DNA of 36,928 bases from Candidatus Cloacimonadota bacterium (lineage in GTDB: Bacteria; Cloacimonadota; Cloacimonadia; Cloacimonadales; TCS61), in the NCBI GenBank assembly GCA_021736135.1, contig JAIPGO010000032.1:1-36928 (forward strand), given 5' to 3'. The stretch's first letter is position 1. Every line of letters begins with the position of its first letter. Shown one piece after another: positions 1-36,928 of the stretch. The translations under genes were made by a program, and so were the position numbers. The notes under the pieces are model-generated. The model searched no databases. It had not been told where the DNA came from and saw nothing but the letters and a program-made list of their open reading frames with translations.

Positions 1-38
1 GAAGATGAAATGTGCACATCTGCTACGCTTTAGGCAGG

Positions 39-191
39 ATTATCGTAATTGACAAAACTAAATTTCCTGAGATAGTTTAGGGAATGTTAATTAGTCCGTA
101 GGACTTATCTATTTGTAGAATATAATATTATCCCCCCCCACCCCAGCGACCGATGTCTATTTCTACAATTAAATATCCCCTATGGGGAAAA
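39..191 (+). repeat. Left copy of composite hairpin repeat
   Basis: This copy is homologous, in inverted orientation, to 36705-36906. In order it contains a TTGACAAAAC leader (49-58), the small palindrome GTCCGTAGGAC (94-104), TTGTAGAA (113-120), a C-rich core (132-144), TTCTACAA (161-168, complementary to 113-120) and a CCCC-TAT-GGGG hairpin (177-187). Its central core looks degenerate compared with the right copy, which keeps a perfect 16-bp GC-rich hairpin. It is a dispersed intergenic repeat of unknown class. It could be a small non-autonomous element, a REP-like element or a structured RNA. No coding sequence was recognised in it. Confidence 0.7.
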
Positions 192-371
192 CGAAAGCAG
201 TGATAAGTGACCTTATAATAGATACTTATAAATGTACAACCTTGAAATGAAATTGCCAGAAAACAATAATTGTGCATTATTATTGATATTATTCAGCATA
301 AGTTATTGAAAAGGAGTGCCTGAAAGTGAACAGTCTCCATTATACATTTTCAATTATTTTCAAGATCGGGC

Positions 372-403
372 TTGACAAAATACTAAGGAAATGTTCATTA
401 GCC
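372..403 (+). promoter_or_regulatory. TTGACA-containing stretch upstream of the ATPase gene
   Basis: A TTGACA box lies at 372-377, about 43 bases before the ATG at 420. The stretch TTGACAAAA...AATGTTCATTAGCC resembles the leader of the left hairpin repeat (TTGACAAAA at 49, AATGTTAATTAGTCC at 83-97), so it may be either a promoter or a repeat fragment. At 17-base spacing the -10 would be TCATTA, a weak match. Confidence 0.3.
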
Positions 404-419
404 TAACAGGGGTTAGCTT

Positions 420-1784
420 ATGAAATTTTATGGACGTGAGTTAGAGCTTACTAAATTAGAGGGTTATGGTGAACAGGTTAAAGCTAATAAATCGAAATTA
501 GTGGTTATTTCCGGTCGGAGACGAATTGGGAAAACAAGACTGGCACTGGAGGCGATTAAGGATAAGCGGCATCTTTACTTTTTTGTTACCCGAAAAAAAG
601 AGGAAGATCTGTTGCGGGACTGGTCTGCAGAGATCAAACGTAAATTTGGAGATGTATTTTTCGGAGAATTGCGCCAGATAGAAGATCTATTGCAGTTCCT
701 TTTTAAGTTTGCGGATAACAATCCTTTGGCAGTTGTTTTTGATGAGTTTCAGAATTTCTTTTTTGGCAGCGCTCATGTTTATTCCGTTTTTCAGAAATAT
801 TATGACCAGTACCGGGATAAATCGTCGCTATTGCTGATTATCAGTGGTTCTTCACATTCTTTGATGGAAAATATATTTAAAGGTTCCAGGGAGCCACTTT
901 TTGGGAGGGCTGATGAAATTATCCATCTATCCTATTTGGAGTTAAAGGCACAGGCTGAATTTGCCAATGATGAAGGGATATTTTCACAAAAAGAAAAACT
1001 GGGGATTTTTTCAGTTTTTGATGGAGTGCCAAAATACTTGGAAGAGATAGCAGTATATAATGATAAGACTTTTTCCGGCAGATTGAGAAAGATCCTGCTG
1101 GAAAAAGACTGGTTCTGGGAAGAAGGTGAAAATATTCTCAAAGAAGAATTTGGTAAAGATTATGTTTCGTATTTTTCTATTCTCTCGGCTATTGCTAAAG
1201 GACGCCGGATATTGAGTGATATTGAGCAGTTTTCAGGGATCAAAGAAGCAAGTTCATATCTAAAAAAACTGGAAGATATTTATCAATTAGTTGAACGGAA
1301 AGTCCCTGTAACTGTGAAAAATAGAAGTATCTCCCGTAAAGGGCGCTATTATTTGAAAGATAACTTTTTTTCTTTCTGGTTTCAATTTATTGAGCCCCGC
1401 AGGTATTTGAAAGAAATAGGTCAGCAGGAACTGGCAGTACGAGAAATTCTGGAAGAACTGGAGCAATATACGGGTAGAAAACTGGAAGATATGGTGAGAC
1501 GTTACATCATAGAAGAAAATCCGTTAAAGCTCGAATTTACAAGTATCGGAAGCTATTGGGATAGAAAAGGTGAAATTGAGATAGATATAGTAATTCTTAA
1601 TGAAAGAAAAAAAGAGGCTTATTTTCTGGAAGTGAAGCGTGATAAAAAGAGAATTAATAAAAAACTGCTGGAAAATCTGCGGACCAAAGCAGCAACGATC
1701 AGCGAAACGAGAGATTATAGAAAATTCTTCGGATTCGCATATCCGGGAGGGGAGGGGGGGCTTCAATTGAAAATTGAAAATTGA
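420..1784 (+). CDS. AAA-type ATPase with C-terminal DUF234/PD-(D/E)XK-like domain
   Basis: This is a cytoplasmic ATPase of the archaeal-ATPase (ATP_bind_2)/DUF234 type, common in archaea and anaerobic bacteria. Its cellular role is unsettled. It has Walker A GRRRIGKTRL (32-41), Walker B LAVVFDEFQ (103-111) and a sensor-like IISGSS (140-145). A winged-helix-like middle follows, then a C-terminal region with E356, D389 in the EIEIDIVI strand and E404-V-K406, the spacing of a PD-(D/E)XK nuclease fold. The start is ATG with AGGGG about ten bases upstream. It stands alone beside a repeat element. The last residues (after about 443) are encoded by G-rich and GAAAATT repeat DNA, so the natural C-terminus may have been altered. 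The family is confident; nuclease activity is inferred. Confidence 0.8.
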   Translation: MKFYGRELELTKLEGYGEQVKANKSKLVVISGRRRIGKTRLALEAIKDKRHLYFFVTRKKEEDLLRDWSAEIKRKFGDVFFGELRQIEDLLQFLFKFADNNPLAVVFDEFQNFFFGSAHVYSVFQKYYDQYRDKSSLLLIISGSSHSLMENIFKGSREPLFGRADEIIHLSYLELKAQAEFANDEGIFSQKEKLGIFSVFDGVPKYLEEIAVYNDKTFSGRLRKILLEKDWFWEEGENILKEEFGKDYVSYFSILSAIAKGRRILSDIEQFSGIKEASSYLKKLEDIYQLVERKVPVTVKNRSISRKGRYYLKDNFFSFWFQFIEPRRYLKEIGQQELAVREILEELEQYTGRKLEDMVRRYIIEENPLKLEFTSIGSYWDRKGEIEIDIVILNERKKEAYFLEVKRDKKRINKKLLENLRTKAATISETRDYRKFFGFAYPGGEGGLQLKIEN

Positions 1785-1950
1785 AAATTGAAAATGTAAA
1801 ATTGAAGAAGTAGAGCGAAGGAGTGAAGGGGATTTTGAACTCGAAAATGCGAGGGGGCGAAAGCACGAAAGCACGAGGGAGCGACAAAGCGAATGGGAGA
1901 AAGGGTGAAGGGGTGAAGAGGAAAATGGGAAAATGAGAGGGTGTGAAAAT
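1763..1950. repeat. Simple-sequence and degenerate tandem repeats
   Basis: Four tandem 7-base GAAAATT-like units begin at about 1766 and overlap the end of the upstream gene. They are followed by purine-rich degenerate units about 8 bases long (GAAAGCAC, GAGGGAGC, GACAAAGC, GAATGGGA, GTGAAGGG and similar) to about 1950. The strand bias to purines is extreme. No gene is seen here. Confidence 0.7.
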
Positions 1951-1969
1951 GAGAAGGATGGTGGCTAAA

Positions 1970-2006
1970 AGCTCTTCAATTGAGCTATCCGAGGTTCAAA
2001 TTCTTG
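1970..2006 (+). other. tRNA-like remnant (anticodon arm plus T arm)
   Basis: A 5-bp stem AGCTC/GAGCT closes a 7-base loop TTCAATT (1970-1986). Three bases later a 5-bp stem CGAGG/TCTTG with two G-U pairs closes the canonical T loop TTCAAAT (1990-2006). No D arm or full acceptor stem could be found. The minus strand of the first half also resembles a D arm (TAGCTCAATTGAAGAGC), so the stretch may be a scrambled fragment or chance. It is not a functional tRNA. Confidence 0.25.
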
Positions 2007-2109
2007 CTTAAATATTGACATCCGCGGCAGCGAAGGGGAATTGGTAACTAACCGTCAGATAGCCTGGGAAGGATTTGACGGCTAAAGCTGTTTATAGGGG
2101 CATTAATTA

Positions 2110-5100
2110 ATGAAATTTTATGATCTGATCAAAAAGGATCTGAACCGGTCGGCATTTTTCCAGGAATTTGACGGTATCATTCGTGAAAAGGTGAATGGAA
2201 ACCTGTTTTTCCATTTGAACCGTTCTTTAAAGGCGCTGCTATTGAGCCGCGCCTGCCAGGAAAGCGGGAAAAATGTGCTCATGATCTGTGCCGATGACAA
2301 GCTGGCAGAGGAATATCTGGATGATCTACAGCTTCTGGTCGGTGACGAGAATGCTTTCATGCTGCCCGATTACGAGATTTTGCCTTATGAAGAGCGTTCT
2401 CCGCATTACACGATACGGGCAGAGCGCATCCGTACTTTGAGCCGCGTATTTAGCGACAGTGCGGCAATTTATACGGTTTCCATCAGGTCTCTGCTGCGCA
2501 AGATCGTGGCACCGGAGATTTTTTCCCGCTATGTGGTCAAGCTGAAGCATTTGATGGAATATAGTCCGGACAAGCTGGTCTCCGATCTGGTGGGTATGGG
2601 GTATGATAACGTTTTTCAGGTGAGTAAAGTTGGAGAACTGGCCAGACGGGGGGGCATAATAGACGTATTCAGTCCCAATCACAATCAGCCTCTGCGGTTA
2701 GATTTTTTTGGTGATAATATAGAATCTATGCGTTATTTTGATCTGGGTAGCCAGCGTTCCACGAGTCTGGAAATTGAGCAGTTGACCTTGATACCTTCGC
2801 GGGAATTTTCTTTGCATGACATCACCGGCAATGAATATTTTTGGGAAAAGATACACGAGAAGGGCTTTTATGAAGGCATTGAGCAGGACGTAAGCCTGCT
2901 TTTAAGTAAAGTCAGCAGTTTTCTGGATTATTTTCAGGAAGATAATGTAATATTATTCTGGGATGAATATCAGTTTTTCAGTTCCACTTTTAAGGAAATA
3001 CAGGAAGAAGTGCTGGAGCTATTTCTCAAGGCACGGGGCAAACATAAAAGCGAACATCTGGCAGACCCGGAAAATATATTTTTCAGTAAAAGCTACGTGC
3101 AGCGGGTTTTCAGCCGTTTCCAGAACTATTTTATCAGCAACAGTTTTCAGGAATTCAAACGGATCAATGTTCCCGTGGAAGTACCCGCTTATTCCCAGGA
3201 AAGCCAGCATAATAATCTGGAAAACCTGGAAATAGAACTGAATCAAAGACTCGAAGACGGATACCGCATCATCATCCAAAGTGATAACCAGAGCCAGAGC
3301 AAACGCATGCGCGACCTTCTGGAAAACCTGGAAGGCAACATAGGTTTTACACTTGGTGTATTCCAGAAGGGATTTGTGATCCCGGATGCGCGCCTGGCGG
3401 TATATACGGATCATGAGATATTTGCGCGTTACCGCCGCCGTTCGCGGAGTGCCCATTTTTCCAGTGAAGAAGCACTGGTGGATTATGAATCTTTAAAACC
3501 TGGAGACTTTATTGTCCACATAGATTACGGAGTCGGCATCTATAAAGGGTTGAAGAAAATGCCATCCGGTGTGGCGACAATTGACTGTCTCACTATAGGT
3601 TATGCCGAAAATGACGTGGTTTACGTGCCCACGTTCCAGCTTGACCGCGTCTCAAAATTTGTGGGTGAGGAGGGGCTGGAGCCCACGATCCACAAATTAG
3701 GCGGCAAGATGTGGGCGTTGGCAAAAAGCCGGGCACGTAAACAGATAGAACTGATTGCCGAAGACCTGGTACAGCTTTATGCGGAACGCCAGTTGCGCAA
3801 GGGCGTAAAATTTGAGACCGATACTTCCTGGCAGCAGGATATGGAAAATGCCTTTATTTATGAAATTACCCCCGACCAGTTGCGGTCTACCAATGAGATC
3901 AAGCAGGACATGGAAAGTGAAAAACCTATGGAACGCCTGTTATGTGGCGATGTGGGTTACGGTAAAACGGAAGTTGCCATACGTGCTGCATTTAAAGCAG
4001 TAATGAGCGGATACCAGGTGGCAATTCTGGCGCCGACCACCTTACTGACAGACCAGCATTATAACACATTTAAGGAGAGGCTGGCACAATATCCCATCCG
4101 GGTAGCCATGCTGAGCCGGTTCCGCAGTAAAGTTATGCTGGATAAGGATATTCTGGAAATATCAAAGGGCGATATTGATATCGTAATTGGCACGCACCGG
4201 CTTTTATCAAAAGACATTAAATTCCAGAGGCTGGGACTGCTCATTATAGATGAGGAACACCGTTTTGGAGTGCGGCATAAGGATAAACTCCGGCAGCTGA
4301 AATCCAATGTGGATACATTATATATGAGTGCCACGCCCATACCGCGAACGATGAGCATGGCGCTGAGCAGGTTGAAAGAAATGTCATTAATACGCACCTC
4401 ACCTAAGGCGCGACTGCCGATCAGAACGGTGATCGTGCCCTTTGACGAAGACGTGATCAAGGATGCCATCAACCGGGAAATTGACCGGGGGGGACAGGTC
4501 TTTTTTGTTCATAACCGCGTGCAGACTATTGGGAGTATGGCAGATAAATTACGTAAGATGCTGCCTCATGTCAGGTTTTCCATCGGGCATGGGCAGTTAC
4601 CGGAAAAACAACTGGAAGCCGTAATGCTCGATTTTGCAGAACATAAATTTGACGTTCTTATCGCCTCCACCATCATTGAATCCGGCATTGATATACCTAA
4701 TGCCAATACTATAATTATAAATAGGGCTGACACATTCGGACTGGCGCAGTTGTATCAGATACGGGGCAGATCAGGAAGAAGCAACCGGCGAGCTTATGCT
4801 TACCTGATCATCCCCACGCAGCTAACGGAAATTGCGCGCAAAAGACTGGAAACTTTGACCGAGTATGAATCATTAGGCAGCGGTTACCAGATCGCCATGC
4901 GTGACCTGGAAATCCGTGGTGCCGGCACTTTGCTGGGCACAAAACAGAGCGGGACAATCAATTCCATTGGTTATAACTATTACAACCGGTTGCTGGAAAA
5001 CGCTATTGAAAATATTTCCTCCGGCAAAACATCAGTGAACTGGGATGAAGATAAGGAAGCTGTTAAAAGGGATATATCCATTGCCGATAATTTCTATATC

Positions 5101-5508
5101 CCGGAAAACTATATCGCTGATGAAAAAGTGAGACTGGATATTTACCGCCGCATTATCAGGTTTACTACCGAAAAGGAATTTGACGACCTGCCGGCAGAAT
5201 TTAGCGACCGCTTTGGCAAAATGCCTTTGGAAGCAGAAAATACTCTCGCCCTCTTCCGTCTGAAAATGCTGATGGAAAAAACCGGACTGAAGAAATGCCA
5301 CATCCGTGATAAAAAACTGATCATGGAATTTCCTTCCGATAAACTGCCGAGTCGCTCTTTACTTACGACTCTGGTTACCAGATTCAGCTATCCCGTGAGA
5401 TTTGAGACGGTTCACGATCTGAAAATGATATTTGACCTGGCAAAAGAAGACAAGAGCCATTTCGGTATTGCCTTAGCGGTAGTACGTGAAATATTAGATA
5501 AAGCATAA
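2110..5508 (+). CDS. mfd: Transcription-repair coupling factor Mfd
   Basis: This is an ATP-driven DNA translocase that removes RNA polymerase stalled at lesions and recruits UvrA. At 1132 aa it has the usual family length. In order it has a UvrB-homology module (YEILPYEERSPHYT, then RRGGIIDVFSP near 178-188 followed by LDFFGDNIESMRYFD) and a CarD/RID polymerase-interacting domain from about 462 (GDFIVHIDYGVGIYKG). Next are RecG-like helicase lobes with Walker A GDVGYGKT (about 613-620), DEEH (714-717), SATPIPRTMS and the motif VI region QIRGRSGRS. A C-terminal TRCF domain begins near 1020. The start is ATG with AGGGG upstream. It is the first recognisable gene of a long forward run, though 117 bases separate it from the next gene. 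Confidence 0.97.
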   Translation: MKFYDLIKKDLNRSAFFQEFDGIIREKVNGNLFFHLNRSLKALLLSRACQESGKNVLMICADDKLAEEYLDDLQLLVGDENAFMLPDYEILPYEERSPHYTIRAERIRTLSRVFSDSAAIYTVSIRSLLRKIVAPEIFSRYVVKLKHLMEYSPDKLVSDLVGMGYDNVFQVSKVGELARRGGIIDVFSPNHNQPLRLDFFGDNIESMRYFDLGSQRSTSLEIEQLTLIPSREFSLHDITGNEYFWEKIHEKGFYEGIEQDVSLLLSKVSSFLDYFQEDNVILFWDEYQFFSSTFKEIQEEVLELFLKARGKHKSEHLADPENIFFSKSYVQRVFSRFQNYFISNSFQEFKRINVPVEVPAYSQESQHNNLENLEIELNQRLEDGYRIIIQSDNQSQSKRMRDLLENLEGNIGFTLGVFQKGFVIPDARLAVYTDHEIFARYRRRSRSAHFSSEEALVDYESLKPGDFIVHIDYGVGIYKGLKKMPSGVATIDCLTIGYAENDVVYVPTFQLDRVSKFVGEEGLEPTIHKLGGKMWALAKSRARKQIELIAEDLVQLYAERQLRKGVKFETDTSWQQDMENAFIYEITPDQLRSTNEIKQDMESEKPMERLLCGDVGYGKTEVAIRAAFKAVMSGYQVAILAPTTLLTDQHYNTFKERLAQYPIRVAMLSRFRSKVMLDKDILEISKGDIDIVIGTHRLLSKDIKFQRLGLLIIDEEHRFGVRHKDKLRQLKSNVDTLYMSATPIPRTMSMALSRLKEMSLIRTSPKARLPIRTVIVPFDEDVIKDAINREIDRGGQVFFVHNRVQTIGSMADKLRKMLPHVRFSIGHGQLPEKQLEAVMLDFAEHKFDVLIASTIIESGIDIPNANTIIINRADTFGLAQLYQIRGRSGRSNRRAYAYLIIPTQLTEIARKRLETLTEYESLGSGYQIAMRDLEIRGAGTLLGTKQSGTINSIGYNYYNRLLENAIENISSGKTSVNWDEDKEAVKRDISIADNFYIPENYIADEKVRLDIYRRIIRFTTEKEFDDLPAEFSDRFGKMPLEAENTLALFRLKMLMEKTGLKKCHIRDKKLIMEFPSDKLPSRSLLTTLVTRFSYPVRFETVHDLKMIFDLAKEDKSHFGIALAVVREILDKA

Positions 5509-5542
5509 TGACCTATTTGGCAAGTATTTATGGGTAAAGTAA

Positions 5543-5580
5543 TTGACAGGAATCCGGCTTATTTATTTTTATTCCTGTAA
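5543..5580 (+). promoter_or_regulatory. TTGACA box overlapping an inverted repeat
   Basis: In the 117-base gap after mfd, TTGACA (5543-5548) overlaps the left arm of ACAGGAAT...ATTCCTGT, with 8-bp arms and a 17-base AT-rich loop. It could be the promoter of the next gene with an operator-like repeat, or a weak terminator for mfd. The downstream gene has AAGGAG at 5610-5615 before the ATG at 5626. Confidence 0.3.
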
Positions 5581-5625
5581 TTTTGCAAAGTAGTGAAACT
5601 GAATTAGATAAGGAGTAACAGCGGG

Positions 5626-6981
5626 ATGATAAAAAAGACGATCAGCCTGGTGGTAATGCTATGCCTGTTAACGGGACTTGTATCCCAGATAACGGTTCCA
5701 ACCGAAAGGGAACTGCTTATTTCGGTGTCGGTTACGGGAGCCGTGTCATTTCCGGGAGTTTATAAACTGGCACCTGGCAGCCGGGTTTCGGAAGCCCTTG
5801 ATATGGTTCTGCTGGCAGAAGAGGAATTTCGGAAAAACAGTGAAATTGAGAATCTGGCAGAAGGGGAAATGGCAGAAGAGGAGCCGGAATATTCTCTGCG
5901 TAATATCACTCTTGTGAGGAATAGTAAAACAATACCCATTGATCTCCAGAAATACTATATTCTGGGCGATCTGCAGGAAAACCCGATATTACAGGATAAT
6001 GACGTTTTGCGCATCCCTGCCGGCACCTATAACCTTAATATAAGCGGAGCCGTGCACAAACCGGGATTTTATGAATTTGCCATGGGTGACCATCTGAGTG
6101 ATTTGATCGATCTGGCGCTGGGTATAACGGAAGCAGCTCGACCGGAAGAGGCAGAGCTGGTCAGAATGGATTTTACCACAGGCTTATCAGAAAAGAAATT
6201 TTTCCCGGTTTATGAGATTCTTGCCAATCGGGATTCCCCGTATAATTACCTGTTGCAGAGCGGAGACCGGATATATATCCGGGAACTGGCGAATTATAAT
6301 AATGATTACCGTGTAACCGTAGCCGGGATGGTAAAATACCCGGGAGAATATTCCATTGTGGAAGGAGCAACCACTTTACTGGAGATCCTGCGTTCCTGCG
6401 GTGGACCCAAAGAAGAAGGAAGCCTGAGCCGAGCCTACCTGCAGCGGCTTTCCGCACGAGATACCACAATTGCCTATGATCCGGAGTTCCAGCGGTTGAT
6501 GACACTCAAAATTCCCGAATTGTCACCGGTTGAATATGAGTATCAGAAATTTAAACTGCGGGAACTGCAAGGGAGGATCAATGTTGATATTGAAAAACTG
6601 TGGACCGATAAGGGCGCAGCGGAAGACGTATTTCTGGAAGATAACGATTATATTTATATACCCCATAAGGTTACTACGGTTGAGGTAAGTGGTGCTGTGA
6701 TGAATCCGGGTGCCTATAAATTCACTGCCGGCAAAAATTATGAATATTATGTTGCTCTTGCCGGAGGCTATACCAATAATGCCTATAAGATAAAAACCAG
6801 GATAATCAGCGGGGATAATGGTGTCTGGCAGAAGAAAAACAAGAAGACCGTTATTGAACAGGGAGATATGGTTTTCGTCCCGGAAAAGCAGGAAGTAGAT
6901 TACTGGCTCCGCACGAAAGACGTGTTCAGTATTCTGGCGCAACTGGCAACTGTGATCCTGGCAATTCAAAGTATGAAGTAA
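5626..6981 (+). CDS. Four-SLBB-domain exported protein (polysaccharide export-like)
   Basis: This is a probable periplasmic or membrane-anchored protein of the Wza/SLBB (soluble-ligand-binding beta-grasp) group, which acts in exopolysaccharide export. It has an N-terminal signal-like segment (residues 1-20) and four SLBB repeats with the family core V.GAV..PG.Y: VSVTGAVSFPGVYKL (about 34-48), ISGAVHKPGFYEF (about 138), VAGMVKYPGEYS (about 230) and VEVSGAVMNPGAYKF (about 352). A hydrophobic tail VFSILAQLATVILAI at about 431-445 probably anchors it. It lacks a clear lipobox and the Wza N-terminal poly-export domain is not obvious. The sugar-nucleotide genes that follow directly (epimerase and aminotransferase) support a polysaccharide role. 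Confidence 0.8.
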   Translation: MIKKTISLVVMLCLLTGLVSQITVPTERELLISVSVTGAVSFPGVYKLAPGSRVSEALDMVLLAEEEFRKNSEIENLAEGEMAEEEPEYSLRNITLVRNSKTIPIDLQKYYILGDLQENPILQDNDVLRIPAGTYNLNISGAVHKPGFYEFAMGDHLSDLIDLALGITEAARPEEAELVRMDFTTGLSEKKFFPVYEILANRDSPYNYLLQSGDRIYIRELANYNNDYRVTVAGMVKYPGEYSIVEGATTLLEILRSCGGPKEEGSLSRAYLQRLSARDTTIAYDPEFQRLMTLKIPELSPVEYEYQKFKLRELQGRINVDIEKLWTDKGAAEDVFLEDNDYIYIPHKVTTVEVSGAVMNPGAYKFTAGKNYEYYVALAGGYTNNAYKIKTRIISGDNGVWQKKNKKTVIEQGDMVFVPEKQEVDYWLRTKDVFSILAQLATVILAIQSMK

Positions 6982-6999
6982 ATAACTCAGGAGAAATAT

Positions 7000-7959
7000 A
7001 TGAAGATATTAATAACTGGCGGTTCCGGCTTTATCGGTTCGCATCTGGTGGAAAAGCTACTGGCGCGAGGACATCATATTGCCGTCATTGACAATTTATC
7101 AACGGGAAAGTTTTCCAATATTAAGCCTTTCTTGCGTAATCCCAGATTTTCTTACACCATAGATACCATCTTGAACCGCAAAGTGCTCAAGAAACTAATC
7201 GAGGAATGTGACCAGATCTATCACATGGCAGCCGCGGTAGGCGTAAAGTTCATTATCGATAATCCGCTGCAGTCTTTGAAGGTAAATATAACCGGTACGG
7301 ATAACGTACTGGAATTTGCCAATGAGTATAAACGCAAAGTACTTATTGCCTCCACTTCGGAGATTTATGGTAAAAGTGACCAGATTCCCTTTAAAGAAGA
7401 TGCTGACCGTCTGCTGGGTTCCACGCATATCTCGCGCTGGAGCTATTCATCATCGAAGGCGATAGACGAATTCCTGGCCCTGGCATATCACCGTGAAAAA
7501 CGTCTGCCGATCGTTATCGTGCGCTGCTTCAATACGGTGGGACCACGCCAGACCGGGCAATATGGCATGGTTATTCCCAAATTCGTGAAAAGCGCCCTGC
7601 TCAATCACCCCATCACTATTTTTGGTGACGGCAAACAGAGTCGCTGTTTCTGTGATGTGGAAGACGTAACCGACGGCATGATCAGGCTGATGGATGATAA
7701 AAAAGCTGAAGGCGAGATATTTAACATTGGCAACGACCAGAGCATAACAATAGAAGAACTGGCGCACCTGGTGAAAAAAATGACAAATAGCAATTCCAGA
7801 ATTGAATATATCAACTATGAAGATGCATATGAAGAGGGTTTTGAAGATATGCGCCGGCGTGTTCCTGATCTCACCAAGATCAAGGAACTTATTAAATATG
7901 AACCAAAGCATGATCTGGAAAATATTCTGATCAGAATAATAGATTACTTTGAAAAATAA
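7000..7959 (+). CDS. NAD-dependent nucleotide-sugar epimerase/dehydratase (extended SDR)
   Basis: This is an extended short-chain dehydrogenase acting on a nucleotide sugar. It has the Rossmann motif GGSGFIGSH (7-15), an acidic residue after beta-2 (VIDN), the catalytic STSEIYG (about 118-124) and YSSSK (Y149, K153). The substrate-loop region VGPRQTGQYGMVIPKF and GDGKQSRCFCDVEDV resembles UDP-glucuronate decarboxylase and GalE-like enzymes, but the substrate cannot be fixed from sequence. At 319 aa it has normal length. It begins 18 bases after the SLBB gene, with AGGAG upstream, and is followed 16 bases later by a DegT aminotransferase, which suggests a nucleotide-sugar pathway. Confidence 0.88.
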   Translation: MKILITGGSGFIGSHLVEKLLARGHHIAVIDNLSTGKFSNIKPFLRNPRFSYTIDTILNRKVLKKLIEECDQIYHMAAAVGVKFIIDNPLQSLKVNITGTDNVLEFANEYKRKVLIASTSEIYGKSDQIPFKEDADRLLGSTHISRWSYSSSKAIDEFLALAYHREKRLPIVIVRCFNTVGPRQTGQYGMVIPKFVKSALLNHPITIFGDGKQSRCFCDVEDVTDGMIRLMDDKKAEGEIFNIGNDQSITIEELAHLVKKMTNSNSRIEYINYEDAYEEGFEDMRRRVPDLTKIKELIKYEPKHDLENILIRIIDYFEK

Positions 7960-7975
7960 TTCAGGGTGAAATGAT

Positions 7976-9085
7976 ATGAAAGTACCTTTACTTGATCTGA
8001 AACCGCAATACGATGATATTTTGCCTGCCATAAGGGAGGCATTTGAAAAAATATTTGCCGGTCATCATTACATTTTGGGACCGGAAGTATTTGAACTGGA
8101 ATCAGCCATAGCCGAGTACTGCGGCGTTAAACATGCCATTGGCTGTTCTTCAGGAACAGACGCACTAGTTCTCAGCCTGAAGGCAATTGACATTCAGCCG
8201 GGTGATGAAGTGATAACCACACCTTTCACCTTTTTTGCCACAGCCGGTTCAATTCACAGAGTGGATGGAATACCCGTTTTTGTCGATATTGACCTGCGCA
8301 CCTTCAACCTGGATGTGGAACAACTGGAAGCAGCGATTACAGAAAAAACACGGGCAATCATACCGGTGCATCTTTTTGGACAAATGGCGAAAATGGACAG
8401 GATAATGGAGCTTGCTCAGAAATATAATCTGAAAGTAATTGAAGATACAGCGCAGGGTATCGGGGCATTTTATAAGAACAGAACCGCTGGAAATTACGGT
8501 GATATCGCCACGTTATCTTTTTTCCCCAGTAAAAATCTGGGTGCAATGGGCGATGCTGGTATGTGCCTGACCAATGATGATGAACTGGCAGAGATCATCA
8601 CCTTACTGCGTACTCATGGTGAGCACCCCAAATACATTCACAAGTGGGTGGGTTTAAACAGCCGTCTGGACAGTCTGCAGGCTGCGGTTCTGTTGGTAAA
8701 GCTGCCGAAACTGGCAGAATGGACGAGGCAGCGTCAGGAAAATGCCGCTTATTATCATCAGCATATGCAGGATATTGAGCAGATACGGCTTCCTTACATT
8801 TTGCCGGATGCCGTCTCAATTTATAATCAGTTTACTCTGCTGGTGCAAAACAGGGATGAATTGCTGCAATACCTGAGAGATAATGAAATAGGCTGTAATA
8901 TCTATTATCCCAAGCCTTTGCATCTGCAGGAATGTTTTTCCTATCTGCATCATCAGCAGGGTGATTTCCCGATGAGTGAATATGCCTGTGAAAACGTAAT
9001 TTCCATTCCCATTTATTCTGAATTGACCCGAGAGCAGCAGGATTACGTGATCAGTAAGATCAGAGAATTTTATCTGAATAAATAA
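7976..9085 (+). CDS. DegT/DnrJ/EryC1/StrS-family PLP aminotransferase
   Basis: This is a PLP-dependent sugar aminotransferase that converts a keto-sugar nucleotide to an amino sugar. It has the N-terminal DLKPQYDDI typical of the family, GCSSGTDAL (phosphate-binding) and TTPFTFFATAGSI. EDTAQGIGA holds the aspartate that contacts the pyridine nitrogen, and SFFPSKNLGAMGDAG carries the Schiff-base lysine K186. At 369 aa it has standard length. It lies just after the SDR epimerase, which could supply its substrate. Which amino sugar is made is unknown. The start ATG at 7976 follows CAGGGTGA. Confidence 0.92.
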   Translation: MKVPLLDLKPQYDDILPAIREAFEKIFAGHHYILGPEVFELESAIAEYCGVKHAIGCSSGTDALVLSLKAIDIQPGDEVITTPFTFFATAGSIHRVDGIPVFVDIDLRTFNLDVEQLEAAITEKTRAIIPVHLFGQMAKMDRIMELAQKYNLKVIEDTAQGIGAFYKNRTAGNYGDIATLSFFPSKNLGAMGDAGMCLTNDDELAEIITLLRTHGEHPKYIHKWVGLNSRLDSLQAAVLLVKLPKLAEWTRQRQENAAYYHQHMQDIEQIRLPYILPDAVSIYNQFTLLVQNRDELLQYLRDNEIGCNIYYPKPLHLQECFSYLHHQQGDFPMSEYACENVISIPIYSELTREQQDYVISKIREFYLNK

Positions 9086-9104
9086 TTTTCCGCAAGGAGA
9101 TAAA

Positions 9105-9890
9105 ATGAACTGCATTGTATGCATAAAACAGGTTCCGGATACCACGGAAATAAAGATCGATCCCGAAACAAATACGCTTATCCGCGAAGGAGTGGAAAGC
9201 ATAATCAATCCCTTTGACCTTTATGCCATCGAAGAAGCTGTGAGACTTAAAGAGAGACTCGGAGGCAAGGTGACTGCACTCAGCATGGGACCGCCACAGG
9301 TGGAAAAAGCTCTGCGTGATGCCGTAGCTTTAGGCGTTGATGAAATATATCTGCTCAGTGACCGCAAATTTGCCGGAGCCGATAGCTGGGCAACTTCACA
9401 TACTCTTTCTCAGGCAATCAGAAAACTGGGAGATTTTGACCTGATCTTTTTTGGTCAACAGGCTATTGACGGGGATACCGGGCAGGTAGGTCCTGGTGTT
9501 GCCGCTTTTCTGGAATTGCCCCAGGTTTGTTTTGTAAAAAAAGTCGAAGAAGTATCAGAAAGTAAAATTACCGTGCAACGGCTGATGGAAGACGGATACG
9601 ACATTCTGGAAATGCCTCTTCCCGGAGTGCTTTCCGTGGTTAAGGATATTAATTCACCGCGACTGCCTTCGCTGCGTGGCAAGAAACAGGCTAAAAGCGT
9701 GCAGCTTAACATCTGGAATGCCGCTGATCTGGAACTTGATGAAAAAGAGATCGGTTTGAATGGCAGCCCCACCCAGGTAGTGAAAATATTTTCCCCAAAA
9801 ATGGATAAAGAAGTAGAAAAACTGGAAGGCCTGACTCCCCAGGAAGCAGCCGATAAAATATATCAGAAACTGAAAGAATTGGGTAAGTAA
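9105..9890 (+). CDS. etfB: Electron transfer flavoprotein beta subunit
   Basis: EtfB is the smaller ETF subunit. With EtfA it carries electrons between acyl-CoA or other dehydrogenases and quinone or ferredoxin pools. It begins with MNCIVCIKQVPDTTEIKID, has NPFDLYAIEEAVRLKE and GPPQVEKALRDAVALGVDEI, and contains FFGQQAIDGDTGQVGPGVAAFL, the nucleotide-binding signature also found in bifurcating ETFs. The C-terminal arm P.LPSLRGKKQAKS is present. At 261 aa it has the normal length. AAGGAG precedes the ATG. There is no etfA next to it: lgt starts only 4 bases after the stop. Whether it is bifurcating cannot be told without the partner. Confidence 0.93.
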   Translation: MNCIVCIKQVPDTTEIKIDPETNTLIREGVESIINPFDLYAIEEAVRLKERLGGKVTALSMGPPQVEKALRDAVALGVDEIYLLSDRKFAGADSWATSHTLSQAIRKLGDFDLIFFGQQAIDGDTGQVGPGVAAFLELPQVCFVKKVEEVSESKITVQRLMEDGYDILEMPLPGVLSVVKDINSPRLPSLRGKKQAKSVQLNIWNAADLELDEKEIGLNGSPTQVVKIFSPKMDKEVEKLEGLTPQEAADKIYQKLKELGK

Positions 9891-9894
9891 CAAC

Positions 9895-10680
9895 ATGCGG
9901 CATAATATCAATCCCGTAATTGCCGACCTGGGACCCTTGCAGATACGCTGGTATGGATTTTTTTACCTGCTGAGTTTTCTGCTGGGCTTCTGGCTGCTGC
10001 GCCGTAATTTCCGTTACCGCGGCATTAAACTGAGTAAAGACGATTATGAGAATTTCCTTTTTAATCTCTGCCTTGGTGTGATCATCGGAGGCCGGCTGGG
10101 TTATGTGCTCTTTTATAATCTCGGTTTTTATCTGCATAATCCTTTAAAACTTCTGGCGGTCTGGGAAGGCGGGATGAGTTTTCATGGCGGAGCGATAGCC
10201 GTGTTATTCATCGGCTGGCTTTTCTGCCGCAAGCATGGATATAATTTTTTTCAGCTTGCCGATGTCACGGCACCTATCGGAACCATTGGTCTGGCGCTGG
10301 GCAGGCTGGGTAATTTCATAAACGGCGAATTATATGGCAAGGTTACTGATCTGCCCTGGGGTGTGATTTTTCCCGACGGTGGAGAAAAACCGCGGCATCC
10401 TTCGCAGCTTTATGAAATGCTGTTGGAAGGAATTGTACTTTTTATTATTACGCAAACAGTTCTGCGAAAAAGCTCCCGCCAGGGAATTGTACTCTGGGTC
10501 TGGCTGCTGGGTTATGGCAGTTTCCGTTTTCTCGTGGAGTTTGTCCGCATTCCTGATGAACAGCTCGGTTATTTCTGGAATGTGTTAACTATGGGTCAAA
10601 TCCTCAGCGGCATTATGATACTTGCCGGTTTGGCAGGGATATTATTTCATCATCCCCGTCCTCATGAAAATAAAAGTTAA
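9895..10680 (+). CDS. lgt: Prolipoprotein diacylglyceryl transferase
   Basis: This inner-membrane enzyme transfers diacylglycerol from phosphatidylglycerol to the lipobox cysteine of prolipoproteins. It is 261 aa with about seven hydrophobic helices. Diagnostic stretches are GGRLGYVLFYN, WEGGMSFHGGA (the catalytic region HGG), the signature GRLGNFINGELYG (about 136-148) and RHPSQLYEMLLEG. It starts 4 bases after etfB, so the two are probably co-transcribed. The next gene, a lipoprotein, overlaps its 3' end by 17 bases. Confidence 0.96.
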   Translation: MRHNINPVIADLGPLQIRWYGFFYLLSFLLGFWLLRRNFRYRGIKLSKDDYENFLFNLCLGVIIGGRLGYVLFYNLGFYLHNPLKLLAVWEGGMSFHGGAIAVLFIGWLFCRKHGYNFFQLADVTAPIGTIGLALGRLGNFINGELYGKVTDLPWGVIFPDGGEKPRHPSQLYEMLLEGIVLFIITQTVLRKSSRQGIVLWVWLLGYGSFRFLVEFVRIPDEQLGYFWNVLTMGQILSGIMILAGLAGILFHHPRPHENKS

Positions 10681-11284
10681 GCTTGCTGTTTTTCTGCTGG
10701 TGCTGCTGATTTTAAGCAGTTGCTCTCTTAATAATCTCAGCCGGCAGGATAAACTCATTACGCTTCAGAAAAATCTTGCTCTCTGGAAAAACTTTCGACT
10801 GGATGGACTGGCCAGTCTTAACCTTGCCGGGTTAAGTTTTTATAAGAATATTACGGTTATCAATAATGAAGACAGCCTGAAGATCATACTTTACGAAGGC
10901 GGTATATTTGGTAGTTCACCCAAACCTTTTGCCAGGGTCACACTTGCTGATTCTCTGTCTTTAGAGTTACCATTTCCGCTGCCGGTAAATAAGATGCCCG
11001 ATTTTTCTCATGAGCAGCTATTTGCTCAAAGCATCGGCGAAAGTGATTATAACGGCATCATCGCCAGCCATGAACTGCACAATGATAAAACCAGGATCTC
11101 GTTTAATGACCGCTATTTAATAACTGAGATCAGTAATAACGGAACAGATTTCCTTATGAAGATTGAATATGACTTTAATGATCTGCCCAGCATGATCAGA
11201 GGTTTCAACGAAAAAAAATTACTCTTTCAGATAGAAATCGATAAATTTTCTGTAATAGACACTATAAATCAGGAGAAAACATGA
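10664..11284 (+). CDS. Predicted lipoprotein, possibly LolB/DUF4292-like
   Basis: The start at 10664 (inside lgt) is chosen because it gives a typical lipoprotein signal: MKIKVK, a hydrophobic stretch, then LILSSC with C20 as the lipidated cysteine. The 206-aa product is probably envelope-anchored. The mature part is beta-rich (FRLDGLASLNLAGLSFYKNI, FARVTLADSLSLELP, FLMKIEYDFND) and recalls the LolB/LppX-like lipoprotein-carrier fold. That is a fold-level guess, not a family identification. It overlaps lgt by 17 bases and purB by the ATGA tetranucleotide, so translation is probably coupled. The product of the overlapping lgt would lipidate it. Confidence 0.72.
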   Translation: MKIKVKLAVFLLVLLILSSCSLNNLSRQDKLITLQKNLALWKNFRLDGLASLNLAGLSFYKNITVINNEDSLKIILYEGGIFGSSPKPFARVTLADSLSLELPFPLPVNKMPDFSHEQLFAQSIGESDYNGIIASHELHNDKTRISFNDRYLITEISNNGTDFLMKIEYDFNDLPSMIRGFNEKKLLFQIEIDKFSVIDTINQEKT

Positions 11285-12573
11285 TCGCCAGATATTCACG
11301 ACCCGAAATGAGCAAGATCTGGGAACTGCAAAACCGTTACCAGTGCATGCTTGATGTGGAACTAGCCGCGTGTAAAGCTATGAACCAGATGGGCATCATA
11401 CCCGATACCGATCTGGAAAACATTCTGGAAAAGGCTGATTTTGACGTAGAGCGTATTGATGAGATCGAAAAGGAAACCCGTCACGATGTGATTGCCTTTC
11501 TCACCTGTATTTCCGAATATGTGGGTGCTTCTTCCCGCTGGATCCATTATGGCATGACCTCATCCGATGTGCTTGATACGGCTACTTCCATGCAGCTGAA
11601 ACAGTCAGGCGGGATCATCATACGTGACCTGGTGAGACTTGGCGAAGAGCTGAAACTACGGGCTGAAGAGTTTCAATATACTCTCTGCATCGGACGCTCG
11701 CATGGCATTCATGCAGAACCTACTTCCTTCGGCTTGAAATTTGCTCTCTGGTATGATGAAATGCAGCGTAATATCAGCCGCCTGGAAACTGCCATTGACC
11801 GCATTTCGGTCGGTCAGATTTCCGGTGCCGTAGGTAACTATGCTCATCTTAGCCCCAGAATCGAAAAAATCACCTGCGAATACCTCGACCTCACGCCGGT
11901 TAATATTTCCACGCAGGTAATCCAGCGTGACCGCATTGCCGAATTTCTCTTTGTGCTCGCAGCCATTGCTTCCACGATTGAAAAGATTTCCATTGAGATC
12001 AGGCATCTGCAGCGTACGGAAGTAATGGAAGTGGAAGAAAATTTCGCTAAAGGTCAAAAAGGCTCATCTGCCATGCCGCACAAAAAAAATCCCATCACTA
12101 CTGAACAGATGACCGGACTGGCACGCCTGCTGCGTTCCAATGCCCACACAGCTCTGGAAAATAATGCTCTCTGGCATGAAAGAGATATCAGCCATTCTTC
12201 TGTGGAAAGGATAATTCTGCCTGATTCCACAATTCTCATTAATTATATGCTCAACAAAATGATCAACTTGATCGCTAACCTGAAAGTCTATCCCGAAAAT
12301 ATGAAAATTAATCTGGAAAAAACCAATGGACTCGTTTTTTCTCAGGTTGTTTTGCTGGAACTTGCCAAAAAAGGCGTATCCCGCGAACTGGCTTACGCCA
12401 TTGTGCAGCGTAATGCCATGCAATGCTGGGAAACCGGAAAACCATTTGCGGAATTGCTTAAAAATGATACCGAACTGGCAGCGTTGCTCTCAGATAAGGA
12501 ACTTGCAGCCATTTTTGACTATTCGCGTTACCTCAAAAATGTTGACTATATCTATAAAAGGGTCTTTAAATAA
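11281..12573 (+). CDS. purB: Adenylosuccinate lyase
   Basis: This cytoplasmic fumarase/aspartase-superfamily enzyme catalyses two steps of purine synthesis: SAICAR to AICAR plus fumarate, and adenylosuccinate to AMP plus fumarate. It is 430 aa. Diagnostic motifs are RHDVIAFLTCISE, HYGMTSSDVLDT, GRSHGIHAEPTSFGLK (catalytic His region) and the signature loop GSSAMPHKKNPI (about 261-272). The ATG overlaps the stop of the lipoprotein gene, and AGGAG lies inside the end of that gene. The following small membrane gene starts on the last base of the purB stop codon. Confidence 0.97.
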   Translation: MIARYSRPEMSKIWELQNRYQCMLDVELAACKAMNQMGIIPDTDLENILEKADFDVERIDEIEKETRHDVIAFLTCISEYVGASSRWIHYGMTSSDVLDTATSMQLKQSGGIIIRDLVRLGEELKLRAEEFQYTLCIGRSHGIHAEPTSFGLKFALWYDEMQRNISRLETAIDRISVGQISGAVGNYAHLSPRIEKITCEYLDLTPVNISTQVIQRDRIAEFLFVLAAIASTIEKISIEIRHLQRTEVMEVEENFAKGQKGSSAMPHKKNPITTEQMTGLARLLRSNAHTALENNALWHERDISHSSVERIILPDSTILINYMLNKMINLIANLKVYPENMKINLEKTNGLVFSQVVLLELAKKGVSRELAYAIVQRNAMQCWETGKPFAELLKNDTELAALLSDKELAAIFDYSRYLKNVDYIYKRVFK

Positions 12574-12830
12574 TGGATGAACTAAGAAAAGAGAAACAAC
12601 TGCAGTTAAGCAGGGAAAGCCTGCTCAAGCGGGTACCCCTTATCGTGCTCATCTTTATCTGTTTTCTTATCTATAATTTCTGGCTGCCCCTGGAAATATT
12701 CAAATGGGCATCACTCGTTATTCTCGTTGCCTATTTTGGCGTCGGGCTTTATTACCGTAAAAAAATCAGAACTGAACTTGATAAAATACCCTATGAAGAA
12801 GAAGAGGAGCCGGATAACCAGGAGAAGTGA
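12573..12830 (+). CDS. Small two-helix membrane protein, unknown function
   Basis: This 85-aa protein has a basic N-terminus, two hydrophobic segments (about 22-41 and 46-62, the latter including LVILVAYFGVGLYY) and an acidic tail (EEEEEPDNQEK). The ATG shares one base with the purB stop (TAATG), which argues for translational coupling and for a real gene. It is not recognised as a named family. The ComF gene starts inside its 3' end. Confidence 0.65.
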   Translation: MDELRKEKQLQLSRESLLKRVPLIVLIFICFLIYNFWLPLEIFKWASLVILVAYFGVGLYYRKKIRTELDKIPYEEEEEPDNQEK

Positions 12831-13587
12831 GCAGATAGAAAAATTCCTGCAGCAGATATATAACCTGCTTGCTCCACAAATCTGCTACTGCTGCCTGGAT
12901 AGAATGCCTCTTACGGAATTGCTCAAAACCGGTGACTTAAAGAAAGATAAACTCTGGGAAATTTCCCGTTATTTGTGCCCTGCCTGCATTGAAAACCTGG
13001 TTATACTCAAAGACGATATCTGCCCTAAATGCGGCTCTCCATTGCGCACAACAGGCTGCCCCCATTGTACTCAAACCAGCTTTAAATTTATCGCTGCCCG
13101 TTCCGTATTTCTTTTTGATGAACGCACGCGTCCCCTCATTCATGGATTAAAATATCATCAGTTCCTCAAAATAGCGCCGGTTCTGGCTGCCTATGCCGCC
13201 CTCTATCTGGAAAATCACTGGCGGTGGCAGAAACCGGATATTATTATTCCCGTACCTTTGCACAGAGTGAAATTGCGGGAGCGCGATTTCAACCAGAGCG
13301 CCATTATCGGACGCTGGCTGGCACAATTAACTCACATCGATTACCGCGAAGACATAATTATCCGTAATCGCTACACACGCACCCAGACGGCTTTGGACCG
13401 TAAACAAAGACATCAGAACGTTAGTGGTGCCTTCACTCTACGTGATGCGGAATACCTAAAAGACAAGTGCATTTTAATTCTTGATGACGTCTTTACCACC
13501 GGCTCCACCTGTAATGCTATGGCACATTTACTAAGGGACAATCAGATTACTCAAGTCTTTGTCTTGACAATAGCAAGACCCTCTTAA
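12793..13587 (+). CDS. comF: ComF-family phosphoribosyltransferase-like protein
   Basis: ComF/GntX-like proteins act in DNA uptake and processing of incoming single strands, or in general DNA metabolism. The start at 12793 gives MKKKRSRITRRSE and a 265-aa product, the usual length. An earlier in-frame start at 12727 would add residues unlike the family. It has a cysteine-rich N-terminal zinc-binding part (CYCC near 35-38, CPACI, CPKCGSP, CPHC). The C-terminal PRTase domain has IIIPVPLHRVKLRERDFNQS and the PRPP loop ILILDDVFTTGST. It overlaps the preceding small membrane gene by 38 bases. The last codons contain a TTGACA box (13564-13569) that could serve the next gene cluster. Confidence 0.9.
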   Translation: MKKKRSRITRRSEQIEKFLQQIYNLLAPQICYCCLDRMPLTELLKTGDLKKDKLWEISRYLCPACIENLVILKDDICPKCGSPLRTTGCPHCTQTSFKFIAARSVFLFDERTRPLIHGLKYHQFLKIAPVLAAYAALYLENHWRWQKPDIIIPVPLHRVKLRERDFNQSAIIGRWLAQLTHIDYREDIIIRNRYTRTQTALDRKQRHQNVSGAFTLRDAEYLKDKCILILDDVFTTGSTCNAMAHLLRDNQITQVFVLTIARPS

Positions 13588-13637
13588 ACTTTTACACGAT
13601 TAAGATAAAATATGCAGAAGATTGTGAAAGGAAATTT

Positions 13638-14021
13638 ATGAAGAAGTCATCCGGCGGATTGATAGTAGAAATAGACAGAGAAAACGCGCTTAGAATTATC
13701 GATAAAGCTGCCCGTTTCATTGTGGAACGCAAGCTTTCTCCTGCCGCAATTATGACCATTGAATCCCTGCGCCCCTTAAATTTTATTGCCAGCCAGTTTA
13801 TGTATATGGTCGCTCCTTTTGCCGAATTATTTTTCTCACCCCGGGAATATCAGGAATTCGCTGCTCTTCTCGAGAATGACGAATATATCAAGCTGCTAAT
13901 GGAAAGGATCGATGAACTCGATGCAGAAATCTGGCGTGAAGAACATGAACTCAGGGTTATCAAACGTAAACTGAGTCGTGAAAAAAGAAAAATCTTCTTT
14001 AAAAAAATATTTAAGAAATAA
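13638..14021 (+). CDS. Hypothetical 127-aa protein leading the MutL-like cassette
   Basis: I do not recognise this family. The protein is soluble and mostly helical. It starts MKKSSGGLIVEIDREN, has a central hydrophobic/aromatic part (RPLNFIASQFMYMVAPFAELFF, about 49-70, with FFSPREYQEFAALLEN following) and a C-terminal charged helix ending in a strongly basic tail (KRKLSREKRKIFFKK). The ATG is preceded by AAAGG. It lies 11 bases before the MutL-like ATPase gene, with the same orientation, so it is very probably co-transcribed. That context suggests an accessory or membrane-proximal adaptor of that system, which is inference only. Confidence 0.75.
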   Translation: MKKSSGGLIVEIDRENALRIIDKAARFIVERKLSPAAIMTIESLRPLNFIASQFMYMVAPFAELFFSPREYQEFAALLENDEYIKLLMERIDELDAEIWREEHELRVIKRKLSREKRKIFFKKIFKK

Positions 14022-14032
14022 ATGGAGGAATT

Positions 14033-15895
14033 ATGGATCAAGAGTTAAGGCGTATTATTGCAACAGATTGCGGTAGTACGACGACCAAGGCGATTCTCAT
14101 TGAATACGTTGACGGTGAATTTCGTCAAACCGTACGCGGGGAAGCCCCCACGACCGTAGAAGCTCCGCTTAATGACGTTACCAGAGGTGTAATTAACGCT
14201 GTAACTGAAATGCAGGAGCTAGCGCGCATCAAATATAATAATCCTGACATTCTCTTAACTGACGGAGACAAATTGATCATCCCCCGCGAGGGTGATAAGG
14301 GTGCTGACGCATATGTTTCCACATCCAGTGCTGGCGGTGGTTTGCAGATGATGGTCACCGGTGTTGTTGCCAAAATGACAGGAGAAAGCGCAGAACGTGC
14401 CGCTCTCGGTGCGGGTGCTATTGTGATGGACCTCATTGCCAGTAACGATAAAAGACCCAATTATACCAAGATCGAACGCATCCGGCAATTGAGACCTGAT
14501 ATGATACTTATGGCTGGCGGCGTTGATGGTGGCACCACCAAGCACGTTGCCGAAATGGCGGAACTCGTAGGTGCTGCTAATCCCAGACCACGTCTTGGTT
14601 CCAGTTACAAACTGCCTATTATCTATGCAGGAAACGTTGATGCTCGTGAAATAATTAAAGAAACCCTCGGAGAGAAAGTTGGCTTGATCATTACCGATAA
14701 TCTGCGTCCCAGCCTGGAATCGGAAAATCTCGGTCCTGCTCGTGATAAAATCCATGATATATTCCTTGAACACGTGATGCAGCAGGCACCGGGCTACAAT
14801 AAACTAATGAAATGGACAGTAGGTCCCATTAATGGTAAACTGGAAAATATTTCTATTATGCCCACTCCTGCCGCTGTGGGGAATATTATGCAGACCATTG
14901 CCAGGAGAAATGATATTGAAGTTCTAGGGGTCGATATTGGCGGCGCTACCACAGACGTTTTTTCCGTTTTCACTCCTGAGCATATCTTCAACCGCACAGT
15001 TTCTGCCAATCTCGGGATGAGTTACAGTATATCCAACGTACTGGCTACAGCCGGGATCAAGGATATTATTCGCTGGGTGCCTTTCCCGATAGACGAATCG
15101 GAGCTGCTGAACATGATCAAGAATAAAATGATCAGACCCACCACGATACCTCAAAAACTCGAAGAACTGGTTCTGGAACAGGCAATTGCCAAGGAAGCCC
15201 TTAGATATGCTTTTATTCAGCATAAGGAATTTGCCGTTGCCCTCAAAGGTGCTCAGCGCCAGCGTGGAATCGATGAAGCCTTTTCTCAGAGTACTTCCGG
15301 TGATACAGTAGTCAATATGATGACACTTGATCTGCTTGTTGGTTCCGGTGGTGTGCTTTCTCATGCTCCGCGACGCCATCAGGGTGTGATGATGATGATT
15401 GACGCTTTTCTTCCCGAAGGCATTACCCGTCTTGCTGTGGATAGTATCTTTATGATGCCGCATCTTGGCGTACTCGCTGAAATCAGTGAGAAAGCCGCTA
15501 CGGAAGTTTTCGATAAAGACTGTATTATCTATCTTGGTTCTTGCGTGGCTCCGGTGGGTAAATGTAAACCAGGCAAAATTGCATTATCTGTGGAAATTAA
15601 ACTTCCCGATGGCACTTTATTCCAGGAAGACATTCCCTTTGGTGAAGTCAGACTTTTACCCTGCCCTCTTGGTCAAAAGGCAAAAGCAATCCTGAAACCG
15701 AAATCCGGACTTGATATTGGTGAAGGTAAAAATCAGGAAATCACTGCAGAACTCCACGGTGGAGTTGTTGGTATTGTTCTGGATACACGTGGACGCCAGC
15801 CTTTTGTTATCCCGGAAGATTCGGAAGAACGTGTGAAAGTGCTGAAAAAATGGATGCGGGAATTAAAAGCTTATCCCGAATCAATCTTGAATTAG
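14033..15895 (+). CDS. MutL/GlmL-family ATPase (mutase-associated ASKHA protein)
   Basis: This belongs to the GlmL/MutL family of acetate/sugar kinase-Hsp70-actin fold ATPases found with B12-dependent glutamate mutase and aminomutases, where a reactivation or assembly role is assumed. It is not mismatch-repair MutL. Phosphate-1 motif DCGSTTTKAI (12-21), STSSAGGGLQMMVTG, MAGGVDGGTTKHVAEMAEL, phosphate-2 motif DIGGATTDVFS (301-311) and the C-terminal GGVVGIVLDTRGRQPFVIP are all present at the normal length of 620 aa. An AGGAGG-like site (ATGGAGGAATT) precedes the ATG. A 374-aa partner gene follows after 10 bases. No mutase subunit is encoded nearby. A second family member, fused to the partner, lies at 19843-22824. 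Confidence 0.9.
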   Translation: MDQELRRIIATDCGSTTTKAILIEYVDGEFRQTVRGEAPTTVEAPLNDVTRGVINAVTEMQELARIKYNNPDILLTDGDKLIIPREGDKGADAYVSTSSAGGGLQMMVTGVVAKMTGESAERAALGAGAIVMDLIASNDKRPNYTKIERIRQLRPDMILMAGGVDGGTTKHVAEMAELVGAANPRPRLGSSYKLPIIYAGNVDAREIIKETLGEKVGLIITDNLRPSLESENLGPARDKIHDIFLEHVMQQAPGYNKLMKWTVGPINGKLENISIMPTPAAVGNIMQTIARRNDIEVLGVDIGGATTDVFSVFTPEHIFNRTVSANLGMSYSISNVLATAGIKDIIRWVPFPIDESELLNMIKNKMIRPTTIPQKLEELVLEQAIAKEALRYAFIQHKEFAVALKGAQRQRGIDEAFSQSTSGDTVVNMMTLDLLVGSGGVLSHAPRRHQGVMMMIDAFLPEGITRLAVDSIFMMPHLGVLAEISEKAATEVFDKDCIIYLGSCVAPVGKCKPGKIALSVEIKLPDGTLFQEDIPFGEVRLLPCPLGQKAKAILKPKSGLDIGEGKNQEITAELHGGVVGIVLDTRGRQPFVIPEDSEERVKVLKKWMRELKAYPESILN

Positions 15896-15905
15896 GAGGT
15901 AAATA

Positions 15906-17030
15906 ATGGCACAAGCATATTCTGCCGGTTTAACCGTAACTGAAAGTATCACTCTCCGGAAAGAAAGAATACTGCCCTTGAAAGGACAGGTACTCGTAAA
16001 AAAGGGTGACAAAGTCAAAGCTCAGGATTTAGTTGCTCAGACCCTTCTCCCGGGCAAAGTGGTTCCCTTTAATCTTTCAAATAAACTCGGCGTCCCTGCC
16101 GATCAGGTAAAAAACTACGTCAGAGTGACCGAAGGAAATGATATTAAAAAGGGTGATGTTATCGCCCAGACCAAAGGCATCTTCGGGCTCTTTAAAAATA
16201 CCGTTAAATCTCCTATCACAGGTGAGATTGAGAATATTTCTAAAATTACAGGTCAAATGCTGCTCCGCGAACCGCGGATTCCCGTCCAGATTAAAGCCTT
16301 TATTGATGGTATTATTGTTGATATTATTCCGGAAGAAGGCGTTGTTATAGAAAACCGCTCTGCCTATGTGCAGGGGATTTTCGGAATTGGCGGGGAAACC
16401 TATGGCAAGATCAAAATCCTGGTGAAAAATCCTCAGGATACCATTAATAAAGATGATATCGATGAATCCTGTAAAGGAATGATCTGCGTATGCGGTGCAC
16501 TCGTTGATTATGATACTATTAAAAAGGCGCAGCAGGTAGGCGTTAGTGCTCTTATTACCGGGGGTATAGACGATAATGACCTGAAGAAACTCCTTGGTTA
16601 TAATATCGGCGTGGCTATAACAGGTCACGAGGATATCGGTATCAGTATCATCTGTACTGAGGGTTTTGGAAATATCAAAATGGCGGAAAATACCTTCAAT
16701 CTTCTGAAGAAGTTCGAAGGGAAAGATGCTTCCTGCCATGGCAAAACCCAGATCCGAGCCGGAGTTATGAGACCCGAAATTATCGTTTCTCTTGATTTTA
16801 AGGAAGACGAACTCTCCGTGGAAGCACCCAAATCTTCCACTCTGGAAATTGGTGGACGCATCCGCATCATCAGACAACCCAATTTTGGCGAAATCGGCAA
16901 AATTACTGCCCTTCCGGAAGAACTCACTATGGTCGAATCAGAAACCCTCGTCCGCATCCTCGAAGCGCAGCTTGATAACGGTGAAAAAATCGTTATTCCC
17001 CGAGCCAACGTGGAAGTTATTGAAGAATAA
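15906..17030 (+). CDS. Barrel-sandwich partner protein of the MutL-like ATPase
   Basis: This 374-aa cytoplasmic protein is of unknown function. Residues 20-50 (ILPLKGQVLVKKGDKVKAQD) and 75-115 (GNDIKKGDVIAQ, then SPITGEIENISK) have the alternating G-V and G-D pattern of barrel-sandwich (lipoyl/biotinyl or RnfC-N-like) domains. No EAMKM-type lysine site is seen. A central alpha/beta part follows (CVCGALVDYDTIKKAQQVGVSAL, VAITGHEDIGISI, HGKTQIRAGVMRPEI). Residues 312-374 look like an SH3/KOW-type barrel (GGRIRIIRQPNFGEIGKI). AGGAGG lies before the ATG, 10 bases after the ATPase gene. Everything except the last barrel is paralogous to the C-terminal half of the 993-aa fusion on the other strand, which makes it a likely direct partner of the ATPase. 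Confidence 0.85.
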   Translation: MAQAYSAGLTVTESITLRKERILPLKGQVLVKKGDKVKAQDLVAQTLLPGKVVPFNLSNKLGVPADQVKNYVRVTEGNDIKKGDVIAQTKGIFGLFKNTVKSPITGEIENISKITGQMLLREPRIPVQIKAFIDGIIVDIIPEEGVVIENRSAYVQGIFGIGGETYGKIKILVKNPQDTINKDDIDESCKGMICVCGALVDYDTIKKAQQVGVSALITGGIDDNDLKKLLGYNIGVAITGHEDIGISIICTEGFGNIKMAENTFNLLKKFEGKDASCHGKTQIRAGVMRPEIIVSLDFKEDELSVEAPKSSTLEIGGRIRIIRQPNFGEIGKITALPEELTMVESETLVRILEAQLDNGEKIVIPRANVEVIEE

Positions 17031-17085
17031 GCACTGCTCAGGATATTGAATACTGATTTAATATCCTGTTCTTTACTGATAAAAT

Positions 17086-17123
17086 AACCGGAGCAGCTTA
17101 AATTTTGAGCTGCTCCGGTTTTT
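17086..17123 (+). terminator. Rho-independent terminator of the MutL-like cassette
   Basis: Perfect 13-bp arms AACCGGAGCAGCT / AGCTGCTCCGGTT (17086-17098, 17108-17120) with a 9-base loop are followed by a short T run. It lies 56 bases after the stop of the partner gene. A weaker 7-bp hairpin (17041-17066) precedes it. Confidence 0.9.
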
Positions 17124-17261
17124 GAATAAATGATGTTTGCAGCAGATCATAATACTCTACTTTACTTGAAAATAGAAATTTCTCTTCATAATAAGGCTTA
17201 TTAATCCTTTATATCCAAATCCGAATAAACCCGAATCCAAAGAAACGATTATCAACTGCCA

Positions 17262-17296
17262 GTCTTCTATACGCCTCACCGAGGCTTGCAGAAGAC
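17262..17296 (+). other. Nested hairpin, possible structured RNA
   Basis: Outer arms GTCTTCT / AGAAGAC (17262-17268, 17290-17296) enclose an inner hairpin GCCTC-ACC-GAGGC (17273-17285) across a symmetrical 4-by-4 internal loop. It is more ordered than its AT-rich surroundings. It matches no riboswitch or small RNA that I recognise. Confidence 0.45.
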
Positions 17297-17539
17297 ACGG
17301 GAAACGCGCAAACAGGAAAATAATAAAGCCATTAAGGGGAGACCATTCTCAAGGTCTTTGCTCAGTATTCTGCCCCCAAATGTAAGAAAATAATGTTATG
17401 AGGTTAAATCCCATCAGCGAAGAATCCGGAAATTTTAATTTTTCATCCTATCTAAGTTACCTTTGAGATTAACCTAACTCCATATTAGTTTGGCAATTAG
17501 AGTTTTTTGGGGAAATTCATTGCCCAATCAGAGCCAAAT

Positions 17540-17579
17540 CAAAGCACAATCTAACGAAATTCTGTTAGATTGTGCTTTG
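17540..17579. repeat. Perfect 16-bp inverted repeat
   Basis: Arms CAAAGCACAATCTAAC (17540-17555) and GTTAGATTGTGCTTTG (17564-17579) flank an 8-base loop. It lacks a clear T run on either strand, so it is not a textbook terminator. It could be a repeat-derived hairpin, a protein site or a transcription end for convergent units. Confidence 0.6.
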
Positions 17580-17790
17580 TTGTTGCACGAAAAGAGCTTG
17601 AAATTTCTAATATCCTGGTATTTAATAGGTTATGTTGTTATTGAGTTATGGGTGTTAGTATGGTTGGTTGTTGATGTATAATAGTCGATCAGTTTTATGT
17701 AATGAAAATATATCTGGAGGTGGTTTATAAATGTAATCAAATATGGTGATTTTTACAGAATGGCAGGACAGGTGTAGTAATTTCTGAGTT

Positions 17791-18630
17791 CTAACGGGGA
17801 GAACAGGTTAGCACCAGAGGCAGTTTGTGAGTCTGGAAAATAGAGCGCAGATTTCGGGGAGAGACGTCATTTCCGGCGATAATGTTAATGAGCAGGCTGT
17901 CATTTTCCAGGAACATACTGGCGGGAGAACCGCCGTCGAGGTGCATCATATATTGGAGGTTAAAGGGCATTTTCCGGCAGAGATCGATAAACTCATAATT
18001 AAAATATTTTTTGAGTGAGAGCAGCCAGTATATTCTGCCATCCTCATCCATAGCCAGGGCTGCTTCGTTCCATTTTTCCGTTTTATCCAGCCAGACGTTT
18101 TCCGCATCCGAGGATAACATGCGCATACCGCAGACGACCTGTCGATACTTTTTTAAAAGGTCAGTATCTTCATTGTGCAGATCTATAAGCCGGGCAGAGG
18201 GCAGTGCAGGGTCGAGGGGTTCACAGACAAAAGCCATCAGATAATAATCTGAGAACTGGTCATTATTGATAAATCTGCCATTGCGGAAATAACTGGTGGA
18301 AGTGAGTACGTCTTCGGCAAACATGGCCGCATTGATGATGGCGGTTTTATGGAATTTTTTCTGCCATTTACGAGCGGAAAGGCGTCTGTTTTCAAACATG
18401 GATGCAGCCAGCAGGTCAAAGCGATAAAATTCCGGATTAAAGCGCAGAGCAATCAGTTCCGGTTCAGGTAAATCAGGTTCCAGGTCCCATTTACCCAGAG
18501 CAAGGCCTGGGGAAATTATATGCCATGAATTCCTGGAGAGTGCCAACCAATGCTGTCTTTTCGCTTTCGTTTTGCTGCAGCCCGAAAGCAGTAATAAAAT
18601 GATGAGCGAAAATAATAATTTTTTAATCAT
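17791..18630 (-). CDS. Lipoprotein with phosphodiester glycosidase (NAGPA)-like domain
   Basis: The start at 18630 gives a 279-aa lipoprotein with signal MIKKLL, a hydrophobic run and LSGC (C18). A longer start would only prepend translated 3' sequence of the upstream gene. The mature part resembles the NAGPA/phosphodiester-glycosidase family, which hydrolyses phosphodiester-linked sugars and is often found with exopolysaccharides. INAAMF (99-104) stands where the family has NGGFF, and LDGGSPASMF (231-240) corresponds to LDGGGSS-type motifs. The variant residues mean activity is uncertain. It overlaps the glycosyltransferase stop by 8 bases and is the last gene of a minus-strand operon headed by the MutL-like fusion. 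Confidence 0.75.
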   Translation of the reverse strand: MIKKLLFSLIILLLLSGCSKTKAKRQHWLALSRNSWHIISPGLALGKWDLEPDLPEPELIALRFNPEFYRFDLLAASMFENRRLSARKWQKKFHKTAIINAAMFAEDVLTSTSYFRNGRFINNDQFSDYYLMAFVCEPLDPALPSARLIDLHNEDTDLLKKYRQVVCGMRMLSSDAENVWLDKTEKWNEAALAMDEDGRIYWLLSLKKYFNYEFIDLCRKMPFNLQYMMHLDGGSPASMFLENDSLLINIIAGNDVSPRNLRSIFQTHKLPLVLTCSPR

Positions 18631-19846
18631 TATCAGGATCAGGAAAATGCTTTTGCAGCCGCTCAAACACAGCCGCCCAGGAATGTGATTTCAGGCTCTC
18701 GAGATGAACAGGAGGTTCCTGATTGCTTTTAGACAGGCAGGTTTTTATTGCGGAACTCAGATCAGCTACATAAGCTCCAACTTTCTCCGGGACAGGTTCA
18801 TCAGTATTAACCAGCTCTGGCAAAGGGACAAAATCAATGAGACCGGATTGAATAATTTTATCCCCGAGCCATTCTTTCAGACCGGGAAGATCGTTTACGA
18901 TTATCCGTAAACCGCAGGCAAGAGCTTCAATGAGAACCAATGGCAGTCCTTCATAATAAGAAGGCAGAATTAAAATATCACTATGCCGGAATATTTCTGC
19001 CAGATCCTCCTGTGTTACATTTCCCTTGAATTCATGAGGAAAACGGCACTGCCCGGCAATTTGTCTGATATGGCTGGTTTCTTCACCAGCGCCGGAACCA
19101 CAAAGCGTCAGCCGGAAATTTTTATCAGTTTTATAAAGAAACTCCAGGGCAGAAAACAGTTCTTTGAGCCCCTTGGCATAAGATAATTTTCCGGCATAGA
19201 CAAACCGCTTTGTACGGGAGGCATCTCGTTGCTGCGGGTAAAAGAGCAGCTCATTATATCCGTTGCCGGAAATTACTATCCGACCGGGATCAATGGCAAA
19301 GGAATTGCTGAGCTTTTCTTTCTGGCTACGGTTGAGAGCAAAGACCAGATCAATATTTTTAAGCTGAGGCAGTATGAGAGGAGCGAAGTGAGGGCAGAAA
19401 TTCTGTTGTCTGAGAGCAGTACCATGGCAAATAGCGTAAAGGGGAAGGGAAGGCGCCATTTGTCTGGCAAGAGCGGTAAGCAGCCAGAGGTGGTGAGAAA
19501 GTATCAGGTCCGGTTTAAATTCATCGATAGCCTGCTGTAATCTCTCTTGAAAGGCATTTTGCCACTGGCTGAGCATATCCGGTGATAAGTCACGATAGCG
19601 CGAACTGGGATATGGCATCACGTCACTCATCCCGGTAACCGGAAAAGGCAGCTTCGCTGTTTCAAAGTAAACAGGATAAAATGTAAGCGGAGCAGAACTA
19701 TCAAATACAATCTTCAATTCTCGCGGTATACCGCAAATGACAGCCTGTTCATATCCGGCAGAAGCAGCAAGCGGAATTATTGACCGCAGATATATGCCAC
19801 TTCCTGTAAAGCCAGGTATTTGTGCTAACAGATGTAGAATTTTCAA
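18623..19846 (-). CDS. Family 1/4 glycosyltransferase
   Basis: This is a GT-B retaining glycosyltransferase of 407 aa acting on an unknown acceptor. The N-terminal Rossmann half starts KILHLLAQIPGFTGSGIYL (glycine-rich, as in GT4). RFVYAGKLSYAKGLKEL opens the donor-binding half. PSYYEGLPLVLIEALACG contains the E-x7-E motif, followed by VNDLPGLKEW. Translation starts at TTG, which overlaps the TGA of the MutL-like fusion (TTGA), so translational coupling is likely. The next gene overlaps its end by 8 bases. Confidence 0.9.
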   Translation of the reverse strand: MKILHLLAQIPGFTGSGIYLRSIIPLAASAGYEQAVICGIPRELKIVFDSSAPLTFYPVYFETAKLPFPVTGMSDVMPYPSSRYRDLSPDMLSQWQNAFQERLQQAIDEFKPDLILSHHLWLLTALARQMAPSLPLYAICHGTALRQQNFCPHFAPLILPQLKNIDLVFALNRSQKEKLSNSFAIDPGRIVISGNGYNELLFYPQQRDASRTKRFVYAGKLSYAKGLKELFSALEFLYKTDKNFRLTLCGSGAGEETSHIRQIAGQCRFPHEFKGNVTQEDLAEIFRHSDILILPSYYEGLPLVLIEALACGLRIIVNDLPGLKEWLGDKIIQSGLIDFVPLPELVNTDEPVPEKVGAYVADLSSAIKTCLSKSNQEPPVHLESLKSHSWAAVFERLQKHFPDPDND

Positions 19847-22824
19847 ATCTTTTCAGTCTGGGGTTGAAGAATTATCTGAGGACGTGTAACACCAGCCCTG
19901 ATCTGTGTATGGCCGTCAATGAAGGTGCTGGCACCATTCATACTCTGGAAAAAGGTCAGCATTTCCGGAGGAAGGTCATATTCTCCAAAGCCCTGCATAA
20001 GAATAAGAGGGAAAGGGATATTTTCATTACCGGTGAGAGCCACGCCGATATCGTCATTAATATACTTTTTCAAGTCACGGTAATGGATGGAAGGAGCAAT
20101 AATACCGGCAACGCGGGCATTTTCCGCTTCTTTCAAAAAGGCAAAATCAACTGGTTTTGTGAGCAGCAAAACGGGATTATCAGATAAATTATCCGGCAGA
20201 ACATTTTGCGGGCAAAAAACGAGAGTGCCGGGAGTTGCTGCGCCAAAGCCGATAATTCCCTGCAAAAACCAGCCTTCGTAATTTATCTCAATTTCGAGAG
20301 CATTTTTAATAGAATTAATAACTCCCCAAACTCCTGCATAATGAGATAGCGGTTTGCGGTCATATCTGATGGTGAGAGTACCTTTGATCAGATCAATATT
20401 TTCGATAGTACCCGTGGCAGGAGCAATAATGGAATTATATTTAAGCGAATCAGTATTTTCGCTATCAGCGCCGGGAGATTTATCGATATTCATTTTATCG
20501 AGCATAGAGCTGGCAGCCGTATTGGCTCGATCGAGTCTGATAGCAGCTATAAGGTCTCCGGAATAAACAAAATCGCCTTCGTTGACCTTAAGGTAGCCTT
20601 TCATTTTGGCAGGTTTGATGCCCAGCCGGTCGCTGATCTTTACTTTGACAGGTTTTTCGGAATAATCCTGAACTTCTCGCAGAATGATCGTGCCGGCGTC
20701 AAAATTGATGTTTTCCACAATACCGCGGAGAGGTGAATCAAAAGTATGGGCAATGCCCTGCATCTGTTCTTTGAGAGAAAGCTTTTTGCGGTCAACGATC
20801 TTCTGTCCCATTTTTATAATTTCACCTTCTTTAACCAGCAGGCTTTCCTTAATATTTTCGCGGTTCAAACCGAGATTATAGCGGTCAAAGAGCGTAATTA
20901 TGTAAAGTTTGGGCGGATCGCTGCGGTTTTCGGCAATGATCATATCCGGGTTAACACTGTCGCCTTCGGCAACCATGATCTCACCGCTATAGGGCAAAGT
21001 TACCAGTCGCTGAAAAGAGCCTTTTTGCGGAAGGAAATGAGGCATGGCAAGGGGGAATATTTCCTCCAGTGCAGGGATTTTGTCTTTCAGCTCATATAAT
21101 TCGTGAAAATCGGTCAGAATATTATCAGCATCAGGGAAAGTGGTATCTATATAAAGCGGCAGTTTAGTTTTCAGAGTAAGTGAAATGGCATCATCATTAA
21201 GCCGGAAACCCCTGGCAAGCTCGATTGTATATTCCAGTTCAGCATCTGTTGCCTGGTCAAGCAGATATTTTCTGCCGGCAACAACCTGTAGATCGATATT
21301 CTGGGCAGTAAGGCGCATTACTTTTGTCCCGGCTTTCCATTTGGAAGTTTGCGGTCTGATGTGCCAGCCCAATTCCTGCAGGCATTCGTGGATAAGAAGA
21401 TCAGCAGCAAGAGTTGCATCAATCTGGGATAATTTTCCGAGATGTGGAGAAGTGAAATCACGGTCGCGAAAGATGAGAGTTAAACCCTGCATCTGCAAGC
21501 CGTCTGCAATGAGCATCAGTGCCTGCTGCGGATTTTGCGTATGAGATATCACGCCACCCGCCCCAATGGCATAGTGATAGTCATGCAGAAAAAATCTCTC
21601 TTTTCTGTTGCTTTCCTTGAAATAGAATTTATCAACAATACTTTCAATATTCTTGTGATCAACCAGTTTATCGAGAAATCCGAGACGGTCGGAATTAAAA
21701 TTCATCTCAAGATGCTGATTGCGCGCCAGAAGCAGGGCTGCGCGCGCCAGAATATGCTCGATGAGAAAATGCAGAGATGCCTGGGGATTACAGGTGGGAA
21801 AGAGCATTTTATCGGCAATATAATCCTGAACATAATCAGCATCACAATCAGGGGGCAATTCGCGGCTGAGTATTTCCCAGCCGGTATCCTTGAAAACGTT
21901 GGAAATGCTGTAACTCATACCGTAATTAGCGGAAACAGTGCGGTAAAATTCACTATGCATATTGGAAAAGACATCGGTGGTGGCACCTCCGATATCAACC
22001 ATCATCACGTCCCCTGATTTTTCCTGATGAAGAAGCTCGATTGCCTTGAGCACAGCCAGGGGCGTGGGAATAATATCATCCGCCACTCGGGAAAGCACCT
22101 GCTCATATCCGGGAGCCTGTTCCATCACGTAATTCATAAAAAGCTCATGGATCAGGTTTCTGGCAGGGGTATGATTTTCTTTGGTCATATTTGGTCGCAC
22201 ATTTTCTACCAGATGCAGTTGAAATCTTTTTTTAAGAATTCCCTTTATAAGTGGCTGAGCTTCGATATTTCCGGCAAAAATGAGCGGTATCGGTGCTGTG
22301 GAAAATTTGGCGCGGGGATTGGCAAACTGCAAAAGTTCTGCCAGACGCACAACCGGAGCAATGGCACCGCCATCAGTACCGCCTGTCATAAGAATGAGGT
22401 CAGGATGCAATCTTGCCATTGCTTTCATTTGTTGCACGGCAGAGCGTTTATCATTGATGGCAAAAGTATCAAGAATCACGGCACCAGCTCCAAAAGCGCA
22501 GCGTTTTCCGCTGGCTGCGCTGTCAAAAGTCGTAAGCCCGATAACGAGAATCTGTAAGCCACCGCCAGCACTGCTGGTGCAGTATAAGGAAACATTTTCA
22601 GCAGGAATGCTGTTTTCTTTATCCTGCCAGAGCGTTATACCGGTATTTTGTTCAAGAATATTTACGGCATTATTGATGCCGATAATAACGTCTTCAAGCG
22701 GTTTTTCTACTGTAGTGGCAGTATGCACGAGGGCATGATTGTGGAAACCATTGCTGTCCTTTTTCAGGAGTAATGCTTTGGTTGTGGTGCTGCCGATATC
22801 AATGATCAGGATCAGATCTTTCAT
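19843..22824 (-). CDS. Fusion: MutL/GlmL-like ATPase plus barrel-sandwich partner domain
   Basis: This 993-aa protein has an ASKHA ATPase half (1 to about 540) with DIGSTTTKALLL (9-20), CTSSAGGGLQILVIGL, MTGGTDGGAIAPVVRLAEL and DIGGATTDVFS (277-287). It continues into about 385 residues equivalent to the separate 374-aa protein at 15906-17030. Matching segments include PYSGEIMVAEGDSV, RLGIKPAKMKGYLKVNEGD, APATGTIENIDLIKGT, DIGVALTGNENI and GHTQIRAGVTRPQI. The summed length of the separate pair is 994. It lacks the MutL C-terminal DTRGR segment and the terminal SH3-like barrel. GGAGG precedes the ATG. It heads an operon with a glycosyltransferase and a glycosidase-like lipoprotein, and no mutase is adjacent. 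Confidence 0.88.
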   Translation of the reverse strand: MKDLILIIDIGSTTTKALLLKKDSNGFHNHALVHTATTVEKPLEDVIIGINNAVNILEQNTGITLWQDKENSIPAENVSLYCTSSAGGGLQILVIGLTTFDSAASGKRCAFGAGAVILDTFAINDKRSAVQQMKAMARLHPDLILMTGGTDGGAIAPVVRLAELLQFANPRAKFSTAPIPLIFAGNIEAQPLIKGILKKRFQLHLVENVRPNMTKENHTPARNLIHELFMNYVMEQAPGYEQVLSRVADDIIPTPLAVLKAIELLHQEKSGDVMMVDIGGATTDVFSNMHSEFYRTVSANYGMSYSISNVFKDTGWEILSRELPPDCDADYVQDYIADKMLFPTCNPQASLHFLIEHILARAALLLARNQHLEMNFNSDRLGFLDKLVDHKNIESIVDKFYFKESNRKERFFLHDYHYAIGAGGVISHTQNPQQALMLIADGLQMQGLTLIFRDRDFTSPHLGKLSQIDATLAADLLIHECLQELGWHIRPQTSKWKAGTKVMRLTAQNIDLQVVAGRKYLLDQATDAELEYTIELARGFRLNDDAISLTLKTKLPLYIDTTFPDADNILTDFHELYELKDKIPALEEIFPLAMPHFLPQKGSFQRLVTLPYSGEIMVAEGDSVNPDMIIAENRSDPPKLYIITLFDRYNLGLNRENIKESLLVKEGEIIKMGQKIVDRKKLSLKEQMQGIAHTFDSPLRGIVENINFDAGTIILREVQDYSEKPVKVKISDRLGIKPAKMKGYLKVNEGDFVYSGDLIAAIRLDRANTAASSMLDKMNIDKSPGADSENTDSLKYNSIIAPATGTIENIDLIKGTLTIRYDRKPLSHYAGVWGVINSIKNALEIEINYEGWFLQGIIGFGAATPGTLVFCPQNVLPDNLSDNPVLLLTKPVDFAFLKEAENARVAGIIAPSIHYRDLKKYINDDIGVALTGNENIPFPLILMQGFGEYDLPPEMLTFFQSMNGASTFIDGHTQIRAGVTRPQIILQPQTEKI

Positions 22825-22942
22825 TTTGAACCTCCTGAGAAAAGGAAAGAAAGCCGGCAGGTGATGTCAAGAACATTACAGCGAGATTTTTTTTTCTTGC
22901 CTGAATTATGTGATTAAATAAAAATATTTCAGGAGGCGCTAG

Positions 22943-25123
22943 ATGAGGTTCTGGATTGCATTATTCATCATACTTCTGGTTTTGCTGGATATACTCTGGA
23001 TGCTGGATGGTTTTTTGAACGTCCAGTATGGATCACTTCTTTCTCAGGATTCTTATTTAAATTCTACTACAACACTTGCAGTGCGGCTTTTCGGTGATAA
23101 ACCCCTGGTCAGCTTATATTATCGCATCATAATTTCTATGCTGGTGATAATTTCCGGGATTTTGATCAGTATCGGGATTCAGCGCATATCACATTATCGA
23201 GATCAGTTACACGCCAGCAGTCAGAAATATAAGCTTCTGTTTATGGAAATGAAAACCGGATTTGCCTTGCGGAGGATATCTCGAGATGAAGAAGGCAATA
23301 TCAAAGAAATACGATTCATTGAAGAAAATCCTGCCTTCAGGTTGCTGACGGGACTGGATAATAATGAATTGAAAGGAAGAACTGTTGCCGAAGTATTTGG
23401 CAATGCCAATGGCGACCTGATCAAAGAATATGACCGAATTGCCCGTTATGGCGGATCATTCACCCGAATTCATCATACAAGAGATAACAAGAGGATATTG
23501 AGGATAACGGCATATCAGCATGAGGAAGACGTTTTTGCCACCCTGGTTGATGATATAACCCGGGAGAAGAAAACGGAAGAAGAATTGATCGAATCTTCGC
23601 AATTGAAAAGCATCTTGCTGGATACGGTTAGCGAGGGCATTGCCTATCTTGATAAAGAGATGAAAGTGATCTGGGCAAATAAAAAAGCCGAGGAACTGAT
23701 TCTTGAAGATACAGAAGAAATAATAGGCAGAAAATGCCATGAACTATGGTGCGGCAACAGCAAGAACCGCCATAACTGCCCCGCCCTGCGCACTCTAACG
23801 AGTTATGTTGCTGAAAAGGATGAATATACAAACCCCAATGGTCGTTATTTACAGATTGTATCCAATCCCATATTTTCAGCAGACAAAATGATCAAGGGAG
23901 TTGTTATCACGCTCAATGACCTCACGGAATGGAAAAATTCACTGGAAGACCTGCAACGTCAGCAGTTACATTTGAATTTAGCATTGGAAGCAGGACAAAT
24001 GACAGCCTGGCAATGGGATGCGGCAAACAACGAGATAATTCTGGAGCAGCCGATCGCCATTAATTCGGAAGCAAAAAACACCTGGCAACTGAAAGATCTG
24101 AATCGATATATAAATAAACATGATGGCGAAGAATTTCGTCGTCAGAAAGATGAAATACTGCAAGGCATCCGCAAGGAAATGCAGGTGGAAGTAAGATTCA
24201 TCAGTCCGGCAAGAAAATGGACCTGGTTCAATCTTATTGGACGAATCAAAGAAACCGATATCAACGGTAAGCCGGTACGCATGATTGGCATTACATATAA
24301 TATTGACCAGTTTAAGAAAACCACCTCAAAATTGAAGAAAACCAATGAAGAATTAACCACGCTGAAAGAGAAACTGGAAAAGGAAGTAAGTGTGCGCCTG
24401 AATGAACTGCGAGAAAAAGATCTTTTAATGATCCGACAGTCCCGGCAGGCAGCAATGGGCGAAATGATCGGAAATATCGCTCATCAGTGGCGGCAACCCC
24501 TGAATTCTGTAGCAGTGATCATTCAGGATTTGATAGACGCCTGGGATTTTGGGGAGTTAACCCGCGATTATATCATTGAAAAAGTAAATCTGGGAATGTC
24601 TATCATCAATCACATGTCTAATACAATAGATGATTTCCGGGATTTCTTCTCGCCGGATAATCAACCGATGGAATTCCGACTGGATGAGCAGGTTATTAAG
24701 ACGATCAATATTCTCAAAGATATGTACAGTAATCAGGGCATCAAGATCGATACCGAGCTGGAAGCGGTAACAATCACCAGTTTTGCCCGGGAATTTTCCC
24801 AGGTATTGATAAATATTCTCAATAATGCCAAGGATGTGCTTATAGACAGAAATGTGCCTGATGCCCTGGTGAAAGTGAAGCTGAAGACTACAAATGACAA
24901 GATTGTGCTTTCCATTAGCGATAATGCCGGAGGCATACCGGAAAACATCATTGATAAGATATTTGATCCTTATTTTACCACAAAACAAAGCAGTAACGGT
25001 ACAGGTGTGGGACTATATATGAGCAAGAATATTATTGAGAAACACATCAAAGGGAGACTGGTAACCAGCAACATTGATGATGGTGCGGAGTTTACCATTA
25101 CTTTAGATAAAAAGACCAATTAA
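22943..25123 (+). CDS. Membrane PAS-domain sensor histidine kinase
   Basis: This 726-aa sensor kinase has two N-terminal membrane helices (about 4-24 and 58-80) bounding a short periplasmic loop. Three PAS domains follow (about 92-205, 217-330, 342-455), then a coiled coil (about 456-498). The H-box GNIAHQWRQPLN holds the phospho-accepting H514. The ATPase domain has the N-box INILNNAKDVL, the G1/F region DNAGGIPENIIDKIFDPYFTTK and GTGVGLYMSK. The second PAS carries a C265-x4-C270-x8-C279 cluster. AGGAGG lies at 22931-22936, and TTGCCT with TAAAAA 16 bases downstream may be its promoter. No response regulator is encoded nearby, so its partner is elsewhere. Confidence 0.93.
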   Translation: MRFWIALFIILLVLLDILWMLDGFLNVQYGSLLSQDSYLNSTTTLAVRLFGDKPLVSLYYRIIISMLVIISGILISIGIQRISHYRDQLHASSQKYKLLFMEMKTGFALRRISRDEEGNIKEIRFIEENPAFRLLTGLDNNELKGRTVAEVFGNANGDLIKEYDRIARYGGSFTRIHHTRDNKRILRITAYQHEEDVFATLVDDITREKKTEEELIESSQLKSILLDTVSEGIAYLDKEMKVIWANKKAEELILEDTEEIIGRKCHELWCGNSKNRHNCPALRTLTSYVAEKDEYTNPNGRYLQIVSNPIFSADKMIKGVVITLNDLTEWKNSLEDLQRQQLHLNLALEAGQMTAWQWDAANNEIILEQPIAINSEAKNTWQLKDLNRYINKHDGEEFRRQKDEILQGIRKEMQVEVRFISPARKWTWFNLIGRIKETDINGKPVRMIGITYNIDQFKKTTSKLKKTNEELTTLKEKLEKEVSVRLNELREKDLLMIRQSRQAAMGEMIGNIAHQWRQPLNSVAVIIQDLIDAWDFGELTRDYIIEKVNLGMSIINHMSNTIDDFRDFFSPDNQPMEFRLDEQVIKTINILKDMYSNQGIKIDTELEAVTITSFAREFSQVLINILNNAKDVLIDRNVPDALVKVKLKTTNDKIVLSISDNAGGIPENIIDKIFDPYFTTKQSSNGTGVGLYMSKNIIEKHIKGRLVTSNIDDGAEFTITLDKKTN

Positions 25124-25132
25124 GGATCAGGG

Positions 25133-26182
25133 CTACTCAAAAATTGCCTTGAGAAATTCCGTGACTTCAAAATCACGCAAATCTGCAGTGCTTTCACCTA
25201 CTCCGATCAGTTTTACCGGTATCTTGATCTGATGCTTAATTCCAATCACAATACCGCCTTTTGCCGTTCCATCAAGTTTGGTGAGAACAATCCCGGAAAG
25301 GGGAGTGGCTTTGTTAAACATCTCTGCCTGTGTTAAAGCATTCTGCCCGGTGGTGGCATCAACCACCAGCAAAGATTCATGAGGGGCCTCAGGATATAGT
25401 TTCTTTATGGTTCTATCAATTTTATTCAATTCATTCATCAGGTTCACTTTTGTGTGCTGCCTTCCGGCTGTATCGATCAAAACGACATCAAAATTATTAT
25501 TACCGGCTTTTTTCAAGCCATCGAAAACAACCGCAGAGGGGTCAGCGCCTTGCGACTGCCGTGCGATATCGGCTCCGGCACGTTCTGCCCAGATTGCCAG
25601 TTGATCAATAGCAGCGGCCCGAAATGTATCTCCGGCTATTAACATTACTTTTTTCCCGGCATCCACGTAACGCTTCGCCAGTTTGCCAATGGTAGTGGTT
25701 TTTCCAACGCCATTTACCCCTGTAAACAGAATGACCAGAGGTTTTTTATCCGTATTTTGCAAATGGCTGTCTTCCAGAGAATAATCTTCCAGCATCAGAT
25801 GCTGTATGATGCCGATCAAGGTTACCTGTACCAGTGACGTATCAGTGATTTTCTCCGCCTTGATCTTTTCTCTAAGCCGGTCAATTATTTCCAGGCTTGT
25901 TTCCACACCTACATCAGCTTTAATCAGTGCTTCTTCCAGCTCATTCATCAGGTTCTCATCAACTTTGTTACTGATCTGCAGCAGTTCCGCAATATGACCC
26001 AGAAAACTGCTTCTTGTTTTTGATAACCCGGATTTAAGGGGATCAATATTTTTTACCGTTTTAGAGGGAATATTATTCAGTTTATTTTTTTTACTGCTGC
26101 GGTTCCGCACAACCAGTAAAATTATAATCGCCAGCGTAATCGCTGCCAGCGCTATGATAATATATAAGTAATTATCTTGCAT
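25133..26182 (-). CDS. ftsY: Signal recognition particle receptor FtsY
   Basis: This SRP GTPase receives ribosome-nascent chain-SRP complexes at the inner membrane. It has an N-terminal membrane helix (about 5-25) and a basic linker, then the NG domain with G1 GVNGVGKT (155-162), DTFRAAA, DTAGR (237-241), TKLDGTAKGG (301-310) and the closing GVGE (327-330). At 349 aa with a real TM helix, it is a membrane-anchored form rather than the long acidic A-domain type. The ATG follows GGAGG in AAAAATGGAGGCTTA. It ends 9 bases from the convergent kinase gene. Confidence 0.97.
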   Translation of the reverse strand: MQDNYLYIIIALAAITLAIIILLVVRNRSSKKNKLNNIPSKTVKNIDPLKSGLSKTRSSFLGHIAELLQISNKVDENLMNELEEALIKADVGVETSLEIIDRLREKIKAEKITDTSLVQVTLIGIIQHLMLEDYSLEDSHLQNTDKKPLVILFTGVNGVGKTTTIGKLAKRYVDAGKKVMLIAGDTFRAAAIDQLAIWAERAGADIARQSQGADPSAVVFDGLKKAGNNNFDVVLIDTAGRQHTKVNLMNELNKIDRTIKKLYPEAPHESLLVVDATTGQNALTQAEMFNKATPLSGIVLTKLDGTAKGGIVIGIKHQIKIPVKLIGVGESTADLRDFEVTEFLKAIFE

Positions 26183-26244
26183 TAAGCCTCCATTTTTTTC
26201 TTTTGCAGGTAAACACGCCTGAGGGTATAATCACGTCAACAAAA

Positions 26245-26272
26245 AATGGGCAGATGAATTCATCTGCCCATT
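26245..26272 (-). terminator. Rho-independent terminator after rpsT
   Basis: A perfect palindrome AATGGGCAGATGAA / TTCATCTGCCCATT is followed on the minus strand by TTTTTG, 10 bases after the rpsT stop. The other strand also ends in a T-rich stretch, but no forward gene needs it. Confidence 0.85.
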
Positions 26273-26282
26273 GATTTTTCAA

Positions 26283-26552
26283 TTATTCTGTTTTAGCGTT
26301 TTTTTCCTTGTTGAAATGCGCTGCCAGTCTTGCTTTACGGCGTGATGCTGTCCGCTTATGAATGATGTTTCTCTTGGCAGCTTTATCAAGCTGCGAATAT
26401 GCCTGCTTTAAGATATCTTCTTTCTCTTCCAGGGGCATATCACTATGCATGGTTTTCTGAAGTGTGTGAATTGTTTTCTTCACATAATGATTCCGTGCTG
26501 CTCTCTTCTTTTCCTGTCTCAGTCTCTTTTCACAAAATTTATGGTTAGGCAT
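26283..26552 (-). CDS. rpsT: 30S ribosomal protein S20
   Basis: This is a primary 16S rRNA-binding protein of the small subunit. The start at 26552 (MPNHKFCEKRLRQEKKRAAR) gives 89 aa, the normal length, and is preceded by GGAGG in ATGGAGGTTTAGGC. An earlier in-frame ATG at 26591 would contain this ribosome binding site. Family features are the highly basic N-terminal helix, the middle YSQLDKAAKRNIIHKRTASRRKARL and an alanine-rich close. It is monocistronic, with its own terminator. Confidence 0.95.
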   Translation of the reverse strand: MPNHKFCEKRLRQEKKRAARNHYVKKTIHTLQKTMHSDMPLEEKEDILKQAYSQLDKAAKRNIIHKRTASRRKARLAAHFNKEKNAKTE

Positions 26553-26612
26553 GCCTAAACCTCCATATTTATTTCTAATTTTCGATGACAAAAAAGGTTA
26601 AGCCCCATAAGT

Positions 26613-26630
26613 GTCAAATTTTTTATTATA
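26613..26630 (-). promoter_or_regulatory. Candidate rpsT promoter region
   Basis: On the minus strand TATAAT (26625-26630) lies 73 bases upstream of the rpsT ATG and a TTGACA box (26613-26618) lies just downstream of it. Neither has a well-matched partner at standard spacing, so they may be two alternative weak promoters. Confidence 0.3.
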
Positions 26631-26768
26631 ATAATCATAAAATAACGGATTCTGGGGAGTTAACTTATTTTCCTGTCACATTTTTAACTCATTTGTGCAA
26701 TATTCTCCTGACCCGGGTAAACCGAAACCATAAAAGAAGGAAAGATGGAAGTAGACGCTTATAATCTG

Positions 26769-26810
26769 TTGAGACCTTGCGGAGTCACAAGGTATTCTGC
26801 AAGGTCTCAA
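26769..26810. repeat. Long inverted repeat between amidase and rpsT
   Basis: Arms TTGAGACCTTGC (26769-26780) and GCAAGGTCTCAA (26799-26810) are perfect over 12 bp with an 18-base loop. An alternative inner hairpin CCTTG...CAAGG uses part of the same sequence. It lies 45 bases downstream of the amidase stop on the minus strand and could act as a terminator, but lacks a strong T run. It may be a dispersed repeat. Confidence 0.55.
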
Positions 26811-26854
26811 CTAAATATTCTACCGAATTTTGTATTAATCAAAGGAGTAAGTGA

Positions 26855-27964
26855 TTAATGCATTAACTCTATCTTTCTGATAAATGAATCCAGGCTTGAA
26901 AATAAGGACTGTGCCAATTTTTCCTGATAATCTTCATAAGCCAGTTTTTTTTCTTCCTTTTTATTGGTTATAAATCCGCTTTCGATAAGCACCGCAGGCA
27001 TGAAGGCGCCCCTTAAAACATAGAAATCTGCCTGTTTCACGCCACGATCCACACCTCCCGTGGCTGCAATTACATTATTCTGCATGGTAACGCAGAGCTC
27101 GTGACTTTCCTGCAGATATTCATTTTGTGCCATATCGGTCAAAATAAAGTCCAGGTCATTGTATTTTTCCAGAGCTTCCTGACCACCTTCATAATTATAA
27201 ACAACGGCATTTTCCAGAGCTTCGGTCGCGCGTGCATCATCCGTTCGTGCTGTGCTCAAATAATATACTTCGATACCGGTTACATCCTTATCTGCATGAG
27301 CATTAACATGAATAGAAATGAACAGATCCGCTTCTATCTCATTGGCATATTCCGTTCTTTCTCTCAAAGAGACAAATCTATCTGAAGAACGGGTCAGAAA
27401 GACTTTTATTTTCCCTTCCGCTTCAATTTTTGCTTTCAATTTTTCGGCTATTGCCAGTGTAATATCTTTTTCATATACTTTTCCGGAAAAACCGATTGCT
27501 CCCGGATCTTTTCCTCCATGCCCCGGATCAAGCACTATTGTATTAATGCGGTTATCATCAGGAAGTGGTGCTATAATTTTGTCTATCTTATAAAAAATCT
27601 GTTCCGGATAGATCAAAGGTAGAATTTCCTGTAGAAAATTAACCGGAATATAATATTTACTGTCATTCTGGATGATCGGAAAAGTGAAATTATATACTTT
27701 TTTCCCTTCGGTTACGTAGCTGGAATCCAGCAGGAATATGATCTGTTTCTCATACATGTTTACATAAAGCCTGCTGTCTAATACCTCTACCTTAACTAAA
27801 GCACGGAATACTTTGTTCAGTTCGTAAACGTTGAAATACTCTACATCATCAAATTTACTGACATTGATCTTTTCCTGTTCATTAGTATCTTCGTATTCTA
27901 TAATCACAGTTGACCAGAGCATACACGTTATTAACAGAAAACAAAGAAAGATGATTTTACTCAC
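26855..27964 (-). CDS. N-acetylmuramoyl-L-alanine amidase (Amidase_3)
   Basis: This exported zinc amidase cleaves the amide bond between MurNAc and the stem peptide in peptidoglycan. It has a signal peptide (about 1-19) and an N-terminal region (about 35-125) resembling the copper-amine-oxidase-N-like domain common in such enzymes. The catalytic domain from about 142 has TIVLDPGHGGKDPGAIG (H149), E165 in VYEKDI and SIHVNAH (H219) as zinc ligands, and PAVLIESGFITN with catalytic E328. At 369 aa it looks complete. It starts 15 bases after the TM-HTH gene, with GGAGG in the spacer, making it the last gene of a three-gene envelope operon. Confidence 0.93.
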   Translation of the reverse strand: MSKIIFLCFLLITCMLWSTVIIEYEDTNEQEKINVSKFDDVEYFNVYELNKVFRALVKVEVLDSRLYVNMYEKQIIFLLDSSYVTEGKKVYNFTFPIIQNDSKYYIPVNFLQEILPLIYPEQIFYKIDKIIAPLPDDNRINTIVLDPGHGGKDPGAIGFSGKVYEKDITLAIAEKLKAKIEAEGKIKVFLTRSSDRFVSLRERTEYANEIEADLFISIHVNAHADKDVTGIEVYYLSTARTDDARATEALENAVVYNYEGGQEALEKYNDLDFILTDMAQNEYLQESHELCVTMQNNVIAATGGVDRGVKQADFYVLRGAFMPAVLIESGFITNKKEEKKLAYEDYQEKLAQSLFSSLDSFIRKIELMH

Positions 27965-27979
27965 ATTATCCTCCAGAAT

Positions 27980-28927
27980 TTAATTTCCTCTGCCGAATTC
28001 TTCTACTTCTTTTACTGAGATATTCAGTTCTCTGGCTATTTCTTCCACCTGCCAGCCATTGGAAAGTAACCGCTTTATTGTTACTCTTTGAAATTCTTCA
28101 GTCCCGAAATTATCGGACGGTTTCATCTGCTCGGCTGGACGAGATTTGTGAAACCTGCGGATTACTGACATCAAAAGCATTATCAGAATAACAGCAACAA
28201 CAACTATAATACTGAACATCAGCATTTTGTCTTCATAAATATCTCTAAGAATGTCTGGCAGTTTCTGATTCAATTTTTTATAGGGCGAATCACCTGTTCT
28301 TTCCACAGGTTTTTCCGGTGTCTGATTTTCGGGTTCTGTTAGTTTTACCGGAGCAACCGAAGTGTCAGTAATTATTTCTTCAGTGTCCTGAACCATTGTA
28401 GATTCGGGCATTTCCAGTTCCAGCAGAATTGAAGCCTCCCATTCTGCCTGTAAAGAATCCGCCATCCGGTTAAAATGAGCAGATTTTTCTGCCAACCCGA
28501 CTTTATCATAAAAATCAGCATAATCTCTTGCCATTGTTGCAGTTGGCGGTTCTCGATAGCGGAAAACATCCATTACGAGCTTATAGCCATCCTCGGTGTT
28601 CAAGATGAAATGATCTAATCCATAACCGTCATAAGAGCTGATCAATACACCTATAAAAGCATCTGTTTCCACGAAGGTTATGCGGCTGACCACGTCCTTC
28701 TTTTCAAAAACTTCCGTCTGAATGGACGGATTTCTTCGGCAGTCCAGAAAACTCAGATTCACATCCAGAATATCGTCACGCAAACGGTAACGAGGGTATT
28801 CATTGAAAACGAAAACCAGACGTTCTACCGGACCATGGTTGGCGTGATAAAAATTTAACAGCATATTGGCACACATGCTGGCCGAGAAAGCCAAAAAAAC
28901 AAGTATAATAAGTTTTTTTTTCATCAT
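27980..28927 (-). CDS. Single-span membrane protein with periplasmic AMIN-like part and cytoplasmic HTH-like tail
   Basis: This 315-aa protein has no firm family assignment. It has a signal-like start (3-20), a beta-rich exported region (about 32-122, e.g. ERLVFVFNEYPRYRL and GYKLVMDVFRY) recalling AMIN domains, and a helical and proline-rich linker. One membrane helix follows (about 236-257, FSIIVVVAVILIMLL) with RRFHK on the cytoplasmic side. The C-terminal segment VTIKRLLSNGWQVEEIARELNI (282 on) resembles a helix-turn-helix or the DUF6115/YlxL-type tail. The ATG overlaps the stop of the TPR gene (ATGA), and the amidase follows. It may sense cell-wall state and signal inward. That is inference. 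Confidence 0.75.
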   Translation of the reverse strand: MMKKKLIILVFLAFSASMCANMLLNFYHANHGPVERLVFVFNEYPRYRLRDDILDVNLSFLDCRRNPSIQTEVFEKKDVVSRITFVETDAFIGVLISSYDGYGLDHFILNTEDGYKLVMDVFRYREPPTATMARDYADFYDKVGLAEKSAHFNRMADSLQAEWEASILLELEMPESTMVQDTEEIITDTSVAPVKLTEPENQTPEKPVERTGDSPYKKLNQKLPDILRDIYEDKMLMFSIIVVVAVILIMLLMSVIRRFHKSRPAEQMKPSDNFGTEEFQRVTIKRLLSNGWQVEEIARELNISVKEVEEFGRGN

Positions 28928-29586
28928 AATTTCTTCCTGGTTGTTCGCAATCTACCCTTTGTAGTAACCAGATTCCTTTTAACAATCTGATTATCAGGAT
29001 CAAGTTCGAGAGCTTTTTCAAAATATGTATAAGCACGGACGTATTCTTTTGCCTTCAAAAAAATGCTGCCGATATTATTTAATATCTCACTGTCTGCAGG
29101 GGAATACTGTTCGGCTTCCTGATATTTCATCAGGGCATTCTCAGTCTTCCGGGCTGACAAAAGCTCCTGCGCCTCACTTTTCAATATCTTTACTTTACGG
29201 TATTTTTCCCGTGCTACTACATCCTCGGCTACGGTTCTAAGAATCATATACTTTTTAGCTGTCTGGTTTAATTGGCATAGCTTCCGTATCTGCTTGATGG
29301 CGGCTTCCCATTTTTCCAGCAGCATAAAACTCTCAAATAAGAGCAGACCATTTATCTCATTTTCGGGATAATCCCCGGCAATGCCGGTAAAAATCTCTTC
29401 TGCTTCCTCAAAGCGCTGTCTGTTCAATAGAAATAATCCCAGATTAAAGCGGTTTTCAGTGTTTTCAGCCAGTTGCAAAGCTTTTTGAAAACATTCACCG
29501 GCTTTCTGATAATTACCTTTTATCAGGTTTTTCATACCTTTCTTCCGCAATATTTCAGCGCGCATTCCATGTATATACTGTTGCAT
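28924..29586 (-). CDS. TPR-repeat protein
   Basis: This 220-aa protein with no signal peptide consists largely of tetratricopeptide repeats, which are scaffolds for protein contacts. Recognisable units are GMKNLIKGNYQKAGECFQKAL (about 17-37), FNLGLFLLNRQRFEEAEEIF, LSARKTENALMKYQEAEQYS (about 143-162) and IGSIFLKAKEYVRAYTYFEKAL (about 172-193). It ends in a basic tail (TTKGRLRTTRKKL). It is the first gene of an operon with the TM-HTH protein (4-base overlap) and the amidase. TTGCCTGATTTAT at about 29610-29622 on the minus strand may be part of its promoter. Confidence 0.85.
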   Translation of the reverse strand: MQQYIHGMRAEILRKKGMKNLIKGNYQKAGECFQKALQLAENTENRFNLGLFLLNRQRFEEAEEIFTGIAGDYPENEINGLLLFESFMLLEKWEAAIKQIRKLCQLNQTAKKYMILRTVAEDVVAREKYRKVKILKSEAQELLSARKTENALMKYQEAEQYSPADSEILNNIGSIFLKAKEYVRAYTYFEKALELDPDNQIVKRNLVTTKGRLRTTRKKL

Positions 29587-29652
29587 AAACCAACAAAGTA
29601 GCGGGAAATAAATCAGGCAAGATATTTTTCTTAAACTCCGGTCTGAAATTAA

Positions 29653-29686
29653 GGAAGGGGAAGATATTTCCGTGTCTTCCCCTTCC
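29653..29686 (-). terminator. Probable terminator of the Rnf operon
   Basis: Perfect 12-bp arms GGAAGGGGAAGA / TCTTCCCCTTCC with a 10-base loop lie 17 bases past the rnfB stop. The T run on the minus strand is weak (TTAATTT), so termination may be incomplete. Confidence 0.7.
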
Positions 29687-29702
29687 GATTCCGGTATTAT
29701 CT

Positions 29703-30572
29703 TTATTTTTCTTCGGCAGCTTTTGCTGCTGCTTCAGCTTTCAGTTTTGCTTCCGCTCTTTTTTTTGCCCTTATCTCCTTGAGCGGATCAAAGATGGCTC
29801 CTGTAGGACAGACATCGGCACATATTCCGCACATAATGCAGAGATCGTAATTTAATACCGCTAGATTGTCTTTCATCTCGATGGCAGCCTTAGGACATTT
29901 CTTCACGCACATTGAACAGCCGATACAGGCAGTTTTATTGCCGCAGACTTTACGGGATTCCGCGCCTTTATCGTGTGAAGAACAGAGAATATGCACTCTT
30001 TTTTTTGCTGAAACGATCTCAATCAGATTTCTGGGGCAGGCTTTGGCGCAAGCGACGCAACCGGTGCACTTTTCCTTGTCAATAATGCGCATCCCGTTTT
30101 CATCAATAGAAATAGCATCAAATTTGCAGGCACTTGCGCAGTCATTATAACCAAGGCAACCCCAACTGCATAAATTAGGTCCGTTATTGATCAGAATGGC
30201 AGCTTTGCAGGTGGTCACTCCCTGATATTCATAGCGGAAGATCGTATTATTTTTGCCGCCGCTCTGGCATTTGATCACAGCCACTTTTTTATCGGCAGCT
30301 ACGGCTTCTTTGCCCATTATGGCGGCGATTTCCTTTACAACTGCAGCCCCACCGGGTGCACATTTATTCAATTCTTCATTATGCATCACAATAGCTTCCG
30401 CATAAGCCGCACAACCGGGATAGCCGCAGGCTCCGCAATTAGCGCTGGGTAATGCTTCCGTTATAGCTTCAATTTTAGGGTCGATCTCCACGTGAAATTT
30501 CTTGGATGCCACTGCCAGCCCCAGTCCATAAAGTAAGCCCAGAGCTCCTAATATTATTATTGCACCAATCAT
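29703..30572 (-). CDS. rnfB: Rnf complex subunit B (iron-sulfur)
   Basis: RnfB is the ferredoxin-facing subunit of the ion-pumping ferredoxin:NAD+ oxidoreductase. It has an N-terminal membrane anchor (about 3-22), then the Fe-S domain ANCGACGYPGCAAYAEA with a later KCAPGG (one 4Fe-4S). Four more cysteine sets follow (CSWGCLGYNDCASAC, CTGCVACAKACP, CIGCSMCVKKCP, CIMCGICADVCP), a ferredoxin-like wiring typical of anaerobe RnfB. It ends in an alanine/lysine-rich helix. At 289 aa it is the last gene of the operon and starts 12 bases after rnfA. Confidence 0.96.
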   Translation of the reverse strand: MIGAIIILGALGLLYGLGLAVASKKFHVEIDPKIEAITEALPSANCGACGYPGCAAYAEAIVMHNEELNKCAPGGAAVVKEIAAIMGKEAVAADKKVAVIKCQSGGKNNTIFRYEYQGVTTCKAAILINNGPNLCSWGCLGYNDCASACKFDAISIDENGMRIIDKEKCTGCVACAKACPRNLIEIVSAKKRVHILCSSHDKGAESRKVCGNKTACIGCSMCVKKCPKAAIEMKDNLAVLNYDLCIMCGICADVCPTGAIFDPLKEIRAKKRAEAKLKAEAAAKAAEEK

Positions 30573-30584
30573 TATATCTCCCCT

Positions 30585-31172
30585 TTAAAAATTTAAACCG
30601 CTGAAGCCGAGAAAGGCCAGTGCCATACAGCCGGCAATCACAAATGCTATCGGCATTCCTTTCATTGCTTCCGGTACTTCAGATTTTTCCAGTCTTTCCC
30701 GCAATCCCGCCATCAGCAGCAGAACCAGCGTGAAACCAGTCCCGGAAAAGAGTCCGTTCAAAATTGCACCCAGGAAATTATAGCCTTCCTGGATGTTCAG
30801 AATGGAAACGCCGAGAACCGCACAGTTGGTTGTGATCAAAGGCAGAAAAACACCCAGTGATTTGTATAGCGCCGGAGCTGTCTTCTGGATCACCATTTCC
30901 ACGAATTGCACCAGGGAAGCGATAGTTAAGATGAAAGCAATGGTCTGCAGATATTCCAGATGATAAGGCAGCAGCAGATATTCCTGGATCAGCCAGGTGA
31001 ATGTTGAAGCCATAGTCATCACGAATATCACTGCCATGCCCATGCCCAGGGCGGAATCTATCTTCTTGGAAACTCCGATATACGGGCAAAGTCCCAGAAA
31101 CTTCGAGAGCACGAAGTTGTTCACGAATACCGCAAATACGGCTAAGGTAAAAACCTGTGTTATGAATGACAT
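30585..31172 (-). CDS. rnfA: Rnf complex subunit A (membrane)
   Basis: RnfA is an integral membrane subunit of Rnf with six predicted helices. It pairs with RnfE, to which it is homologous. GLCPYIG (C29) and TTNCAVLG (C117) hold the two conserved cysteines that, with the matching pair in RnfE, can bind an intramembrane Fe-S cluster. N-terminal [14 protein letters not shown] is diagnostic. At 195 aa it has normal length. It starts directly after rnfE with no spacer. Confidence 0.96.
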
Positions 31173-31775
31173 TTAAGCCCCCTGCTTCTTTTTCATCTGA
31201 TTGATCAGTCCCATCAGTAAACCCATGATTATAAAAGCCCCGGGTGCCAGAATGGCTATGAGCATCGGGCTTTTGATATAAGCAGCAGGCATAACGTTCA
31301 TTCCCAGCCACTGTCCGGCTCCCAGAATTTCTCGTATGGAAGCAATCACGATCAGTGCCAGTGTAAAACCAAGCCCCATTCCCAGTCCATCCATAATGGA
31401 AGGAATTACACCATTTTTGCTGGCAAATGCTTCTGCCCGGCCTAAAATAATGCAGTTTACCACGATAAGCGGTATAAAAAGTCCCAGACTCTTATGAATT
31501 TCCGGCGTGTAGGCATACATCACCATATCCACGATAGTAACGAAAGATGCGATGACTACTATGAAACAGGGAATCCTGATCTTGCCGGGAATTAATCCTT
31601 TGAGCAATGAAATGAAGATATTGGAGCAAACCAGCACAAATGTTGCCGCCAGACCCATTCCGATGGCATTTTGCACCGATGAAGTCACTGCCAGCGTCGG
31701 GCATAAGCCCAGTGCCATGATAAATACCGGATTCTCTTTTATAAAACCTTTGGTAAATTCCTGGAATAATCTCAT
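31173..31775 (-). CDS. rnfE: Rnf complex subunit E (membrane)
   Basis: RnfE is the paralogue of RnfA in the same complex. ENPVFIMALGLCPTLAVT (C25) and VNCIILGRAEAFA (C108) carry the conserved cysteines, and about six hydrophobic helices span the 200 aa. The ATG overlaps the rnfG stop by 4 bases, and rnfA begins on the next base after its stop. The product ends in a short basic tail MKKKQGA. Confidence 0.96.
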   Translation of the reverse strand: MRLFQEFTKGFIKENPVFIMALGLCPTLAVTSSVQNAIGMGLAATFVLVCSNIFISLLKGLIPGKIRIPCFIVVIASFVTIVDMVMYAYTPEIHKSLGLFIPLIVVNCIILGRAEAFASKNGVIPSIMDGLGMGLGFTLALIVIASIREILGAGQWLGMNVMPAAYIKSPMLIAILAPGAFIIMGLLMGLINQMKKKQGA

Positions 31776-32377
31776 CTTTCTTCCTCCTTACCAACTGCAT
31801 CTGTCAATATCTGTAAACCGGCAGCGATGGAATTGGTCACTGCCCGTGATGTAATGGTCGCCCCCGTTAAGGACACGATTTCTCCGCCATCCTTATCAAC
31901 TTTCAGCTCGGATATTTGCTTCTTTTCAAAACGCTGACGGAAAACATCCGTGGCAGCATTTGCGCCCAGGCCCGGAGTTTCCGCCTGTTCAATAACTTTG
32001 ATCTTGATAATGTTCATTGCCGTATCCACGCCGACCATGGTTTTCACTTCACTGGAATAGCCATACTGGCTGGCAACAAAAGTGTATCCTGTCAGGTTGC
32101 CTTCGGTATCAAGTCCACTGTAATAAACAAATTCCAGTGGTCCCTCGGCAACCTGTTTCTTGAGCGGATTCGGTTCTGCCTGCACGGGTGGCAGAATTAC
32201 TGACTGTTTATCAAATTTCGCCGTCCCCGGCAGAACTTCTATGCGTGCCAGTTCTTCAGCTTTCACTTTATTTTCGGCGATCTTGTCTTTCGTGAGGTCA
32301 TTGACGTAAGCCAGAATACCGCTGGCTATGGCGGTGATGATCAAAAGCACTAAACCGAGTTTGATGAAATAACTCAT
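31772..32377 (-). CDS. rnfG: Rnf complex subunit G (FMN-binding)
   Basis: RnfG has one N-terminal membrane helix (about 3-24) and a periplasmic flavin domain. SLTGATITS (about 169-177) is the covalent-FMN motif, with T174 as the expected attachment residue, and ETPGLGANA is also diagnostic. The start at 32377 (MSYFIKLGL) has GGGGAGG upstream and gives 201 aa. An upstream in-frame ATG at 32413 would contain this ribosome binding site and overlap rnfD more deeply. The real start overlaps the rnfD stop by 4 bases. Confidence 0.95.
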   Translation of the reverse strand: MSYFIKLGLVLLIITAIASGILAYVNDLTKDKIAENKVKAEELARIEVLPGTAKFDKQSVILPPVQAEPNPLKKQVAEGPLEFVYYSGLDTEGNLTGYTFVASQYGYSSEVKTMVGVDTAMNIIKIKVIEQAETPGLGANAATDVFRQRFEKKQISELKVDKDGGEIVSLTGATITSRAVTNSIAAGLQILTDAVGKEEER

Positions 32378-33450
32378 TTCTTCACCTCCCCGAATGGCTT
32401 CGGTGCCGACCATTTATCTATTAATGGCACACAGCAGTTCATCAGTAATATGGAATAGGATACGCCTTCCGGATAGCCTCCCCAAAGCCTGATGACCGTG
32501 GTCAAAATCCCCGCGCCGATTCCGAAAATGAGCATGCCTTTCCTGGTCACGGGAGATGTTACCATGTCTGTAGCCATAAAGAACGCACCCAGGATCAAAC
32601 CACCGGAAAATATATGAAATACCGGCAGAAGTATGCTGGCGGAAAATAGCCCGTGCATTCCTCCAAAGGCATAAGTGAGGATAAATACGGTAAAAATATA
32701 GCTGATCGGAATGCGCCAGCTTATGATGTAACGATAGGCAAGAAATGCCGCTCCGATCAGTAATGCCAGAGCAGATACTTCCCCGATCACGCCACCAATA
32801 TTACCCAGAAATATATTCGATATCGTATCCACGCTTGCCAGACGGTCAACCAGTTGCTGTGCCAGTTCCGGATTGCTGTCAGATAGCTCTCTGGCAGTTT
32901 TCATAGCTGCCAGCGGAGTGGCGCCCGTAAATGCTGCCGGTGCTGCTGCCGGAATACTGGCAGGATTTAATCCGTTGATGCTGTTGAACATAAAGGAAAA
33001 TGCCGGTTTCGTTGCCGTCCAGTTCGCCGTTACCAGCGAGGGCCAGCTCGCCAGCAAAAATGCTCTGCCCAGAAGAGCAGGATTAAATAAATTGTGACCT
33101 AATCCGCCAAATATCTGTTTTCCTATGGCTATGGCAAATACGCTGCCGATCACGGGCAGCCACCACGGACTTGCCACATTCAGATTGAAAGCGACCAGAA
33201 TCCCCGTGACCACTGCTGAGCCGTCAGATATTGATACCGGTATTTTACGCAGTTTCTGTATCGCATATTCCGTTACGATGGCAGCAAATACACCATATAC
33301 CGTTAATGCCAGTGATTTAAATCCATAAAAAAACACCGCCATTGCCAGTGCGGGCATCAGGGCTAAAACCACCTGCCACATCACAGAACTGACGGTCATC
33401 TGTTTTTCTTTTAAGTGCGGAGCTGCTGAAACTATATATTTTTGATTCAT
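32374..33450 (-). CDS. rnfD: Rnf complex subunit D (FMN-binding membrane)
   Basis: RnfD is a multi-span membrane subunit, homologous to NqrB, thought to lie in the ion path. It has FTGATPLAAMKTA (T178, the covalent FMN threonine), KQIFGGLGHNLFNPALLGRAFL and MATDMVTSPVTRKG, and ends in helices with VIRLWGGYPEGVSYSILLMN. At 358 aa it has normal length. It starts 14 bases after rnfC and overlaps rnfG by 4 bases. Confidence 0.96.
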   Translation of the reverse strand: MNQKYIVSAAPHLKEKQMTVSSVMWQVVLALMPALAMAVFFYGFKSLALTVYGVFAAIVTEYAIQKLRKIPVSISDGSAVVTGILVAFNLNVASPWWLPVIGSVFAIAIGKQIFGGLGHNLFNPALLGRAFLLASWPSLVTANWTATKPAFSFMFNSINGLNPASIPAAAPAAFTGATPLAAMKTARELSDSNPELAQQLVDRLASVDTISNIFLGNIGGVIGEVSALALLIGAAFLAYRYIISWRIPISYIFTVFILTYAFGGMHGLFSASILLPVFHIFSGGLILGAFFMATDMVTSPVTRKGMLIFGIGAGILTTVIRLWGGYPEGVSYSILLMNCCVPLIDKWSAPKPFGEVKK

Positions 33451-33464
33451 TAATCTCCCTCCCC

Positions 33465-34805
33465 TTAAGCCTTTGCCGACTGTTGGCGGTTACGCATGCG
33501 CTTGCCAACTTCCAGTTTGCCAATATCGATCCACTGGATAAGTTTGATCTGAGCAGGACAAATATAAGCGCAGGAGCCGCATTTCATGCAGTCCATCACG
33601 CCATATTTTTCAGCCTGCTCCCAGTCATTATAGCGTACACCGCTCACGATAAGGCTCGGTGCTATATTCATGGGACAGACTTCCACGCATAAACCGCAGC
33701 GCAGGCAGGTATATTCCCGGTCTTTTTCAGCTTCTTTTTTATTGAAAAGTAAAAGTCCGGAACTGCCCTTGGTCATTGGTGTGTCCAGAGTAGATATAGC
33801 AAAACCCATCATTGGTCCGCCGGATATTACTTTATAAACATCTTCAGTTGTACCACCGCAATATTCAAGAAGTTCGCTATATAGCGTACCGATTCTTGCT
33901 TTGAGGTTTTTGGGATTTTTCACGATCTTGCCCGATACGGTGATCACGCGCTCAATGAGTGGTTTTTGATATCGTATGGCTTCATAAACGGCTACTGCTG
34001 TTCCCACGTTCTGCACCACAACGCCTACGGCCATAGGCAATCCGCCCTTATTGGGCACCTTGCGTTTTGTGCAGGCATAGATCAGTTGTTTTTCGGCACC
34101 CTGCGGATATTTAAGTTTGAGAGCATCCACCCGGATATTCTTTTCTTTGGCTAATGCCTGACGCATTTTCTTAATACAGTCCGGCTTGTTGGCTTCGATG
34201 CCGATGATTCCCTGTTTTGCGCCTACGATCTTCATGAGCAGCTTCAAACCCTTGATCACGTCATCAGTCTGCTCCAGTATAACCCGATAATCCGCCGTTA
34301 AATAAGGCTCACATTCCACGCCATTCAGAATTACCGTGTCGATCGGCTTGTCCGCCGGTGGTGACAGTTTCACGTGCGTGGGAAAGCCCGCTCCCCCCAT
34401 TCCGCAGATTCCTGCCCCGGCAATCCGCTTTTTCATCTCGTCTGCCGGCAGGTTTTCATAATTCTGATCATCTGTCAGTTCCACCCAGTTATCTTCACCA
34501 TTACCCGTGATCTCGATCACGGTTCCGGTTGTTCCTGCCGGATGGGCAAAGGAATCGATCCTGCTCACTTTCCCCGTTATCGGCGCATGCATGGGAATTG
34601 ATACAAAACCTCCCGGTTCTGCTATCAATTGTCCCGTTAAAACTTCTTCGCCAACCTTGACCACCGGTTTTGCCGGTGCTCCGATATGCTGGCTCAAATG
34701 CACATACACCTTCGGGGGCAAGGGCATAGTCTCAATGGCGGCATTCCGAGAATAACCCTTGTTATCGTGGGAATGAACACCACCAGGGAACGTTTTTAAT
34801 CCCAT
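33465..34805 (-). CDS. rnfC: Rnf complex subunit C (NADH-binding)
   Basis: RnfC is the peripheral cytoplasmic subunit that exchanges electrons with NAD(H). It has an N-terminal barrel-sandwich domain (GGVHSHDNKGYSRN, then HAPITGKVSRI) and an NuoF-like FMN/NADH domain with GAGICGMGGAGFPTHVKL and NGVECEPYLTADYR. There is an SLBB-like part, and two 4Fe-4S sites CLRCGLCVEVCP and CMKCGSCAYICP near the end. At 446 aa it looks complete. It is the first gene of rnfCDGEAB, the order usual in clostridia-like anaerobes. AAGGGG lies before the ATG. The upstream 150 bases are AT-rich with a weak TTGCAT / AATATG promoter pair. Confidence 0.96.
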   Translation of the reverse strand: MGLKTFPGGVHSHDNKGYSRNAAIETMPLPPKVYVHLSQHIGAPAKPVVKVGEEVLTGQLIAEPGGFVSIPMHAPITGKVSRIDSFAHPAGTTGTVIEITGNGEDNWVELTDDQNYENLPADEMKKRIAGAGICGMGGAGFPTHVKLSPPADKPIDTVILNGVECEPYLTADYRVILEQTDDVIKGLKLLMKIVGAKQGIIGIEANKPDCIKKMRQALAKEKNIRVDALKLKYPQGAEKQLIYACTKRKVPNKGGLPMAVGVVVQNVGTAVAVYEAIRYQKPLIERVITVSGKIVKNPKNLKARIGTLYSELLEYCGGTTEDVYKVISGGPMMGFAISTLDTPMTKGSSGLLLFNKKEAEKDREYTCLRCGLCVEVCPMNIAPSLIVSGVRYNDWEQAEKYGVMDCMKCGSCAYICPAQIKLIQWIDIGKLEVGKRMRNRQQSAKA

Positions 34806-34957
34806 AATTAATCCCCTTAGTTTTTTATATTTATGTTAATTTTTTGAGCCATATTTGGGAATTCCCTTTACGATGCAAGTTATTTCTCTAATTTTCCTAT
34901 ACCAGAGAAGTGTTATTGCAGATGAAGAGATCGTACTCCGTTTGAGAGAAAATGCTT

Positions 34958-36307
34958 TTACTGATACTCTTTTTGTTTCAATCCATCCCAGAATTCCAGT
35001 GATATGGAATTTTCCTTCTTATTGCTGTTACTGCCCCGGTCTTCGTTTTTATTATATATAAAGGTTAGCGTCATTCTCTTTGCTCTGCCAAAGCCCTTCA
35101 CCCTCGCTTCCTGAATGAGCGGCAGATAGGTTCCCGTGTTGATGTAACGGTAAGTGCTCCTGCTGTTACCTGCTATTATTACTTCCCGGGCCTGATGAGT
35201 ATGTCCATAAATGACTAACTGAATATCCGGGTGTTTTTCAAAATCCTGTCTGGCACCCTTCACATATTTATCATCAAAGGGTTTAAAATATTTCTCCCCG
35301 AATTTAATTATCTCCAGGGTTAATTGTAAGGAATTAAAATTATCTTTCATCAGATAATTTTTCAACAATTGAATGCGGTCAATAATATCACCGATAAAAA
35401 TCAGATCGGGGCTGACCTTGTCCCACATTTTAGCCAGCGTTGTATCCAGAAAAGATTCCAGTGATAAATGCAGGGCATTAATAATTTCAGACCTCAGGGT
35501 CTTATCAAAATTTGCGGTAGTTATCCAGATCAGCCAGTTTATGCCTGAAAGCGCTGGTCTCACATTATATATATCTTTTATGTATTCAAGCAGTTTATCA
35601 TTTTTCCCCTGCCAGTTAAATGTATTCTTCAGGTGATAAGTGATGCCCCCCAGTATCTCCGTTGTGATCACTTCCCCGATGTTCTGAACTTTGTGGTAGG
35701 CCGGATCAAATCTGTCTTCCAAGGATATATTGAGTACTTTCCGGGCAAAATCATAACTATAACAGGTTTCATCCCATTCGTGCCCATGCCGGCATAATAC
35801 CGCATATTCCCCGGCGAGCAGGTTGTTCCTGATCTCAATATCGATTCCCGGGAACAGGCTCCTTATCTTATTTTGCAGAGAAACATAGTTATTCACAGCT
35901 CTATCGTGATTACCCGGCAGGTAAGTGATCTTCACCGGGATGCCATGAATATTATCTGCCAGTTTATTTATTTCGGCAATAAAAGTCGCACAGGCGGGTT
36001 CTGCCAGAATTATATCCAATACCTGACTATACAGCAATTCCACTGCAAAATCGGTATTTACGGCAATATGAAAATCCAAAGTCCCGTTCCAGGGTCGTTT
36101 GGCTTTGTCTAATTCCAGCCATTTATCAGCTCTCACGAGATCAAAAATATCGCCTGCTAAAACGAGATGAATTTCCGTGAGGCTCTTTGCCGGATTACCG
36201 GCTCTCAGCATTATTGCCGGAAAAAGTATCTGAGAAAAAACTTCCGGAGCCACATTAGTGGCAGTGCTGCCATCACTAAAATGAAGGTCACTGAGCACAA
36301 TAAGCAT
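34958..36307 (-). CDS. Calcineurin-like metallophosphoesterase
   Basis: This 449-aa dimetal phosphoesterase has an unknown substrate. The five family blocks are visible: SDLHF (D7, H9), LAGDIFDL (D53), LPGNHDR (N134, H135), CRHGHEW (H174, H176) and IYGHTHQ (H369, H371). An internal FIGDIIDR repeats a GD-like motif at about 305. Between blocks lies a long helical insertion (about 190-300), so it is larger than simple phosphodiesterases. It has no signal peptide. GGGGG lies a few bases upstream of the ATG. It ends 152 bases before rnfC, probably as a separate unit. A short candidate gene lies upstream in the same direction. Confidence 0.88.
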   Translation of the reverse strand: MLIVLSDLHFSDGSTATNVAPEVFSQILFPAIMLRAGNPAKSLTEIHLVLAGDIFDLVRADKWLELDKAKRPWNGTLDFHIAVNTDFAVELLYSQVLDIILAEPACATFIAEINKLADNIHGIPVKITYLPGNHDRAVNNYVSLQNKIRSLFPGIDIEIRNNLLAGEYAVLCRHGHEWDETCYSYDFARKVLNISLEDRFDPAYHKVQNIGEVITTEILGGITYHLKNTFNWQGKNDKLLEYIKDIYNVRPALSGINWLIWITTANFDKTLRSEIINALHLSLESFLDTTLAKMWDKVSPDLIFIGDIIDRIQLLKNYLMKDNFNSLQLTLEIIKFGEKYFKPFDDKYVKGARQDFEKHPDIQLVIYGHTHQAREVIIAGNSRSTYRYINTGTYLPLIQEARVKGFGRAKRMTLTFIYNKNEDRGSNSNKKENSISLEFWDGLKQKEYQ

Positions 36308-36354
36308 AATTCCCCCTGATGTACAGTTGCATAATCAATTATAAGTCATTAAAT

Positions 36355-36471
36355 TCATAGACATTGCCTTTCCTGGCGTAAAAAGCTCTCCTCAGTGAAA
36401 CGCCTGATTATGCTTATGGCCAGAAAGAAAAAGGCTGAAAATAATAACATATTTATTTCCTGTATCCCCAT
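36355..36471 (-). CDS. Candidate 38-aa single-helix membrane peptide
   Basis: A 39-codon frame (including stop) reads MGIQEINM, then a hydrophobic stretch LLFSAFFFLAISII (residues 9-22), then a charged tail RRFTEESFLRQERQCL. GGAGAG lies six bases before the ATG, and a TATAAT on the same strand lies 28 bases upstream with a TTGACA beyond. The positive-inside arginines after the helix are sensible for a membrane peptide with its C-terminus in the cytoplasm. It lies 47 bases before the metallophosphoesterase gene. No family is recognised, and chance cannot be excluded for so short a frame. Confidence 0.42.
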   Translation of the reverse strand: MGIQEINMLLFSAFFFLAISIIRRFTEESFLRQERQCL

Positions 36472-36499
36472 AAATTACTCTCCAGAACTACTTTTGTAT

Positions 36500-36530
36500 A
36501 TTATATCAAAGGTTTTCATAAATTTGTCAA
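36500..36530 (-). promoter_or_regulatory. Candidate sigma-70-type promoter
   Basis: On the minus strand TTGACA (36525-36530) is followed 19 bases later by a perfect TATAAT (36500-36505). At the ideal 17-base spacing the hexamer is GATATA. It points to the small candidate gene at 36471 and the metallophosphoesterase at 36307. Confidence 0.5.
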
Positions 36531-36704
36531 TATTCTTTTTAATTTTCTGTCATCCCCGGAATTGAGACTGTTCAACATCAGACACTCCCTTTCAATAACA
36601 TATATGTGATATAAACAATAATAGTGCACATGTTAACATTTTTCAACAAATATGGTATAAGTCAATGTCATAAAGAGGCATTTTGAAGCGGATATTGCCT
36701 TTGA

Positions 36705-36906
36705 TTATTTTTTCCCCTGTAGGGGATATTCAATTGTAGAAATGAGATCATCACGTAGCCCCCACTCCGGCGACCGGCGGAGCCTGTCGCCGGAGTGGGG
36801 GTGCGAGAGCTGGCAACATTATATTCTACAAATAGATAAGTCCTACGGACTAAAATAATATCCTTTGCTTGTAATAGAATTAGATCGTTTTGTCAATTTC
36901 GATAAT
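36705..36906 (-). repeat. Right copy of composite hairpin repeat (inverted)
   Basis: Read on the minus strand, this carries the same landmarks as the left copy: ATTATCG-AATTGACAAAAC (to 36906), GTCCGTAGGAC (36840-36850), TTGTAGAA (36824-36831), a core, TTCTACAA (36734-36741) and CCCC-TACA-GGGG (36714-36725). Here the core is a perfect 16-bp hairpin CCCCCACTCCGGCGAC / GTCGCCGGAGTGGGGG (36759-36774, 36786-36801) with an 11-base loop. Its high GC content contrasts with the AT-rich flanks. No gene is seen in 36531-36928. Confidence 0.75.
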
Positions 36907-36928
36907 TTGCATTCAAAATGATAAATGT

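Follow-up and report, generated by a model that had tools for sequence, protein, structure and literature searches.

A predicted swivelling-domain partner protein linked to a long-form MutL-type ATPase and a DUF6754 membrane-protein set in Cloacimonadota and other bacteria

MutL-type ATPases are usually regarded as repair helpers for vitamin-B12 enzymes, and family libraries name the proteins of the MutL family mutase accessory or reactivation factors. The swivelling beta/beta/alpha fold class takes its name from the arm of the glycerol/diol dehydratase reactivases. For the glycerol dehydratase reactivase, an alpha subunit is described that combines an Hsp70-type ATPase domain with a swivelling domain (1NBW); this domain is reported to hold the beta subunit, which ATP hydrolysis helps to detach (PMC7674605). 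Among the open-access papers searched we found none on DUF6754, PF13941 or PF20539 and nothing on COG0145/glutamate mutase MutL or on glutamate mutase in Cloacimonadota, and we recognised there no description of the seven-gene system presented below.

The window, by which we mean the whole 36,928-nucleotide stretch of Candidatus Cloacimonadota DNA that was analysed, holds a triad of genes in the order SML-MutL-P0001 with intergenic gaps of 11 nt and 10 nt (Table 1). P0001, encoded by the third gene, is referred to here as the partner; this name and the labels M5, M4, TT and SML were coined in the present analysis. The P0001 ATG lies 10 nt past the MutL stop and is preceded by AGGAGG with a 6-nt spacer, and on these features the open reading frame is a real gene with a putative ribosome-binding site of its own. 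The position of the terminator-like hairpin is the chief argument for it, since a scan returned 6 such sites against 5.2 in shuffles. The small protein SML has no Pfam family and no PADLOC match, and its cluster was found upstream of MutL in 17 of 22 loci. On the opposite strand the window encodes the fused paralogue P0002, whose partner-like C-terminal part (about 19843-21003) lacks the KOW barrel; P0002 and the ATPase of the triad, P0003, are the sole two MutL matches of the own genome in a profile search. A protein that weakly resembles phosphodiester glycosidases and a GT4-like glycosyltransferase are encoded just downstream of P0002 on the same strand (17791-19846), and six Rnf-type genes including a normal RnfC occupy minus-strand positions 29703-34805, a local contrast to P0001. 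A Wzz-like protein, judged by eye, stands 3' of the partner in 6 of the 11 loci compared; the gene at this position in L041 matches Wzz, and such a neighbour is probably a lineage habit.

Table 1. Features of the partner locus, in window coordinates
Feature	Position	Strand	Size or basis
SML, small protein, first gene of the triad	13638..14021	+	127 aa
P0003, MutL-type ASKHA ATPase, long form	14033..15895	+	620 aa, PF13941
P0001, partner protein, open reading frame	15906-17030	+	ATG to stop, 374 aa
P0001 barrel-sandwich hybrid region, residues about 10-130	15933..16295	+	Pfam profiles, model
P0001 predicted swivelling beta/beta/alpha domain, residues about 130-298	16296..16799	+	fold match of the model, conserved patch
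P0001 KOW/SH3-like barrel, residues about 311-374	16836..17027	+	structural match
Terminator-like hairpin directly 3' of P0001	17039..17068	+	13-pair stem
P0002, fused paralogue, MutL ATPase with partner-like C-terminal part	19843..22824	-	993 aa

The structural model of P0001 was built from a 23-row alignment and has a mean pLDDT of 85.7 and a pTM of 0.69. In the N-terminal region the best Pfam resemblance is to the RnfC/NqrA N-domain over residues 55-116, P0001 alone falling just under the cut-offs of both RnfC_N (2.1e-5, 24.9 bits, cut-off 25.6) and NQRA_N (9.2e-5, 23 bits, cut-off 25). Among the rows of alignment A2 the Biotin_lipoyl profile matched 23 of 23 at E<=0.5 (best 4.9e-8) and RnfC_N 22 of 23 at the same threshold (best 9.8e-8), in accordance with the barrel-sandwich motifs proposed by an earlier, sequence-only reading of this DNA. 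Model confidence is high in this region (block means 87-94, with residues 91-100 at 71); the structural matches scarcely cover it and the assignment there is profile-based. In a Pfam scan at E<=1, P0001 showed no Nuo51 FMN, SLBB or Fe-S domain, all of which are present in the RnfC of the window. The Biotin_lipoyl matches could be read as a swinging carrier with a covalent biotin or lipoyl group, and we regard this as hardly credible because no lysine is invariant among 36 homologues: at K97, near the likely hairpin, lysine is found in 32 of the 36 (T in two, H in one and R in one) and at K90, also near the likely hairpin, in 20, so that it is missing in 4 and 16 homologues respectively. The carrier was thus rejected as a candidate, and the sequence-only reading had itself seen no modification lysine and had argued against a swinging carrier.

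The central block of P0001 gave no family match in sequence profile searches, and P0001 compared with the PDB by sequence gave weak rows only (best E 0.042); to this extent the earlier statement that the block is unlike any enzyme the reader recognised holds, the model now supplying a fold class. The block models as a swivelling beta/beta/alpha domain, with structural matches to RraA (1q5x_C, Z 9.0, rmsd 3.1 over 125 residues; 1j3l_A, Z 9.3, rmsd 4.3 over 132 residues), to UPF0107 AF_0055 (2hi6, Z 9.1, rmsd 2.7 over 110 residues), to rifampin phosphotransferase (5hv2, Z 8.5) and to pyruvate kinase (2e28, Z 8.3), the VIA Z-scores of 8.3-9.3 being slightly above the usual 7-8. We take all four to have the swivelling fold (SCOP). 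The alpha subunit of the dehydratase reactivase (1NBW) is absent among the structural matches listed for P0001. Foldseek gave no convincing whole-protein match, its single row at E<=0.001 being NusG (TM 0.16), followed by ZNRF3 ectodomains and some aminopeptidases, whose PA domains presumably belong to the same swivelling fold class. Fourteen of the 17 ten-residue blocks of the domain are modelled at pLDDT >=88 and the remainder at 70, 82 and 71; the two most conserved loops fall in less confident blocks (231-240 at 70 and 281-290 at 71).

Conservation is concentrated in a patch made up of the segments QGIxG, TGxE, TEGFG and TQIRAGVxRP. T281-V287, R289, P290 and G279 are invariant in 21 of 21 rows with the fused paralogue included, so that of three blocks singled out from the sequence KTQIRAGV stands, TGHEDIG is upheld at T239, G240 and E242 alone (21 rows) and CVCGALV is variable, its relatives having VIVAGAF, VLVGGS and similar stretches. 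Across 36 homologues, positions at 95% identity make up 26% of residues 230-298, 13% of the barrel-sandwich region and 9% of the KOW region. The C-terminal SH3/KOW-like barrel seen in the sequence-only reading is borne out by the model, where residues 313-374 superpose on KOW domains (8ram_Z with an rmsd of 1.0 over 51 residues at Z 9.1, and many more KOW rows) and block means are 61-88; by sequence, KOW5_SPT5 appeared in only 1 of 23 rows with a best E of 0.07.

The ATPase preceding P0001, P0003, matches PF13941 with 412 bits over residues 8-497 and continues for about 120 aa beyond the profile. Its segments DCGSTTTK, DIGGATTDV and GSGG are presumably ASKHA motifs. It stays under the cut-offs of all three NCBIfam GlmL-type models (201.5/475, 188.5/600 and 154/204), and MutL compared with solved structures by sequence has no relatives. 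P0002 scores 319 bits against PF13941; residues 22-124 of P0001 align with its residues about 609-719 and residues 93-295 with about 792-987, a second barrel-sandwich-like stretch is present and the chain stops right after the swivel part, which confirms the earlier remark that only the split version carries the terminal barrel. A model of P0002, for which MutL and partner rows were combined in a single alignment, is too poor (pLDDT 53.5, pTM 0.31) to show whether arm and ATPase touch.

In the ADurb.Bin157 phylum a MutL lies <=1.5 kb from the partner in 27 of the 29 partner-bearing genomes, and 26 of these 27 partner-adjacent MutLs are frames of 602-680 aa, the other being a frame of 400 aa that lies where a contig begins. 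The MutLs of this phylum that lie away from the partner have frames of 445-581 aa, three shorter pieces excepted, and that of G212 (579 aa) is among the longest of them. Those of G216 (571 aa) and G198 (581 aa) share a contig with DUF6754, the partner match being on another contig, and may be of the long form too. A tree of 24 MutLs separates the long and fused proteins from the short ones with a split support of 100/99, the bootstrap not being settled and L119, L100 and others sitting on long branches. In five of the ten genomes checked (G043, G044, G060, G061 and G062) the sole MutL match is the long one; G066 gave the same long-only result and is an apparent repeat of G044 with identical coordinates. 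G063 has three MutLs: a short one of 469 aa that belongs to a glutamate mutase locus, with a B12-binding protein, the methylaspartate mutase E chain and methylaspartate ammonia-lyase, another beside alanine-racemase-like genes, and a long one beside the partner and the membrane proteins described below.

A mutase had been offered, next to the ATPase, as a surface on which P0001 might dock. The own genome (98% complete) contains two PF02310 B12-binding domains only and neither is of the mutase type, the presence of mutases being judged here through this domain alone. The first, whose gene has methyltransferase genes around it, is an MtgC-like corrinoid protein, and the second, beside a histidine kinase, has a weak CarH/MtgC resemblance; both are below the NCBIfam cut-offs. 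At L047 (contig 63 of G000) MtaA/UroD-like methyltransferase genes stand close on both sides of the MtgC-like corrinoid protein. Docking on a B12 mutase was consequently rejected for this genome, and in G063 the glutamate mutase has its separate short MutL. The own genome does contain a class II ribonucleotide reductase (723 bits) and P0001 is next to a PF13941 protein, from which one could suppose that the system reactivates an adenosylcobalamin enzyme, perhaps this reductase, and that P0001 is its client-gripping subunit. We think this quite improbable: the sole two PF02310 matches are those just described, the reductase model scores above its cut-off in 7 of the 14 control genomes and the MutL profile in none of them, the short MutLs form a separate group, and no B12-binding domain was found among the window neighbours or the neighbours scanned in L037-L041.

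The partner and its MutL are strongly linked to a set of membrane proteins, which we call the quartet and which consists of a DUF6754 protein, to which a crude count from hydropathy assigns about 3 TM, the multi-TM M5, TT with two TM and a soluble domain, and M4 with 3-5 TM and conserved charged residues, for example in KDN and EHxG segments. A Pfam scan of TT returned scattered single-member matches only (best SGNH, 0.01), one M5 resembles 7TMR-DISM_7TM below the cut-off (2.1e-5, 25 vs 29 bits), and sequence searches against solved structures found no relative of TT or of DUF6754. The gene order DUF6754-M5-TT-M4-SML-MutL-partner was found in 9 of 12 ADurb.Bin157 genomes, or in 10 of 13 when L041 (G063) is added, ten of the 12 regions having been chosen for having both genes on one contig. 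G208 has this order without a detected SML, G207 has the quartet and the MutL-partner pair at two separate places, and G204 has the triad only, at a contig edge. In L040 the seven genes form two swapped blocks, and in both L040 and L041 the triad adjoins four membrane-protein genes, one of which is DUF6754. The own genome has no quartet in the window and two elsewhere, on contig 83 with a short DUF6754 protein and on contig 3 with a long one of 1005 aa. Most quartets in the Cloacimonadota regions read form an operon of their own, and only in G037 does one lie beside a MutL; there a fused MutL-partner gene is followed by a long DUF6754, M5, TT and M4.

Several loci contain additional copies or genes. 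In a Zixibacteria locus (L106:4401-15299, G061) the DUF6754-M5-TT-M4 quartet occurs three times in tandem, and as many as 6 DUF6754 matches were counted per genome in this phylum. An eighth small protein of about 140 aa adjoins SML in four loci (L097:9622-10038, L098:9632-10045, L104:7742-8155 and L040:5378-5836), in three of them between M4 and SML, and has TM-like segments in L040. Between MutL and the partner, a Zixibacteria locus (L039:2638-3471) encodes a protein of 265 aa that starts with a signal-like stretch and has a TM at its C-terminal end, and about 0.6-0.8 kb of extra sequence is found at the same place in L009, L013 and L022 of Cloacimonadota.

Membrane proteins with conserved charged residues (KDN and EHxG in M4) and the RnfC_N and NQRA_N resemblances of P0001 would together fit a redox or ion-translocating complex, in which the quartet moves ions or electrons and the barrel-sandwich seats P0001 in the manner of the RnfC/NqrA N-domains. 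This reading appears unlikely to us. No flavin, Fe-S or quinone domain was recognised in the components scanned, and the window already has its six Rnf-type genes with a normal RnfC; moreover we know of no ASKHA ATPase that forms part of Rnf or Nqr.

Co-occurrence of the two halves was followed across genomes. Of 59 Cloacimonadota relatives 57 have DUF6754, against 0 of 14 controls, G040 (91% complete) and G044 (93% complete) having the partner without a DUF6754 match; DUF6754 was also present in 7 of the 8 genomes behind the chosen loci, some of which duplicate the 59-genome set, and in all 132 genomes of the phylum to which the Zixibacteria locus belongs, where at least 44 genomes have DUF6754 and the partner within 8 kb. 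The 39 genomes of the ADurb.Bin157 phylum comprise 28 with both, nine with neither, one with DUF6754 only (G218, which also lacks MutL) and one with the partner only (G204). The two are therefore jointly present or jointly absent in 37 of 39 (Fisher p 4.6e-7, a value that ignores kinship, and the nine joint absences may equal few events). Among the 28 genomes with both, the two genes lie within 5.4 kb in 21, 74 kb apart in one and on different contigs in six. This co-inheritance with the quartet marker DUF6754, and the closeness of the KOW fold (rmsd 1.0 to 8ram_Z), would also suit a biogenesis factor that uses its KOW barrel to bind the ribosome, nascent RNA or RNA polymerase and, with MutL, helps the quartet to assemble. 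Such a role is very doubtful, given that the fused paralogue beside the quartet in G037 ends without KOW and that conservation within P0001 is lowest in the KOW region (9%, vs 26% for residues 230-298).

The partner itself is widespread. In 59 genomes, the own one and relatives of the same family or order, it is near full-length in 52 and a copy cut by a contig end in 2; in the five without a split partner, G025 has a 28-residue contig-edge fragment and G001, G036, G038 and G048 have the fused type only. Partial second copies near the intact gene in two genomes (G004:C42:8470-8754 and G021:C387:13728-13994) are possibly decaying duplicates. Named relatives at 60-86% identity belong to Candidatus Cloacimonadota, and a search of named genomes with short peptide patterns found the partner beyond Cloacimonadota, among the matches listed, in WOR-3, Zixibacteria, ADurb.Bin157 and one further bacterium at 48-53% identity. 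In the phylum of the Zixibacteria locus it is present in 123 of 132 genomes and gave no match in nine. In both WOR-3 loci the partner does not adjoin MutL: in G060 the long MutL is on another contig and G059 has a MutL fragment only. Two further ideas were discarded, a viral origin because IMG/VR gave no confirmed relatives of the partner or DUF6754, and an anti-phage defence system because 10 of its proteins, compared with the PADLOC models, gave 0 matches at E<=0.01.

Taken together, we lean towards a role of P0001 as the arm by which the long-form MutL ATPase acts on the membrane complex, the biochemical act being the part that we infer. Docking on the ATPase, proposed already from the sequence as a clamp or arm, is well supported because of the MutL adjacency in 27 of 29 genomes and because P0002 is a fusion of MutL and partner, and both the swivelling-domain model and the lack of an invariant lysine agree with an arm or clamp. 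P0001 would be a partner subunit dedicated to a long-form MutL-type ASKHA ATPase. In a system of seven genes, SML, MutL and P0001 would make up the half that is cytosolic and uses ATP, and the membrane quartet would be the other half. Binding and hydrolysis of ATP by MutL would move the swivelling domain that bears the conserved patch, and the swivel could then push against the cytosolic face of the membrane complex and activate, remodel or energise it. For the contact point our first guess is the conserved DUF6754 domain, and the barrel-sandwich and KOW barrels may serve as docking surfaces, P0001 acting as an arm or clamp and not as a covalent carrier.

Nearly all of the Cloacimonadota and Zixibacteria-phylum genomes sampled have the DUF6754 system, which also occurs in at least three further groups. 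With somewhat less confidence than for the arm itself, we speculate that it is not a cofactor-repair chaperone but an undescribed ATP-driven envelope machine, in which an arm of barrel-sandwich, swivel and KOW domains is worked by an ASKHA ATPase against a DUF6754 complex. If our hypothesis were correct this would be a new class of ASKHA-powered membrane system and many MutL-family annotations would be misleading; in the genomes read, the long MutL is tied to the membrane system rather than to a mutase. A context would be provided for DUF6754 and for three membrane families that have no Pfam name, and ASKHA ATPases would gain a membrane client open to genetic and structural testing.

Among known systems, the proposed arrangement resembles the glycerol/diol dehydratase reactivase in that an Hsp70-type ATPase works with a swivelling domain (PMC7674605). 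It differs in that the predicted swivel belongs to a chain of its own, or to the C-terminal part of P0002, in that P0001 adds barrel-sandwich and KOW domains, and in that the constant companions are membrane proteins, no dehydratase being seen in the loci read. P0003 belongs to the same Pfam family as GlmL/MutL (PF13941, NF040745; 412 bits) but is longer, falls below three NCBIfam cut-offs, stands apart from the short forms and has a constant partner and no mutase nearby. The N-domain of RnfC/NqrA is the best Pfam resemblance for residues 55-116 of P0001, just under the cut-offs, and the Nuo51, SLBB and Fe-S domains of RnfC are missing from P0001. RraA, UPF0107 AF_0055 and the C-terminal domains of rifampin phosphotransferase and pyruvate kinase have the fold class in common with the modelled swivel of P0001, and at 11-22% identity in the matches listed this is a shared fold only. 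Likewise, the KOW domains of NusG/Spt5 share the fold of residues about 311-374, but no NusG N-terminal domain is recognised in P0001 and the likeness is one of fold.
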